Of a stretch of DNA of 64,000 nucleotides, positions 1-64,000 are shown piece by piece. The DNA comes from Deferribacter autotrophicus (GTDB lineage Bacteria; Chrysiogenota; Deferribacteres; Deferribacterales; Deferribacteraceae), in the NCBI RefSeq assembly GCF_008362905.1, contig NZ_VFJB01000008.1, positions 117,904-181,903 of the forward strand, read 5' to 3'. Within the stretch, counting starts at the first letter, position 1. Each line of letters begins with the position of its first letter. Both the position numbers and the translations under genes were made by a program. The notes beneath the pieces were generated by a model. It worked only from the letters and a program-made list of their open reading frames with translations. It was not told the DNA's origin and did no database searches.

Positions 1-726
1 TTAAGGAAGGCAAAGACAGACAAATCGGATTCCAAATTGATAGCGGAATATGGGCTGGAATATGGTTATAAATGGAGATTTAAACCTAAGGATGAATTAT
101 ATTATGAGATAGATAGTCGTTTAAAAGCAATAGAGGATTTTCAATCTCAGATAAATAGATTGAATAATCAGATAGAGGGATTTAGCCAATTGCCATATGA
201 ACAAGAAGAGGTTATATCGTGTTATAAAGATGTAATTTCCGCCTATAAGAGCAAGATTAAGAAATTGGAGCAGGAACTAGAGGTTTTGTTGAAAAGTCGT
301 TATAGAGAGGAATATGAGTTAGTTATGAGTATTCCTGGAGTAGGTATGAAGTTAGCGTCGATAGTGTTGGGCAAATTGGAGTGTTTTCGTAATTTCAAGA
401 GGGCGAAGGAGGTTGTTAGTTATATAGGTTTGTGTCCTTCTATTAGGGAATCTGGGACATCTGTAAGGGGAAGGGGACATATATCAAGGAGAGGAAATGC
501 TTATATAAGGAAGATATTGTTTGTATGTTCATTGTCAGCGATACGGTATAATAAATTTTGTTCAAATTTGTATAGAAGGCTTTTATCATCAGGTAAAGCG
601 AAGAAATTGGCGATAATAGCAGTAGCGAATAAATTGATAAGGCAAATATTTGGTGTATTAAAAAACGGTAGGCCATATGATCCAGAATATTTAAAAAATT
701 TAACAGAGGTTACAGAAAATGGTTGA
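1..726 (+). CDS. IS110-family transposase, C-terminal part (5' end outside window)
   Basis: The frame is open to base 1, so the true start lies upstream; the TTG at 37 is only an internal codon. The visible 241 residues begin inside a KTDKxDxxLIAEYG-type segment typical of the IS110/IS116/IS902 family. A helical middle part follows, then the C-terminal Transposase_20 region with a SIPGVG motif (near residue 116) and a RGRGHISRRGN segment that holds the conserved serine of this family. In the family the N-terminal DEDD RuvC-like domain and the C-terminal serine domain act together in cut-and-paste insertion. The N-terminal catalytic residues are not in view, so I cannot say whether the gene is intact. 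Confidence 0.9.
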   Translation, partial: LRKAKTDKSDSKLIAEYGLEYGYKWRFKPKDELYYEIDSRLKAIEDFQSQINRLNNQIEGFSQLPYEQEEVISCYKDVISAYKSKIKKLEQELEVLLKSRYREEYELVMSIPGVGMKLASIVLGKLECFRNFKRAKEVVSYIGLCPSIRESGTSVRGRGHISRRGNAYIRKILFVCSLSAIRYNKFCSNLYRRLLSSGKAKKLAIIAVANKLIRQIFGVLKNGRPYDPEYLKNLTEVTENG

Positions 727-735
727 CAATTAACA

Positions 736-816
736 CGGAACATTCTCACAAAACGTCCAGTTTTGTTCCGAGGCAAGTTCCTCTAAAACCGCCATCCATG
801 GCGGTTTTATGGGAAC
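736..816 (+). ncRNA. Two consecutive hairpins after the IS110 transposase; possible bridge/seek RNA or terminator
   Basis: Seen: CGGAAC (736-741) plus AAAAC (750-754) pair with GTTTTGTTCCG (760-770), leaving an 8-nt bulge. Then AAAACCGCCAT (785-795) pairs perfectly with ATGGCGGTTTT (798-808), with an outer GTTCC/GGAAC pair (777-781/812-816). There is no T-run, so this is not a classic intrinsic terminator. Known: IS110-family elements encode a structured guide RNA beside the transposase, and the IS1111 group carries it downstream of the gene. Assigning that role here is inference. Confidence 0.35.
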
Positions 817-818
817 TT

Positions 819-921
819 TCAGGGTGTTGCACAAAGTGCCAAGATACATCCTGTGAGCTATTTTAGCAGTTATTATTTATTATTTTAAAAGCTAATGTTT
901 ATTTTTTGTGCTACACCCTGA
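819..921. repeat. MITE-like 103-bp element with 17-bp inverted ends
   Basis: The sequence TCAGGGTGTTGCACAAA (819-835) and the reverse complement of 905-921 match at 16 of 17 positions. The 69 bp between them is AT-rich and has no coding sequence. This is the form of a small non-autonomous element, or of the two ends left after an internal deletion of an IS. No clear target-site duplication is visible. The gene-free stretch 727-1053 therefore holds the IS110 hairpins (736-816), this element, and the leader of the butyrate kinase gene (922-1053). Confidence 0.5.
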
Positions 922-1053
922 ACCCGAAAAATGTTTTCCCACAAACTCATTAAAAAAAGTTTTGTAAAAAATGGGGTGACGCCAGATATTTTCATAGTTG
1001 AAATTTTCTTAAGCTGATGATAAGTTAAGTAAAATTTAATCCAAGGAGTTTGT

Positions 1054-2118
1054 ATGAATATTTTAGCCGTTGATCCCGGTTCTACATCCACAAAAATAGG
1101 CATCTATTTTAATGGAAAAATATATAAACATAAAGTGGAACATCTGGATGAAAATTTTTTAAAAATAAAAACTGTGGTGGAGCAGAAAGATATTAGGTTT
1201 GATAATATTAAACAATTTTTAAAAGATAATAATTTTGAAGATGTTAATTTTGATGCCATAGTTGCCAGAGGGGGATTGATAAAAAGTGTTGAAGGCGGGG
1301 TTTATGAAGTTAATGAAAGATTGATTGAAGATTTAAAGAAAGGAGTAAACGGTGAACATCCAGCAAATTTGGGTGGAATATTAGCAAGAGAGTTTGCAGA
1401 GATTTATAATTGTCCTGCCTTTATTGTGGATCCACCGATTATTGATGAAATGTGGGAAATAGCAAAGATTACAGGGGTCAACTCTATAACAAGAAAAAGT
1501 AAGTTTCATGCATTGAATCATAAAGAGGTGGCAAGGCGTGTTGCAAAAGAAAAATTGAGTAAAAGATATGAAGATTCTATCTTAATTGTGGCTCATATGG
1601 GTGGCGGTATAACCATAGGTCTTCATTATTATGGAAAAGTGGTAGATGTGAATAACGGTCTTGACGGTGATGGTCCTTTTGCTGTTGAAAGGGCTGGAAG
1701 CTTACCTGTGGACGGTATTATTGAGTATTTAAAAAACACCGAAATGTCGCTGGATAAGTTTTTGAAACTTGTTGTAAAAGAATCAGGAATATATTCACAT
1801 TTAAAAACTAAGGATATGATAAAAGTTGAAGATATGGTTACAGGTGGCGATAACGAAGCAGAAAAAGTTTTGGATGCTTTTGTGTATAATATATCAAAGG
1901 AGATAGGTGGTTTGTTTGCTGCGGCTAAGGGAAAAATAGATGGAATTGTTCTCACAGGAGGTTTAGCCAATAGTAAGCTTATTGTGGAAAAAATAAGAGA
2001 TTACGTTGGTTTTATGTCGGAGATATATGTTGTTCCTGGTGAATATGAAATTGAAGCATTGATTAATGGTGCTATTAGAGTTTTAAAAGGAGAAGAAAAT
2101 GCTAAGATCTATGAATAA
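1054..2118 (+). CDS. buk: Butyrate kinase (ASKHA family)
   Basis: 354 aa, the usual length for butyrate/branched-chain fatty-acid kinases. These interconvert acyl-phosphate + ADP and the free acid + ATP in the cytoplasm. The N-terminus has the phosphate-binding DPGSTSTK segment (residues 7-14); a second glycine-rich AHMGGGITIG segment lies near 178-187, and LTGGLA near 301. The ATG at 1054 has a good AAGGAG site (1043-1048). The stop overlaps the start of the next gene, which carries a phosphate butyryltransferase domain, so the pair forms the classic Ptb-Buk route between acyl-CoA and acid plus ATP. The preferred substrate (butyrate or a branched-chain acid) cannot be read from the sequence. 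Confidence 0.93.
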   Translation: MNILAVDPGSTSTKIGIYFNGKIYKHKVEHLDENFLKIKTVVEQKDIRFDNIKQFLKDNNFEDVNFDAIVARGGLIKSVEGGVYEVNERLIEDLKKGVNGEHPANLGGILAREFAEIYNCPAFIVDPPIIDEMWEIAKITGVNSITRKSKFHALNHKEVARRVAKEKLSKRYEDSILIVAHMGGGITIGLHYYGKVVDVNNGLDGDGPFAVERAGSLPVDGIIEYLKNTEMSLDKFLKLVVKESGIYSHLKTKDMIKVEDMVTGGDNEAEKVLDAFVYNISKEIGGLFAAAKGKIDGIVLTGGLANSKLIVEKIRDYVGFMSEIYVVPGEYEIEALINGAIRVLKGEENAKIYE

Positions 2119-3622
2119 ATATGGGAATATAGGGAAGAATATTACGGAAATTTTGGTAAGCAAAAACATAGACAAATCCGAACTTTCAAAATTACTTGGT
2201 ATCACAGATGATGAAATTGATGCTATATTAAAAAATGAAATTCAACCCTCTGTTTCTCAACTTTTAAAATTATCCGCTTTCCTCAGCGTGGATATTCCAA
2301 CAATTTTATTTGGCGAATCTTATGAAGATAAAAAGGTTGCCAAAACGACACCTGAAGAAAGAATTGTTGTAAAAAGAAAAGATTATCTTGTCTATGAAAG
2401 TCTTGCACCAAAATATTCAAGTAAAGCTATAGAACCTTTTGTGGTAGATATTTATAAAACAAAAGATTACAATGTTGATGAAAGTGTACATAATGGAGAA
2501 GAGTTTATCTATGTTATGGAAGGGAAAATCAGGATGGTCATCGATGGGAAAGAATATCTGCTAGATGCAGGTGATACCATATATTTTGATTCATCTTTGA
2601 AACATAAGATTGAGTCAATAACAGATAAATCTAAGATTTTTGCAGCTCTTTATTATGGTTCTTCAATGCTTTTGAAGACAAAAGGTAAAAAAATGAAAGA
2701 TTTGATACAAGCTGCAAAAATAATCAATCCGCAAAATATTGTTGTAATAAATCCAGATAAATCATCTCTGGATGCTGTAAATAAAGCTATAGCAGAGGGG
2801 ATAATAAACAAGGTATATCTTGTGGGGAACAAGAAAAAATTGGAAAAAGATTTGAGTGATTATCTTATATTTCAAAAACATTATGTCTATGAACATATTG
2901 ATGATAGTGAAACTTATTTCCAAGATTGCACTAAAAAAGGGATTGAGCTTATCAAAGAAGGTAAAGTCGATTTTATAATGAAAGGGAACATAAATACTGC
3001 TATAATGTTAAAAGAGATATTAAATAAGAAAACTGGAATTCCTTCCATGCGAAGATTAAGTCTTGTAAGTATTTTTGAATTATACGATAGAGAAAAGTTT
3101 ATATTACTTACTGATCCTGCTATAAATACCGAGCTTTTTCCTGGTGGCAATCTGGATTTAAGTAAAGATATTATTAATAATGCCATTGATGTTGCAAAGG
3201 CTATAGGAATTTCTGATATTAAAGTGGCTCTTCTTGAAGCAAATGAGATCCCAACAGAAAAAATACCCTCTACAATTTTAGATCAGGAATTGTCAAAGTT
3301 AAAGTGGGAGGATGCTGTAGTTTATGGCCCCCTTTCTTATGATCTGGCGCTGTATCCTGATGCTGTAGAAAAGAAAGGGTTGAAAGATAATCCTGTGGCA
3401 GGAAATGCCGATATCCTTGTTGTGCCACATATAGAAGCTGGGAATTTTCTTTATAAATCATGGGCTATGACAATGGGTGCTGATGTAGCAAATGTTGTTG
3501 TGGGTGCGAAAGTACCAATTGTCATTACATCGAGAAGTGATAGCGATATGGTGAAGTTTTTAACGATTTGTGCCAATGCTATTTTTGCCAACTACTTGAG
3601 TATAAAAAATGGAAACGATTGA
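2099..3622 (+). CDS. XRE-cupin regulator fused to phosphate butyryltransferase
   Basis: 507 aa with three parts. Residues about 13-68 form an XRE-type helix-turn-helix. Residues about 113-185 form a small cupin with H131, E135 and H169 as possible metal ligands. Residues about 199-505 form a complete PTA/PTB phosphotransacylase, with the DFIMKGNINT, LLTDPAIN, KVALLEANE and GPLSYDLALYPDA segments typical of phosphate acyltransferases. Ptb converts acyl-CoA + Pi to acyl-phosphate, the substrate of the kinase next door. The ATG at 2099 is chosen over the one at 2111 because AGGAG (2088-2092) lies six bases before it; it overlaps buk by 20 nt. The frame runs through all domains without a break. 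A sensor-regulator joined to the enzyme of its own pathway suggests autoregulation, which is inference. Confidence 0.9.
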   Translation: MLRSMNKYGNIGKNITEILVSKNIDKSELSKLLGITDDEIDAILKNEIQPSVSQLLKLSAFLSVDIPTILFGESYEDKKVAKTTPEERIVVKRKDYLVYESLAPKYSSKAIEPFVVDIYKTKDYNVDESVHNGEEFIYVMEGKIRMVIDGKEYLLDAGDTIYFDSSLKHKIESITDKSKIFAALYYGSSMLLKTKGKKMKDLIQAAKIINPQNIVVINPDKSSLDAVNKAIAEGIINKVYLVGNKKKLEKDLSDYLIFQKHYVYEHIDDSETYFQDCTKKGIELIKEGKVDFIMKGNINTAIMLKEILNKKTGIPSMRRLSLVSIFELYDREKFILLTDPAINTELFPGGNLDLSKDIINNAIDVAKAIGISDIKVALLEANEIPTEKIPSTILDQELSKLKWEDAVVYGPLSYDLALYPDAVEKKGLKDNPVAGNADILVVPHIEAGNFLYKSWAMTMGADVANVVVGAKVPIVITSRSDSDMVKFLTICANAIFANYLSIKNGND

Positions 3623-4061
3623 ACGAGTATTAATAGTAAATAGCTCTATAGAAAAAGTTTGGGATTTTTTTACAAATCATAAAAATCTAGAAAAGTTAAA
3701 TCCCCCAGAAATCAGATTTAGGGTGGTTAACAGTGTTTTTGATGACAAAATATTTGATGGAAATATCATAACTTACAAGTTTCAAGTTATGTTTTTTACT
3801 TTTACATGGGTAAGTAAGATATCTGCTGTCAAAGAATATATGTATTTTATAGATAAGATGATTAAAGGTCCTTTCAAAAGATGGTATCATTTCCATCATT
3901 TTGAAAAATTGGATAATAATAAAACGTGTATTAAAGACAAGATTCTTTATGAGCCTCCTTTTTATCCGGTTTCTTTTTTTACCAATGGTTTTGTTCGTAA
4001 TAAGCTTGAGTACATTTTTCAGTACAGGGATAAAGTGTTACAAAAGGAATTAAATCAATAA
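3609..4061 (+). CDS. SRPBCC (START-like) family protein
   Basis: 150 aa. The N-terminal EKVWDFFTNHKNLEKLNPP segment and the alternating strand pattern are those of the SRPBCC/polyketide-cyclase ligand-binding fold (YfjG/CDR type). The ligand is unknown. It overlaps the preceding gene by 14 nt, so it is probably the last gene of the buk operon. A strong hairpin follows. The convergent neighbour is a TIGR01777 epimerase, a family that elsewhere occurs fused to an SRPBCC domain, which suggests a functional link. Confidence 0.75.
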   Translation: METIERVLIVNSSIEKVWDFFTNHKNLEKLNPPEIRFRVVNSVFDDKIFDGNIITYKFQVMFFTFTWVSKISAVKEYMYFIDKMIKGPFKRWYHFHHFEKLDNNKTCIKDKILYEPPFYPVSFFTNGFVRNKLEYIFQYRDKVLQKELNQ

Positions 4062-4064
4062 TTT

Positions 4065-4099
4065 AAAATAGTTCTCACTGAAAAAGTGAGAACTATTTT
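4065..4099. terminator. Strong hairpin, probably bidirectional terminator
   Basis: A perfect 15-bp stem (4065-4079 with 4085-4099) closes a GAAAA loop; the stem ends in A and T runs on the two sides, so it could act on both strands. It lies just after the SRPBCC stop and downstream of the minus-strand epimerase gene. Confidence 0.8.
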
Positions 4100-4201
4100 A
4101 TAAATAATATTTTTTCATGATTTTGCTAGTTTTTATCCCTCAATTAATAAAATTTTATGTTTTATATAATTTTTTGTAAACTCAGCATTTTTGGGGGTTC
4201 T

Positions 4202-4223
4202 AAAGGGGGTGTTAACCCCCTTT
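4202..4223. repeat. G5/C5 intergenic hairpin
   Basis: AAAGGGGG (4202-4209) pairs with CCCCCTTT (4216-4223) around a six-base loop. No T-run of terminator type follows on either side. Similar GC-clamped stems occur at 45516-45539 and 49296-49310. Confidence 0.5.
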
Positions 4224-4296
4224 AAGTCACACCATTACAAATGCTATAAATAAAGTATTTTTTAATTATTAATAAGATATACTTTTTCAGTGGCAA

Positions 4297-5145
4297 TTAT
4301 AATAGTAAATCTTTTAATGCTGAAATGATATCAGGAAATTCAAATTTAAAACCTGATTCCAATAGTATCTTAGGTAATACATTTTGAGTTTTGAGAAGAA
4401 TATCTGCTCCTTCTCCGTAAACTAATTTTAATATGAAAGAGGGAATAGTTAAGACAGTGGGCCTTTTCAAAATATTGCCGGCAATTTTTGTGAACTCATA
4501 ATTTGTCACAGGGTTTGGGGCCACTATATTTACTTCTTTATTTATATTCTTTTCAATTATGTGGTCCATTGCTCTTATACAATCCTCAATATGAATCCAC
4601 GAAATTACCTGTTTTCCGCTTGCAATTTTACCGCCGATACCGAGCTTAAATGGGAGTATCATTCTTGGAAATGTACCACCGTTTTTCCCTAAAACGACAC
4701 CAAATCTCAAAATGGATGTGGAGATTCCATATTCTTCTGCCTTTAATGCCTCATTTTCCCAGATTTGGCATACGTATGATAAAAAATCATTATTGATTTT
4801 GCATGTGTATTCGTCACATTGTATTTCACTTGTATAAATTCCTATGGCTGATGCCGATAAAAATCGTTTGGGTTTATTTTTTAACTTACTCATAGCTGCA
4901 ACAATATTTTTTGTCGGTATTACCCTGCTATCAACAATGATATTTTTGTATTTTTTAGTCCATCTTTTAAGGATAGGTGCACCGGCTAAGTTGATAATAA
5001 TATCTGCTGAGTCAATTTTATTTAATAAAGCTTCAGGGGTATATAGGTCTTTTCTATTTAAAAAGATAAATTCATATTTGGTTTTATATTTGTTAATAAA
5101 ATTTTTACCAATAAAACCTCTATGACCGGAAATGGCAATTTTCAA
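4297..5145 (-). CDS. TIGR01777-family NAD(P)-dependent epimerase/oxidoreductase (YfcH-like)
   Basis: 282 aa. It starts with a short-chain-dehydrogenase nucleotide-binding motif (ISGHRGFIGKN, residues 5-15), has the IINLAGAPI segment and ends with the DUF1731-like LPKILLESGFKF stretch that marks the TIGR01777 family. The substrate is unknown for the family. The start is a TTG (5143-5145), with AAAGGG about nine bases upstream. It is divergent from the ABC permease at 5194 and convergent with the SRPBCC gene. Confidence 0.85.
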   Translation of the reverse strand: MKIAISGHRGFIGKNFINKYKTKYEFIFLNRKDLYTPEALLNKIDSADIIINLAGAPILKRWTKKYKNIIVDSRVIPTKNIVAAMSKLKNKPKRFLSASAIGIYTSEIQCDEYTCKINNDFLSYVCQIWENEALKAEEYGISTSILRFGVVLGKNGGTFPRMILPFKLGIGGKIASGKQVISWIHIEDCIRAMDHIIEKNINKEVNIVAPNPVTNYEFTKIAGNILKRPTVLTIPSFILKLVYGEGADILLKTQNVLPKILLESGFKFEFPDIISALKDLLL

Positions 5146-5193
5146 CTAATTTATCCCTTTAAAATTTTGATATATCAAATATATTTCCTTAAA

Positions 5194-5970
5194 ATGGGAA
5201 GAAAATCTATCGAATTGATACTGTTTATTGTTTTGATTTTTTTATTAGCCTTTTTTCTCTACAAAGGAGCCACATCGTCAGGATATAACTGGCAGTGGTT
5301 TCGTATCGATGAATTTTTCCTGAAATTTGATAAGGGCAAATTAATTTTAGGTCCATTCCTGAAAGGACTGCTTATAACTTTTCAAATTTCTTTTTTGTCT
5401 TTTATATTAACTAATGTTTTAGGTTTTACATTTGGAATTTTCAGGGTGCTTAACTCTTTTGTTGCAAGGTTATTGGGGTATCTTTATGTTGAAATATTTC
5501 GTAATACTCCTTTGATAATACAAATACTTTTTTTCTATTTTGTAATAGCACCTGTATTTAATATTTCAGGATTTTGGTCAGCTGTAATAGCATTAAGCCT
5601 TTTTGAAGGTGCTTATGCTTGTGAGATAGTCAGAGCCGGAATTGAATCCATAGATAAGGGGCAATGGGAGGCATCTTTTAGTTTGGGTTTGTCTAAAGGT
5701 AACACCATATCCTATATTATTTTACCACAAGCAATTAAAAAGGTTATGTTACCTTTAACCAATATTTTTGTTTCTTTAATAAAAGATTCCGCCTTGGTGA
5801 GTGTAATTGCTGTTTATGATTTAACAATGGAAGCTCAAAAGGCAATTTCAGAAACGTTTATGACCTTTGAAATTTGGCTGACAGTTGCATTTACATATTT
5901 TCTTATAAATGTTATAATTTTAATAATGCTTAGATTATTTAGCTATAAAATGAGATGGGGTGATGTGTGA
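5194..5970 (+). CDS. Polar amino-acid ABC transporter permease (HisM/GlnP type)
   Basis: 258 aa from the ATG at 5194. The frame can be extended to an ATG at 5122, but that would cover the start of the divergent epimerase gene and adds no conserved sequence. Several membrane segments surround the EAA loop (VRAGIESIDKGQWEAS...G...PQA) that contacts the ATPase. Its stop overlaps the binding-protein start (GTGTGA). No clear ribosome-binding site is seen before 5194. Confidence 0.88.
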   Translation: MGRKSIELILFIVLIFLLAFFLYKGATSSGYNWQWFRIDEFFLKFDKGKLILGPFLKGLLITFQISFLSFILTNVLGFTFGIFRVLNSFVARLLGYLYVEIFRNTPLIIQILFFYFVIAPVFNISGFWSAVIALSLFEGAYACEIVRAGIESIDKGQWEASFSLGLSKGNTISYIILPQAIKKVMLPLTNIFVSLIKDSALVSVIAVYDLTMEAQKAISETFMTFEIWLTVAFTYFLINVIILIMLRLFSYKMRWGDV

Positions 5971-6764
5971 ATTTTTTAAAGAAATTTTTTTTAATTTTAC
6001 TTTTGTTTTCTTTTGCAGCTAATTTGTCTGCATCTGAAGGCACTCTTGATAAGATTTTAAAAAGGGGGGTGTTGAAAGTTGGTATGTCCACATTTGTTCC
6101 TTGGGCGATGTATGACAAGAAGGGAAGGCTTGTTGGTTTTGAGATTGATGTTGCAAAACGTTTAGCGAAAGATATGGGTGTGAAAGTTCAGTTTGTACCG
6201 ACTAAATGGTCAGGCATCATCCCAGCTTTATTGACAGGTAAATTCGATATTATCATTGGTGGAATGAGTATCACACCACAAAGAGCTTTGAAAGTAAATT
6301 TTTCTATTCCATATGATTATTCCGGAATGTCTATTGTGGCCAATAAAACTAAGGCAAAAGGATTTAATTCTTTAAAATATTTTAATAAGAAAGGTGTAAT
6401 AATTGCTGTTCGTATAGGTACAACTGCTGAGGTGGCTGCAAAAAAATATATGCCAAATGCAACCATAAAACTATTTGATGATGAATCACAGGCGATTCAG
6501 GAGCTTCTTTTAGGAAGAGCACATGCTGTTGTAGCTTCAGCTCCAATGCCTGCATTTCAAGCAATAAAACATTCTGATAGACTATTTTTACCTATTAAAG
6601 ATACTTTTACAAAAGAACCTATAGGTTTTGCTATTAGAAAAGGGGATTCGGATTTTCTAAACTTTTTAAATAGCTGGATTACTTATGTAAAAGCTGAAGG
6701 GTTTTTAAAGGAAAGAAAACATTATTGGTTTTATACAAGAGATTGGGAGAAACTGATTAAATAA
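5967..6764 (+). CDS. Periplasmic amino-acid-binding protein (SBP_bac_3)
   Basis: 265 aa with a cleavable signal peptide (about residues 1-22, ending SAS) and a family-3 solute-binding domain: LKVGMSTFVPWAM at the start, GFEIDVAKRLAKDMG, then GKFDIIIGGMSITPQRA. The ligand is likely a polar amino acid but cannot be named. The GTG start overlaps the permease stop by four bases. An intrinsic terminator follows at 6767, so this gene may be expressed more strongly than the second permease. Confidence 0.9.
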   Translation: MNFLKKFFLILLLFSFAANLSASEGTLDKILKRGVLKVGMSTFVPWAMYDKKGRLVGFEIDVAKRLAKDMGVKVQFVPTKWSGIIPALLTGKFDIIIGGMSITPQRALKVNFSIPYDYSGMSIVANKTKAKGFNSLKYFNKKGVIIAVRIGTTAEVAAKKYMPNATIKLFDDESQAIQELLLGRAHAVVASAPMPAFQAIKHSDRLFLPIKDTFTKEPIGFAIRKGDSDFLNFLNSWITYVKAEGFLKERKHYWFYTRDWEKLIK

Positions 6765-6766
6765 TT

Positions 6767-6793
6767 GCTAAGGCCTACGCCTTAGCTTTTTTT
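6767..6793 (+). terminator. Intra-operon intrinsic terminator
   Basis: GCTAAGGC (6767-6774) and GCCTTAGC (6779-6786) form a perfect 8-bp stem with a CTAC loop, followed by seven T residues (6787-6793). It lies between the binding-protein stop and the second permease start at 6797, so it should act as a partial terminator inside the operon. Confidence 0.9.
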
Positions 6794-6796
6794 GAA

Positions 6797-7672
6797 ATGA
6801 AGCAGAAAATAAAGATTACTAAAATTGATATTCTTTTAATAATTTTGATTCTATTTTTTATCTGGCTTTTTTTCTACAGAGTAAATAAATATCTGAATTA
6901 CCAGTGGCAGTGGAAATCAATTTTTCAATATTTTTTCGTGGTAGAAGATGGCAAAATAGGAGCAAATGTATTAAGCATTGGTATCTTAAATACGATAAAA
7001 ATTAGTGTCTATTCTATTATATTATCTACAATAATCGGATTTATTATGGGTATATTTAAGAGCACAAAAAATCTTTTTTTTAGATTGATCGGTGTTATGT
7101 ATGTTGAATCTATAAGAAACATCCCTTCCATAGTTGTTATTTTTGTAGTTTATTATTTTTTAGGGGATCAAATTATAACTGTTTTAAAACTAGATAATTT
7201 TTTTATAACTTTGGATGACAAATATAATATTTTACTAAACTTTTTTCTCGTGCCAAAAGATAAAATTTCAATTTTTCTGATTGGGATAATTGCCCTTTCT
7301 CTGTATGAGGGGGCGTATATAACTGAGATAGTAAGAGGAGCGATTAAATCCATTGATAAAGGTCAAATCGATGCATCTAAAAGTTTAGGTTTAAATAAAT
7401 GGCAACGATTGAGATATATTGTTTTTCCTCAGGCATTACCTTTAATTATACCTCCACTGACAGGGCAGATGGTTTCCACAATAAAGGATTCTGCCATTTT
7501 ATCGGTTATTTCCATTCCGGAGCTAACTTTTCAAGGAATGGAATTGATGGCATCAACATATTTGATTTTTGAAACTTGGATAATTATCACAGTTATTTAT
7601 TTGGTATTAAATATAATACTATCACATGTATCCGGGTATTTGGAAATGAGATTAAAATCGTATAGAACCTAA
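6797..7672 (+). CDS. Second polar amino-acid ABC transporter permease
   Basis: 291 aa, same family as the permease at 5194, with one N-terminal membrane helix and the EAA loop (VRGAIKSIDKGQIDAS...PQA). It would pair with the first permease as a heterodimer. The ATG lies only three bases after the T-run of the terminator and has no visible Shine-Dalgarno site, so its translation may depend on read-through. It ends in a 4-bp overlap with the convergent EamA gene. No ATP-binding subunit gene is present in the window. Confidence 0.87.
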   Translation: MKQKIKITKIDILLIILILFFIWLFFYRVNKYLNYQWQWKSIFQYFFVVEDGKIGANVLSIGILNTIKISVYSIILSTIIGFIMGIFKSTKNLFFRLIGVMYVESIRNIPSIVVIFVVYYFLGDQIITVLKLDNFFITLDDKYNILLNFFLVPKDKISIFLIGIIALSLYEGAYITEIVRGAIKSIDKGQIDASKSLGLNKWQRLRYIVFPQALPLIIPPLTGQMVSTIKDSAILSVISIPELTFQGMELMASTYLIFETWIIITVIYLVLNIILSHVSGYLEMRLKSYRT

Positions 7673-8526
7673 TATTTTTTATTTGTAATATAAACTCCAA
7701 AAATGGTTAACAATCCGCCCAATATCATGAAAAGAGTTAGCTGTTCGTGTAAGATAATTACACCAAAAAGTGTTCCAAAAAAAGGTACCAAATATATAAA
7801 TACTGAAGCTCGAGTGGCACCTATTTCCTTAATTCCGTTGTAAAACCACAAAAATCCCAAAACTGTAGCGAATACCGATAATACTATCAAAGAAATTGCT
7901 ACATTTAGATTGAAAACTAAACTTCTTGTAAAAATATCGTTAATGGCAAAAGGAGTAAGTAGTATTGTGCCCCAGAATATAGAATATGCCGTTGATTCCA
8001 TGGGGGAAAGGGTGTTAAGAGCTATTTTGCCAAAAATAGTGTAGGCTGACCAAGATAAAGCAGCAAATACGATTAAGATATCACCGTAATTAAGGTCTGA
8101 AAAAGCAGTTTTGTCAAAATGACCGTTTGTGATGATAAGAAATAAACCGGCAAATGATAATATTAGTCCTGTATAATTTAAAAATTTCAGTTTTTCTTTT
8201 AAAAATAGATTTGTTATTAACGCAGTAATAGCCGGATTTATGGCTACAATAATTGAAGCTTTGGATGCTTCTGTGAGACCTAATCCTTTTAAAAAGAATA
8301 TGTTATAAAGAAAGATACCGGTAAATCCGCCTATAAAACATACAAAAAAATTGTTTTTATTAAAATGTGGAATATTCCGTTTGATGATTATAAGAAAAAT
8401 GATTGAGCTTATAAAAAACCTGAAAAAAGCAACTGAAAAAATGGAAAGATATGCAACGGCTACTTTTCCTGCTGTAAATGATGCTCCCCAAAAAATTGTG
8501 GATAAAACTAATTTTAAATAAATCAT
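7669..8526 (-). CDS. EamA/DMT-family transporter
   Basis: 285 aa, about ten membrane helices in two EamA repeats, each with the GxxxLI...G pattern (ITNLFLKEKLKFLNYTG in repeat 1, GVIILHEQLTLFMILGG in repeat 2). The family exports or imports small metabolites; the substrate cannot be predicted. The start overlaps the stop of the HAD phosphatase gene (ATGA), so it is the last gene of the minus-strand cluster. Confidence 0.9.
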   Translation of the reverse strand: MIYLKLVLSTIFWGASFTAGKVAVAYLSIFSVAFFRFFISSIIFLIIIKRNIPHFNKNNFFVCFIGGFTGIFLYNIFFLKGLGLTEASKASIIVAINPAITALITNLFLKEKLKFLNYTGLILSFAGLFLIITNGHFDKTAFSDLNYGDILIVFAALSWSAYTIFGKIALNTLSPMESTAYSIFWGTILLTPFAINDIFTRSLVFNLNVAISLIVLSVFATVLGFLWFYNGIKEIGATRASVFIYLVPFFGTLFGVIILHEQLTLFMILGGLLTIFGVYITNKKY

Positions 8527-9149
8527 AAAAAATTCAAAATTTCCAGGTGGTTGTGAATTAACGGAGAGTCTTCCAATCTGTTTTTATACGCTACAAAATG
8601 AACTTTTGCATTTTTTGCGGCATAAAGGTCATTGGTAGTATCTCCGATATAAAGGACATTTTCTTGAGCAATCTTGAAAAAATCTAAAATTTTGAAAACA
8701 CCTTCGGGGTCAGGTTTTGGTTTTGTGACATCAAAAGAAGTGATTTTAATTTTAAAATATTTTTCAAGTCCAAAATGCTCAAGTAGATAATGAAGGGAAT
8801 GTCCTCTGTTAGTAAAAACTGCTAAATTATAACCTTTATCGTATAATATCTCGAGTGTTTCTTTCAGATTTTTTTCTGGTTTCATTAGGTTTAAAAACCG
8901 TTTGAAGTTCATATTTTTTGCAAATTCAAGTATCTCTTCTATAAGCCTTTCATCATCAGTCAACATTCTAATGATTTCTTCGTTAGTTTTCATTAAAGCT
9001 TTTCTCACATCTTCATGGTTGTCTCTTTGAATTTTTGGAAGATTAAACCTTTCGCAAATAAAATCGTAATAAGCTAAAACGGCATCCTCACTGTCAAAAA
9101 GTACTCCATCACAATCGTAAATTATTGTATTAATATTGTTTTTATTCAA
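8523..9149 (-). CDS. HAD-family phosphatase (Gph/PpaX-like)
   Basis: 208 aa. HAD motif I is YDCDGVLFDS with nucleophile D12 and acid D14; motif II is AVFTNRG; the lysine and the acidic motif are in TKPKPDP and YIGDTTND. A helical cap lies between motifs I and II, as in phosphoglycolate phosphatase and pyrophosphatase PpaX. The substrate is not determined. It overlaps dus upstream by 8 nt and the transporter gene downstream by 4 nt. Confidence 0.87.
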   Translation of the reverse strand: MNKNNINTIIYDCDGVLFDSEDAVLAYYDFICERFNLPKIQRDNHEDVRKALMKTNEEIIRMLTDDERLIEEILEFAKNMNFKRFLNLMKPEKNLKETLEILYDKGYNLAVFTNRGHSLHYLLEHFGLEKYFKIKITSFDVTKPKPDPEGVFKILDFFKIAQENVLYIGDTTNDLYAAKNAKVHFVAYKNRLEDSPLIHNHLEILNFL

Positions 9150-10113
9150 CGAACTCCTCCAAAAGTTTTAAAAATTCATCTTCAGATTTTATTTGATAAA
9201 CTTTTTTTCTGAAGTCGGATGAATTTTTATATCCTTTTAAAAACCATATGGAATATTTTCGCACTATATCCAGATAGTTTTTTCTAAATTCTTTTTCATA
9301 GTATAGAAGCTCGATAATAAGCTTTTTCTTCTCATCTAAACTTAAAAACTCATGTGCATCTTTGCCTTCCTTAATTGCAGAAAGGATCCAGGGAGCTTTC
9401 ATCATTGCTCTGCCAATCATTACAGCATCCACACCTGTATTAAGCATCCTATTGAAACTAATATGGTCATAAACATTACCATTACCTATTAATAAAATCT
9501 CTTTTTTCAGGTTTGCAACCTCATTTAAGGCAAATAAATTTGCTTCTCCTCCAAACATTTGAGATTTTGTTCTTGCGTGAAATGTAAGTATATCAACACC
9601 TTCACCTTCACATATTTTTAAAATCTCTTTGTAAACATAAGATTTTTCATCCCACCCAAGTCTTGTTTTTACCGAAATTGGTTTATCTGTAGCTTTTCTC
9701 ATATTTTTAATAATTTCTCTAAGCTGTTTTAAATCTTTTAAAAGATAGGAGCCGGCATAGGATTTTAATACTTTTTTTACCGGACAACCAGCATTTAGAT
9801 CATAACCATCCGGATTTGATACCTCTTCACATACTTTAATGGCATCGTAAAAGGAAGCTGGATCATTTCCAAATAGCTGCAGAAAAACTGGATGGTCATT
9901 TTCTAAAATTTTTGCGTATTTTAAAGTGTTTTCCACCTTTCTTTTTAATCCTTCCACGGAAACCATCTCTGTAAAAATGACACCATCAAAAAATTTTCTT
10001 ACAATCCTCCTAAAAGGTATAGTAGTAATACCTGCAAGAGGAGCGGCAACCATTTTTTCTTTTTTTATTGTGTCTATAATGAGATGTTTAGCCGGTGATA
10101 TCTGGCATAACAT
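9142..10113 (-). CDS. dus: tRNA-dihydrouridine synthase (DusB-like)
   Basis: 323 aa flavoprotein that reduces uridine to dihydrouridine in tRNA. Seen: AAPLAGITTIPFRR at the N-terminal barrel strand, the catalytic cysteine in NAGCPVKKV (C110), KTRLGWD, HARTKSQ and GNGNV...VMIGRA flavin phosphate-binding segments. The ATG at 10113 overlaps tsaD by 26 nt; a later ATG at 10053 would remove 20 residues and start right at the first barrel strand, so the start is uncertain. Confidence 0.92.
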   Translation of the reverse strand: MLCQISPAKHLIIDTIKKEKMVAAPLAGITTIPFRRIVRKFFDGVIFTEMVSVEGLKRKVENTLKYAKILENDHPVFLQLFGNDPASFYDAIKVCEEVSNPDGYDLNAGCPVKKVLKSYAGSYLLKDLKQLREIIKNMRKATDKPISVKTRLGWDEKSYVYKEILKICEGEGVDILTFHARTKSQMFGGEANLFALNEVANLKKEILLIGNGNVYDHISFNRMLNTGVDAVMIGRAMMKAPWILSAIKEGKDAHEFLSLDEKKKLIIELLYYEKEFRKNYLDIVRKYSIWFLKGYKNSSDFRKKVYQIKSEDEFLKLLEEFVE

Positions 10114-11077
10114 CGTATGCTGTTTCTTTTACCCCCATAAATTTTCTTTTTCTAAAAAATTTATAAGCTGTATAAGCAATCATATCTCCGTTATCGGTAC
10201 AAAGTCTTTTTGATGGGAAAAATAACTCTATCCCTTTTTTCTGATAATAACTTGATAGCTTATTTCTCAAATAACTGTTTGCAGAAACTCCTCCTGAAAC
10301 AGTTATTTTTCTCAATTTGTATTTATCAATAATTTTATCCAATTTGTTTATAAAATTATTAAATATTGAAAATTGAAAGGATGCTGCTACATCTTCTATA
10401 CTATACTCATTTTTCTCCAAAACATTTAAAACTGCAGTTTTCAATCCGCTAAAGGAAAAATTAACACTATTTTTCAATGCAACAGGAAATTTTATTTTAT
10501 TCTCATCTCCTTGCAGTGCAAGTCTTTCAATTTCAGGGCCGCCAGGATAGGGTAAATTCATCATTTTTGCTACTTTGTCAAAACATTCGCCAACGGCATC
10601 ATCCACAGTGTGGGACAGGAGATAAAAATTGTATGCATCGTCAACTTTATATATATGCGTATGTCCTCCAGAAATAATGAATGACAGATATGGCGGTTTT
10701 AATGATGGATTTTCTATTTCACATGATAAAGTATGCGCAGCCAGATGGTTAACTGGTATTAAAGGTTTTTTAAGTCCGTAAGCAAGTCCTTTGGCAAAGG
10801 CTACTCCCACAAAAAGTGAACCGATAAGCCCTGGCGCATTTGTTACACCTATTAGGTCGATATCTTTTTTATCGATTTTTGCTTCGTTCAACAGTGACAA
10901 AAATATCTCTTCCAATTTTAAAAGGTGATTTCTTGAAGCAATTTCGGGTACAACACCACCAAACTTTTTATGTAGATCTATTTGTGATGATATGATACTT
11001 CCTTTGATCCCTTCTTTGGAATCATAAATTGCCATAGAAGTTTCATCGCAAGATGTCTCAATTCCTAATACAAGCAT
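10088..11077 (-). CDS. tsaD: tRNA N6-adenosine threonylcarbamoyltransferase
   Basis: 329 aa, full length. It transfers the threonylcarbamoyl group to A37 of ANN-decoding tRNAs in the TsaBDE complex. Seen: GIETSCDET at residues 5-13, the metal-binding HLAAH (H111, H115), FIISGGHTH, DDAVGECFDK, PYPGGPEIE, FSFSGLKTA and SGGVSANSYLR. It lies two bases after the YibQ-type gene and overlaps dus, so it is part of the long minus-strand operon. Confidence 0.97.
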   Translation of the reverse strand: MLVLGIETSCDETSMAIYDSKEGIKGSIISSQIDLHKKFGGVVPEIASRNHLLKLEEIFLSLLNEAKIDKKDIDLIGVTNAPGLIGSLFVGVAFAKGLAYGLKKPLIPVNHLAAHTLSCEIENPSLKPPYLSFIISGGHTHIYKVDDAYNFYLLSHTVDDAVGECFDKVAKMMNLPYPGGPEIERLALQGDENKIKFPVALKNSVNFSFSGLKTAVLNVLEKNEYSIEDVAASFQFSIFNNFINKLDKIIDKYKLRKITVSGGVSANSYLRNKLSSYYQKKGIELFFPSKRLCTDNGDMIAYTAYKFFRKRKFMGVKETAYDVMPDITG

Positions 11078-11079
11078 AA

Positions 11080-12243
11080 TTAATTCAACACCTCTTTAAT
11101 ATTGGTAATTTTAATCCCTTTTTGTTGTAGATGTGGTAATTCCTCTTTTAAAACCTGGATAGTATTTTCTTTTAAATGGCCAATAATTATGATTGTGTTA
11201 TATTTTTCGAAAAGGGATAATACTTCATAAAGTTTTTCACGGATATAATTTTTATCATCCACATTATCGATAAATTTTCTATTCATACCACATTTCATTT
11301 TTAAAGATTTACATACATTATAAGCCACTGTTTTTGTACTTGTATGGCTATCGATAAAAGTATCAGTATATTTTTTTAGTGCATTTAACACTTGTTGCAT
11401 TTTTTCTCTATTTTCTGTCAATGCCGAACCCATATGATTGTTTGCCCCTTCAATAAATCCAAGATCTTCTACATCTTTTCTGATGATTATTTCAATAAGA
11501 GATTTAGGTGTATTGAGGAAAATCGCTCCTTTACCGGGATCGGTATTAGGATAAGTTTTAGGTTGCATTGGAAGGTGCAGAAAAACGGTTTTATTGTGTT
11601 GCTTTGCAATTTTTACTGTTTCTTTAGAGTATTTTAAAAATGGGATAACAGACATGGTTATAGGATAGGGGATGGATGCAAGCTTTTTGGCTAAATTAAT
11701 ATTGTTACCGCAGTCATCAATAATTATTGATAATCTATGGTTATTATTTTTATTTTTTAAATACATTTCTTTATTCGTTTTATTAGCTGATTTCTTAAAT
11801 CTTGATACTTTAAAAACAATTTTGATAAATTCGTTTTCGGCAGATAATTCATTTTCACTAAAATAGCTTATTTTAAATTTTTCTTTTTTCAGTAAATTCC
11901 CGATATTATAAAAAAGTGTGTCTACTTCATTTTTATTAAGTTTTAAATAATATTTTAAAAGTATTTTTTTATTCTCTTTGATCAGTTCATGTTTTGCAAA
12001 ACTTTTGTCAATTTCAAGATCATAAAATATTGCTTTGATATCTTTTTCTATTTGCCTTGCATAATTAAATTTTGATTGTTCCAATTTTATATCTTTCTCA
12101 AGATTTTTTACTTTTATATTTATCACAGCAAGAATAATCAAAAGCACCATTACAAAAAAAATTCCACCAACGATAAACGCTGGTGGAATAAGTTGCTTCT
12201 TCTTTTTCCTTGTCTTTTTGTTACTTTTTCTCTTTGCTGCCAT
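11080..12243 (-). CDS. Divergent polysaccharide deacetylase family protein (YibQ-type)
   Basis: 387 aa. A basic N-terminus and one membrane anchor (about residues 22-44) are followed by a divergent polysaccharide-deacetylase domain from about residue 170: SIIIDDCGNN (DD motif), MSVIPFLKYS, HLPMQPKTYP and ANNHMGSALT. It probably sits on the periplasmic face of the inner membrane. In many diderm bacteria this family lies beside envC and ctpA, as here. Its enzymatic activity is not well established. It overlaps ctpA by 23 nt. Confidence 0.9.
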   Translation of the reverse strand: MAAKRKSNKKTRKKKKQLIPPAFIVGGIFFVMVLLIILAVINIKVKNLEKDIKLEQSKFNYARQIEKDIKAIFYDLEIDKSFAKHELIKENKKILLKYYLKLNKNEVDTLFYNIGNLLKKEKFKISYFSENELSAENEFIKIVFKVSRFKKSANKTNKEMYLKNKNNNHRLSIIIDDCGNNINLAKKLASIPYPITMSVIPFLKYSKETVKIAKQHNKTVFLHLPMQPKTYPNTDPGKGAIFLNTPKSLIEIIIRKDVEDLGFIEGANNHMGSALTENREKMQQVLNALKKYTDTFIDSHTSTKTVAYNVCKSLKMKCGMNRKFIDNVDDKNYIREKLYEVLSLFEKYNTIIIIGHLKENTIQVLKEELPHLQQKGIKITNIKEVLN

Positions 12244-13516
12244 ATTTGATCAAACCTTTTAAAATATCCATTGCAAATTTAAGTTGAAGGTCATTATTTA
12301 AATCTTGTTCTGATTGATTAACACTAATATTAGTAGAATTATCTTTTAGTTCATCGTTGGTCAAATGATTCTCTAAATCTTTTTCTTTAATAACAGGGTG
12401 ATTGTTTTCTACTACAATTTTCCCTTCAGGAATTTCTATATCAGGTTTTATCCCCACATTTTGGATGGAATTGCCATTTGGTGTGTAATATCTTGCCGTT
12501 GTAATTTTCACAGCTGAACCATCATTTAATGGAATTATGGTTTGAACGCTTGCCTTTCCAAAAGAAGTTTTCCCTACAATAATTGCTCTTCCGTAGTCCT
12601 GCATTGCACCTGAGAAGATTTCTGATGCCGAAGCAGAACCTTCATTAATAAGGACAACCAAAGGTATTTCGAGATCTCTGTATGAAAGAAGCGAAGATTT
12701 ATAATGTCTCTCTTTACCATCACGATCTTTTGTGAAAACTACGGTTTTACCTGCTGGGATAAATATACTGGATACATTAATTGCTTCATTTAACAAACCA
12801 CCAGGATTATTTCTTAAATCAAATATAAGTCCTTCAATATTTTCTTCTTCAAGTTTTTTGAGAGCATTAATTACTTCTTTGGAAGCATTACTCTTGAAAC
12901 TTGTGAGTTTAATATAACCTATATTACCGTATTTTTTATATTTCACTGCTTTTATTTTTATTATTGCTCTGGTAATTGTCACATCAAAAGGCTTATCAAC
13001 CCCTTTTCTGAAAATAGTTATGGTAACTTGAGTGCCAGGTTTCCCACGCAACTTTTTCACGGCTTCTTCAAGGGTAATATTTGCCGTGGATTTACCATTA
13101 ATTTTTATTATTTTATCTCCCGCTTTAATTCCCGCCTTATAAGCTGGTGTATCTTCAAGCGGTGCAATAACTGTTAGGACATTGTCCCTGATACCAATAG
13201 TTATACCTAATCCCCCAAATTCACCCTTTGTCTCAATTTGAAACTCTTTGAACATATCCTTAGTAAAATAGTTGGAATGAGGATCAAGTTCTTGCAACAT
13301 TCCTTTGATAGCACCATTGATAAGCTTTTCTGTATCGACTTTCTCTACATAGTTATTTTGTATTATTGACATTACATTGGTAAATTTTTCCAATAACTCA
13401 TATTTGCTGTACTTTGCTGCATAAACATTATTTATTTTAAAGGTTACTATTGTAAATGTCGCTATTAACAGTAAAGATGCAATTATGGATAAATAGATTA
13501 ATTTCCTTTTATTCAT
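12221..13516 (-). CDS. ctpA: Carboxy-terminal processing protease (S41 family)
   Basis: 431 aa periplasmic serine protease. It has an N-terminal membrane/signal segment (about 7-30), a PDZ domain (about 95-180, with the GGLGITIG carboxylate-binding loop) and the catalytic core. The Ser/Lys dyad is S296 in GSASASEI and K321 in FGKASVQ; the spacing of 25 is that of the family. The C-terminal ~60 residues are polar and variable. Start and stop overlap envC and the deacetylase gene, so expression is probably coupled with cell-wall division genes. Confidence 0.95.
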   Translation of the reverse strand: MNKRKLIYLSIIASLLLIATFTIVTFKINNVYAAKYSKYELLEKFTNVMSIIQNNYVEKVDTEKLINGAIKGMLQELDPHSNYFTKDMFKEFQIETKGEFGGLGITIGIRDNVLTVIAPLEDTPAYKAGIKAGDKIIKINGKSTANITLEEAVKKLRGKPGTQVTITIFRKGVDKPFDVTITRAIIKIKAVKYKKYGNIGYIKLTSFKSNASKEVINALKKLEEENIEGLIFDLRNNPGGLLNEAINVSSIFIPAGKTVVFTKDRDGKERHYKSSLLSYRDLEIPLVVLINEGSASASEIFSGAMQDYGRAIIVGKTSFGKASVQTIIPLNDGSAVKITTARYYTPNGNSIQNVGIKPDIEIPEGKIVVENNHPVIKEKDLENHLTNDELKDNSTNISVNQSEQDLNNDLQLKFAMDILKGLIKYGSKEKK

Positions 13517-14676
13517 TCAACAACCTCCTTTTTCAGCCATTTTAAAGGGTTTACCGCTTTACTCTCTTTTCTTATTTCGAAATAAAGATAAGCTGATTTG
13601 TTATTTAAATCAACATCAATTATACCAATTTTGTCTCCTTTTTTAACTTTTTGATTTTTTTTTACCAAAACTTCATCAATATTCGCATATAAAGTATAAA
13701 AAAATTTATCATGATTTATAATTACAATGTTTCCCAACCCCCTTACCCAGTCAATATATTTAACATCTCCATCGAATATTGAGCGAACATAACCATCACC
13801 GGTTATCTGAATTTTTATTCCTTTGTTGTAAATCTTACCTTTAAAACCTTTTATTTCTTTTGGACCAAAAAATTCTATCACATTACCTTCTACTGGCCAG
13901 GGGAGGTTACCTTTATTTTTAAAAAATGCACTGTTAACAATCTCTTTGTCACCATTTTTTACCAATTGATTATCAAGATTTTTAAATCTTCTTTCCAATT
14001 CATCCTCTTTTGATTTTAAAACTGCTAAATATTGTTTTATACTATTTTCATCCTCTTTTAGTATGGCAACCAGTTGTTTTTGCTGCAATTTTTCATCTTC
14101 TAATTTATTGATGATGGAAATTTTTAATCTTTTTATAGCAATTATGTCTGCCAATTTATTTTTAACTTCATTATGTAATGTCTTAAGCCTGTTTTGAATG
14201 TCTTGATACTCTTTAATTAAATCGTAGATTTTAAGATTTATATTTTCCAAAAGTTCAAAATTATTTTTAACTTCATAATATTTTTTAGTAAAGAATAACA
14301 ATTTTAAACGCAAATATTTCTGGTTGTCGAGAAGATATATATTAAGCTTTCTGATTCTTTCTTTTAGAAAATTGCTTTCTGTATCCAATTTTTTTATTTT
14401 ATATTCTATCTCTTTTCTTTCTTTTATTAGTTTTTGCATTTTGTAATCAACTTTTTTTAAAATATCTTTTTGTTTTTTAATTGATATTTCAAGAGATTTC
14501 AATTTTTTTTCAATTGTCTCTTTGCTTCTAAGAATTGTATCCAATTTTTTCGTTTCGTTTTTTATCTCTTTTTTTACTTTATTAAGGTATTTTATAACAC
14601 TATCGTATTCTTCTATAATTTCAGCAAAAGAGACATTAAATATAATTATGAAAATAAGGATTATCCTAATTATCAT
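13513..14676 (-). CDS. EnvC-like murein hydrolase activator (degenerate LytM)
   Basis: 387 aa from the ATG at 14676, which gives a clean signal peptide ending VSFA; a GTG at 14691 would add five residues. A long coiled coil (about 20-250) is followed by a C-terminal LytM/M23 domain (about 265-385). The zinc ligands of active M23 enzymes are not there: the HxxxD position reads NKGIKIQ and the HxH position reads YLYFEIRK. This matches EnvC-type activators, which do not cut murein but switch on amidases under FtsEX control. Direct linkage to ftsX and ftsE supports this. Confidence 0.9.
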   Translation of the reverse strand: MIIRIILIFIIIFNVSFAEIIEEYDSVIKYLNKVKKEIKNETKKLDTILRSKETIEKKLKSLEISIKKQKDILKKVDYKMQKLIKERKEIEYKIKKLDTESNFLKERIRKLNIYLLDNQKYLRLKLLFFTKKYYEVKNNFELLENINLKIYDLIKEYQDIQNRLKTLHNEVKNKLADIIAIKRLKISIINKLEDEKLQQKQLVAILKEDENSIKQYLAVLKSKEDELERRFKNLDNQLVKNGDKEIVNSAFFKNKGNLPWPVEGNVIEFFGPKEIKGFKGKIYNKGIKIQITGDGYVRSIFDGDVKYIDWVRGLGNIVIINHDKFFYTLYANIDEVLVKKNQKVKKGDKIGIIDVDLNNKSAYLYFEIRKESKAVNPLKWLKKEVVE

Positions 14677-15562
14677 GGATAGAACCGGCACTTTTCAAAA
14701 AACTTGAGGCACTAAAGTAGCTAAAACTAATTATCAAAACAATAAAAATGGCAAAGTATATGAGTCCTATTTTAATGTTTGGTAATACAAAAAAATTGAA
14801 TCCCAGGACAGAAAGTGCATTTTTTACCCCCCAGTCAAATATGATGTATGTAAGAAACATTGCAAAGATAAAAGAGATTATATTCTCAATAATTGAAGCG
14901 AAAATTATTGGTAAAATTATAAAAGATTTTGTGGCACCCACAAGACTCAGGATTTTGATTTCGGTTTTAAATTTGTACATATTTAATTTTATCATGTTAT
15001 AAGTTATTGAAGCTATGGATAAAGAAATAAATACTAACAATATGATAAAGAAAAAATTTAATGAATATTTTATTTTCATAAAATTCAATATCCATGTTTC
15101 ACCGATTGATGTTTTTTCAACTCCATTGAATTGTTCAATTTGTTCTTTTAAGTTATTAATGTAATTTAAATCTCTAAAATTTTCTTTAATTTTTATTTCA
15201 ATAAAGCTTGGGAACAACTCCGGTGGTAATAATTTTAAATATTCATCAATATCTTCGTTATTTATCAAATAATTATAGGCATCTTCATTAGAAAAATATT
15301 TTATACTTTCAATGCCTTCTAGTTTTTTTAAAGAATTTTTCAGGTCATCAACAGTATCTTTTTTATCATTTTTTAGATAAACTCTCACCGCCTTCACATT
15401 TGTGAGTTTATCGAAAAAATCGTTAGTAGAATATATTATTATTCCGATTGTATTTAATAAAAGCAGGATTGTAATTATAGATATATTGCTAGTTAAATTG
15501 TTTTTAAAATTTTTCTTAAAGAATTTTATTCCCTTGGAAAGTAAAAATAGTATCTTTCTCAT
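14666..15562 (-). CDS. ftsX: Cell-division ABC transporter permease-like protein FtsX
   Basis: 298 aa with the FtsX layout: a cytoplasmic N-terminus, membrane helix 1 (about 25-47), a periplasmic domain (about 50-170) that would bind EnvC, and three C-terminal helices. It forms the inner-membrane FtsEX complex that passes the ATPase cycle of FtsE to EnvC and the murein amidases. It overlaps ftsE by 4 nt and the envC-like gene by 11 nt. Confidence 0.94.
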   Translation of the reverse strand: MRKILFLLSKGIKFFKKNFKNNLTSNISIITILLLLNTIGIIIYSTNDFFDKLTNVKAVRVYLKNDKKDTVDDLKNSLKKLEGIESIKYFSNEDAYNYLINNEDIDEYLKLLPPELFPSFIEIKIKENFRDLNYINNLKEQIEQFNGVEKTSIGETWILNFMKIKYSLNFFFIILLVFISLSIASITYNMIKLNMYKFKTEIKILSLVGATKSFIILPIIFASIIENIISFIFAMFLTYIIFDWGVKNALSVLGFNFFVLPNIKIGLIYFAIFIVLIISFSYFSASSFLKSAGSIHDN

Positions 15563-16224
15563 TTTACCGTGTCGCTTACAAGCTTACCGTTTTCAAGTTT
15601 CAAAACTCTTGCTGGAAATTTATTAATTAAATGTTCATCATGAGTTGCAACTAAAACTGTGGAACCATTTTTTGCAATATTCTGTAATAAATTTATAGTT
15701 GTTTCTGCCCTTTCTGGATCAAGGTTACCAGTAGGTTCATCTGCTAAAATTATCAATGGTTCGTTAATTAAAGCTCTTGCTATGGCTACTCTTTGTTTCT
15801 CTCCTCCTGAAAGCTTTTTAACAATGGTATTCCTTCTTTTAAAGATATCAAGTTTGTGCAGTAAAGGAATTATTTTGTTTTCCATGTGAGTTTTGTCTAA
15901 ATAAAATATTTCAAGAGCTATTTTTATATTTTCATATACAGTATAATTTTCTAGTAGTTTAAAATCTTGAAAAATAACGCCAATATTTCTACGTAGATAA
16001 GGAATACTGCTTTTTGTGATATAACTTACATTTTTTTTCCCTACAAGTACTATACCTGAAGTAGGGTATAAATCAGCATAAATTAATCGTAATAAAGTAG
16101 ATTTTCCAGCACCACTTTTCCCTGTAATATAAACAAATTCACCACGATCAATTTTAAATGATACATTATTCAAGGCTTTTTTATCACCTACGAAACTTAC
16201 TGAAACATTGTGAAAATCAATCAT
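15559..16224 (-). CDS. ftsE: Cell-division ATP-binding protein FtsE
   Basis: 221 aa ABC ATPase. Walker A GKSGAGKS (35-42), Q-loop FQDFKLL (85-91), signature LSGGEKQ (138-144), Walker B LIILADEP (157-164) and the switch histidine in VATHD. Length and the YVYITG...LLRLIY pattern are those of FtsE, and ftsX follows directly. The start overlaps the preceding 71-aa gene by 8 nt. Confidence 0.95.
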
Positions 16225-16432
16225 CCTTTATTAACTGTCCTATTTTTATCTGATTTTCAATCTCCTGATGAAGTTTTAAAGTGGTTTTAAAGTCTTTGAA
16301 TGGTTCGTTTCTTTTAAAGACTACCATGCCACCAGAAAACACACAAATATTTACTTTGTCATTGTAAACTTCTGTCTGAACATGATAAACTTTATTTTTA
16401 TATTTTACAATAGTATTAAATGACCTATTCAT
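16217..16432 (-). CDS. Small uncharacterised protein before ftsE
   Basis: 71 aa, no signal peptide or membrane segment. It looks like a short beta-rich domain (TIVKYKNKVYHVQTEVY, then KVNICVFSGGMVVFKR) followed by a helix. I do not recognise the family. It is one base downstream of the DUF4388 gene and overlaps ftsE by 8 nt, so it is translated with the ftsEX operon and is probably real. Confidence 0.75.
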   Translation of the reverse strand: MNRSFNTIVKYKNKVYHVQTEVYNDKVNICVFSGGMVVFKRNEPFKDFKTTLKLHQEIENQIKIGQLIKDD

Positions 16433-16433
16433 A

Positions 16434-17468
16434 TCACTTCTTTTTTATCATTATTTCTTTTGGATTATGATATATTATAGGTGTATCTTGTTCTAAAGTA
16501 GTTATTTTGTCAATAAAAGCTTTATATCCATTATTTCTTTTTTCCATTTCTTTTGCTATTTTTTGGTTAAAAATGATGGTGTTTTTTATTACCTTTATAT
16601 TTGTTAAGTTTAAAAAGAAAATGTATATAATAACAACAAATAAAATAATTAATCCAAGTTTTTTTATTGTGAGTAAAAATGTTTTATCTTTTACAGATTT
16701 AACTTCAACAGATGATTCAATTAATCCATAATTTATAAGTTGAAAAATTACTTTTAAAACAAGATAATCACCAAGTGATGTCTTTTTAATAATATCATTA
16801 ATAGTATTATGTCCGTTGATCAAACTGTACACTGTAAACGCATCATTATTTAGCAATAGTTTTGAGCCCTTCTTTACCACAAGATCAAATTGCTTTGGAT
16901 CATTTGAGAGTATAACAGAATCTATGGCGTCCTCTTTTTTCTTATAAATGATATTTAAGTTTTCTATTTTCTTTTTAAAAAGTCTCAATTCATCAATATT
17001 TTTAAGTGCATCAAGGATGATTGCATCTAAACTTATAGGATCTATCTCATCAGAATTATAATCTATACTAGCATTTATAAATTCGTAGTTACCAGCTTCA
17101 AGGCTTAAGATTTTTTCAAGCTTATTGATGAGAAAATTTTTAAAGATTTCTTTTAATTTATTCTTGTCTAAAATCCCTTCTTCAATAAGTAATTTTCCAA
17201 ATCTTAACGGAAATTTTTTTTGTTTTTCCAGTAGTTCTTTTAGTTTATCAGAAGTTATAATTTTTTTCGTAACTAAATAATTGCCAATTTTTAATGTATC
17301 ATCTTCAGACTCTATTTTCACATCGACTAGTTTCCCATCGTAAAAATAAATTTCACCAAAAAAATCTTCATTACTAGAAACCTTCAATATTCCAGATTTT
17401 TGATTTTGTGATATTATTTGTAAAACATCTAAAAGACTGAATTCTTTTATGTCACCTTTTAAGCTCAT
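16434..17468 (-). CDS. DUF4388 (PatA N-terminal-like) membrane protein
   Basis: 344 aa. The N-terminal ~100 residues (GDIKEFSLLDVLQII, SGILKV, GEIYFYDGKLVDVKI) are a DUF4388 domain, found in regulatory proteins of delta-like bacteria. A second helical part contains KFGKLLIEEGILD-like repeats. A DALKNIDELR helix and a winged-helix-like stretch follow, and a membrane helix lies near 272-294, leaving a short C-terminal tail. Function is unknown; position suggests it is the first gene of the FtsEX run. Confidence 0.8.
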   Translation of the reverse strand: MSLKGDIKEFSLLDVLQIISQNQKSGILKVSSNEDFFGEIYFYDGKLVDVKIESEDDTLKIGNYLVTKKIITSDKLKELLEKQKKFPLRFGKLLIEEGILDKNKLKEIFKNFLINKLEKILSLEAGNYEFINASIDYNSDEIDPISLDAIILDALKNIDELRLFKKKIENLNIIYKKKEDAIDSVILSNDPKQFDLVVKKGSKLLLNNDAFTVYSLINGHNTINDIIKKTSLGDYLVLKVIFQLINYGLIESSVEVKSVKDKTFLLTIKKLGLIILFVVIIYIFFLNLTNIKVIKNTIIFNQKIAKEMEKRNNGYKAFIDKITTLEQDTPIIYHNPKEIMIKKK

Positions 17469-17587
17469 TCTAATTCCTCAAAATATTGATTAAATATAAA
17501 AGTAAGAAAACTATTATAAAAAATAAGTAAGCAGGGTAGAATACAAATTGATAGCATATGGACATATCAGAAGCAACTAATTCATAT

Positions 17588-17959
17588 TTAAAAGTAATAT
17601 AAAACAAAGTTGTCAATAAATTTCAAAAATAAGAAAAAGCTGAATTTTTGCTCTAGAATTTTTGTAATTATTTTTTTATCCTGAGGGTAAAAACTGATTA
17701 TTACGTTTATAACATCTGGTGAAATACTATTTTTATTTTTCAGCGCTAAATCTACTAAAGTATATGCCAATAGTTTATCATAAATACCTTTTTCTTTAAT
17801 AAAAAGAGATTTTAGGTTGGTCAAATTTTCTTTTGAAAAGTCTGTATTAAGTTTTACAATAGCTTTAGTTAAGTCATTGCTATATTTAATATCTTTAGCA
17901 AATGTTGTATATTGAAATGTTAAAAATAAGACTAATATTGAGAAAATCAACTTTTTCAT
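17588..17959 (-). CDS. Secreted hypothetical protein
   Basis: 123 aa with a clear signal peptide (KKLIFSILVLFLTFQYTTFA). The mature part is helical and lysine-rich, and the last residues (FLFLKFIDNFVLYYF) are strongly hydrophobic. No family recognised. The 119-bp gap to the DUF4388 gene and the 156-bp gap to argS contain no other gene. Confidence 0.6.
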   Translation of the reverse strand: MKKLIFSILVLFLTFQYTTFAKDIKYSNDLTKAIVKLNTDFSKENLTNLKSLFIKEKGIYDKLLAYTLVDLALKNKNSISPDVINVIISFYPQDKKIITKILEQKFSFFLFLKFIDNFVLYYF

Positions 17960-18115
17960 AAAATGATTTTATTTAAAAAAAACAGAAATTTCAACAAAAT
18001 GTTACAAAAACTTAAATTTCAATAATGAAATAGATTGAATTTTTTATCTAGTTGTTATAGAAATCTGCTCACATTTCTGTTATAAGATTAAGAAATTGTT
18101 AAAATGGAGGATACG

Positions 18116-19747
18116 TTGGAAAATACAATTAGATCTATACTTGAAAGTTCATTAGAAAAAATTGGAGTAAAAGACTTCGATGACTTTATTGTTGAAGTAC
18201 CTAAAAGATCTGAGAATGGAGACTTTGCAACAAATGTAGCATTAAAATTGGCTAAAGTTTTAAAGAAAAATCCTAGAGAAATTGCTGAGAAGATTATTAG
18301 TTTTATAGAAGATAACGATGTGATTGAAAAAGTCGAAATTGCAGGTCCTGGTTTTATCAATTTTTTTATTAATAAAAAGTTTTATGAAAACATAATTAAA
18401 AATATTTTGGAAAATAACGAGTATTTCTTTCTTGATTATGGCAATAACAAAAGGGTTCTTTTAGAGTTTGTAAGTGCTAACCCTACAGGTCCTCTACATA
18501 TAGGACATGGAAGAGGGGCTGCCTATGGTGATACTTTAGGAAGACTATTGAAAGTAGCTGGCTTTGAGGTAGATACAGAGTATTATATAAATGATGCTGG
18601 CAATCAAATGAGAATGCTTGGAGATAGTATATATGAAAGATATAAGCAGTTGGTGAGAGGTAAACTAGAGGATTTGAAAGAGGGGTATAGAGGCGAATAT
18701 ATTATTGATATTGCTAGAAAGGTATTGGATGAATATGGCGATTCATTGATGAATGATCCTGAAAAGGGATTTGAAATATGCTTTAAAATTGGTTTACAGG
18801 AAATAATGGACTCTATTGAAAATGATTTAACAGAATTTAGGGTAACTTTTGATAGATGGTTTAGTGAAAAATCATTATTCACCAATGGTAAGGTAGATAA
18901 AGCATTAGAAATATTACGTGAAAAAGGTTACCTCTATGAAAAGGATGGAGCACTTTGGTTTAAATCTACAGAATTTGGCGATGAAAAGGATAGGGTAGTA
19001 AAAAAAGCAGATGGTTCATACACATATTTTGCCTCAGATATTGCTTATCATTTGGATAAGCTAAATAGAGGCTATGAAATATTAATTGATGTGTGGGGTG
19101 CTGATCATCATGGCTATATTAATAGAATAAAAGGGGCATTGAAAGCTTTTGGTGAAAGTGATGAAAAATTAACAATAGTTTTGATTCAGATGGTTAACCT
19201 CATCAAGGAAGGGAAAAGAATATCGATGTCTACCAGAGCTGGAGAGTTTATCACATTGAAATGGTTGTTAGATGAAGTAGGTGCTGATGCTGCAAGGTAT
19301 TTTTATCTAATGAGAGATCACAATGCTCAGTTTGATTTTGATATAGATTTGGCAAAATCAAAATCTTCTGACAACCCAGTATATTATGTGCAATATGCGC
19401 ATGCTCGAGTAAATAGCCTTTTTGAAAATGCGAAATCAAAAAACATTGACTTTAAAGAAGGTGAAAATCTTGAACTGCTTACAGAACCTCAAGAAAAAGA
19501 ATTAATTAAAAAGATGTATGAGTTTAAAAAGATAATCAAAGCGGCTGCGGCTCATTTAGAACCGCACAGAATAACATACTATCTTCAAGATTTAGCCGCA
19601 CTTTTTCATAACTACTACTATAATACAAAAATTATTACCGATGATCATAAAGTTACAAATGCAAGATTAAATCTGTCTAAAGCTGTTGCCATAACAATAA
19701 GATTTGGATTAAGTATCCTTGGAGTGAATGCTCCGGAGAAAATGTGA
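18116..19747 (+). CDS. argS: Arginyl-tRNA synthetase
   Basis: 543 aa class I synthetase that charges tRNA-Arg. The N-terminal tRNA-recognition domain is followed by HIGHGRGAA (HIGH motif, near residue 128), and GKRISMSTRAGEF stands in place of KMSKS as in many ArgS. The C-terminal helical DALR domain ends at the stop. Start: the TTG at 18116 has GGAGG (18106-18110) five bases before it, whereas the ATG at 18104, four codons upstream, has no site, so I prefer TTG. It is the first gene of a plus-strand operon. Confidence 0.95.
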   Translation: MENTIRSILESSLEKIGVKDFDDFIVEVPKRSENGDFATNVALKLAKVLKKNPREIAEKIISFIEDNDVIEKVEIAGPGFINFFINKKFYENIIKNILENNEYFFLDYGNNKRVLLEFVSANPTGPLHIGHGRGAAYGDTLGRLLKVAGFEVDTEYYINDAGNQMRMLGDSIYERYKQLVRGKLEDLKEGYRGEYIIDIARKVLDEYGDSLMNDPEKGFEICFKIGLQEIMDSIENDLTEFRVTFDRWFSEKSLFTNGKVDKALEILREKGYLYEKDGALWFKSTEFGDEKDRVVKKADGSYTYFASDIAYHLDKLNRGYEILIDVWGADHHGYINRIKGALKAFGESDEKLTIVLIQMVNLIKEGKRISMSTRAGEFITLKWLLDEVGADAARYFYLMRDHNAQFDFDIDLAKSKSSDNPVYYVQYAHARVNSLFENAKSKNIDFKEGENLELLTEPQEKELIKKMYEFKKIIKAAAAHLEPHRITYYLQDLAALFHNYYYNTKIITDDHKVTNARLNLSKAVAITIRFGLSILGVNAPEKM

Positions 19748-20526
19748 TGAAAGATTTTGAAAAAATAAAAGAAAAGAAAAAAAATGATGATTTTAAGGGT
19801 GTTCTTTTTATTGGTTTAATATTTGTAATCGCAGTAGGAATAATAGTTTTTATTATAATTCAGCTAACTAACCAGTATATAGAATTAAAAGAAAAGCTTA
19901 CCAAAGAAAATAAAAGTTATGAAGAGACATTGACTAATCCAGAAGAATCAGAGAAAAAAATTATTATTTCATCTAATAATAAATCTGTAGTAGATGTAAA
20001 GGAAATTGAAAACAGGGTGAAAAAAACATTTAGTTTAAAAGAAGAATTATCAAATGAAACAAAAGAAAAAGAAATAGTAGCGGATAAAAATGTTAAAGAT
20101 GATTCAATAAAAAACAAATTCACAAAAAATCAGGAAACCTTAGAGAAAGAAAAAAAAGAAATTAAAAACAAAACTGAACAACCTTTAAAAATAGTAAAAA
20201 GTGAGACTAAAAACATATCTCCTAAAACAAATCAAAAAAAAGAAAGGAAGATAAACAAAACAAAAGAAAGTGATAAATTAGCTAAAAAGAGATATGTTGT
20301 TCAGCTAATGGCTTTTAAAAATCAAGATGTTGCAAAAAATGAGCTTAAGAAAATTCAAAAAATTTTACCAGATGCTTTTCTCATGAAAATAGATTTGGGA
20401 AGTAAAGGTATATGGTATAGAATTAGATGTTGTTATACAGAAAGTTATGAAACTGCTAAAAAGAAAGTAGAAAATATAAAGAAGCAGTTAAGGGTAAATC
20501 CAATAATTGTAAAAACTGATAAATGA
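19747..20526 (+). CDS. SPOR-domain inner-membrane protein
   Basis: 259 aa. A short cytoplasmic tail and one membrane helix (about residues 20-43) lead to a long lysine/glutamate-rich linker and a C-terminal SPOR domain (about 180-257: KRYVVQLMAFKNQDVAKNE...WYRIRCC). SPOR domains bind denuded glycan strands at the septum. The ATG overlaps the argS stop by one base (TGATG); a GTG three bases earlier is an alternative. The stop overlaps the next start by 4 nt. Confidence 0.88.
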   Translation: MKDFEKIKEKKKNDDFKGVLFIGLIFVIAVGIIVFIIIQLTNQYIELKEKLTKENKSYEETLTNPEESEKKIIISSNNKSVVDVKEIENRVKKTFSLKEELSNETKEKEIVADKNVKDDSIKNKFTKNQETLEKEKKEIKNKTEQPLKIVKSETKNISPKTNQKKERKINKTKESDKLAKKRYVVQLMAFKNQDVAKNELKKIQKILPDAFLMKIDLGSKGIWYRIRCCYTESYETAKKKVENIKKQLRVNPIIVKTDK

Positions 20527-21641
20527 AAAAAATTATTTTATTTTTTTTATTTATTTTTTTAAACACTACATTTCTTTATGCAAAAATTGTTTTGGTTAAT
20601 AATGATATCCCTAAAATTGTGGGTGTTCAAGTATTTAATATGCAAAAAATTTATAAGAATAATTTAGATGAATATTTTTCTTTATTAAAAAATGCGGGGG
20701 TAAACACTGTTTTCATTCGTGTATTTCAAAACGATGGTGACAGATATCATTATGGTATAAAAACTGCTTGCAGAAACGGATTGTATTTTAAGTTTGATAA
20801 TGTATGTACGGTCTATGATATTTTACCTGAGTTTATAAAATACGGCAAAAAATACAATATTAAGATATATGCATGGATAGGGACAAGAAAACTTTCATTT
20901 TTAGTTGATAAATATGGGAAAAATAAAACTTTTTATTTATCTAGCAACAATAAAAGAGACGGATATGGAGTAGATATTTTTTCACCAAACATTTACAAAG
21001 AATTACTTTCAATTTTTAAAAAATTAGCAACATATGATATAGATGGTATTTTGTTGCAGGATGATTATATATTAAGAATAGATGAGTCAGCAAGTTTTGA
21101 TGCTTTAACAAAATATTTAATTGATTATGATAGATATTTGTCTTCAAATTATGTTTTCTCTTCTTTACCAGAAGATTATTTTATCTGGAAAAAAGATTAT
21201 CTTGCGGATTTGTTAAATAAAATAAAATGGGAAGTTAAAAAGATAAATCCTAAAATAAAGTTTGCAGTAAACATTTACTACGAATCGTTATTAGACAAAA
21301 ATAAAGGAATAAAATGGTATGGACAGAGTGTTGATACTTATGATAAAATGGGCTTTACATACTTTGCATCAATGCTTTACAGTGAACAGATTAAAGAAGA
21401 AATGAAATTAGACAATTATAATTATTTGAAAATGCTAGATAATATTTTATCTAAATGGTCAAATAAAATATCTCCTTCTTATCGTTTTGTTACAAAACTC
21501 CAAATAAGAGACTTTAAAAATAAAACAAAAATTGATAAAAGTTTTTTTAAAAATATTTGTGGATTAATTAAAAATTATAATGTAAGTTATGTTCTTGTAC
21601 CTTTTGAAGATTTGAGTGATTTAGAATATATATGTAAATAA
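20523..21641 (+). CDS. PgaB C-terminal-like (GHL13/GH153-like) glycosidase-domain protein
   Basis: 372 aa with a signal peptide (about 1-20). The rest resembles the TIM-barrel hydrolase domain of PgaB: GVQVFNMQKIY, NAGVNTVFIRVFQNDGD, IKIYAWIGTRK, DGILLQDDY (probable catalytic acidic pair) and KFAVNIYYESLL. In PgaB this domain cleaves partly deacetylated poly-N-acetylglucosamine. Here no deacetylase domain or pga genes are present, so the substrate is open; linkage to a SPOR protein hints at cell-wall glycan. Confidence 0.65.
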   Translation: MKKIILFFLFIFLNTTFLYAKIVLVNNDIPKIVGVQVFNMQKIYKNNLDEYFSLLKNAGVNTVFIRVFQNDGDRYHYGIKTACRNGLYFKFDNVCTVYDILPEFIKYGKKYNIKIYAWIGTRKLSFLVDKYGKNKTFYLSSNNKRDGYGVDIFSPNIYKELLSIFKKLATYDIDGILLQDDYILRIDESASFDALTKYLIDYDRYLSSNYVFSSLPEDYFIWKKDYLADLLNKIKWEVKKINPKIKFAVNIYYESLLDKNKGIKWYGQSVDTYDKMGFTYFASMLYSEQIKEEMKLDNYNYLKMLDNILSKWSNKISPSYRFVTKLQIRDFKNKTKIDKSFFKNICGLIKNYNVSYVLVPFEDLSDLEYICK

Positions 21642-21668
21642 ATTTTTATTTAAGAGGTGAGGTGCTAT

Positions 21669-23027
21669 ATGAGAATAGGTATTGTTGGAGGAGGAATCTC
21701 TGGCATTTCAGTTGCATTCTGGTTAGAATATTTTGCAAAAGAAAAAAATGAAAGTTTGGAAATTTATCTTTTTGAAAAGAATTCCAAACTTGGTGGTACT
21801 ATTGATACTTTCAAGCAAAATGGTTTTACTATAGAGTCTGGTCCCAATGGGTTTTTAGATAGCAAACCATCAACTGTTATGCTTTTTGAAAAGGCAGGTC
21901 TTAAACAAAATCTATTACCAAGTAACGAAAAAGCAAAAAAAAGATTTATAATGAGAGACGGAAAACTTCATAAATTACCAGAAAAACCTAATGAATTTTT
22001 CTCATCAAAATTGTTAACTTTTAAAGGAAAATTAAGAGTTGTTTGCGAGCTGTTTATCCCACAGAAAAAAGATAATTATGATGAAACAATTGCTGAGTTT
22101 GCTAAGAGGAGATTGGGAAAAGAGGCTCTCGATTATTTGATTTCACCAATGGTCTCAGGAGTATTCGCAGGAGATCCTGAAAAATTAAGTCTCAAATCCT
22201 GCTTCCCTGTTATTTACGATTTGGAAAAGGAATATGGTGGACTTTTTAAAGCATTATTCAAGAAAAAAGGGAAAAAAAGTGGTCCTGCAGGTCCAGGAGG
22301 AAACCTCACATCATATAAAGGGGGGCTTATAAACGGAATAAATGATCTTGCATCAAAATTAGAAAACACTAAAATTTTGTTAAACAGTCCTGTTGATAAA
22401 GTTATAAAAGAAAATAATAAGTTTATAATCTTTTCTAACGGTAATAAATATGATTTTGATAAAATTATAATAACTTCTCCAGCATATATTTCTGCAAAAT
22501 TCTTAGAACCATTAAGTAAAGATTTGTCTAATGAATTATCAAAAATCCATTACGCTCCAGCATTTGTCATTGGTTTTGGATTTAAGTCTGATGATGTGGT
22601 AGATTCTCTTGATGGTTTTGGATATTTAATTCCTGTAAATGAAAAGAGAAAGATTTTAGGTGCGTTGTTTACATCTTCTATTTTTCCTGAAAGAGCACCA
22701 TCAAATCATAAACTTATTAGAGTAATTATGGGTGGAGACAAAAATAGGTGGATTTTAAATCATACACCCGAAGAATTAAAAGAAATAGCATTGGAAGAGA
22801 TTAAAGATACTCTTGGAATAAAAAGCCGTCCATTGATATACAAATATTTTTTATGGGAGAAAGCAATACCTCAATATTATCAAGGGCACAATGAAATTGT
22901 AGATAAAGTTGATGCTATATGCAAACAGATTGAAGGAATCTATATCGGCGGAAATCTACTTCATGGAATAGGGATAAATGACTGCACAAAAAGAAGTTAT
23001 GATATAGCAAAGGAGGTATTTTTATAG
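21669..23027 (+). CDS. hemY: Protoporphyrinogen oxidase (HemY/PPOX type)
   Basis: 452 aa FAD amine-oxidase-fold enzyme that oxidises (copro)protoporphyrinogen in haem synthesis. Seen: the dinucleotide motif GIVGGGISG (residues 4-12), GGTIDTF, SGPNGFLDSKP, VSGVFAGDPEKLSLKSCFP and the C-terminal GNLLHGIGINDC. The ATG at 21669 is used because GAGGTG lies just before it; a GTG at 21657 is in frame. Whether it acts on coproporphyrinogen or protoporphyrinogen is not settled by sequence. It overlaps the convergent Rrf2 gene by 6 nt. Confidence 0.92.
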   Translation: MRIGIVGGGISGISVAFWLEYFAKEKNESLEIYLFEKNSKLGGTIDTFKQNGFTIESGPNGFLDSKPSTVMLFEKAGLKQNLLPSNEKAKKRFIMRDGKLHKLPEKPNEFFSSKLLTFKGKLRVVCELFIPQKKDNYDETIAEFAKRRLGKEALDYLISPMVSGVFAGDPEKLSLKSCFPVIYDLEKEYGGLFKALFKKKGKKSGPAGPGGNLTSYKGGLINGINDLASKLENTKILLNSPVDKVIKENNKFIIFSNGNKYDFDKIIITSPAYISAKFLEPLSKDLSNELSKIHYAPAFVIGFGFKSDDVVDSLDGFGYLIPVNEKRKILGALFTSSIFPERAPSNHKLIRVIMGGDKNRWILNHTPEELKEIALEEIKDTLGIKSRPLIYKYFLWEKAIPQYYQGHNEIVDKVDAICKQIEGIYIGGNLLHGIGINDCTKRSYDIAKEVFL

Positions 23028-23417
23028 AAAATCTTTTAAAGTATAACTTTTCAAATCATTAACAAACTTAATTTTAATATTATTTAAGATGTTGTTTATA
23101 CTACAGCTATCAGCTTTACTACAAAATTTTGGATTATCAAGACACTCATTAATAAATACTTCTCCATCAACTGCAGAAATTATATCATATAAGGTAATTT
23201 CATCAGGTTTTTTTTCTAATTTGAAACCACCTTTTTTCCCTTTACCTGACACTAATAACCCTTTTTTTGCTAAAACTTGCAGAATTTTTCCAAGGAAGCT
23301 GTCAGGTACTTCACAGTATTTGGAAAGCTCACTACGCATAAAAACTTTCCCTTTTTCAGCTTTTGCAAGAAAAACCATCACTCTAAGGGCATAATCTGTT
23401 GCTCTTGTAATCTTCAT
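23022..23417 (-). CDS. Rrf2-family iron-sulfur transcriptional regulator
   Basis: 131 aa. The N-terminal winged helix (ITRATDYALRVMVFLAK, then the recognition helix LGKILQVLAKKGLL and the wing GKKGGFKL) is typical of Rrf2. Three cysteines, C92, C99 and C105, lie where IscR and NsrR hold their cluster (spacing X6 and X5 here), so it probably senses Fe-S status, NO or redox. A palindrome in its own leader at 23437-23459 is a candidate operator, suggesting autoregulation. Confidence 0.9.
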   Translation of the reverse strand: MKITRATDYALRVMVFLAKAEKGKVFMRSELSKYCEVPDSFLGKILQVLAKKGLLVSGKGKKGGFKLEKKPDEITLYDIISAVDGEVFINECLDNPKFCSKADSCSINNILNNIKIKFVNDLKSYTLKDFL

Positions 23418-23436
23418 AACAACTCCTTTTTAGGAT

Positions 23437-23459
23437 AAAAATACTCTTAAAGTATTTTT
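23437..23459. promoter_or_regulatory. Palindromic candidate Rrf2 operator
   Basis: AAAAATACT (23437-23445) and AGTATTTTT (23451-23459) are perfect 9-bp inverted arms around five bases. It lies 20 bp upstream of the Rrf2 start and 75 bp upstream of the divergent lipoprotein gene, so it could control both. The size and the A/T-rich ATACT...AGTAT form fit sites of Rrf2 proteins such as CymR; binding is inferred. Confidence 0.5.
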
Positions 23460-23533
23460 TGTCAATTTTTATTTGACTTGATTTTTTAACCTCTTTAATA
23501 CAAAATAATGAAAAACAATAATGGAGGTTTGAT

Positions 23534-23932
23534 GTGAAAAAATATTTAATGATTTTAGTTTTATTGATAACACTTAGTTTTACAGTTTCTTGTGTTGCTC
23601 CAGTTGTTGTTGCTGCAGGTGCAGGAGCAGGTGCCACATACAGTTTAACCACTGACTCTGTTTCAGATAATTTTGCAATATCAAAAGAAAGAGCTGTGGA
23701 AATATTCTCACAAATAATTAAACGTAAAAAAGGTAAACTAATACTTGTTTCCATATCTGAAGGGAAAATTGATGCTGAGATTGGTAAGGTTAAAATATAT
23801 TTCAGGGCAAAACCTTTAACAAGCAATGCTACAAAAGTAGTTATAAAGGCAAGAAAAGGTTATAACTTACTGCCAGACAAAGAAACTGCAGTAGAGCTCT
23901 TTAAAAAGTTTGTTAAGGTTGTAAATGGTTAG
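23534..23932 (+). CDS. DUF3568-like lipoprotein
   Basis: 132 aa with a lipoprotein signal peptide whose lipobox ends TVSC (acceptor cysteine near residue 20). An Ala/Gly/Val-rich stretch follows and then a small alpha/beta domain (IYFRAKPL, TKVVIKARKG). It resembles DUF3568 lipoproteins; function unknown. The GTG start has GGAGG upstream. The last 8 nt overlap the GNAT gene. Confidence 0.75.
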   Translation: MKKYLMILVLLITLSFTVSCVAPVVVAAGAGAGATYSLTTDSVSDNFAISKERAVEIFSQIIKRKKGKLILVSISEGKIDAEIGKVKIYFRAKPLTSNATKVVIKARKGYNLLPDKETAVELFKKFVKVVNG

Positions 23933-24374
23933 AAACGCTATAATGAAGGATGCAAAAATAATACAGCAGTTAGTTAATAGTTACGCAAAAAATGGAGAAA
24001 TGCTTCCTCTTAGCATAAATGAGGTATATGAAAATATCTTAAAATATTTTGTATATGAAGAAGATGATAAAATTTACGGTTGTTGTGCGCTTTTCCCATC
24101 ATGGGAAGATTTGGCAGAAATTAGATCTTTAGCAGTATTTCAAAATGAGCATAAAAGAGGGATTGGTAGGATTCTAGTTGAACACTGTATAAAAAAAGCT
24201 AAAGAGCTAGGTATCACTAAGGTATTTGCTCTTACTTATAAGGTTGAATTCTTTGAAAAATTAGGATTTAAGATTATAGATAAAGAGAAATTACCAAAAA
24301 AGATTTGGTCTGATTGTTTAAAATGTTCAAAATTTCCTGACTGTGATGAGATTGCTGTAATTAAGGAGATTTAA
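23925..24374 (+). CDS. Single-domain N-acetyltransferase, probable N-acetylglutamate synthase
   Basis: 149 aa GNAT fold: acetyl-CoA loop in QNEHKRGIGRILVEH, then KVFALTYKVEFFEKLGFK and the C-terminal IWSDCLKCSKFPDCDE cysteine segment. This short form, ending in a C-x2-C-x5-C pattern, is typical of the stand-alone acetyltransferases proposed to make N-acetylglutamate for arginine synthesis in bacteria without a kinase-fused ArgA. No other arginine-synthesis gene is nearby, so the role is inferred from family. Confidence 0.75.
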   Translation: MVRNAIMKDAKIIQQLVNSYAKNGEMLPLSINEVYENILKYFVYEEDDKIYGCCALFPSWEDLAEIRSLAVFQNEHKRGIGRILVEHCIKKAKELGITKVFALTYKVEFFEKLGFKIIDKEKLPKKIWSDCLKCSKFPDCDEIAVIKEI

Positions 24375-25694
24375 ATGAATTATCTCGAATTAATTGAAAT
24401 AGTAAAGCATGGTTATGATAAAATTAACATATATGTTGAAGACGCAGAAAGCTTTAAGATAACTGTAAAAATGGGGGAAATTGAAGATTTAAAAACATAT
24501 AAAAGTCGAGAACATTATATTAGAGTTTTGCATGATGGTAAACTTTGTACATATAGAGTCTCCGGATCAAACCTAGAAGTTATTAAAGAAAGCTTTGGTA
24601 AAATAAAAGGTCTATTTGATTATTTAAAACCTGATAAAAACATTGATTTTCCAAAAATGAATAAATTTAATGAAAATTTATTTATTAGAGATGAGATCTT
24701 TGAAAAATTAGATCATAATAAACATTTGACAACAGCATTAGAAATTGAAGCAAACGCTTTAAATTATAGCAATTATATAAAGAATGTAAGGCATACTACT
24801 TTTTCTTCTACATTGGAAAAAATATATATAATAAATTCTGATGGGGATGTTGTTTCTCAAGAATCCACATATTTTTCTGGCTCTACATATGTGGTAGCTG
24901 ATAACGGAAAAGATTCTCAAAGTGGCTATGATTTTTCTGTTACAAGATTTTATGATGATTTTGATTATAATCTTGTAGGTGTTAGAGCTGCAGAGTCAGC
25001 TGTAAGGCTTCTCAATGCTAAGAAACTAAATAGCGGTAAATATTATCTTGTGTTTGAAAACACTGTTATGGCAGAATTCCTTGATTTAATAGCAGACTTA
25101 GTAAATGCTGAAAATATAATCAAAAACAAAAGCTTTTTAAAAGAAAAACTTGGAAAAAAAATAGCAAGTAGTGTTCTTACAATTTATGATGATACAAAGT
25201 TAGAAAGAGGTGTAGGAAGCTATTATTTTGATGATGAAGGGGTTGTTGGTGGTAAAACTGATATAATCTCAGAAGGTGAATTGAAAAGCTATTTACATAA
25301 TAGTTATACATCTAAAAAATTGAACACTAAAAATACTGGTAACGCATCATTGAGCAGTAGTGGAAAAATAGAAATTTCCTCTTCAAATTTCATCGTAAAA
25401 GAAGGTGAAAAAGAGTTGCAATCAGAAATCACAAAATATAATGATGTGCTTTTAATAACCGATGTGATGGGTATGCACATGGCAGACCCCATAAGTGGGG
25501 AATTTTCTGTGGGAATAAACGGTATTTATTATAAAAATGGTGAAGCTGTAACCCCCTTTAAAGAGATGGTGTTAACAGCTAACCTTAAAGAATTACTTGA
25601 AAATTGTGCTGTAATCTTTAATGATATAAGGGATTTTGGTGGAATTATTACTCCTTCTGTAATGTTTGATAAATTCCCTGTGAGCGGTAGCTAA
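24375..25694 (+). CDS. TldD/PmbA-family metallopeptidase (PmbA/TldE-like)
   Basis: 439 aa, typical length. The N-terminal half has the repeated strand pattern (NIYVEDAESFKITVKMGEIEDL); the C-terminal half has TKYNDVLLITDVMGMHMADPISGEFSVGINGIYYKNGE and the ending FGGIITPSVMFDKFPVSGS found in PmbA (TldE). In E. coli TldD-PmbA form a heteromeric zinc protease; PmbA lacks the metal motif itself. The TldD partner is not in this window. It begins directly after the GNAT stop. Confidence 0.88.
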   Translation: MNYLELIEIVKHGYDKINIYVEDAESFKITVKMGEIEDLKTYKSREHYIRVLHDGKLCTYRVSGSNLEVIKESFGKIKGLFDYLKPDKNIDFPKMNKFNENLFIRDEIFEKLDHNKHLTTALEIEANALNYSNYIKNVRHTTFSSTLEKIYIINSDGDVVSQESTYFSGSTYVVADNGKDSQSGYDFSVTRFYDDFDYNLVGVRAAESAVRLLNAKKLNSGKYYLVFENTVMAEFLDLIADLVNAENIIKNKSFLKEKLGKKIASSVLTIYDDTKLERGVGSYYFDDEGVVGGKTDIISEGELKSYLHNSYTSKKLNTKNTGNASLSSSGKIEISSSNFIVKEGEKELQSEITKYNDVLLITDVMGMHMADPISGEFSVGINGIYYKNGEAVTPFKEMVLTANLKELLENCAVIFNDIRDFGGIITPSVMFDKFPVSGS

Positions 25695-25728
25695 AATTGT
25701 TAAGCAATTATGCAATGATGAGGTGGAT

Positions 25729-26850
25729 ATGATTATAGAAGAGTTGATGGAAACGTTAGAAAAGATAGATGAAAATATTAATTCTTTTAAAAAAGTCGTA
25801 AACAAAGAGGAAATAGAAGGGAAAATTGCTGAAATTGATAAAAAATCGATGGAAGATCCTGATTTTTGGAGTAAAAAAGAATCCAAGCAGCTTCTTAAGG
25901 AACAGTCAGCATTGAAGAAATTTTTAGCCGAATGGGAAGAATTAATTACACTCAGAGATGATATTGATGTATTGATTGAGCTTTATAAGGAAGGCTCTGA
26001 AGAGGTTGAGCCAGATCTTATAGAAGGAATAGAAAATCTTAAGAAAAAAGTAACTGATTTCGAACTCAAATTAATATTAAGTGGTGAGCATGATATAAAT
26101 AATGCTATTGTGACAATTCATGCAGGTGCTGGTGGTACAGAAGCCTGTGATTGGGTATCAATGCTATTTAGGATGTACACCCGTTGGGTTGAAAGAAAAA
26201 AATATAAATACGAAATACTTGACATGCTACCTGGTGATGAAGCAGGAATTAAATCTATCACATTCAACGTAATAGGAGAATACAGTTACGGGTATCTTAA
26301 AGGTGAGTCCGGAGTTCACAGACTTGTTAGAATATCCCCTTTTGATTCAAACAATAGAAGGCATACATCTTTTGCCTCAGTGTTTGTTTTACCAGAAATT
26401 GAAGAAGATATAGAAATTGAAATCAATGAATCAGATTTAAAAATTGAAACTTTTAGGGCTAGTGGTGCAGGTGGGCAGCATGTAAACACTACAGATTCTG
26501 CTGTAAGAATTACTCACTTGCCAACTGGTATTGTAGTTACCTGTCAGAATGAAAGAAGTCAGCATAAAAATAAAGCCCATGCAATGAAGATTCTAAAGGC
26601 AAAGCTTTATGAATACGAAATGGAGAAGAGAAATAAAGAGAAAGAAAAGCTTGAAAGTAGCAAAACAGAAATAGGGTGGGGTAACCAGATAAGGTCTTAT
26701 GTAATGCACCCATATAAAATGGTCAAAGACTTAAGAACAAGATACGAAACTGGTAATGTGGATGCAGTAATGGATGGAGATATAGATGATTTTATCAGGG
26801 AATATCTTCTTACGGAGGCGGGCATAACAAAAGATGTTGACAAAGATTAA
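25729..26850 (+). CDS. prfB: Peptide chain release factor 2
   Basis: 373 aa. It ends translation at UGA and UAA. The codon-recognition SPF tripeptide is at residues 203-205 and the GGQ motif at 248-250 (SGAGGQHVN). The whole protein is in one frame: there is no CTT-TGA slip site near codon 25, so the autoregulatory +1 frameshift found in many prfB genes is absent. The ATG at 25729 follows a GAGGTG site; a GTG at 25723 is in frame. It overlaps alr by 17 nt. Confidence 0.95.
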   Translation: MIIEELMETLEKIDENINSFKKVVNKEEIEGKIAEIDKKSMEDPDFWSKKESKQLLKEQSALKKFLAEWEELITLRDDIDVLIELYKEGSEEVEPDLIEGIENLKKKVTDFELKLILSGEHDINNAIVTIHAGAGGTEACDWVSMLFRMYTRWVERKKYKYEILDMLPGDEAGIKSITFNVIGEYSYGYLKGESGVHRLVRISPFDSNNRRHTSFASVFVLPEIEEDIEIEINESDLKIETFRASGAGGQHVNTTDSAVRITHLPTGIVVTCQNERSQHKNKAHAMKILKAKLYEYEMEKRNKEKEKLESSKTEIGWGNQIRSYVMHPYKMVKDLRTRYETGNVDAVMDGDIDDFIREYLLTEAGITKDVDKD

Positions 26851-27925
26851 AACTCTAAGACCCACTTATGCTTATATTGACCTTGAAAATTATAAACATA
26901 ATATTGAAATAGCTAAAAAATTATCCAATTCAAAAATTATAGCAATTGTAAAAGCCGATGCCTACGGTCATGGTGCAATCAAGATTGCAGAGTTTGCATA
27001 CAAGCAGTGTGGTGTTACACACTTTGGTGTAGCTACTATAGAAGAGGGAATAAATTTAAGAAAAAAGTTAAATGATGCTCATATCATTATTTTAGGTTAT
27101 GTTGATGAAAAATATTATGACGAAATACTTGCTAACAACCTTATTCTTACAATCTATGACTATAATTTTGCATCAAGTTTTAACAATTATCTCATTTCAA
27201 AAAACCGAGTTCATCCTGCTGCTTTGAAAATCGACACAGGGATGAACAGGCTTGGGTTTAATACCGATCTAAATTATTTTGAATTATCAAGCACTTTTTC
27301 AAATATCAAATTTGTTTTGTGTATGACTCATCTATCTTCTTCAGATACAGACAGAGAATATACAGAGTTTCAAATTAACATGTTTAAGGACTTTTTAAAA
27401 AGAGAAAAAATAAATATCCCCACTTCGGTACTTAACTCTTCAGCAATCTGCCTTTACAAAAATGACTTTGATTACACAAGACCAGGCATAATGACTTACG
27501 GTTACGTGTATCCTGAAAACAGTTTTGGGTTGAAACCTGTGATGAAAATATTTTCAAAGATTGTTCATGTAAAAGAATTAAAACGAGGGGATAAAGTTAG
27601 TTATAATCAAAAGTTTACAGCAGATAAAAAGATGAAAATAGGTGTTGTCCCAATAGGTTATGCCGATGGTTATTTCAGAAACCTGAGCAACAGAGGGTTT
27701 ATGTATATAAATGGAAAACGGTGTAATGTTGTAGGAAGTGTTTGCATGGATATGACAATGATAGATATCTCCCATCTTACTGAAAATGAAATAACTGAAG
27801 AAGTGGAAATATTAGGTGAAAATGTTAGGGCTGATATGTTAGCAGAGCTTTGTGATACAATAAGTTACGAAATATTATGTGCTATATCCGATAGAATACC
27901 AAGGGTTTATAGTAATGATTACTAA
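26834..27925 (+). CDS. alr: Alanine racemase
   Basis: 363 aa PLP enzyme that makes D-alanine for peptidoglycan. Seen: YAYIDLENYKHNI at the start, the PLP lysine K40 in IVKADAYGHG, KIDTGMNRLG, the catalytic tyrosine in VSYNQKF, VPIGYADGY and VCMDMTMID. It overlaps prfB upstream and the MlaE-like gene downstream by 11 nt. Confidence 0.95.
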   Translation: MLTKIKTLRPTYAYIDLENYKHNIEIAKKLSNSKIIAIVKADAYGHGAIKIAEFAYKQCGVTHFGVATIEEGINLRKKLNDAHIIILGYVDEKYYDEILANNLILTIYDYNFASSFNNYLISKNRVHPAALKIDTGMNRLGFNTDLNYFELSSTFSNIKFVLCMTHLSSSDTDREYTEFQINMFKDFLKREKINIPTSVLNSSAICLYKNDFDYTRPGIMTYGYVYPENSFGLKPVMKIFSKIVHVKELKRGDKVSYNQKFTADKKMKIGVVPIGYADGYFRNLSNRGFMYINGKRCNVVGSVCMDMTMIDISHLTENEITEEVEILGENVRADMLAELCDTISYEILCAISDRIPRVYSNDY

Positions 27926-28688
27926 TTTTTTCGAAATCGTAGGCTCACCAATTTTAAAATTTATAGTAGGTTCAGGTAGATTATTTTTAATATTAATAGA
28001 TACAATTAGATGGATGTTTGTTCCACCTTACAGAATTAAGCTGCTTTTAAAACAGATGGAATTTATTGGTGTAAATTCACTATCCGTCATTATACTTACA
28101 GGAACTTTTACTGGTATGGTCTTTTCTTTTCAAAGTTACATTGGGTTTCATAAATTTGGTGCAGAATATATGGTAGGAACTGTAGTCGGATTAGGAATGG
28201 CTAGGGAATTGGGGCCCGTTTTGAGCTCAATTATGGTGGCAGCAAGAGCTGGTTCTGCCATTGCTGCTGAAATTGGGACAATGAGAGTTACAGAACAGAT
28301 TGATGCCTTATACGCATTAGCTATAGAACCGGTTCAATATCTTATCGTTCCAAGGGTTTTAGCTGGAGTAATTGTAATGCCTATTTTGAATGTAATAGCT
28401 GTATTTTGTGGTATAGTGGGCGGCTATTTTGTTGGTGTAGAGGTACTTGGAATAAACAAAACTCTATTTTTAGAAACTATGTACAAATATGTCGAATTTG
28501 AAGATTTATACAATGGTATTATAAAAGCTACTGTTTTTGGATTAGTTTTGACACTCGTAGGATGTTATAAAGGTTTTTATACCACAGGTGGGGCAGAAGG
28601 AGTAGGAAAGTCAACAACAGAATCGGTTGTAATGTCCTGCGTTTTGATATTAGTATTTGATTATATCTTAACGGCATTTATGTTTTAG
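27915..28688 (+). CDS. mlaE: MlaE-like ABC permease for phospholipid transport
   Basis: 257 aa from the ATG at 27915 (an earlier in-frame start at 27879 lies deep inside alr). It has about five to six membrane helices and the family signature GLGMARELGPVLSSIMVAAR plus GAEIGTM-like residues. It is the inner-membrane permease of the MlaFED complex, which moves phospholipids between the inner and outer membranes. mlaF and mlaD follow directly. Confidence 0.93.
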   Translation: MITNFFEIVGSPILKFIVGSGRLFLILIDTIRWMFVPPYRIKLLLKQMEFIGVNSLSVIILTGTFTGMVFSFQSYIGFHKFGAEYMVGTVVGLGMARELGPVLSSIMVAARAGSAIAAEIGTMRVTEQIDALYALAIEPVQYLIVPRVLAGVIVMPILNVIAVFCGIVGGYFVGVEVLGINKTLFLETMYKYVEFEDLYNGIIKATVFGLVLTLVGCYKGFYTTGGAEGVGKSTTESVVMSCVLILVFDYILTAFMF

Positions 28689-28696
28689 AGGAATGT

Positions 28697-29452
28697 ATGG
28701 AAGCTGCTATTGAGATAATTGACCTACATAAAAGTTTTGGAAAACATAAGGTACATAAAGGTATAAACCTAAAAATTATAAAAAATACTATTACATGTAT
28801 AATCGGGCCTTCTGGTACCGGCAAAAGTGTTTTGCTGAAGCAGATGATGGGGCTTATTAAGCCAGATAGTGGAAAAGTAATAGTTTGCGGTAAGGATTTA
28901 TCTACGCTTAGTAAAAAAGAATTATTAGAAATTAGAAAAAAATTTGGAATGCTTTTCCAAAATTCTGCTTTATTTGATTCTATGAATGTATATGAAAATG
29001 TGGCATTCCCCTTGAGAGAACATACCAAGCTTAAAGAAAAAGAAATAAGGAAGATTGTTTTGGAAAAGTTGGCTCTTGTGGGATTGAAAGATGTAGAATA
29101 TAAAATGCCTTCTGAATTATCAGGTGGTATGAGAAAAAGGGTAGGATTAGCAAGAGCAATTGCTCTTGAGCCTGAAATAATCCTCTATGATGAACCTACC
29201 ACGGGACTTGACCCTATAATGACAGATATAGTGGATACTCTGGTATATGAAACGCAGAAAAAGCTAAATGTTACATCGGTGGTAATTTCTCATGATATTG
29301 ATTCCACTTTTAAAATTGCTGATTATATTGCTATGATTTATGATGGAAGAATAGTGATGTATGGGACACCAGAGGACTTTAAGACAACTGATAACCCTTA
29401 TGTGGTGCAATTCTTGAGTGGCTCTAAAGATGGACCTATAAAAATTGGATAG
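28697..29452 (+). CDS. mlaF: MlaF-like ABC ATP-binding protein
   Basis: 251 aa. Walker A GPSGTGKS (37-44), Q-loop FQNSALFD, signature LSGGMRKR and Walker B IILYDEPTTGLDP; the GGMRKR form is typical of MlaF. The gene starts nine bases after mlaE with a GAGG site, and the MCE gene starts 13 bases after it. Confidence 0.94.
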   Translation: MEAAIEIIDLHKSFGKHKVHKGINLKIIKNTITCIIGPSGTGKSVLLKQMMGLIKPDSGKVIVCGKDLSTLSKKELLEIRKKFGMLFQNSALFDSMNVYENVAFPLREHTKLKEKEIRKIVLEKLALVGLKDVEYKMPSELSGGMRKRVGLARAIALEPEIILYDEPTTGLDPIMTDIVDTLVYETQKKLNVTSVVISHDIDSTFKIADYIAMIYDGRIVMYGTPEDFKTTDNPYVVQFLSGSKDGPIKIG

Positions 29453-29464
29453 ATGGGGGATTAA

Positions 29465-31045
29465 ATGCGCTTTTCATTAGAAGCAAAAGTTGGTGTTTTT
29501 GTGGTAATAGGACTTTTACTGCTTGGTTATATGACCACAAAAGTGGGTGATATAAGATGGGGTAAAAAACAGGGGTATGAAGTGACTGTATACATAAATG
29601 ATGCAAGTGGACTTGTAAAAGATGCAATTGTAAAATATCGTGGTGTGGAAGTAGGGAAAGTGGAAAGTATTGAACTTGTGGGAGACAGGGTAGAAGTAAA
29701 AGTGTTGATAGATAATAAATATCAAATCCCAAATAATGTAGTAGCAATTATAAGATCAACCGGATTCCTAGGTGAAAAATATCTTGAACTTAGCGTCACA
29801 AAGGAAAAAGATACAGGTTTTCTTGTTGCTGGCAGTCAGATTGATAAATACAAAACCACTGTTGATCTTGACCAGCTTCAAAATAAACTTGCAGATATTG
29901 CTGATGATATAAAAGCTATTACTGAATCTCTGAGAGAGGTGTTGGCTTCTGATAGCGGAAAAACTGATATGAAACTGACCCTGCAAAATATACGTTATTC
30001 TACTGAGTATATCAGAGAAATGCTTGAAGAAAACCAAAAACGTATCAATCAGATTGTCAAAAATGTTGAGACCATCACTACATCATTAAAAGAAATAACT
30101 TTAAGCAATCAACAAAATGTGAATGATTTGATTGCCAATTTAAAGGAAGTATCTGAAACATTGAGGGTACAAACTCCTCAAATTGCTACAAAACTTAACA
30201 ATATAACTACCAATATAGATGACCTTGTGGGAGATTCAAAAGGAGATTTGCGCGAAACAATTTCTAATATAAAGGTTGTTACTACAAAACTGGAAAAAAC
30301 GGTTGATAACCTAAATGAAATTACCGATAAAATAAATAAAGGAAAAGGAACTATTGGAACACTTATAAATGATAATGAAACAGCTCAAGATGTCAAAGAG
30401 GCATTAAAAGGGTTGAGAAAACTTGTTAATGCTTATGATAGATTTAAATTTTACTTATCTTTTAGTGGTGAAAGAATGTGGGATACGGGAGAAACTAAGG
30501 GTTATTTCCATTTAAGAATTCAGCCACGTAAAAACAAATACTATCTTTTGGGTATTGCCACAAGCACAGGGGGTAGGGCATTTACCACGGAAACTGATTA
30601 TACATTTTCTGGTGATGTGCCTTATTATGTGGATGGCAATACAGGTGCTACTAGCAGTAGTTACTCAGTAACAGAGACAAAGAAAGAAAAGGATTCACTT
30701 ACTTTCATAGCTCAGTACGTACAAAGGTTTTATGATCAGCTCGATTTAAGAATAGGTCTTATGGAGTCGGAATTTGGCGTAGGTGCCGATTATTTTCCAT
30801 TAAAAAATAATAAGTTACAGCTCAGTTTTGATGCTTATGATTTCTCTGATAGTTCTGTAGATAGAAAACCTCATTTAAAGGCAAAATTACAGTATAATTT
30901 TACTAAGAATCTATTTTTAAATGTTGGTTATGATGACTTTCTAAATGATGAATCGAGAAGTGCTTTCGTTGGTGGCGGAATCATATTCCTTGATGAAGAT
31001 TTAAAATATCTTTTCGGCAGCAAAGTGCCAATACCTACAAAATAA
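29465..31045 (+). CDS. mlaD: MlaD-type MCE protein with C-terminal outer-membrane barrel
   Basis: 526 aa, far longer than E. coli MlaD (about 180). One N-terminal membrane helix (about 8-25) and one MCE domain (about 38-117: VTVYINDASGLVKDAIVKY, GFLGEKYLEL) are followed by a long helical tether (about 125-320) and a C-terminal region (about 325-526) of alternating strands rich in aromatic residues (KFYLSFSGERMW, YYLLGIATS, LTFIAQYVQRFY, LKAKLQYNFTKNLFLNVGYDDF). The last region looks like an outer-membrane beta-barrel. Such a protein could span the periplasm, as described for the Veillonella parvula Mla system. Confidence 0.88.
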   Translation: MRFSLEAKVGVFVVIGLLLLGYMTTKVGDIRWGKKQGYEVTVYINDASGLVKDAIVKYRGVEVGKVESIELVGDRVEVKVLIDNKYQIPNNVVAIIRSTGFLGEKYLELSVTKEKDTGFLVAGSQIDKYKTTVDLDQLQNKLADIADDIKAITESLREVLASDSGKTDMKLTLQNIRYSTEYIREMLEENQKRINQIVKNVETITTSLKEITLSNQQNVNDLIANLKEVSETLRVQTPQIATKLNNITTNIDDLVGDSKGDLRETISNIKVVTTKLEKTVDNLNEITDKINKGKGTIGTLINDNETAQDVKEALKGLRKLVNAYDRFKFYLSFSGERMWDTGETKGYFHLRIQPRKNKYYLLGIATSTGGRAFTTETDYTFSGDVPYYVDGNTGATSSSYSVTETKKEKDSLTFIAQYVQRFYDQLDLRIGLMESEFGVGADYFPLKNNKLQLSFDAYDFSDSSVDRKPHLKAKLQYNFTKNLFLNVGYDDFLNDESRSAFVGGGIIFLDEDLKYLFGSKVPIPTK

Positions 31046-31054
31046 GGATTTAAT

Positions 31055-31294
31055 ATGATAAAGGTTAAAGCTTATGCAGACTTAACAAAGTATATTACAA
31101 AGGAACAGGGTAAATTTGAGACAAATTTTAATAACAAAGGTAAGGAATTTACTGTGGAAGAGATAATTAATTATTACGGTATCCCAAGGGAAAAGATACA
31201 GATTATTCTGGTTAATGGGCTTCATTCTGATGTAAAAACAGTAGTGAAGGATGGTGATACTGTAGTTTTCTTTTCACCTGTGGGGGGCGGATGA
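31055..31294 (+). CDS. MoaD/ThiS-like beta-grasp protein
   Basis: 79 aa with a ubiquitin-like beta-grasp pattern and the C-terminal FFSPVGGG tail that is adenylated and thiocarboxylated in MoaD and ThiS. It has AAGGA upstream and overlaps the mqnD start by 4 nt. No moa or thi gene is nearby; its partner is unknown. It might serve tungsten/molybdenum cofactor or another sulfur transfer. Confidence 0.8.
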   Translation: MIKVKAYADLTKYITKEQGKFETNFNNKGKEFTVEEIINYYGIPREKIQIILVNGLHSDVKTVVKDGDTVVFFSPVGGG

Positions 31295-32082
31295 GAAAAC
31301 TCACACTTGGTATTTCCACATGTCCCAATGATACTTATATTTTTGGTGCATTAATAAATGGATTTATAGATGCACCTTACAAATTTAAAGTTCTTCTTGA
31401 TGATGTGGAAGTTTTAAATAATTTTGCTCTTAATAATTATCTTGATGTAATAAAAGTATCCTATGGAGTTATACCAAAACTTATTGATAAATATGTAATA
31501 CTAAAAAGTGGTGGTGCGCTGAGTTATGGTCATGGCCCCATTTTAGTTTCAAAAAAATATCATAAAATTGAAGAATTAAAAGGGAAAAAAATAGCAATAC
31601 CAGGCTTTAACACCACTGCCTACAATTTATTCAAATATTTTTATGGCAATGATTTTAATTTTTTCCATTTAAGATTTGATAAAATTATTCCTGCAGTAAT
31701 AAATGGGGAAGCAGATGCAGGTCTCTTGATTCATGAAGGGCGTTTTGTTTATAAAATTTATGGATTAAATCTTATATGTGACTTAGGTGTTTTATGGGAT
31801 GAAAAGTTTGACGCACCCATCCCACTTGGTGCAATTCTTTTAAAAAGAGAGATTCGTGAACTTGCTCCTGAAATAAATAATCTTATTAGAAAATCAATTG
31901 ATTATGCAAAAAACCATTTTAATAAAATAAAACCATTTATTGAAAAATACGCTCAAGAGTTAAACGATAAGATAGTTAAAAAACATATTGAAGCATTTGT
32001 TAATGAAAATTCTTATGATTTATCAAAATATATAAATCAGTTATCAATATTTTTAAATATCGATAAATCCTCTTTTGTCTAA
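31291..32082 (+). CDS. mqnD: 1,4-dihydroxy-6-naphthoate synthase
   Basis: 263 aa with a periplasmic-binding-protein-like fold but no signal peptide. The LGISTCPNDTYIFGAL start, SYGHGPILVS, GKKIAIPGFNTTAYNLFK and GLLIHEGRF segments are those of MqnD, which turns cyclic dehypoxanthine futalosine into 1,4-dihydroxy-6-naphthoate in the futalosine menaquinone pathway. Other mqn genes are not linked here, except perhaps the deaminase at 37927. Confidence 0.92.
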   Translation: MRKLTLGISTCPNDTYIFGALINGFIDAPYKFKVLLDDVEVLNNFALNNYLDVIKVSYGVIPKLIDKYVILKSGGALSYGHGPILVSKKYHKIEELKGKKIAIPGFNTTAYNLFKYFYGNDFNFFHLRFDKIIPAVINGEADAGLLIHEGRFVYKIYGLNLICDLGVLWDEKFDAPIPLGAILLKREIRELAPEINNLIRKSIDYAKNHFNKIKPFIEKYAQELNDKIVKKHIEAFVNENSYDLSKYINQLSIFLNIDKSSFV

Positions 32083-32090
32083 TAACATCG

Positions 32091-32108
32091 TTGTATTTTA
32101 ACATACAA
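32091..32108. promoter_or_regulatory. 18-bp near-perfect palindrome
   Basis: TTGTATTTTAACATACAA matches its reverse complement at 16 of 18 positions. It lies nine bases after the mqnD stop, in the 97-bp gap before the next gene; it could be an operator or a weak terminator stem. Confidence 0.3.
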
Positions 32109-32179
32109 TAAACTATCTGTTGAAATAATATAACTTCTTGTTATTTTAAATCCAAACTTATGCATGGAGTAATAATTAT

Positions 32180-32671
32180 ATGATAGAGATTAAGACCTTA
32201 AATACCATTCTTGCATTAGTTACTGCCACAGGAATATTTGTAGTCATACAAATTATAAAAGCCAATTTAGAAGCTCAAAAAATAAATAAATATTGCTCAC
32301 AATTACAGGAGATTATGCTTTTTTTGAAAAAAAGAATACTTAAAAATGAGTTGGACTGTAACTTTTTAAATGATTGTGATGATAAAATTGTAAATAATAT
32401 AAATCAACTGATAAAAGCATACAACAATCATATTAGAGAAAATCACTACTATAAGAAACTAATAGTTGACTTAGTATCGAACAGAAGTGGGAAAAATTTT
32501 TCCATGTATGATTTGTTTGAGTTTTTTGAAAAAGGGAAAATTAATGATTTCTTTCTTTCTCTGGTTATGAATGGTGGATATCTTTTTGCAAATATTGTCT
32601 ATCTCTCCTTGCTAAAAAAATATGGATTTGCTACAAGGTATCAGGAACTCAAAAAACAGTTTAACATTTAA
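32180..32671 (+). CDS. Membrane-anchored hypothetical protein
   Basis: 163 aa. One N-terminal membrane helix (about 8-25) is followed by a mainly helical cytoplasmic domain with several cysteines (C37, C60, C65 region) and a hydrophobic helix near 135-150. GGAG precedes the ATG. I do not recognise the family. Confidence 0.6.
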   Translation: MIEIKTLNTILALVTATGIFVVIQIIKANLEAQKINKYCSQLQEIMLFLKKRILKNELDCNFLNDCDDKIVNNINQLIKAYNNHIRENHYYKKLIVDLVSNRSGKNFSMYDLFEFFEKGKINDFFLSLVMNGGYLFANIVYLSLLKKYGFATRYQELKKQFNI

Positions 32672-32747
32672 ATAATAAAAATATTTTTAATCATTTTCTA
32701 ATGACAAAACTCTTTTATTTTAAATAAATTTTTTATATTATTAAACC

Positions 32748-33347
32748 ATGACATATTATTATATTCTTGCAACATATCTCATTTTTTACTGTATATTGCA
32801 CTCTATAATGGCAGATGATGTTATTATGAATAAAATTTATTATAAATGGTGGTATAGAGGTTTCTTTGTAATTATATCTACTGTTTTATTAGTCCCTGCA
32901 GTAATCATTTACAGTAAAATAAAAAGTGAATATTTCTTTAATCCCCCTTTAGCTATAAAAATAATACTTTATTTAATTAATATTGCAGCTTTATTATTTG
33001 GTTATTATGCGTCTAAATGTTATGATAATGATGAATTTTTAGGTATAAAACAGATTAGAGAGTATTTTAAAAAAGGTGTAACAGAGGTAAATCATCATAA
33101 GAAGCTGATAGTAAAAGGTGCATTAAAGTATGTAAGACATCCATACTATTTTGCAGGAATTGTATTACTATGGTCAAGACCATTAAAAGTTAAAGACTTA
33201 TTGGTTAATATTATTTTTACCTTATATTTAATATTAGGTGCAATAAATGAAGAAAGAAAACTGATAAAATATTATGGAGAAGAATATATTAATTATAAAA
33301 AAGAGGTTCCTATGTTAATCCCAAGATTTTTTAGGTTTAGAGAATGA
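32748..33347 (+). CDS. Isoprenylcysteine/phospholipid methyltransferase-like membrane protein
   Basis: 199 aa with about five membrane helices. The C-terminal part has the PEMT/ICMT signature: KGALKYVRHPYYFAGIVLLW followed by NEERKLIKYYGEEYINYKKEVPMLIP, which binds S-adenosylmethionine. It may methylate a lipid or quinone-like substrate. It overlaps the lipid kinase gene by 4 nt. No ribosome-binding site is clear at the ATG. Confidence 0.8.
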   Translation: MTYYYILATYLIFYCILHSIMADDVIMNKIYYKWWYRGFFVIISTVLLVPAVIIYSKIKSEYFFNPPLAIKIILYLINIAALLFGYYASKCYDNDEFLGIKQIREYFKKGVTEVNHHKKLIVKGALKYVRHPYYFAGIVLLWSRPLKVKDLLVNIIFTLYLILGAINEERKLIKYYGEEYINYKKEVPMLIPRFFRFRE

Positions 33348-34201
33348 AAACGATTGTCATTGCAAACCCTGTAAGTGGTTCATTCAATAAAGAAAAATTT
33401 GAAAAATGCTTAAAGATACTTAATAAAAAGCTTACCAATATAAATGTAATTTTCACTGAATATGCAAGTCATGCAGAAAAAATATCTAATGAAGAAGATT
33501 ATGATTTGATAATCACTGCTGGTGGAGACGGTTTGATAAATGAGGTAATAAATGGAATAGAATCAAGAGTAGATAAGAATAAACCTATACTTTTCTACAA
33601 TTTACCATTTGGCACAAGCAACGTGTTCTGTAGAGAATATAATATACCTGTAAAACCTGAGTTTGCTGCAGAAAGAATGAGAATTACTGAATTTGATTCA
33701 ATACCATTGGGATTTATTGGTGGAAGGTATTTTGCGCTTATGTTAGGATTAGGCTTTGACGCAACAGCAGTAAAATTGGTAGATTTAGATTTTAAAAAGA
33801 AATACGGTAAATTGGCATACATCAAGTCAGGTCTTCATTCTTTTTTATTTACAAAATTTACTCCTTTTAATGTATATGTTAAAGGCAAAAAAATTAATAC
33901 GTATCATATGATTGTAGCTGTTAGCAATAGATATGCAGGAAATTTTATTTTATCAAAAGCTTTCAAGAAAAATCGTCTTAACATCTTCTACTTAGACAGT
34001 GAATCTAAATTAAAACTTTTAAATAATATTACATCTGTATCACTTTTTAGAGGATTTAAAGGTAAAAAAACTACTTGCGATATTTTAAAAGTATCTGATA
34101 TAGATGAATGCCAGCTTGATGGTGATTTTTTTAAGCTGAACAGTAAAAACAATTTTGTAAGATTAAAAAAGTCTTCATTCTACTTGATAAAGTCGTTATA
34201 A
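33344..34201 (+). CDS. Diacylglycerol kinase-family lipid kinase
   Basis: 285 aa with the DAGK catalytic domain: ANPVSGSFNK at the start, the nucleotide-binding GGDG at 60-63 (TAGGDGLINEV), LPFGTSN and LGFDATAVK. It phosphorylates diacylglycerol or a related lipid at the membrane. Linked to a PEMT-like methyltransferase, which suggests a lipid-modifying pair. Confidence 0.88.
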   Translation: MKTIVIANPVSGSFNKEKFEKCLKILNKKLTNINVIFTEYASHAEKISNEEDYDLIITAGGDGLINEVINGIESRVDKNKPILFYNLPFGTSNVFCREYNIPVKPEFAAERMRITEFDSIPLGFIGGRYFALMLGLGFDATAVKLVDLDFKKKYGKLAYIKSGLHSFLFTKFTPFNVYVKGKKINTYHMIVAVSNRYAGNFILSKAFKKNRLNIFYLDSESKLKLLNNITSVSLFRGFKGKKTTCDILKVSDIDECQLDGDFFKLNSKNNFVRLKKSSFYLIKSL

Positions 34202-34267
34202 AACACTTGAACATATAGTGAAAAAAAATATCTTTATTAAGGTAGTTATTATTTTTGGGAGGTTAAA

Positions 34268-36445
34268 TTGAATAATAAAGAAACAAGAGATATTTTATCA
34301 AAACTCGGATTTATTTATTATGAAGGATTTATAGAAAATGATGCCGTTTGCATAACATACGTTTCGGATGAAGTCCTAAATTACATTTCTGACAAATCTC
34401 TTGCTTATAGTAAAAATTTCTTTAAAGAAATATTAACTGCCAATCATAAGGATGCTTTTGATTATTTCACAGAGAAAGCAAAAAAAGAAAAATACCTTGA
34501 GCTATTATATCAAATTGAAATAAATAACCAAAAATATTGGGTTATAGATTTTACTTTTTTTGAGCATAAAGATGATAAAATATTATTTTATGGTTATTTT
34601 AAAGGTATTACACGCCTTTTTGATAATTTTATTGAGAAAAAGGAAATTTCTGAATATGCTAGTAATATTTATTCTTTTATTACAAAATTATTGGAAAAAG
34701 ATGAAGTTAATGAATTAGATATCATTGAAAATCTTATTGAAATCTTTAAATTCGAAAAATTAGCAATTATAAAATTTGAAGACAATAACCCTAAATTATG
34801 CCTGCACAATCTTTATGAACATGATGCTAAAGAAATTATAAAATTATTAGATTCTAAAAAAGTTAAAAACGAAAATTATAAGCTATTTAACTTATCTGAC
34901 AATTATATAATTGCATTACCAAATAATGAATGTAAAAAAATCGTAGAGGAGCGTTTCAAGACAGTTTTAAAAATATTAAATCTAGTAGTCGACTATTCAA
35001 ATAAGAGAAAACGTCTGAAGAAATCAATAAACAACAATTTAAAACTTATTGATCAATTAAAAATAAACTACGCTTTTTTGGAGCATATTTTAAACAATTT
35101 GCAATCAGGAGTATGTGTAGTCGATGAGTTAAAAAACGTTGTTTTAAGCAATTATGTATTCAATAAATTCTTCAAAGAGGACGATATTTATGATTTATTA
35201 GGTAATAATAATTCTATTTTATCTAGAGATGATAACTACTTCAAAATATATATAAAAGACTTAAACATTGAAAATGAGACTTACAAAATGATACTTGCAG
35301 TGAATGTTACAGATATTGTTAAGTATGAGCAGGAAATATCAAGGCTTGATAGACTTGCAGCAATAGGACAGCTCACAGCTGGAATAGCTCATGATTTTAA
35401 TAATGTGTTAACAGGCATAATGGGGATGAGTAATGCCCTAAAAATGCTTGAGAAAGACAGTAAAAAATTGAATTTTCTAGAAAATATAGAAAAACTTGTA
35501 GACAAAGCAGCAGGAGTAATCAGGCAACTTCTTGATTTTGCAAGGCAATCTGAAGGAACGGGGCAATTTCTTGATTTGGTACCATTTATTAAAGAATTTA
35601 CGAAAATACTAAGCAACACTTTTCCAAAGAAAATAAAGATAAATTTCAAATATAACAAAGATGAAAAATACGTTGTATTTGTAGATCCAGTTCAGCTTGA
35701 TAGGATATTAATGAATATTTGTGTAAATGCAAAGGATGCCATAGGGGATAATCAGGGAGAAATAAACATTGCGTTAGAAAAAATAGAAATTAAGGATAGA
35801 AATTTTAAAGATTTAATCAATTTAGTGATAAATGGTAAATATATTTGCATAAGTATATCTGATTCAGGAGAAGGTATCCCTAAAAATATAAGAAAAAAGA
35901 TTTTTGATCCATATTTTACCACTAAGGTGTATGGTAATGGCTTGGGGCTTGCCCAGGTATATGGTCTTGTGAAGAATAATAATGGATATATCACTTTTGA
36001 ATCAGAATTGGGGAAGGGGACAACATTTTATATTCTATTACCCGAAGTAAATTCAAAAGATGAACATAAAGAAGAGATTAAAAAATCTGAAAAAATTGAA
36101 AATTTATTGAAAGACAGAAAGATACTGATTATTGATGATGAAAAATATATAATAGAGCCTTTGATAATGTATTTGGAGAATTATGGAGCAAAGATTGATT
36201 ATGCCACCTCAGGGACAGAAGGAATAAATTTGGCAGAAAAAAATACTTATGACGTAATAATTACTGATTATTACTTACCTGATGTTGATAGTTTAGAGCT
36301 TTTAGCAAAATTTAAAAATGTTTGTAAAAATATTATAGTAATATCAGGCTATCCTGTAAAAAATATGGATTTACCTTTTTTGAAGAAACCTTTTGCTCTC
36401 GATAAACTACGTGATCTGATAATAGAATTAGTAAAAAATAAATAA
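34268..36445 (+). CDS. Hybrid sensor histidine kinase with receiver domain
   Basis: 725 aa, no membrane helix seen, so probably cytoplasmic. An N-terminal sensory half with a PAS-like part (about 265-350) is followed by HisKA (H375 in GIAHDFNNVLTGIMG), HATPase (N box VNAKDAIG, G1 SDSGEGIP, G2 GNGLGLAQVYG) and a C-terminal receiver with D667 in IITDYYLPD and a conserved KKPF lysine. No cognate regulator is nearby. The TTG start has GGGAGG five bases before it. A terminator follows the stop. Confidence 0.92.
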   Translation: MNNKETRDILSKLGFIYYEGFIENDAVCITYVSDEVLNYISDKSLAYSKNFFKEILTANHKDAFDYFTEKAKKEKYLELLYQIEINNQKYWVIDFTFFEHKDDKILFYGYFKGITRLFDNFIEKKEISEYASNIYSFITKLLEKDEVNELDIIENLIEIFKFEKLAIIKFEDNNPKLCLHNLYEHDAKEIIKLLDSKKVKNENYKLFNLSDNYIIALPNNECKKIVEERFKTVLKILNLVVDYSNKRKRLKKSINNNLKLIDQLKINYAFLEHILNNLQSGVCVVDELKNVVLSNYVFNKFFKEDDIYDLLGNNNSILSRDDNYFKIYIKDLNIENETYKMILAVNVTDIVKYEQEISRLDRLAAIGQLTAGIAHDFNNVLTGIMGMSNALKMLEKDSKKLNFLENIEKLVDKAAGVIRQLLDFARQSEGTGQFLDLVPFIKEFTKILSNTFPKKIKINFKYNKDEKYVVFVDPVQLDRILMNICVNAKDAIGDNQGEINIALEKIEIKDRNFKDLINLVINGKYICISISDSGEGIPKNIRKKIFDPYFTTKVYGNGLGLAQVYGLVKNNNGYITFESELGKGTTFYILLPEVNSKDEHKEEIKKSEKIENLLKDRKILIIDDEKYIIEPLIMYLENYGAKIDYATSGTEGINLAEKNTYDVIITDYYLPDVDSLELLAKFKNVCKNIIVISGYPVKNMDLPFLKKPFALDKLRDLIIELVKNK

Positions 36446-36467
36446 GAGGGATTTAAAAAATCCCTCT
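36445..36467. terminator. Bidirectional intrinsic terminator
   Basis: AGAGGGATTT (36445-36454) pairs with AAATCCCTCT (36458-36467) and is followed by ATTTTT; it serves the histidine kinase and, on the other strand, lies after purB. Confidence 0.85.
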
Positions 36468-36489
36468 ATTTTTGAATTTAATTTAAAGA

Positions 36490-37926
36490 TTAAACTTTTA
36501 TTTCCACACTTACACCAAGTTCATTTCTGTATTTTTCAATAACAGGGTCAACCTCTTCATTTATAAACTCTACCACTTGTTCTGGGGCTCTACCTATAAA
36601 ATCTTTAGGATTCAAAAGTGATTTAATTTCGTTTTCATCAAGTGGGATACGCTTATCGTTTATCAATCTTTCAAGTAGATCATTTTCCATACCATCAAGT
36701 TTTACTTTTTTACCAGCTTCCATGGAATGAACTCTGATTATTTCATGCATCTCTTGTCTGTCAGCACCTTTTTTCACAGCTTCCATTATAATATTTTCTG
36801 TAGCCATAAAAGGTAATTCTTGCTTAATATGCCTTTCAATCATTTTTTCATAAACTACCATCCCATCTGTTATATTTATCAGCAAGTTAAGTATTGCATC
36901 CACTCCCATAAACGATTCTGGGATAGTAATTCTTCTATTTGCAGAGTCATCAAGAGTACGTTCAAACCACTGAGTAGCATGTGTCATATAAGGGTTTAAT
37001 GAAAGAGTGATGACATGTCTTGCTAGAGCGCATACCCTTTCACTTCTCATAGGATTTCTTTTGTAAGCCATAGCACTTGAGCCAATCTGAGTTTTTTCGA
37101 ATGGTTCTTCAATTTCTTTTAAATTTTGAAGTAATCTTACATCAGTGGCCATTTTATGAGCTGATTCTGCTATTTTTGCAAGAAGACTCAACACTTTTGT
37201 GTCCTGTTTACGAGTATAAGTTTGACCTGTAATTTTTAGGACTTTATCAAACCCCATCTTTTTACTAACAATTTCATCTAATTTTTTTACTTTTTCACTA
37301 TTGTTTTCAAAAAGTTTCATAAAAGAAGCCTGAGTTCCGGTTGTTCCTTTAACACCTCTAAATCTTAAATTTTCTATAACGTACTCAAGCTCATCAAAAT
37401 CAAGCATAAAATCCTGCAGCCATAAAGATGCTCTTTTTCCCACTGTGGTAAGTTGAGCAGGCTGATAATGGGTGAAACCTAGGGTAGGGAGATCTTTATA
37501 TTTCAGAGCAAAATTCCTTAAATTATAAATTAGATTTATCATTTTTTTCCTAATATGAAGCAATGCCTCTTTCATAATAATTAAATCACTATTATCCCCC
37601 ACATAAGCTGATGTAGCACCAAGATGTATAATAGGCATTGCCTTGGGAGCAACTTTGCCAAAGGTAAGAACATGAGCCATAACATCATGTCTAAATTTTT
37701 TTTCCATTTCCTTGGCATACTCAAAATCAATATTATTGATATTAGACTTCATTTCATCAATTTGTTCGTCTGTAATAGGAAGCCCCAATTCCTTTTCAGC
37801 CTCAGCAAGAGCCACCCATAGCTTTCTCCATGTGCTAAACTTTTTTTGCGGAGAAAAGATGTGTTGAATTTCTTCACAAGCATATCTCTCAGTTAATGGA
37901 TTTACGAAAGTATCATATTTATTCAT
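36490..37926 (-). CDS. purB: Adenylosuccinate lyase
   Basis: 478 aa of the fumarase/aspartase superfamily, in the longer ADSL subgroup. It cleaves adenylosuccinate and SAICAR in purine synthesis. Seen: HDVMAHVLTFG, HLGATSAYVGDNSD, LGFTHYQPAQ, GSSAMAYKRNPMRSE (signature loop) and DDSANRR. It starts right after the deaminase stop (TAAATG), so they are co-transcribed. Confidence 0.95.
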   Translation of the reverse strand: MNKYDTFVNPLTERYACEEIQHIFSPQKKFSTWRKLWVALAEAEKELGLPITDEQIDEMKSNINNIDFEYAKEMEKKFRHDVMAHVLTFGKVAPKAMPIIHLGATSAYVGDNSDLIIMKEALLHIRKKMINLIYNLRNFALKYKDLPTLGFTHYQPAQLTTVGKRASLWLQDFMLDFDELEYVIENLRFRGVKGTTGTQASFMKLFENNSEKVKKLDEIVSKKMGFDKVLKITGQTYTRKQDTKVLSLLAKIAESAHKMATDVRLLQNLKEIEEPFEKTQIGSSAMAYKRNPMRSERVCALARHVITLSLNPYMTHATQWFERTLDDSANRRITIPESFMGVDAILNLLINITDGMVVYEKMIERHIKQELPFMATENIIMEAVKKGADRQEMHEIIRVHSMEAGKKVKLDGMENDLLERLINDKRIPLDENEIKSLLNPKDFIGRAPEQVVEFINEEVDPVIEKYRNELGVSVEIKV

Positions 37927-39225
37927 TTATTTCACCCCACTAATTTTCTTTCCCCAATATTTTGCTTTATCTAATACTTCTTCTTCATCAATTGTCAAAA
38001 TTTTTCTATTTTCCATTATATGCTTTCCATTTATAAAAACATCTGTAATATCAGATGATTTTGCAGCATATATTAGTTGAGATACAGGATTGTAAAGAGG
38101 TTGAAGGTGAACTTTGTCTAAATTCACAATTATAAAATCAGCAAAATTTCCTTCTTTTATTTGCCCAGTATTTTCGAGATACAACCCCTTTGCCGCATTT
38201 ATTGTCAGCATATCAAGGGCAGTTTTTGCATCAAGGGCAGTAGCATCACCACTATAAGCCTTGTGAAACTTTGTTACCACCGAAGCTTCTACAAGGATAT
38301 CAAGGTCATTATTGCTTGCTGCACCATCTGTCCCGATAGATACGTTTGCGCCTTTATCAAGTAATTCCTTTACTCTTGCAAAGCCGCTTGCAAGCTTAAA
38401 ATTACTCTCCAAGCAGTGTGAGATATTTACCTTCTTTTTCCCTGCAACTTCAATTTCTTCATCAGTCAAGTGAACCATATGAGCAAAAATGGATTTGGTA
38501 TCAAGCATTCCCACTTCATCCATAAGTTTTAGAGGGGTTTTTCCATATTTATTGTATATTTCATTAACTTCCCATTCTGTTTCTGCAAGATGAGTGTGAA
38601 TAACCAAACCATACCTTTCAGCAAAAGCTATACATTTTTTATAGTTTTCAGGTGAGACAGTATAGGGTGCATGAGGGCAAATTGCAATATTTATCAAGTC
38701 ATTGTCTCTATATTTTTCAATAAGTAACTTAGCTTTATCAAGGTATTCATCTGGATTTTTAGCAAATTTTGTAGGAAAATCTAGTACTCCAGCACCTAAA
38801 ACACCTTTGACTCCAGCGTTAATCAAGGCCTGAGCAATTGAATCCGAATAAAAATACATATCATTTGCACAAATAGTTCCACTTTTAATAAGCTCGCAGG
38901 CAGCAAGGAGGGTTGCGTCATAAACAAATTCGTCGCTAAGCCATCTGTTTTCAGCAGGCCAGATATATTTTTGAAGCCATTCCATCAAAGGCAAGTCATC
39001 AGCCAGACCTCTAAAATAAACCATCGGTAAGTGTGTATGAGTATTAATAAAACCAGGGAATATAGCAGAATTGCTTCTCTCAATTATTTTATAATCATAT
39101 TTTTGATTCTCAGGTATTTCTTTTACAACTTTTTCAACTTTTTCATCATTAATCAATAAATAAGAATCTTCAACGATTTTGCCATCGTAATAAATGTATT
39201 TTGCATAAATTGCAGTTTTGCTCAT
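37927..39225 (-). CDS. mtaD: 5'-methylthioadenosine/S-adenosylhomocysteine deaminase-type amidohydrolase
   Basis: 432 aa amidohydrolase. Metal ligands are visible in PGFINTHTHLPM, in IHTHLAETEWE, in AHMVHLTDEE and in IGTDGAASNNDLD. The family deaminates SAH, MTA or adenosine-like nucleosides. Because MqnD is present in the window, an aminodeoxyfutalosine deaminase role is also possible. It is transcribed with purB and a Gph-like gene. Confidence 0.85.
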   Translation of the reverse strand: MSKTAIYAKYIYYDGKIVEDSYLLINDEKVEKVVKEIPENQKYDYKIIERSNSAIFPGFINTHTHLPMVYFRGLADDLPLMEWLQKYIWPAENRWLSDEFVYDATLLAACELIKSGTICANDMYFYSDSIAQALINAGVKGVLGAGVLDFPTKFAKNPDEYLDKAKLLIEKYRDNDLINIAICPHAPYTVSPENYKKCIAFAERYGLVIHTHLAETEWEVNEIYNKYGKTPLKLMDEVGMLDTKSIFAHMVHLTDEEIEVAGKKKVNISHCLESNFKLASGFARVKELLDKGANVSIGTDGAASNNDLDILVEASVVTKFHKAYSGDATALDAKTALDMLTINAAKGLYLENTGQIKEGNFADFIIVNLDKVHLQPLYNPVSQLIYAAKSSDITDVFINGKHIMENRKILTIDEEEVLDKAKYWGKKISGVK

Positions 39226-39226
39226 T

Positions 39227-39868
39227 TCATCCCCCTTGTACTATCTTAAGTATTTCTACTGGTGAGTCAACAATATAATCGGGAGTAATGTTACCTAATT
39301 TTCCATAACCGTATGAACAATAAATTGTAGATACACCAGCATAAAAACCTGACTCTATATCTGTATAATTATCTCCTATCATAAATGAATTTTTATCAGG
39401 ACTTATATTATACTTTTTAAATATTTTTAAAACAGGAATAGGGGAGGGCTTTTTCTCCTCAAAACTATCTCCACCAAACCATTCTTTAAAATATATATCA
39501 AGATTAAAATGCTTTACAATGATATCTGTAAACTTGAAAGACTTATTTGAAATAATGAATAGATATGGAGTAATTTTCTTTAAATTTGATAAGACATAAT
39601 CTATTTGTTCATATTTTGTTGATGTTTCAATAATTTTTTTATTATATATTTCTCTGAAGTATTTTTCTATCTCTTTATTATAGTTTTTTTCACCAACAGC
39701 TCTTTCTACTAATTTTTTTATACCATCACCCACATATGATTTTGTAACATTTATGTCAAATTTTGGAAATCCAAATTCTTCTAAAGTAATCATTAAAGAT
39801 GAATGAATATCTCTTAAAGTATCAATTAGAGTTCCGTCTAAATCAAAAATGATAACTTTATTTCTCAT
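39227..39868 (-). CDS. HAD phosphatase (phosphoglycolate phosphatase-like)
   Basis: 213 aa from the ATG at 39868; a GTG at 39889 would add seven non-conserved residues. HAD motif I is IIFDLDGTLID (D9, D11), motif II LFIISNKS, motif III/IV KKPSPIP and MIGDNYTDIE. A helical cap is present. Substrate not determined. It overlaps the Cys-rich gene slightly. Confidence 0.87.
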   Translation of the reverse strand: MRNKVIIFDLDGTLIDTLRDIHSSLMITLEEFGFPKFDINVTKSYVGDGIKKLVERAVGEKNYNKEIEKYFREIYNKKIIETSTKYEQIDYVLSNLKKITPYLFIISNKSFKFTDIIVKHFNLDIYFKEWFGGDSFEEKKPSPIPVLKIFKKYNISPDKNSFMIGDNYTDIESGFYAGVSTIYCSYGYGKLGNITPDYIVDSPVEILKIVQGG

Positions 39869-40238
39869 AATTATTTTTTCTTGTAGCACATTTTATTACT
39901 TCATTTCTAAATAGCTGTAAAAATTCGTCTTCTTCTAAGTTATTCATTTTAATATCTTTTTTAATAAGATCTAATAATACTTTTTTATCAATATCATCCA
40001 ACATACATCTTATAGCTATTGTTGAATGACAATTTTTACAGTTTCTTAAACTCAATATTTCGTGAATATCATAACAATCAAATATCTGCAAACTTTGAGG
40101 TGCAGGAAGTGATGTATTTTCGATAAAATCTTTAAAATTGTGAAACACCTTCCCACAACTACACTTTTTTGGAAACTGAGATTTAATGGATTTAATTATT
40201 TTGTCAATTAAATAAAAACTTTTATATGTTTTCGTCAT
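39858..40238 (-). CDS. Cysteine-rich hypothetical protein, likely zinc-binding
   Basis: 126 aa. CSCGK near residue 26 and CKNCH near residue 67 could together hold one zinc; a lone C54 and C78 also occur. The C-terminal part is helical and acidic. It overlaps the phosphatase gene by 11 nt and heads the minus-strand purB operon. Family not recognised. Confidence 0.65.
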   Translation of the reverse strand: MTKTYKSFYLIDKIIKSIKSQFPKKCSCGKVFHNFKDFIENTSLPAPQSLQIFDCYDIHEILSLRNCKNCHSTIAIRCMLDDIDKKVLLDLIKKDIKMNNLEEDEFLQLFRNEVIKCATRKNNYEK

Positions 40239-40368
40239 AAACTAACCTTTAATAAAATCCAACGATTTCCTTTTAAAATAACAAAGGTAAAAAATCAACA
40301 ATTTTTATTTTAGTAGGAAATATCCTATGTTAACATAATATATCTTATCGGACGTTATAAAATTTAAG

Positions 40369-40392
40369 TTGAGGTTCAGGTTGAGGCTCAGC
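40369..40392. repeat. Tandem 12-mer (hexamer-based)
   Basis: TTGAGGTTCAGG (40369-40380) is followed directly by TTGAGGCTCAGC (40381-40392), 10 of 12 identical. It belongs to the degenerate repeat block in the gap 40239-40503, which otherwise is AT-rich leader of the Cys-rich gene. Confidence 0.6.
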
Positions 40393-40424
40393 TTATAAAT
40401 GATGGTTTGTTAAAACGAAGAAGA

Positions 40425-40464
40425 AACGTTAGAACGTACAAACGAGCGAACGTTATAACGTTAA
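40425..40464. repeat. Five degenerate octamers, AACG at period 8
   Basis: AACG begins at 40425, 40433, 40441, 40449 and 40457, exactly 8 bp apart, with variable bases between (AACGTTAG, AACGTACA, AACGAGCG, AACGTTAT, AACGTTAA). It is non-coding in all frames as far as I can see. Confidence 0.7.
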
Positions 40465-40503
40465 GTTGAAACTAATTCAACATTTCATATTTAAAATCCA
40501 AAA

Positions 40504-41427
40504 TTAAATATCGAAACTGCCTGTTAATTCTGAGATATTATTAATTTTATTTTTGTTTATATATTTGGATAAATCATCTACTATTTTTAATGGGATTTCT
40601 GGATCCACAAAATTTGCTGTTCCAACCTGCACTGCAGACGCACCAGCAAGAAAAAATTCAACAACATCTTTATAATTCATTATACCACCAATACCAATAA
40701 CTGGAACTTTCACTGTTTTAAATACCTCATATACCATCCTTACTGCCACAGGTTTTATTGCAGGACCACTAAGTCCTCCTGTGATATTCGAAATATGAGG
40801 TTTTCGTGTATCAATATCTATAGACATCCCAAGGAGCGTATTTATGGCGCTTATAGCATCTGCACCGGAATCTTCACATATTTTAGCAAAAAGCTTTATA
40901 TCAGTAACATTTGGTGACAATTTAACAATTAAAGGTTTATTTCTAATATTCTTTTTTACTGCTGAAACCACTTTTTCAGTCATTTTTGGGTCTGTTCCAA
41001 ATGCTATCCCCCCTTCTTTTATATTTGGACATGAAATATTCATTTCTAGCATATCAATATCTGTAATAACATCTAATTTTTTAGCTACTTCCACATATTC
41101 ATCTACCGTTTTACCCCAGAAATTTACTATAATTCTTGTATCATATTTTCTTAATTGTGGTAATTTTTCTGATATAAACCTGTCAACTCCGATATTTTGA
41201 AGACCAATAGCATTAAGCATCCCTGCTGGTGTTTCAATGATTCTTGGCATTTTATTGCCAGGCACCTCATGTAATGACAAACCCTTTACACTGATTCCAC
41301 CTAGTTTTGAAATATCTATAAATCTACTATACTCTATTCCATATCCAAAAGTCCCACTTGCTGTGATAATAGGATTTTTAAACTTAATTCCACAAAGCTC
41401 AATTTCCAATGGGTTTTTATTAGCCAT
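40504..41427 (-). CDS. pyrD: Dihydroorotate dehydrogenase B, catalytic subunit
   Basis: 307 aa class 1B enzyme. It oxidises dihydroorotate with FMN, passing electrons to PyrK. Seen: NPIITASGTFGYG, the catalytic cysteine in NISCPNIKEGG, VKLSPNVTDI, GGLSGPAIKPVA and GIGGIMNYKD. It overlaps pyrK by 8 nt and is the last gene of carB-pyrK-pyrD. Confidence 0.96.
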   Translation of the reverse strand: MANKNPLEIELCGIKFKNPIITASGTFGYGIEYSRFIDISKLGGISVKGLSLHEVPGNKMPRIIETPAGMLNAIGLQNIGVDRFISEKLPQLRKYDTRIIVNFWGKTVDEYVEVAKKLDVITDIDMLEMNISCPNIKEGGIAFGTDPKMTEKVVSAVKKNIRNKPLIVKLSPNVTDIKLFAKICEDSGADAISAINTLLGMSIDIDTRKPHISNITGGLSGPAIKPVAVRMVYEVFKTVKVPVIGIGGIMNYKDVVEFFLAGASAVQVGTANFVDPEIPLKIVDDLSKYINKNKINNISELTGSFDI

Positions 41428-42199
41428 TCAATCGCTCCCAAGCAATTTTTGTCCCATCAAATACAGGCCCTTCCACACAGCATCTTTTCTGGACAATACC
41501 ATTCTTTTCCTTAATATAAATAATACATCCAAGGCATGCCCCTATTCCACACGCCATCTTCTCATCTAAGGAAACTTCTATATCTATTTCATTTTCCAGT
41601 GCAAAATCAACGGTAGCCTTCATCATAGGTTTTGGACCGCAACAATAAACCTTGTCAAAACTAGCTGTTTTATCAAGAAGTGCTGTAACACGCCCTTTTT
41701 GTCCAAGAGTACCGTCTTCAGTAGATATTTTTATTTCATCACAAAACTTTTTAAATTCATCTATAAGATGTATATCATCTTTACTTTTCCCACCATAAAA
41801 AAGTGTTATTTCATTATTTTTTTTCTTTAACTCTTTTGCAAGGTATAGTAGTGGTGCGATACCTACTCCACCACCAACTAGAGCAACTTTACTGTCTGCA
41901 ACAAGCTTAAAACCATTACCAAGGGGCTCGGAAAATTTTATAAGGGTTCCTTCCTCAATGTTTGCAAGTAAAGATGTACCTTTACCTACAAGCAGGTATA
42001 ATAAAGTAAACCCATCTTCATCAACATCACATATACCAAAAGGTCTTCTAAGAAGCGGATCAACCACATAATCATATACCTGAGTCTTCAGCATAAAAAA
42101 CTGACCAGGCTTACATTTTCTGACAAAATCTCTGTTCTCAACCTTCATATAATAATATTTGCCATTCAGTCTTTTATTAAAAACTACTTTCCCCTCCAT
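41420..42199 (-). CDS. pyrK: Dihydroorotate dehydrogenase B, electron-transfer subunit
   Basis: 259 aa. FAD/NAD-binding ferredoxin-reductase fold (LRRPFGIC, LVGGGVGIAPLLYLAK, YGGKSKDD) with a C-terminal [2Fe-2S] site in MACGIGACLGC plus a later cysteine in RCCVEGP. It lets class 1B PyrD use NAD+. It is nine bases after carB. Confidence 0.95.
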   Translation of the reverse strand: MEGKVVFNKRLNGKYYYMKVENRDFVRKCKPGQFFMLKTQVYDYVVDPLLRRPFGICDVDEDGFTLLYLLVGKGTSLLANIEEGTLIKFSEPLGNGFKLVADSKVALVGGGVGIAPLLYLAKELKKKNNEITLFYGGKSKDDIHLIDEFKKFCDEIKISTEDGTLGQKGRVTALLDKTASFDKVYCCGPKPMMKATVDFALENEIDIEVSLDEKMACGIGACLGCIIYIKEKNGIVQKRCCVEGPVFDGTKIAWERLNG

Positions 42200-42208
42200 A
42201 ATTCCCTC

Positions 42209-45200
42209 TTATGAAAGTTCTTTGTAGTATTCTTGCAAAGATTTTACATCCAAACCTTCATTAAGATAAGCTTCCACACCGTTTACACTGGCAATGGCAG
42301 CCTCCACTGTAGTTACATATGGGACGTTATAGTTTAAAATAACTCTTCTTATAGAGTTCGAATCAAGTCTTGACTTTTTCCCCTCAGGAACGTTTATCAC
42401 AAAATCTATCTTTTCACTTTTTATATAATCCACAATATTTGGTCTACCTTCTTGAACCTTTAAAACATGTTCCACATTAATACCGTTCTCTTTAAGAAAT
42501 TTATAAGTGCCTGTTGTTGCAATTATTTTAAATCCTAGCTTTTCAAGTTTTCTTGCTACAGGTAAAATATCTTTTTTAACTCTGTCTTTCACACTTATAA
42601 AAACTGTTCCCTTTTTAGGTAATGAATTGTCTGCTGCAAGTTGAGCCTTGTAATAAGCTCTACCAAATGTTCTATCAATCCCCATAACTTCACCTGTAGA
42701 TTTCATCTCAGGTCCAAGTATAGGGTCAGTCCCAGGAAATTTTGCGAAAGGAAATACTGCTTCTTTAACAGTAAAATACGGTACTTTTGGTTCTTTAGTA
42801 AATCCCAAATCTCTCAGTTTGTATCCAACCATCACTTTAGATGCTAATTTTGCAAGGGAAATACCAATAGATTTACTCACATAAGGCACAGTTCTTGATG
42901 CCCTTGGATTAACTTCAAGTACAAATAATTCATTGTCTTTTATAGCATATTGAACATTCATAAGACCAACTACATTAAGTTCTTTAGCTAATTCTTTTGT
43001 AGCTCTAATAATTTCATTATTTAAAGATTCAGAAATGGATCTTGGAGGAATGGAACAAGCAGAATCACCAGAATGTATTCCTGCTTCCTCAATATGCTGC
43101 ATAATCCCTGCTACAACAACCAGCTCCCCATCACTGATAGCATCCACATCGATTTCTATAGCGTTTTCTAAGAACTTATCAATCAATACCGGATGTTCCT
43201 CACTTGCTTCCACAGCATGAACCATATAATTTTTTAGAGAATCCGCATCATATACAATTTCCATAGCCCTACCACCCAGCACATAGGATGGCCTAACAAC
43301 AACTGGATAGCCAATTTCTTCTGCAATGGATAAAGCTTCATCAATATTTTTGGCAATTCCGTTTTGAGGCTGCTTGAGTCCTATTTTATTGAGTAACTCT
43401 TTAAACCTTTCTCTATCTTCAGCGGCATCAATACTATCCGGAGAGGTGCCAAGAATTGGTACACCTGCTTTTTCTAGAGGTACAGCAAGCTTCAAAGGAG
43501 TTTGTCCGCCAAATTGTACAATAACGCCAAAAGGTTTTTCTTTTTCTATTATATTCATCACATGTTCAAAAGTGAGAGGTTCAAAATAAAGTCTATCGGA
43601 AGTATCATAATCCGTACTAACCGTTTCTGGGTTGCAATTTACCATAATTGTTTCATAACCAACTTCCTTTAAAGCATATGCTGCATGAACACAGCAGTAA
43701 TCAAATTCTATCCCTTGCCCTATTCTATTTGGTCCTCCACCAAGGATAAGCACTTTCTTTTTATCTGTTACATCAGCTTCACACTCTTCTTCATAAGTAG
43801 AATACATATATGGAGTAAAAGATTCAAATTCTGCAGCACATGTATCCACTCTTTTGTAAACAGCATTTATCTTAAATGAATCTCTAATTTCTTTTATATT
43901 ATCTTCAGTGGTTTTTAATAACTTTGCCAACCTTTTATCAGAAAATCCTAATTTTTTAGCATTTAAAAGAATATTTTCGTTTAAATCAGTTAATGAAATG
44001 CTTTTTAACTTGTCCTCAAATTGTAAAATTTCAGAGATATTGTGTAAAAACCATTTATCAATTTTAGTATAATTGTAAATCTCATCGATACTAAATCCAG
44101 CTCTAAATGCCTCGGCTATATACCACACTCGTTTATCATTTGGTCTTTTTAGATAAGAAATAATCTCTTCTTTTACCTTTTCATTTTTCAATTCTTCTTC
44201 ACTATAAATTTCATCAAAACCAGTTTTACCTATTTCCAATGAATTTATTGCCTTTTGAAAAGCTTCTTTAAATGTTCTACCAATTGCCATCACTTCGCCT
44301 ACAGATTTCATCTGTGTAGTCAGTGTATCATCAGCTCCAGGAAACTTTTCAAAAGTGAATCTTGGATATTTTACCACACAGTAATCAATTGTGGGCTCAA
44401 AACAGGCTGGAGTTTTCTTTGTAATATCGTTAGGAATTTCATCCAATGTGTAGCCAACAGCAAGTTTTGCAGCTATTTTTGCTATTGGAAAACCTGTTGC
44501 TTTAGATGCAAGGGCTGAACTCCTTGAAACCCTAGGGTTCATTTCTATAATTACTTGCCTACCAGTTTTTGGATCAACAGCAAACTGAACATTTGAACCG
44601 CCAGTATCAACACCAATTTCACGCATTACCTTGATTGCAGAATCTCTAAGCTGTTGATATTCTTTATCTGTCAATGTTTGAATGGGTGCTACTGTTATAC
44701 TGTCCCCTGTATGAACACCCATCGGGTCAAAATTTTCTATACCACAGATAATTACCACATTGTCCTTCAAATCCCTCATTACTTCAAGTTCTATCTCTTT
44801 CCATCCTATAATAGATTCCTCTACTAAGATTTCATTGACAGGAGATGCTTCAAGTCCCCATATAACGTATTCTTTGTACTCTTGTAGATTGTAAGCAACA
44901 TTCCCACCTGTTCCACCAAGGGTAAAGGAAGGTCTTATGATTGCAGGAAATCCTATATCCTTTATAACCTCCATAGCTGCTTCATAAGTGTTGACATATG
45001 CACTTTTTGGCATATCTAAGCCAATTTTTGCCATTGCTTTTTTAAAAAGCTCTCTATCTTCAGCTTTTTTAATGGCATCAATTTTTGCGCCAATAAGCTC
45101 TACACCATATTTTTCAAGAATTCCTTCATTGTGCAAGTTAATGGCAAGGTTCAGAGCGGTTTGACCGCCTACTGTCGGAAGTAATGCATCAGGTCTTTCT

Positions 45201-45439
45201 TTTTCAATAATCTTCGCAGCAGCCTCCACTGTGAGAGGCTCAATATATGTGGCATCAGCAAATTCTGGATCTGTCATAATGGTAGCAGGATTTGAGTTTA
45301 TTAATACAACCTTATACCCCTCTTCTTTTAAAGCTTTTACCGCCTGACTTCCTGAATAATCAAATTCACAGGCTTGACCGATAACAATCGGTCCCGAACC
45401 TATAACTAAAATCGTTTTAATATCATTTCGTTTAGGCAC
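42209..45439 (-). CDS. carB: Carbamoyl-phosphate synthase large subunit
   Basis: 1076 aa with two ATP-grasp halves, each starting [18 protein letters not shown], and a C-terminal MGS-like allosteric domain. It supplies carbamoyl phosphate for pyrimidine and arginine synthesis. Start: the frame opens at a TTG (45466), but the family begins MPKRxDIK, and a GTG giving VPKRNDIK at 45439 has GGGAGG five bases before it, so I use 45439. The small subunit carA is not in the window. Confidence 0.96.
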
Positions 45440-45466
45440 AACTTCCTCCCTTGAACAAATTGCCAA

Positions 45467-45495
45467 TATATAATCTTTTTAAATGGAATTTTCAA
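45467..45495 (-). promoter_or_regulatory. Candidate sigma-70 promoter of carB-pyrK-pyrD
   Basis: On the minus strand TTGAAA (45490-45495) and TATATA (45467-45472) are 17 bp apart, and the -10 lies about 28 bp before the chosen GTG start. Confidence 0.5.
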
Positions 45496-45515
45496 CCAAA
45501 AAAGAAATTTAATTT

Positions 45516-45539
45516 GAGGGGGTTATCACTCGCCCCCTC
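45516..45539. terminator. GC-clamped hairpin after the SWIM gene
   Basis: GAGGGGG (45516-45522) pairs with CCCCCTC (45533-45539) around a ten-base loop, 12 bases after the SWIM-gene stop on the minus strand. No T-run follows, so termination is uncertain. Confidence 0.45.
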
Positions 45540-45551
45540 CATATTTATTTT

Positions 45552-46094
45552 TTACACTTCAAAATCTTTTTCTAAAATATAGAGGCAGACTAATTTTATT
45601 GGATCAGTAAGGACGTGATACTTATCTTTTTCTTCATCTTTAAGGATAGCTGCAATTTGCTGCAATGAAACACCAATTAAATCAGATAATTTTGCTACTC
45701 CTACCCCTTTTTTCCTAAGTTCATCTATTAATGTTTTTAATTTAGTAGTTTTTAAATAAAATGATAGCTCATCTAAAGTTTTTATATTACCTCTTTCAAT
45801 CTTTTCATCAGATTCAAAAACCCATGGGGTATAAATATATGTTAAGCCAAGAGCAGCGGCGTGTTTACAAAACATTTCTTTAGAAGTCTTACACTCACAA
45901 CTATATTCAAGTGGATCTGAATCTATTTTTAAAGTTACATTATATATTCCATGATTACCTTTTATTTTGCCAACTATTATATTATTTTGAATTTTACAAT
46001 CAAAAAACCTTCCTACGTAATTTTCTGCTCTTTGCAAATTAATTGGAGTACAAATATTTCTTAACTGATCCTCAGTTAACTTTAACAACTTCAT
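45552..46094 (-). CDS. SWIM zinc-finger protein
   Basis: 180 aa. The SWIM motif (CxCxnCxH) is seen in YSCECKTSKEMFCKHAAALG, near residues 76-95. The N-terminal part (RAENYVGRFFDCKI) is the usual SWIM lead-in; the C-terminal third is helical and has an HTH-like look (VAKLSDLIGVSLQQIAAILK). It likely binds nucleic acid. A strong AAGGAGG precedes the ATG. It is separated from recG by 95 bp. Confidence 0.8.
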   Translation of the reverse strand: MKLLKLTEDQLRNICTPINLQRAENYVGRFFDCKIQNNIIVGKIKGNHGIYNVTLKIDSDPLEYSCECKTSKEMFCKHAAALGLTYIYTPWVFESDEKIERGNIKTLDELSFYLKTTKLKTLIDELRKKGVGVAKLSDLIGVSLQQIAAILKDEEKDKYHVLTDPIKLVCLYILEKDFEV

Positions 46095-46189
46095 TGGAGG
46101 CCTCCTTAGATTTGTTTGTGCAACTTTATATTTTTAGTATATTTTAAATCATTTCCATCTTCAAGGGAGATTTTATTATTTATATTAAA

Positions 46190-48484
46190 TTAACCGACTT
46201 TAATTAAGTCTATGCCATCTTTCCATTTTTGCAGTAAGACCTCACGAATTATTTTATGTTTAGGATCAGTTAAGAATGGATCTGATCTTATTATTTCTTC
46301 AGCGTCATTTCTTGCTTGCTGAAGTATTTTTACATCTCTCACAATATTTGAAAACTTAAACTCAGGCAAACCTGACTGTTTTGTGCCAAAAAAATCGCCA
46401 GGTCCCCTGATTTGAAGGTCTATTTCTGATATTTTAAAGCCACTATTGTATTTTACCATTGCGTTTATTCTCTTTTTCCCTTCCTCAGAAATATTTTTCG
46501 AGTAAACAAGAATACAGTAAGATTGCAAATCACTTCTTCCCACCCTACCCCTAAGCTGATGAAGTTGAGATAATCCAAATCTTTCAGCATTTTCAATAAT
46601 CATTACTGTAGCATCAGGAATATCTACCCCCACTTCAATTACTGTTGTGGAAACCAAAACTGATATTTTACCATCTTTAAACTTTGATAAAATCTCTTTT
46701 TTCTCATCATTTTTCATTTTACCGTGTAAAAGTCCTACTAAGTCTTCTCCAAAAAATGCCTTAATTCTTTCATAGTTTACCGTTGCAGCCTTCAGTTCAA
46801 CCTTATCACTTTCATCAATTAACGGATATATGAAGTAAGCTCTGTGCCCTTTATCAATCTCATCCTTCACAAACTGCAACACTTTATCCATTTCTCTCTC
46901 TGAATACGCCTTTGTTACCACAGGTTTTCTACCTGGAGGCATTTCATCAATCACGGAAATATCTAGATCACCATAAAAGGTAAGAGCAAGTGTCCTAGGA
47001 ATTGGTGTGGCACTCATCAATAAAATGTCTGGGTTGTACCCTTTCTCAATCAATAATTTTCTCTGAATAACTCCAAATCTATGCTGTTCGTCAATTATCG
47101 CAAGCCCCAGTTTGTGAAATTTTACACCATCTTGAATTAACGCGTGAGTACCAAAAACAAAATCAACTTCACCTTTTACAATCAATTCTTTTATAAAATC
47201 TTTTTCTCTTTTAGAAGTGGAGCCGGTTATTAAAACTGCTCTAAATTTACTACCAAATAATTTTACAAAATTTACGAAATGCTGTTCAGCCAATACCTCA
47301 GTGGGTGCAATTACTGCAACCTGGTAACCGTTATAGACTGCCACAATTCCTGAGATAAAAGCTACTATTGTTTTCCCACTCCCCACATCTCCTTGTATAA
47401 GTCTGTTCATTTGATTAATTTTGCTCATATCATTAAATATTTCCGCCAAAACTCTCTTTTGGCTTTTTGTAAGCTTAAATGGTAAGTATTCCTTAATTTC
47501 TTCAAGTTTACTCAAATCAATATTGAATTTTATTCCTGCAATATTTTTTAGTATGCTTTTATGATTCAATAATCCTAACTGTAAGTAGAAAAGCTCTTCA
47601 TATATAAACCTTTCAATTGCAGGATGCCTTTTCAATTCAATTTTTCTGGCATCTTTAATGTCTTGAGGAAAATGTATTGATTTTAGAGCACTTTTTATAT
47701 CAGGATAGTTATATTTTAGCAGTATATATGCAGGTAATGTTTCAACTAGATTATTAAAGTAATTTTTAAAGCAACTACTTACATATTTAATAAATTTTTT
47801 ATTAGAAAATTTGGCTGGTAGTGAATATATAGGATATATCTTATTTACTTCGTAATCGGATAAAAAAATCGGATGAGTAATCGCATTCAAACCGTTGAAA
47901 ACCGTTTTTTTACCAAAAATATTATATTTTTTATTTAATTGCAAAACAGCTGAGGGATACTCCTTTGTGAAGTTAAACCAAATCCCTAACGTTATTTCTT
48001 TATTTTCATTTTCAAAGGTGGCACAAAAAATTCTTTTATGATATTTAGTATAAATTACTTCTTTATTTATCAATCTCCCACAAAATAAAAAATTATTACC
48101 ATAGTTGCTATAATATTCATAACGGTAAGGAAAGTGATAAAAAATATCCTCTATAGTTTCTATATTAATTTTTTTTAATGTCTTAGCTATCTTTTCACCG
48201 ATACCTTCGATGTTAGTCACAGGTATTTTCAGCGAATTGAGCTGAAATTTTGAGATATCATATAAAGAAAGTGTCAACTGATATATTATATGATTTAATT
48301 CTTCAGAAGAAGGTAATTTATCACTTTCAATTAAATCTTTTATCAACGATTTAAGAGTTAAGTTATTATTGCCAATTAACTTTAGTATTTTATTTAAATA
48401 ATTTTTGTGATTTTTATAAAAATTGTTTATATCCTTCTTTATTAAATTTAATATTTTTAATAAATCACTTTTGTTTTCAAGCAT
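46190..48484 (-). CDS. recG: ATP-dependent DNA helicase RecG
   Basis: 764 aa. RecG reverses stalled forks and processes Holliday junctions. An N-terminal helical part and wedge/OB domain (about 85-290, with NIEGIGEKIAKTL) precede the helicase: Walker A GDVGSGKT (about 363-370), DEQHRFGV (about 461-468), MSATPIPRTLA, then the second RecA domain with QLRGRVGRSDLQSYC. It begins one base inside the cheW stop (TAATG). Confidence 0.96.
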   Translation of the reverse strand: MLENKSDLLKILNLIKKDINNFYKNHKNYLNKILKLIGNNNLTLKSLIKDLIESDKLPSSEELNHIIYQLTLSLYDISKFQLNSLKIPVTNIEGIGEKIAKTLKKINIETIEDIFYHFPYRYEYYSNYGNNFLFCGRLINKEVIYTKYHKRIFCATFENENKEITLGIWFNFTKEYPSAVLQLNKKYNIFGKKTVFNGLNAITHPIFLSDYEVNKIYPIYSLPAKFSNKKFIKYVSSCFKNYFNNLVETLPAYILLKYNYPDIKSALKSIHFPQDIKDARKIELKRHPAIERFIYEELFYLQLGLLNHKSILKNIAGIKFNIDLSKLEEIKEYLPFKLTKSQKRVLAEIFNDMSKINQMNRLIQGDVGSGKTIVAFISGIVAVYNGYQVAVIAPTEVLAEQHFVNFVKLFGSKFRAVLITGSTSKREKDFIKELIVKGEVDFVFGTHALIQDGVKFHKLGLAIIDEQHRFGVIQRKLLIEKGYNPDILLMSATPIPRTLALTFYGDLDISVIDEMPPGRKPVVTKAYSEREMDKVLQFVKDEIDKGHRAYFIYPLIDESDKVELKAATVNYERIKAFFGEDLVGLLHGKMKNDEKKEILSKFKDGKISVLVSTTVIEVGVDIPDATVMIIENAERFGLSQLHQLRGRVGRSDLQSYCILVYSKNISEEGKKRINAMVKYNSGFKISEIDLQIRGPGDFFGTKQSGLPEFKFSNIVRDVKILQQARNDAEEIIRSDPFLTDPKHKIIREVLLQKWKDGIDLIKVG

Positions 48485-48933
48485 TAAAACTTGCTTAAAC
48501 TATCAGTTTCTTCTTCAGAAAATACCTTTTCAATATCTATAATTATAATCAATCCCTTATCTGTTTTTGCAACTCCAGTGACAAAGTTGGTATCAATTCC
48601 TGATGAAACTGCTGGTGCAGCTTCAATTTTATTATCATCAATTCTTACCACTTCATCAACACTATCAACTATTACTCCAATTTTCTTATTTCTTATATTT
48701 ACTACAATAATCCTTGTAGTTTTTGTATATTCTGTTTCGCTTAAACCCAATTTCTTTTTTAAATCTATCACTGGTATAACTTTACCACGTAGATTTATTA
48801 TCCCTTCAATGAAATAATCAGCTTTAGGAATAGGAGTTATCTCCATCATTCTTATAATCTCATCAATCTTCATAATATCTATAGCAAATTTTTCATTTAA
48901 AAGAGTAAATATCACAAATTGATTCAATGCCAT
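48484..48933 (-). CDS. cheW: Chemotaxis coupling protein CheW
   Basis: 149 aa from the ATG at 48933, which follows GGGGG and gives the family-like start MALNQFVIFTLLNEKFAIDI; the frame extends to 48969 without conserved residues. CheW folds (NLRGKVIPVIDLKKKLG, GVIVDSVDEVVRI) link receptors to CheA. No cheA or receptor gene is in the window; its place ahead of recG is unusual. Confidence 0.9.
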   Translation of the reverse strand: MALNQFVIFTLLNEKFAIDIMKIDEIIRMMEITPIPKADYFIEGIINLRGKVIPVIDLKKKLGLSETEYTKTTRIIVVNIRNKKIGVIVDSVDEVVRIDDNKIEAAPAVSSGIDTNFVTGVAKTDKGLIIIIDIEKVFSEEETDSLSKF

Positions 48934-49033
48934 AGTTACCCCCGTGTAATTATATAATAAAACTAACATTAAAATAGATATTTTACAATATGTTTGTTAA
49001 TAACCAGCGACACCTCAATTTTTTATACTGATC

Positions 49034-49100
49034 CGTAAATCGTAATACGTGACGAGTGGATGGAAGGATGAGTAAATGGTAAATGAATGGGATGAGGATA
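49034..49100. repeat. Degenerate heptamer and octamer tandem repeats
   Basis: CGT recurs at 49034, 49041 and 49048 (period 7), then ATG recurs at 49060, 49068 and 49076 and again at 49092 (period 8, with a one-base slip near 49083). The stretch is G-rich and shows no reading frame with gene character. Confidence 0.5.
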
Positions 49101-49181
49101 TTCAACATCTGAACGTTTTAATGAATCTTTATACCATCATATCTTCAATTCTCATCTCCACAACCTAAACCTTAACCTATC

Positions 49182-49251
49182 TTAAACGTTGAACTTTAAA
49201 CCTTGAACCTTGAACATTGAACATTGAACCTTGAACATTGAACCTTGAACC
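49182..49251. repeat. Ten contiguous heptamers, consensus TTRAACN
   Basis: The units run without a gap from 49182: TTAAACG, TTGAACT, TTAAACC, TTGAACC, TTGAACA, TTGAACA, TTGAACC, TTGAACA, TTGAACC, TTGAACC. Three hexamers of AACCTW type lie just before (49162-49179). The gene-free stretch 48934-49361 thus holds repeats at 49034-49100, 49162-49179 and here, then a G/C hairpin at 49296; I see no gene in it. Confidence 0.85.
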
Positions 49252-49295
49252 TTTACTACCCTTACAACAATGTTTTTCCATTGTAATTATGGTGC

Positions 49296-49310
49296 GGGGG
49301 GATTACCCCC
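49296..49310. repeat. G6/C5 hairpin downstream of cimA
   Basis: GGGGGG (49296-49301) and CCCCC (49306-49310) can pair around ATTA. It lies about 50 bases after the cimA stop on the minus strand, with no T-run; termination is possible but unproven. Confidence 0.4.
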
Positions 49311-49361
49311 AGAGTGTTTCAGTAAGGAATTTTTTAGTTGGACAACCTTACATATAAGATA

Positions 49362-50942
49362 TTATTTATAAGCATCTTTGAATAGCTTGTATTCAATTGA
49401 ATCTACCAATGCCTGATAACTTGCATCAATAATGTTATGGGCAACTCCCACTGTACCCCAAGTATCTTTGTCATCTTTTGACTCTATTAAAACTCTCGTT
49501 AAAGCCTTTGTACCATCTTTTCCTGTTAAGATCCTTACTTTATAATCCACGAGTCGAACTGTCTTTAAATTTGGATAAAACCTTTCCAATGCTTTTCTTA
49601 GCGCATTATCAAGAGCATTTACAGGTCCATTTCCTATTGCAGCCGTATGCTCAATTTCACCACCTACCCTTAACATAACCGTGGCTTCTGCAAAAGGTGG
49701 CTCAAGAGCGCTCCTTTTTTCATCAATTACACGAAAACTTAGCAAATCAAAAAATTTCTGAAATGTTCCCATTGCCTTTCTTATCAATAACTCAAAAGAA
49801 GCCTCAGCACCTTCGTATTGAAAACCTTTATTTTCAAGCTCCTTAAGTTGCTGTAATAACTGAGTAAGTCTTTCATCCTTTGGATCAATATCAAGACCGA
49901 AATCCTTGGCTTTATAAATGAGGTTACTTTTTCCACTTAAATCTGAAAGTAATACTCTTTGTTTGTTACCTACAAGTTCTGGTTTAATATGCTCATATGT
50001 CTTTGGATTTTTAAGAATAGCACTTACGTGAACACCACCTTTATGTGCAAAAGCAGATCTACCCACATAAGGTTGATGAATATTATGTTTTAGATTACCA
50101 AGTTCATTTACAAATCTTGATATTTCTTTTAATTTTTTTAGTTGATCAGAAGATACACACTCGTAACCGTATTTTAATTGAAGGTTTGGAATTACAGAGC
50201 AAAGGTTAGCATTTCCACATCTTTCTCCATAACCGTTTATAGTCCCTTGAACATGCACTATTCCATGTTTCACAGCAAGACATGTATTAGCCACAGCACA
50301 ATCACCATCATTATGACTATGAATACCAAGAGGGTAATCCCCCACTTCTTTTTTTACTGCTTCAATTATTTCTACCAGCTCATCTGGCATTGTCCCACCA
50401 TTAGTATCACATAAAACAAGACAATCGGCTCCACCCTCTATAGCTGCCTTCAAAGTTTTAATTGCATACTCACTATTTGCCTTGTATCCATCAAAGAAAT
50501 GCTCAGCATCATAAAAAACAGTATCAACCCTTTTTTTCAAATACTGTACTGTGTCATATATTATTTCCAGGTTTTGTTCTAAAGATATTTTTAATGCCTC
50601 AGTAACATGGAGATCCCATGTTTTACCGAAAATGGTAAGTGTAGGAACACCTGCTTGCAATAATGCTTGTAAAATTTCATCATCGTCACATGATTTTTTT
50701 GCGCGTCTCGTACTACCAAAGGCAGCTATATGCTCCAAAGGAACTTTTGATTTTTTTATGGCTTGGAAGAACTCGATATCACGGGGGTTAGATCCTGGCC
50801 ACCCCCCTTCGATATAGTCAATACCAAAATCGATAAGTTTTTCTGCAATTCTTACTTTATCCGGGACGGTAAAGTTAACATCTTCAGCCTGAGTACCATC
50901 CCTTAGGGTGGTATCATAAAGTGTTATTTTACGAGACATCAT
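49362..50942 (-). CDS. cimA: (R)-citramalate synthase
   Basis: 526 aa of the isopropylmalate/homocitrate synthase superfamily. It joins pyruvate and acetyl-CoA to start the threonine-independent route to isoleucine. Seen: [47 protein letters not shown], and a C-terminal LeuA dimer regulatory domain (about 395-520). The [10 protein letters not shown] form and this length match the long CimA type. It overlaps lysC by 14 nt; the start may be the second ATG. Confidence 0.93.
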
Positions 50943-52158
50943 CCCCCTCCCTCACAAACTTATCATGTAATACTCTCACTGCAAGTTCAGTAAACTTCTC
51001 ATCGATCACACAGGAAGTTTTAATTTCACTTGTAGAAATCATTTGAATATTAATATTATTTTCTGCTAATGTTTTAAACATCTTAGCAGCTACACCTGCA
51101 TGACTCTTCATACCAACCCCAACAATAGAAACCTTAGCAATATTCTCATCAGCCAACACATTGGATGCTTCTATTTTTTTAGCAATTTCTTTGCAAAGTT
51201 CATGAGCTCTTAAAAGATCAGTTTGAGCTACTGTAAAGGATATATCAGTTTTTCCTTGAGTACTTACGTTCTGAACAATCATATCAACATTTATATTATG
51301 ATTTGCAAGCTCTTCAAAAATTTCTGCTGCAATTCCTGGTCTATCTGGTACTTCAGTGATAGTAATTTTTGCTTGATTTTTGTCGCATGTTACCCCTGAA
51401 ACTATTACTTTTTCCATATCTTTATCCTCCTTTGTAACTAAAGTTCCTGGTTTTTCCTCAAAAGATGATAAAACCATGATATCAACACCATATTTCATAC
51501 CAAATTCAACACTTCTTGATTGCAAAACTTTAGCGCCTAGAGATGCTAGTTCAAGCATCTCTTCATATGATATTTTATCAAGTTTTTTAGCGTTTTTCAC
51601 AATTCTTGGATCAGCAGTATAAACACCATCCACATCTGTATAAATTTCACAAACATTTGCTTTCATTGCTGCAGCGATAGCCACTGCTGTGGTATCTGAT
51701 CCCCCTCTTCCCAGAGTGGTTATATCCCCAGTTTCAGGAAATATCCCCTGGAAGCCAGCTACCACACAAATTTTCCCTTCTTTTAAAGCTTGTCTTAATC
51801 TTTCTCCTGTTATCTTTCTGATTCTTGCCTTAGAATGAGCTCCATCAGTAATCATACCTATTTGAAATCCTGTAAATGAAACAGCATCATAACCCATAGT
51901 TTTTAAAGCTTGTGCCAAAAGGCCTATACTAACCTGCTCACCAGTTGATACCACCATATCATATTCTCTTGGGTCATATTTTGGGTCAATCTCTTTGATT
52001 AAATTTATAAGCCTATCGGTTTCACCTGCCATCGCAGAAACCGTTACAATCACATCATGCCCTTCGTCCTTCTTCTTTGCTACACGTTTTGCAACATTCT
52101 TAATTTTTTCAATTGAACCAACACTTGTCCCACCAAACTTCATTACAACTAAGCTCAT
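50929..52158 (-). CDS. lysC: Aspartate kinase
   Basis: 409 aa. Kinase domain with [11 protein letters not shown] at the start, [11 protein letters not shown] and the [14 protein letters not shown] segment, then two C-terminal ACT domains (about 265-405) for feedback control by lysine or threonine. It makes aspartyl phosphate for the lysine, threonine and methionine pathways and lies between the ApgM-like gene and cimA. Confidence 0.96.
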
Positions 52159-53315
52159 TTAGACCTCCTGATAAATAATTCGGCTATTTTATAACCATCT
52201 TTGACTTCAAAAGATGGATTAATATTTTCATCGTAAAATTCATTTAAGTCTGGCTCTATATCACTTCCCCATATTATTGCAGGAACAGGCTCAGGCACAT
52301 GAGTTCTTACCTCAACAGGAGTTGGATGGTCAGGTGTAATAAGTAATCTGTATTCATCAAACTTTTTTAAACCTTCAATAATTATTGGTAACATTTTATC
52401 ATTGATATTTTGAACAGCTTTTATTTTTTCTTCCACACTGCCCATATGTCCAGCTTCATCTGGAGCTTCTACGTGAATATACACATAATCATAATCGTTT
52501 AAAGCATTTACAGCATATTCAGCCTTACCTTCAAAATTTGTATCAATAAAACCCGTAGCACCTGGAACGTCAATTAACTCCATATCTGCCAATTTACCAA
52601 TCCCTCTAACCAAATCTACCGCAGCTACAACCGCTCCCTTTACACCAAATTTTTCTTCAAAAGAAGTTAATTTTGGCTTTTTCCCTTCCCCCCAAAGCCA
52701 TATTGAATTTACTTTTCCAAATTTATTATCAAGTAATTGCCATGATTTTTTAATCAACTCATTTAATATTTCTGCATTTTTCCCTTTTGGTAAATATTTA
52801 TCAATAGGTTGTCCCATAATATCATGAGGTGGAGTCGTTTTTACTTCGAACTCGTAATCTCTAACAACCATTATATTTCTGTAGCCCACTCCAGGATAAA
52901 ATTCTACATTGTAGCCTTTAAACTGCTCATTTAAATAATCAATCACCTTTTTTGCAGTATCTTTGTCAACATGATACGCGCTAAAATCTTCCATTATTTC
53001 TCTTTTTTCATCTAAAGTCACAAGATTACATCTAAAAGCAAAATCTTTTTCCCCTAAATCAATACCAATACTTGCAGCTTCAATAGGACTTCTACCAGTA
53101 TAAACTTCCACAGGATTGTAACCAAAAATACTCAAATTACACACATCGCTTCCAGGATACCAGCCTTTTGGAGTGGTATGAATAAATCCACATCTGCCCT
53201 CTTTGGCAATTTTATCAAAATTAGCTGCCCTTGTATATTCCAATACTGTTTTATTATCAAGTTTATCTATCTTATGATCACTCATTCCATCACAGAGCAA
53301 TACAATATATTTCAT
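52155..53315 (-). CDS. ApgM-like alkaline-phosphatase-superfamily enzyme, proposed homoserine kinase
   Basis: 386 aa of the cofactor-independent phosphoglycerate-mutase (ApgM) group. Seen: the metal-binding LLCDGMSD at the start, [16 protein letters not shown], the [15 protein letters not shown] segment ([14 protein letters not shown]) and TPDHPTP. A subgroup (TIGR02535) is proposed to be a homoserine kinase because it sits with hom and lysC, as here. hom ends one base into its start and lysC overlaps by 4 nt; no thrB is in the operon. A mutase role cannot be excluded. Confidence 0.8.
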
Positions 53316-54631
53316 TATTTTTTACCTTCTACTCTTATTACTACAGTCTTTTCTTTCACTACATCTAAACTATCTATCTCATTTACAGCATTAGTTACAT
53401 TTCTACCAAGAGTTTCGTGAGTCAAAAAAACTAATGGCACCACGTCTCCAGGCGAACTTTCTCCGGGTTGTATAGCTGAACTTATACTTATACCATATTT
53501 ACCTAAAATACCAGCTATTTTGGAAAGAACTCCTGGTTTATCAAGGGCATTGAACCTTAGATAAAAAGATGACCTAATATCGTTAATATCCTTGACCGGA
53601 TAATATTGAGTATATTTATCTTTAAATCCTAATATAGGAATCGTTTTTTTACATCCACTTTCTATCCACCTAGCAATATTAATAATATCTCCTGCAACTG
53701 CACTACCAGTAGGTCTTGCACCAGCTCCTCTTCCATAATGAATTGTTCTGTCAACTTTATCTGAAACCAGATAAATAGCATTGAAAACATCAACCACTTT
53801 TGAAAGAATGTATCTTTCAGGGATCATAGTTGGGTGAACTCTCACTTCAATGTCATTTTCATGTTTTTTAGCAATAGCTAACAGCTTTATTTTACACCCC
53901 AATCTATTAGCAAAATCTATATCTACCTGTTTAATTTTAGATATTCCTTCCACGAAAACTTTTTCGTATGGAATGACAGTGTTGAAAGCAAGTGTGGCCA
54001 AAATTGTTATTTTATGTGCAGTATCAATCCCTTCCACATCAAAAGTAGGATCTGCTTCTGCATAACCGAGTTGTTGCGCTTCTCTTAAAACTTCATCAAA
54101 CTCTTTCTTTTCCAAATCCATTTTTGTTAAAATATAATTTGCTGTTCCATTTATAATACCGTAAATTTCATTTATATTATTAGCTGCTAAATCTTCTTTA
54201 ATAACTCTAATTATTGGTATCCCTCCACCAACACTACCCTCAAATCCAAGATGTAAACCTAATTCATCTGCAAGTTTGAAAATTTCCAAACCATCTACTG
54301 CCAAAAGAGCTTTGTTTGCTGTTACTACGTGCTTACCATTTTTTAAGGAATCCATAATAAACTGTTTTGCAGGATTGTAACCACCAATCAATTCCACCAC
54401 GATATCAATTTCGGGATCATTAATTATGTCATAAGCATCAGTGGTTTTTACTGGAATTTCTCTTAAATATTTATCATCTTTTTTGTTAATTTGTAAATCA
54501 GCAATAGACTTTATATTTATATCGATACCCGTTTTCCTTTTAATAGTCGTTTTATTATCTAACAAAACTTCAACAGTACCACTACCTACTGTACCATAAC
54601 CAATTATACCAACATTTATACACTTCCCCAT
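53315..54631 (-). CDS. hom: Homoserine dehydrogenase
   Basis: 438 aa. Rossmann motif GIIGYGTVGSG near residue 8, catalytic region EGSVGGGIPIIR, NGTANYILT and GYAEADPTFDVEG, then a C-terminal ACT domain (about 352-430). It reduces aspartate semialdehyde to homoserine. It starts the hom-apgM-lysC-cimA run, 88 bp after miaA. Confidence 0.96.
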   Translation of the reverse strand: MGKCINVGIIGYGTVGSGTVEVLLDNKTTIKRKTGIDINIKSIADLQINKKDDKYLREIPVKTTDAYDIINDPEIDIVVELIGGYNPAKQFIMDSLKNGKHVVTANKALLAVDGLEIFKLADELGLHLGFEGSVGGGIPIIRVIKEDLAANNINEIYGIINGTANYILTKMDLEKKEFDEVLREAQQLGYAEADPTFDVEGIDTAHKITILATLAFNTVIPYEKVFVEGISKIKQVDIDFANRLGCKIKLLAIAKKHENDIEVRVHPTMIPERYILSKVVDVFNAIYLVSDKVDRTIHYGRGAGARPTGSAVAGDIINIARWIESGCKKTIPILGFKDKYTQYYPVKDINDIRSSFYLRFNALDKPGVLSKIAGILGKYGISISSAIQPGESSPGDVVPLVFLTHETLGRNVTNAVNEIDSLDVVKEKTVVIRVEGKK

Positions 54632-54719
54632 ATTAGCACCTTACCTCCAGAAAAATTTTACGGATATTACTACTATGACTTAACAAAGTCAAGTTTTGCT
54701 TAATAAATGTTTTATTTTT

Positions 54720-55637
54720 TTATATTGTTTCAAAAGAAGTTATAAGCTTATTCTTGATACTTTCAAAATCTAGTTCGTCTATATCTATCCAAATAGATTC
54801 ATCCATATGCTTAAACCATGTAAATTGCCTTTTTGCAAAACGTCTTGTTTTCTTTTTTATATCATCCTTTACATCATTAATATCTCCACCTTTATTCAAA
54901 TAATTTTCAATCTCAGTATATCCAATTGCCTTAAAAGAGGAGTATCTGCTATCATATCCCATTTGGTTCAATCTTTTGACTTCATCAATCCAGCCCTTTT
55001 CAAACATTTTATCTACTCTTTCATTAATTAAAGTGTATAATTTACTCCTATTTCTATAAAAAACATAAATATCGTACTTAAATTTAGGTTTTTTATGGAA
55101 AAGTCTATGAGCCTCAGTAAAAGGTATTTTTAAAATTTTATAAACTTCTAGTGCTCTAATTATTCTCACCAAATCATTTTCTGAAATTTTTGAAGCGTAT
55201 ATAGGATCTATCTTTTTTAGTTCGTCATGAAGAAAAGGTGTTCCTTTTTCTTTTGCAATTTCTTTGAGCTCTTCTCTTATTTCTTCATTTCTTGGAGGTC
55301 CTTCAAAAATGCCTTTAGTTAAAGATTCAACGTATAAGCCGGTGCCTCCAACAATTACAGGGATTTTTCCTTTATTCAGTATACTGTTAATCAAAGTTTC
55401 TGCATGATTGAAAAAATCTCCAGCTGAATAACTACAATCTGGATTTAAAATGTCTATTAAATGATGTTTTACTCTATCAAGCTCATCCTTTGATGGTTTG
55501 GCAGTTCCTATATCCATATACCTGTAAACCTGGTACGCATCTGCACTAATTATTTCAATATCCAGAAATTCAGTCAACTTTAATACAAAATCTGTTTTTC
55601 CAGTGGCAGTAGGCCCAGTAATTACAGGAATTCTCAT
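54720..55637 (-). CDS. miaA: tRNA dimethylallyltransferase
   Basis: 305 aa. P-loop GPTATGKT (8-15), then SADAYQVYRYMDIGTAKP, VGGTGLYVESL and the C-terminal RRFAKRQFTWFKH. It adds the isopentenyl group to A37 of UNN-decoding tRNAs. It overlaps mutL by 4 nt. Confidence 0.96.
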   Translation of the reverse strand: MRIPVITGPTATGKTDFVLKLTEFLDIEIISADAYQVYRYMDIGTAKPSKDELDRVKHHLIDILNPDCSYSAGDFFNHAETLINSILNKGKIPVIVGGTGLYVESLTKGIFEGPPRNEEIREELKEIAKEKGTPFLHDELKKIDPIYASKISENDLVRIIRALEVYKILKIPFTEAHRLFHKKPKFKYDIYVFYRNRSKLYTLINERVDKMFEKGWIDEVKRLNQMGYDSRYSSFKAIGYTEIENYLNKGGDINDVKDDIKKKTRRFAKRQFTWFKHMDESIWIDIDELDFESIKNKLITSFETI

Positions 55638-57319
55638 CTGTGAAATTTCTTAAACAACTCGTTTTTATTAAGTTTAAAGATTATTGGTCTACCATGTGGA
55701 CATGTATATGGATTTTCACATTCAAAAAGCTCACTGACCAGTTTTTTCATTTCATCCATAAGAAGTCTTTCACCAGCTTTGATAGCACATTTACATGAAA
55801 TATTTAAATAAATTGGCTCTATAAAATCATTTTTACCGTTTAAATTACTTGAAGTAATTATAGATCTTATTTCCTCTTCAATATTTTTATTCAAAATTTC
55901 AGCAGGTAAGGCATTTATTTTTAAAATTTTTTCACCAAATATTTCTACATCTATCCCGCAATTCATTAATTTATCCTTATTTTCTGACACAAAAATAATT
56001 TCATCATCCCTGCACTCTAATAAAAAAGGTTCTGTTAAAATTACAGAATTAATTGGATTATCTTTCTTAATTAATTTTTCGTATAATATTCTTTCATGGG
56101 CAATGTGTTGATCAATAAATAAAACTTCATCCCCTTTTTCTACAACTATAACAGTATTAAAAAGTTGACCTAAAATCTTTAAATCATCCTCATTTTCAAC
56201 ACTATATGAAACCTCAGACTGGAAATCATCAATGCTTTCAATTTGTATTAATTTTGTTAAATCAACAGCATATTTTTCTTCATATTCACTAACACCATGG
56301 TAAGTTGTTTGCAAAATCTCTTCTTTTGAATACTCGATCTTTTCATCAATACTGTTTTTAGAAAAATCAAGTGTTTCAACTACAGCCTTAAAAATTGACT
56401 TAAATATCCTATTTGAATTATAAAATCTTACAAACATTTTAGCTGGATGAATATTTACATCAACAGAATCAGGCAAAACCTCAATGTTAATAGATGCAAC
56501 AGGATATCTATTTTCAGGTATTTTTCGATGATATGCTTGTAAAATAGACTGTGCAATCATATTATCTTTTACAACTCTTTTGTTTACACCAATAAAAATA
56601 TTGTCCTTTCTAAATTTTTGAACATTTGGTAGACTTATTAAACCATTGATTCGTAAGCCATCTTCCTCATAATTCACTTCTACTAACTCATCTATTCCAA
56701 AAATCTTTTTCCCTTTACTAATTAAAGTTTCATTACAACTAAATTCCAATAATATTTTTTCATTGCTAATCAGCTTAAATGATTTATCAGGATTTAAAAG
56801 AGCTATTTGTTTCACATATTTCACAATTTCTTTTTGTTCGCTAACAGGAGATTTTAAAAACTTATATCTTGCAGGTATTTTTGCAAAAATATTTTTAACC
56901 GTTACGATGGTTCCATCATAAAAAGAAGATGGAGTCACTTCCCCTACTTTACCAAAATCAACTGAAAGCTCAAAATTCCCACTTTTTATATTAAAATTAC
57001 TTACAGAACTTATTGCAGCTAAAGCTTCACCTCTAAAGCCATAGGTGTTTATTTTAAACAAATCTTCATAGTTATTAATTTTGCTTGTAGCAAAACGCAT
57101 TACAGCTAGGGGTAAGTCTTCTGGCTCAATTCCTCTTCCATTGTCAGATACTCTGATTAACGAAATCCCCCCATCCAAGATTTCAATTTTTACTTCTGTA
57201 GCACCAGCATCAAGGGCATTTTCTACCAGCTCTTTAACAACATTTACAGGTCGATCAACAACCTCCCCTGCTGCAATCTTATTTGCTACATGTTCCGGGA
57301 GAACTTTTATTTTACTCAT
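55634..57319 (-). CDS. mutL: DNA mismatch repair protein MutL (endonuclease type)
   Basis: 561 aa. GHKL ATPase N-terminus ([35 protein letters not shown]) and a C-terminal dimerisation domain. The endonuclease motif is present as [12 protein letters not shown] (the usual DQHA has I for A), together with [10 protein letters not shown] and CPHGRP, so this MutL should nick DNA, as in bacteria without MutH. It overlaps miaA and accA by 4 nt each. Confidence 0.95.
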
Positions 57320-58278
57320 TTAGCTTCTGCAAAAACTCCTATGGCCCTATATTTATTGTATCTATCTTCAAAAAGCTTATCGGAAGACATCCCTTTTAGT
57401 TCCATAAGATGTTTTTTAATTGCAATTTTTACATTTTTAGCTGTTTCAAGATGATCCCTGTGTGCACCACCTACAGGCTCTTTTATAATTTCATCAATCA
57501 CATTTAATTTAAGCAGATCTTGAGCAGTTAATTTTAAAGCCTCTGCAGCCTTACCAGAATAGCTCGCATCTTTCCAAAGTATTGAAGCGCACCCTTCAGG
57601 ACTTATTACTGCATAAATTGCATGCTCAAGCATTAAAACCCTATTTCCCATTGCAATGGCAAGAGCTCCACCACTCCCACCTTCTCCAGTGATAACAGTG
57701 ATCATAGGAACAGTTAATCCAGCCATTTCTCTCAAATTTCTTGCAATTGCTTCAGCCTGTCCTCTTTTTTCAGCTTCAATTCCTGGATAAGCTCCAGGTG
57801 TATCAACAAAAGTTATTATTGGTCTTTTAAATTTTTCAGCAAGCATAAATACTCTTAAAGCTTTTCTATAACCTTCAGGATGTGCCATACCAAAATTTCT
57901 GTATATATTCTCTTTTGTATTTCTACCTTTTTGATGCCCAATAATTGTTACAGGCTCACCATCAAACTTTGCCAACCCGCACACAATAGCTGGATCATCT
58001 CTAAATAATCTATCCCCATGAAGTTCAACAAAATCTTCGAATATATATTTTATAAAATCTAATGTATAGGGCCTATTTGGATGCCTTGCTACCATTACTT
58101 TTTGCTGAGGAGTAAGGGATTTATAAATATTTGTCTTCACTTGAGCCAGTTTTTTCTCTAAATTTTCAATTTCTTTAGCAAGAGATTCTCCTGATAACTC
58201 AGACATTTTCTTAAGTTCTTCTATTTTTTTCTCTAGCTCAAAAATCTGTGTTTCAAATGGTAATGGTTGCACTGTCAT
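57316..58278 (-). CDS. accA: Acetyl-CoA carboxylase carboxyltransferase subunit alpha
   Basis: 320 aa. An N-terminal helical segment is followed by the carboxyltransferase core ([45 protein letters not shown]). With AccD it carboxylates acetyl-CoA for fatty-acid synthesis. GAGGTG precedes the ATG, and a promoter is visible upstream. Confidence 0.96.
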
Positions 58279-58300
58279 ATTTCACCTCTATATTTATTAA

Positions 58301-58329
58301 ATAATAGTACAATTTAGAACTTTGTTCAA
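58301..58329 (-). promoter_or_regulatory. Candidate sigma-70 promoter of accA-mutL-miaA
   Basis: On the minus strand TTGAAC (58324-58329) and TATTAT (58301-58306) are 17 bp apart; the -10 is about 23 bp before the accA start. Confidence 0.5.
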
Positions 58330-58510
58330 TATCATAAATTGGATTGCAAATCAAAAAAATTAACTGAACAACAAATCATCTATTTAACTTATTTTAGTAT
58401 TAATAAACAACAATTAAACCAAAAAAGGTGTATATCATTTTGTTATTTAAGAATAAAATTATTTATTTAATATTGTTTAGGTTTAATATTCTAAAACAAA
58501 AAAGTAAGTT

Positions 58511-58538
58511 TTGTTTGATATTTTAAAAAATTTATAAT
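58511..58538 (+). promoter_or_regulatory. Candidate sigma-70 promoter of ald
   Basis: TTGTTT (58511-58516) and a perfect TATAAT (58533-58538) are 16 bp apart, 32 bp before the ald ATG. The rest of the gap 58279-58570 is AT-rich; I see only a weak ATTAAACC/GGTTTAAT inverted pair (58413-58420/58480-58487). Confidence 0.5.
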
Positions 58539-58570
58539 ATTTAGGAGAAAATTTATTGGTGAGGTGTTGA

Positions 58571-59680
58571 ATGATTATTGGAGTACCAAAAGAAATCAAA
58601 CCTGATGAAAATAGGGTTAGTATTACTCCTGCTGGAGTTCATGAACTTGTAAAAAATGGACATAAGGTTTTAATCGAAAAAAATGCTGGTATTGGCAGTG
58701 GAATTACCGATGAAGAGTACATCCGTGAAGGGGCTGAAATAGTTGAAAGTGCTGATGAGGTTTTTGAGAATGCCGAAATGATAATTAAAGTAAAAGAACC
58801 CCAGCCTGTAGAAATAGAAAAATTTAAAGAAGGACAAATTATCTTTACTTATCTACACTTAGCACCAGATGAAAGGCAAACAAAAGGATTAATAGAGAAA
58901 AAAGTAGTGGCTATTGCCTATGAAACAATTGAAGTTAAAGGAAAACTTCCTCTTTTAGAACCAATGAGTGAGATTGCAGGAAAAATGTCTTCATTAATGG
59001 GTGCATATTATCTTGCTAAACCTTATGGTGGAAGAGGCGTGCTTGCAGGAGGTGTTGCAGGCGTTCACAGTGCTAAATTTGTTATCATCGGTGGTGGAAC
59101 TGCTGGATTAAATGCAGCTAAAATTGCATCAGGATTAGGAGCACGTGTAGTAGTAATGGATATCAATTTAGAAAGAATGAGATACTTGGAAGATATTTTA
59201 CCTGCAAACTGTGAAATGCTTATGTCAAATAAAGTAAATATAGAAAATGAAATAAAAGATGCTGATGTTGTAATTGGTACTGTATTGATCCCTGGTGCTA
59301 AAGCTCCAAAACTTATTACTAAAGAGATGATTACAAAAATGAAGAAAGGTGCTGTAATTGTTGATGTAAGTATTGATCAAGGCGGTTGTGTTGAAACATC
59401 AAGACCCACAACTCACCATGACCCTGTATATGAAATTGATGGGATATTGCATTACTGTGTAGCAAATATGCCAGGAGCCTATGCAAGAACTTCGACTTAT
59501 GCACTCACAAACGCAACCCTGCCTTTCGCCATTGAAATTGCTAATAAAGGGTGGGAAAAAGCATGCAAGGAAAATGAATCAATTAAAAAAGGAGTAAACG
59601 TAGCTTTTGGCCATGTAACCTGTAAACCTGTGGCAGAAGCCCACAATCTTCCATTTAAAAATATAGAAGACATTATTTAA
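58571..59680 (+). CDS. ald: Alanine dehydrogenase
   Basis: 369 aa, full length. It interconverts alanine and pyruvate + ammonia with NAD. Seen: IGVPKEIKPDENRVSITPAGV, KVKEPQP, FTYLHLAPD, the NAD motif IIGGGTAGLNAAK, DVSIDQGGCVETSRPTTH and VANMPGAYARTST. It is monocistronic, with its own promoter and a terminator. Confidence 0.96.
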   Translation: MIIGVPKEIKPDENRVSITPAGVHELVKNGHKVLIEKNAGIGSGITDEEYIREGAEIVESADEVFENAEMIIKVKEPQPVEIEKFKEGQIIFTYLHLAPDERQTKGLIEKKVVAIAYETIEVKGKLPLLEPMSEIAGKMSSLMGAYYLAKPYGGRGVLAGGVAGVHSAKFVIIGGGTAGLNAAKIASGLGARVVVMDINLERMRYLEDILPANCEMLMSNKVNIENEIKDADVVIGTVLIPGAKAPKLITKEMITKMKKGAVIVDVSIDQGGCVETSRPTTHHDPVYEIDGILHYCVANMPGAYARTSTYALTNATLPFAIEIANKGWEKACKENESIKKGVNVAFGHVTCKPVAEAHNLPFKNIEDII

Positions 59681-59717
59681 AATTTAAAAATACAAAAAAT
59701 TCCACTAATATTAATCA

Positions 59718-59756
59718 GGGGACTACAATCCAATAGATTTAGTCCCCGTTTTCTTT
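59718..59756 (+). terminator. Intrinsic terminator of ald
   Basis: GGGGACTA (59718-59725) pairs with TAGTCCCC (59740-59747), with an inner AATC/GATT pair, followed by GTTTTCTTT. Confidence 0.85.
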
Positions 59757-59897
59757 AAATTCATACGCATTTTTAAATTGTGTTTATACAGAAATCTTCT
59801 TCAATCACTAATTAAAAAATCAATAAAAATTAAAATTTTTTGCAAAAATTTTAATTTATGGTATAATATATTAACAATAGATCATTGGGGGGATGTT

Positions 59898-60632
59898 GTG
59901 AGATTTGGTGCACGTTTTATTCTGGATAAAGAGCCCTATTTTATTCCTCACGATTATAGAAAACATTTCCTATCACTGATAAAGGAAGCCATCAAACTTT
60001 CAGATATAAAATTGTTTGAAAAGTTTTATGGAAATAATTCTAAAAATAGACAGAAACCTTTTACTTTTTCTGTTTCGTTTGTTTCATCAGATAATCAATC
60101 AGAGAAAGGAAAAATATTTCTTGATTCAAATAAAGTAACACTTCATTTTTCAAGCTTTGATCCTAAAGTTTTAATAAATGTTTACAATGGATTTGTAAAA
60201 CTTTCAAAAGAAAAGTCATTAAATTACCTGGGAGGTAGTATTCAGATTAACAGATTTTTCTATAAGCAAAGAAAATTGATAAACTCAGATAGAGTAACTT
60301 TTAAAACATTATCCCCAATAGTTGTGAGAGAATTAAAAGACAAAAAAGGTGTTGGTTTTATTGACTGCAATCATCCTGATTTTAAAAAGAATTTATTTTA
60401 CAATGTTAAAAGTATAGCAAAAGTTTTTCTCGATTATGATTTAAAAGAAGACGAGTTTCAAATCTTTGATCTTAGAATTAAATCAAAAAAAGTTAATATT
60501 TACGGCAAGGAGATTGCAAATAAAGGGATATTTACTGTTAAAGCTCCAGTTTCAATCCTTCAGTTGATTTATGATGCCGGAATTGGTGCAAAGCGTTCCC
60601 AAGGGTTTGGAATGTTGGAGGTGATTGGGTGA
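59898..60632 (+). CDS. cas6: CRISPR-associated endoribonuclease Cas6
   Basis: 244 aa from a GTG at 59898, chosen because GGGGGG (59887-59892) lies five bases before it; the longer frame to 59778 is AT-rich leader. Cas6 cuts the pre-crRNA within the repeat. Seen: the N-terminal IPHDYRKHFLSLIKEAI segment with a possible catalytic histidine, a FTVKAPVSILQLIYDAG stretch and the C-terminal glycine-rich GIGAKRSQGFGMLEV loop. It overlaps the cas8 gene by 4 nt. Confidence 0.9.
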   Translation: MRFGARFILDKEPYFIPHDYRKHFLSLIKEAIKLSDIKLFEKFYGNNSKNRQKPFTFSVSFVSSDNQSEKGKIFLDSNKVTLHFSSFDPKVLINVYNGFVKLSKEKSLNYLGGSIQINRFFYKQRKLINSDRVTFKTLSPIVVRELKDKKGVGFIDCNHPDFKKNLFYNVKSIAKVFLDYDLKEDEFQIFDLRIKSKKVNIYGKEIANKGIFTVKAPVSILQLIYDAGIGAKRSQGFGMLEVIG

Positions 60633-61501
60633 AAGAGAAAACGTATCTCGGCGATTGGCTTTATAATGCTGGTATTGTTGGATTTTTGAGAATAAATCAA
60701 GATTTCTTTTATGTAAAAGAAAATAACCTGATTTCAAAAGATGAAAATCTAATCAAATTTGGTGAAAATTTTATAGAAATCGACAGAAAAATATTTGAAA
60801 ATTTTTCACAAAGGTTCTTTGATTATTCATTTCAAACATACATAAAATTTTACGGACATCTGAATAGGCTTAAAAGTATAAAAAACAATCATTTGAAGCA
60901 ATTAGAAAAAGCCTTTAAGCAAAATGAGGAAAAAAGTGTAAGTGATCTCTGGAAGAGTATATTAAAAATTATAAATCAAATAGATGTTAAGAAAAAATAT
61001 GGGTTTTCTAAAGCTATACCAAAAGCGCTCAAAAACATAGAAGATGCAAAAAAAATTATTGATGAAATTATAGAATATATTGCTAATCTACCGCCTGAAG
61101 TGAAAAATAAAAAGGCTGTTGATTGGTTTAGAGCAAACAAGTTTTTTCAGAAAAACTGGCTCAACTCTGTATCAATAAATACCTTTAAAACAAAATATGA
61201 AGTTCCACTGATAAAAAATAATTTAAAAAATCAAACTGCTGGAAAAGGTAAAGATAAGATCGATCTTCCGTGTATAGTTTGTTATCCGCATAGAAGTGCC
61301 AAAAAGGATAAAAAATTTTCTACTTCTATATCAAATTTCGCAGGGTTAAATGCTGATTTAATAAATTTTATCTATATGCCTCAGGACAGAAAAGTTCCTA
61401 ATAAGATAGAGCTCCCCCTTTGTGATATATGTGAAATTGTCTATTTTTTGCCCGTATCGCTTTATTCGGACACCCGTATCGCTATCATTCGGACACTTTA
61501 G
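60629..61501 (+). pseudogene. Cas8b1/Cst1-type I-B Cascade large subunit, truncated by IS21
   Basis: The LGDWLYNAGIVGFLRI start is typical of Cst1/Cas8b1. A zinc-finger pair is seen in LPCIVC and LPLCDIC near residues 212 and 268. Native sequence ends at about residue 273 (EIVYF); from 61449 the frame runs into the IS21 left end, adding about 17 foreign residues before a TAG at 61499. Family members are clearly longer, so the C-terminal part, and the cas genes normally after it, should lie beyond the element outside this window. Cascade is probably non-functional unless the element is lost. Confidence 0.8.
61454..61497 (-). repeat. IS21 left-end subterminal repeats (two copies)
   Basis: Two copies of a 21-22-bp unit, GTATCGCT...ATTCGGACAC, at 61454-61474 and 61476-61497. 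They match the right-end units in opposite orientation and are likely transposase-binding sites. Confidence 0.8.
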
Positions 61502-61559
61502 ACACTAATTTTAAGACCCCTTCTATGCAAAACTAACCTCACGGTATTTTTTAGTATCA

Positions 61560-62297
61560 CTAAACTATATTCTCCTCTGATTTCAGTTTTCTAACACTTT
61601 CTCCGCTAAGTTTTATCTTATGACTGCTATGTACCAATCTGTCAAGTATTGCATCTGCCACAGTGGCATTCTTTAGACAATCATACCAGTTATCAATTGG
61701 TAATTGAGAAGTAACTATTGTTGAATTCACGCCAACTCTATCCTCTATTACTTCTAATAAATCATTAGCTTCATCAGCCTCAAACGCACTGATACCAAAA
61801 TCATCTAAAATGAGAAGATTAAACCTTGCAAGACGGGAAAGCATTTTTATATAATCACCTTCTAACCTTGCCAGTTTTAATTCTTCCATTAATCTGGGAA
61901 CCCTGTAATATCTCGCAGTATAACCATCAAGAATTGCTCTGTTTGCCAGTGCTTGAGCTATATAGCTCTTCCCCGTACCAGTAGGCCCAGTAATAATTAT
62001 GTTCTGTTTTCTTCTCAAATAATCACCTCCTATCAGAGAAGTCATTATACTTTTATTCAATCCCCGTTGAATACCGTAATCGATATCTTCCACCCTTGCC
62101 ATCTTCTCTTTCAGTTTTGCGGCAGCCAAGTTTCTTTTAATCTTTCGATTCAGCCTTTCCGATAGTTCGGCTTGAAGTAACTGAATTAATCTTTCTTCAA
62201 AGGGCATTTCGTTGTAAACTGGGTTTTCTTGTTGTTTGGTAAGTGCAGCACTAAACCCTTTTAAACTTAATTGTGATAAAAGATTATCAAGTTCCAT
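61560..62297 (-). CDS. istB: IS21 helper ATPase IstB
   Basis: 245 aa AAA+ protein. A DnaC-like N-terminus precedes Walker A GPTGTGKS (104-111) and Walker B LLILDDFG; ends with LSGESVRK. It helps IstA choose and reach the target. Its start shares one base with the istA stop. Confidence 0.95.
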   Translation of the reverse strand: MELDNLLSQLSLKGFSAALTKQQENPVYNEMPFEERLIQLLQAELSERLNRKIKRNLAAAKLKEKMARVEDIDYGIQRGLNKSIMTSLIGGDYLRRKQNIIITGPTGTGKSYIAQALANRAILDGYTARYYRVPRLMEELKLARLEGDYIKMLSRLARFNLLILDDFGISAFEADEANDLLEVIEDRVGVNSTIVTSQLPIDNWYDCLKNATVADAILDRLVHSSHKIKLSGESVRKLKSEENIV

Positions 62298-63847
62298 TAC
62301 TTTTCCTCCTTCTCTTCCTTGTAGTATTGTTTACCCCTTATATTCTCATGCTTATTTAAAGGGGTGATATCTTTTTTCGGTCTTTGCTGATAAGATTTGG
62401 TCTTCAAGATAGTTTTTACGCTTTTTACTGTAAACGCTCCTATTGAAATCGCTTTTTGACAGCTTAATTCCAATTCCTTTGCAGAGTATTCATCGGATAA
62501 TTTTAATATCGCAATACAGGTTCTATAAGCATTTACAGGGTGATTCCTTGATTCCATTATCATTTTCATCAACTTAGTCGTATTTAAGCCTATTTTAGAT
62601 GCCCAAAAAAATATTCTTTTTGGACTCCATCTTTCTTTACTCAATACGTGGTTAGGTGGCATATGTTCATCCAAAGTAGAAGCTTGACCTTTAATAAATA
62701 ACCTGGGATGAACTGCTATTAATTTACCTTTGAAAAATATTTCTACGGTAGTGTTGGAATACCATACATCAACCTTTGATTTTATATATTGATAAGGAAC
62801 AGAATAATAATTACCTGCAACTTCCACATGATAATCTAAATGAACCGTTCGTAATAAGTGCTCTCTATATTGGTAACGCTTCTTAGGTAATGGTAGCAAT
62901 TCTTGACGCTCTAACTCCTCTAACAGCTCAAACCTACTCTTACCTATACCCCTTATCTTTTTTTCATTGTATTGCTCCATAAGAGGCTTTATAACAGCAT
63001 TTATCTCTTCTACTCCGTAAAACACCCTATTCCTCAATTTGGCTAATATCCAGCGCTGTATCCCCTGAACTGCCTGCTCCACTTTCGCTTTATCCTTTGG
63101 ATGGTTAGGTCTAGCTGGAATTATTACTGTATTGTAATATCTTGCCATATCTAAATAGCTGGAATTCAATTCAAGGGTTTCTCGAGTATTCTTTATTACT
63201 GCTGATTTTAAATTATCAGGAATTATTTGTCTCGGAACTCCTCCAAAATATTCAAAAGCCAACGTATGAGACAATATAAACGAAGACTGCTTTTGATTAG
63301 GAGTCGCATGAACAAATACCGCACCCGAGGCTCCAAGTACTGCTACAAATATTTGAACTGCTTTCTCCTCTCCTGTACTTACATCAACCATATTCATCGT
63401 TAATCCTGAATAATCAACAAACATCGTCTCCCCAGCATAATATATCTGACGCATTGTAGGGGATAGTCTTTGAATATAATCTTGGCAATATTTCTTAAAC
63501 TGAGTATAGTTGTAACCTTCCGGATGTCTTTCTTTGTATTCCTGCCATAATAGTAACCATGTGACACCTTTTTTGCGTATCTCTTCAGCTATGTATGCAA
63601 AATCAGGTAATGGACGGTTGTTTCTTGACTTTGCTTTACGCTCTGGGAATAGCTTATCTTCAAGCTCATTATCCAAAAGCTTTAGCCCTTCTTCTATCGA
63701 TAATCCCGTTATTTGAAAACGTGTACAGTAATCTAATACCGTTGATTTGGGAACTCCTAAAGAACGGCTAATTGCCCGATACGATAACTTATTTTGAAAT
63801 CTTAAACGTAAAACATCTTTTACCATAGCCATAGCTAACCTCTTCAT
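62297..63847 (-). CDS. istA: IS21 transposase IstA
   Basis: 516 aa. An N-terminal HTH (LSYRAISRSLGVPKSTV) precedes the rve integrase core with DDE residues D145 (MFVDYSG), D211 (IIPDNLKSAV) and E257 (KAKVEQAV), then the Mu-type C-terminal domain. No frame damage is seen, so the element may be active. Confidence 0.96.
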   Translation of the reverse strand: MKRLAMAMVKDVLRLRFQNKLSYRAISRSLGVPKSTVLDYCTRFQITGLSIEEGLKLLDNELEDKLFPERKAKSRNNRPLPDFAYIAEEIRKKGVTWLLLWQEYKERHPEGYNYTQFKKYCQDYIQRLSPTMRQIYYAGETMFVDYSGLTMNMVDVSTGEEKAVQIFVAVLGASGAVFVHATPNQKQSSFILSHTLAFEYFGGVPRQIIPDNLKSAVIKNTRETLELNSSYLDMARYYNTVIIPARPNHPKDKAKVEQAVQGIQRWILAKLRNRVFYGVEEINAVIKPLMEQYNEKKIRGIGKSRFELLEELERQELLPLPKKRYQYREHLLRTVHLDYHVEVAGNYYSVPYQYIKSKVDVWYSNTTVEIFFKGKLIAVHPRLFIKGQASTLDEHMPPNHVLSKERWSPKRIFFWASKIGLNTTKLMKMIMESRNHPVNAYRTCIAILKLSDEYSAKELELSCQKAISIGAFTVKSVKTILKTKSYQQRPKKDITPLNKHENIRGKQYYKEEKEEK

Positions 63848-63906
63848 TTTTACTCCCCCTTTGTTTACTTTATGGGGAGTTTAGAGGTTAGTTTCGCTTA
63901 ACTCAA

Positions 63907-64000
63907 GGTGTCCGAATAGTAGCGCTATGGTGTCCGAATGTTTCCGATACGGTGTCCGAATAAAAACGATATCACTGTCCGAATGTCAGCGATACAGGCA
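63907..64000 (+). repeat. IS21 right-end subterminal repeats (four copies)
   Basis: Four units of TGTCCGAAT followed by a variable spacer and (most often) CGATAC-type sequence at about 63907-63927, 63929-63950, 63951-63971 and 63974-64000, the last being the terminus. The left end has two. Confidence 0.85.

Follow-up and report, generated by a model that had tools for sequence, protein, structure and literature searches.

The window, as we call the whole 64,000-nucleotide stretch of Deferribacter autotrophicus DNA that was analysed, contains a gene for a protein that joins three domains in one chain, namely an XRE-like helix-turn-helix (HTH), a cupin domain and a phosphate butyryltransferase (Ptb) (Table 1). 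As the initial annotation had stated, this gene overlaps its upstream neighbour, identified as the butyrate kinase gene buk by TIGR02707; the overlap is 20 nt, and an AGGAG sequence at 2088-2092 lies ahead of the fusion ATG at 2099. At its 3' end the fusion gene in turn overlaps, by 14 nt, a gene for a small SRPBCC-like protein, which was not a common neighbour across the fusion loci that were read. Upstream of buk there is a frame resembling an IS110-family transposase (37-726), and an insertion at this place may have reshaped the buk promoter of this strain.

Table 1. Features of the buk and fusion genes in the window, in window positions.
Feature	Position	Strand	Evidence or remark
TTTAGTNNNACTAAA palindrome, weak copy with 3 mismatches, 29 nt before buk	1025..1039	+	Register shared with Deferribacterota promoters
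buk, butyrate kinase, 354 aa	1054..2118	+	TIGR02707, 420.8 bits (cut-off 289.1)
XRE-cupin-Ptb fusion gene	2099..3622	+	ATG start, 507 aa
HTH (XRE-like) domain, residues 11-72	2129..2314	+	HTH_26 and HTH_3 barely over cut-off; five model helices
Acidic helix 3 at the recognition helix position (DDEIDAIL, residues 37-44)	2207..2230	+	Model helix; family statistics
Linker and cupin, residues 73-185	2315..2653	+	
Predicted cupin metal triad	H131 2489-2491; E135 2501-2503; H169 2603-2605	+	
Ptb (PTA_PTB) domain, residues 196-500	2684..3598	+	
Small SRPBCC-like protein	3609..4061	+	Polyketide_cyc, E 0.002, under its cut-off

Profile searches confirmed the single frame of three domains that had been read from the sequence, in the order HTH, cupin and PTA_PTB and with every domain over its Pfam cut-off. 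The matches were to HTH_26 (residues 14-69, 26.4 bits, cut-off 22), HTH_3 (residues 17-66, 26.0 bits, cut-off 23), Cupin_2 (residues 129-178, 48.2 bits, cut-off 27.2) and PTA_PTB (residues 214-484, 100.2 bits, cut-off 24). The AlphaFold2 model of the protein had a mean pLDDT of 85.2 and a pTM of 0.78, and placed the HTH helices at residues 11-21, 27-33, 37-44, 52-62 and 66-71. Among the matches seen, no solved structure or NCBIfam model covered all three domains. The open-licence literature contained no paper joining "phosphate butyryltransferase" with "cupin", and no such fusion figured among the paper titles listed, in keeping with the earlier statement that no characterised protein has this architecture. 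The fusion combines known domains in a new way, with a likely change of job.

A homologue search in which 7,993 candidates were scored returned 339 homologues at E≤1e-3, and the 120 of these that were listed were all single chains of 490-518 aa, each with a cupin and a PTA_PTB domain. The window protein was 85% identical to a protein named Deferribacter abyssi and 70% identical to one of D. desulfuricans. The fusion was present in 44 of 48 named-genome loci (clipped by a contig end in one), and the remaining four had Ptb only. Tallied from record titles, with a partial check by tree labels, the 44 fusion loci belonged to Campylobacterota (Desulfurellales/Hippea, 7), Deferribacterota (3), Spirochaetota (13), Acidobacteriota (1) and Desulfobacterota (20, comprising 12 Geobacter-like and 8 others). 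A whole-genome search of the window's own phylum identified the full fusion in 9 of 50 genomes (G000-G049). Elsewhere its occurrence was sporadic; in even draws from two phyla, searched at E≤1e-60, the seed genome was the sole carrier among 297 and 198 genomes.

Trees of both halves grouped the fusions together. In the tree of the Ptb half (48 fusions, 15 standalone Ptbs) a branch supported at 100/100 set them apart, at a split where long branches meet, and in that of the XRE-cupin half (24 fusions, 39 free proteins) they grouped with support of 98/94. From these sequence comparisons, a single fusion event is likely for the whole family, and the simplest history, with which the trees are compatible, would be that one event followed by later transfer, a step that we infer. 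The initial annotation had raised the prospect of a fusion created by sequencing. We rejected a sequencing or annotation artefact because the listed homologues are one-chain proteins, the named genomes repeat the fusion and both trees group the fusions.

Comparison of the Ptb half of 155 fusions with 15 standalone Ptbs identified 31 positions that were conserved in at least 97% of the fusions and in at least 12 of the standalone proteins. A further 44 positions were fixed in the fusions and not in the standalone Ptbs, so the substrate of the fusion may differ from that of Ptb. The fusion scored 204.7 bits against the NCBIfam equivalog TIGR02706, below the cut-off of 410.5, and it differs from the Ptb of Clostridium acetobutylicum (7vg9) in this respect, in standing on its own long branch (2.6) and in its additional 190-residue regulator-like extension. 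No second Ptb-type match was found in the organism's own genome, where a 336-aa and a 783-aa frame had weak PTA matches only; standalone Ptb-like frames were also present in four of nine other fusion genomes.

The proposed pairing of enzyme and kinase was supported by gene context. Of the 53 fusion loci read, a set in which three loci were entered twice, 40 had a buk gene on the same strand in the 4 kb before the fusion gene. The gap between buk and the fusion gene was mostly -23 to +12 nt and exceeded 100 nt in four Desulfoluna-type loci. The 13 loci with no adjacent buk were from 12 spirochaetes and one Desulforapulum, and in three of these the contig stops within 312 nt upstream. In three Hippea-group loci (L041, L042 and L046; families scanned on L041) buk and the fusion gene end an operon that opens with genes for a free XRE-cupin, a 2-oxoacid:ferredoxin oxidoreductase gamma subunit and a GltD-like protein that terminates in a ferredoxin (delta-like) part, followed by those for the alpha and beta subunits. 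The gamma subunit was over a PorC/KorC subfamily cut-off, and the other subunits were under the cut-offs of their best models. Because this four-gene oxidoreductase set precedes buk and the fusion gene, the acyl-CoA in these bacteria is likely to come from amino acids. In the mechanism that we propose, the Ptb domain of the fusion would turn short or branched acyl-CoA and phosphate into acyl-phosphate, from which Buk would generate ATP.

PTA domains are also found in other enzymes, and that of the malic enzyme MaeB is an effector-sensing part. By analogy, the Ptb domain of the fusion could be catalytically dead and serve as the effector-sensing part of a regulator. We regard this as hardly credible, as the residues common to the standalone Ptbs are kept, buk adjoins the fusion gene in most loci and it is the HTH that decays.

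That decay was characterised by setting 156 distinct fusions against 253 free XRE-cupins (114 nearest free proteins, 20 from own or related genomes and 119 others). Helix 3 had a mean net charge of -2.62 in the fusions (negative in 143/156), as against -0.49 in all free XRE-cupins (negative in 99/253) and -1.51 in the nearest free ones (negative in 74/114). The difference between fusions and free proteins had a p of 4e-5 in sets thinned at 60% identity (22 vs 35), and in the thinned sets there was no such difference in the charge of helices 4-5 or of the linker with the cupin. The role of a core Arg-Glu pair in XRE domains is known from the 434 repressor. This pair, Arg11 of helix 1 and Glu36 of helix 3, was present in all of the nearest free XRE-cupins (114/114) and of the thinned free set (35/35), whereas only 31 of the 156 fusions had it. 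In the other 125 it was incomplete, with both positions being hydrophobic in 116 fusions, and the window fusion has Leu at each. The initial annotation had held that loss of HTH residues in homologues would refute its reading, and such loss was largely what we observed.

The HTH has also diverged faster among fusions than among free proteins. When disjoint pairs (68 fusion and 106 free) were matched for cupin identity, identity in helix 3 was 63% for fusion pairs and 92% for free pairs (p 1e-16), with corresponding values of 69 and 84% in helix 1 and 68 and 91% in helix 2. Helices 4-5 changed least (88.6% vs 93%), and L56 was fixed in the fusions (153/156) and rare in free XRE-cupins. At E≤0.001, 67 chosen fusions matched HTH_26 in 38 cases and HTH_3 in 33, compared with HTH_19 in 40/40 and HTH_3 in 38/40 of the chosen nearest free XRE-cupins. 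The free protein of one Hippea-group operon matched HTH_3 with an E of 1e-15, while the fusion of that operon had no HTH match at E≤0.001.

We rejected an acidic helix 3 as a trait of the fusion only. In a sister free group of 13 sequences this helix was acidic as well (mean -2.15) and its drift was similar to that in the fusions (6 disjoint pairs vs 76, p 0.3), and yet all 13 retained the Arg-Glu pair. Acidity and drift are therefore not peculiar to the fusion, whereas loss of the Arg-Glu pair is, and part of the HTH change may predate the fusion.

The cupin presented a different picture from the HTH. The three residues of its predicted metal triad, H131, E135 and H169, were each kept in 156/156 fusions and also in 114/114 nearest free XRE-cupins. 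They align with the H, E and H that bind metal in hydroxypropylphosphonic acid epoxidase (HppE). Among PDB sequences, HppE matched the N-terminal half best (51.7 bits), narrowly over the regulator 1y9q (48.6 bits). HppE and the fusion are both enzymes with an XRE-like HTH beside a cupin, and in HppE, which has no Ptb domain, the cupin itself is the catalyst. A cupin that is likewise catalytic in the fusion, acting as a second enzyme on the same acyl compounds, seems improbable to us, because a triad that is equally kept in the nearest free XRE-cupins gives no pointer to catalysis.

A structural reading would have the XRE-cupin half set the oligomer state of Ptb and sense nothing. The HTH fold retained under a drifting surface, the slow change of helices 4-5 and the fixed L56 are consistent with this, and XRE-cupins are thought to work as dimers, according to PMC7901475. 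However, an invariant cupin triad is beyond what a scaffold needs, and we consider a purely structural role unlikely. In the reading that we prefer, the cupin would bind metal and a pathway metabolite and so alter the activity or assembly of Ptb.

The initial annotation had suggested a possible trigger enzyme, a single chain that would act as Ptb and also bind DNA to repress its own buk-ptb operon, with acyl-CoA or acyl-phosphate causing its release. The HTH of the window protein is recognisable, passing two Pfam cut-offs, and is folded in the model, and a minority of fusions keep the Arg-Glu pair. Studied XRE-cupin regulators bind palindromes adjoining their own genes and repress neighbouring metabolic genes, as described in PMC7901475, and the buk promoter does bear a palindrome, TTTAGTNNNACTAAA. 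In G009, the one genome inspected, every further exact copy was within a coding frame. Against this proposal, most fusions have an acidic recognition helix, which varies in sequence, and lack the complete Arg-Glu pair.

The distribution of the palindrome weakened the proposal further. The best TTTAGTNNNACTAAA match in each of the nine buk promoters from Deferribacterota was at -29 to -33, with no mismatch in two, one in five, two in G001 and three in the window, whose copy has a Markov P of 0.22 and so may be chance. The palindrome was defined from some of these same promoters, and their P values are after the fact. In other groups, buk promoters from 28 loci had at least three mismatches, and of 23 control genes with an upstream gap in the window, none had 0-1 mismatch and one had two. 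L033 is a free XRE-cupin of the organism's own genome. For 24 of its close relatives, taken one per genome and 61-100% identical to it, the promoter had 0-1 mismatch to TTTAGTNNNACTAAA in five cases and 0-2 in 18 (with the site of one of these, L200, placed elsewhere), and such promoters occurred also in genomes with no fusion. The recognition helix of these relatives, SKALISQIENN, was identical in 24/24; the other three own-genome XRE-cupin promoters tested had 3-4 mismatches. In the Hippea group, the promoter of the operon matched TTTAGTNNNACTAAA with no mismatch (L046) or one (L041, L042), and the free XRE-cupin that heads it is 43% identical to L033. The fusions behind TTTAGTNNNACTAAA palindromes, by contrast, have dissimilar recognition helices (e.g., EKDEFNRILNNELQP, SRDDYNMIISNEAHP, DVYQLSDYINEKSSP).

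Because the palindrome is common to promoters of a free XRE-cupin with a constant helix, and stays while the fusion helices change, the free XRE-cupin appears from these sequences to be a likelier repressor of the buk-fusion genes than the fusion itself. We consider a self-repressing fusion to be as unlikely as the purely structural role. Transcription would instead be controlled by the separate free XRE-cupin reading TTTAGTNNNACTAAA.

Other palindromes were observed before buk in other groups. Copies of TTACGTTAACGT(AA), an element unlike the Deferribacterota one, were located 93-265 nt before buk in four Desulfobacterota loci (three Desulfoluna and one Desulfobacterales; L068, L071, L079 and L081); we take this palindrome to resemble the site of a branched-chain amino-acid regulator. 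A further near-palindrome, GTTTGGTTATATCAAAC, was shared by two Geomonas loci (L055 and L057), where it lies about 28 nt ahead of buk.

We do not claim TTTAGTNNNACTAAA as the mark of a genome-wide regulon, since the one-mismatch pattern is common by chance: a reversed control outnumbered the palindrome matches in 12 of 13 genomes (one mismatch; G002, 28 vs 27). In stretches from three Calditerrivibrio-type genomes, 11 of 45 palindrome matches were outside long frames. One-mismatch copies in one such genome were found before a 2-oxoacid oxidoreductase alpha-like frame with ferredoxin (L111:959), before an AGCS-like transporter (L127:1010) and farther from a glutamate-dehydrogenase-like frame (L132:987), the latter two being named by eye. 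These three sites are a possible amino-acid regulon. The site at the transporter was not kept in relatives, whose proteins were ~36-46% identical where complete.

The nearest free relatives of the N-terminal half, joined to it at a fork with support of 100/97 in the XRE-cupin tree, were found beside genes of acyl-CoA metabolism. In 119 genomes of one phylum, searched at E≤1e-30, such free HTH-cupins occupied nine places in seven genomes, and at eight of these an acyl-CoA synthetase-like frame came next on the same strand, after 9-126 nt in seven places and 492 nt in one. Two of these frames were Pfam-checked (AMP-binding, E 3e-69 and 4e-57) and six were assigned by the appearance of the N-terminus. 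At the ninth place (L241:2613-4907) the HTH-cupin and an AMP-forming acyl-CoA synthetase form one 764-aa chain with an acidic helix 3 and, by eye, both Arg and Glu of the core pair. This chain shares the HTH-cupin branch of the fusion by best hit, is joined to a different acyl-CoA enzyme and is known from one genome. A standalone Ptb was upstream of one nearest-free-relative locus (L242:2308-3342). A further phylum-wide search of 195 genomes, run with no positive control, found no sister-group member.

These arrangements suggest that this HTH-cupin branch is functionally tied to acyl-CoA enzymes, with two separate fusions; one lineage would have welded the module to an acyl-CoA synthetase, and another, spanning five phyla, to Ptb. 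We tentatively speculate, at less than even confidence, that the branch left DNA and became a portable sensing module serving enzymes that produce or consume acyl-CoA, with a repressor turned into an allosteric domain, in a reversal of the BzdR case described below.

The fusion shares the HTH-then-cupin order and the cupin triad with the XRE-cupin repressors PuuR, ErfA, PsdR and PauR, the PuuR model matching it weakly over residues 10-177 (43 bits, cut-off 211). It differs from them in being joined to an enzyme, in having mostly lost the Arg-Glu pair and in its mostly acidic, drifting recognition helix. BzdR, which has an HTH and a shikimate-kinase-like domain, similarly joins a DNA-binding domain to a metabolic enzyme fold; as portrayed in PMC3602430, an enzyme there came to serve as sensor for a functioning regulator, whereas in the fusion the regulator body is seemingly part of a working enzyme. 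On balance, and with moderate confidence, we favour the interpretation that the fusion is a predicted Ptb enzyme with a drifted-HTH XRE-cupin as its predicted ligand-sensing part, and that it is not the repressor of its own operon. To our knowledge, there are few descriptions of a repressor body that has lost the residues for reading DNA and is kept as a functional part of an enzyme. If this interpretation is correct, it would offer a testable route by which sensing domains pass from genes to enzymes, and such proteins should not be called transcription factors on their domains alone. In Deferribacterota and Hippea-group bacteria, the candidate repressor of buk-ptb would then be the separate free XRE-cupin.
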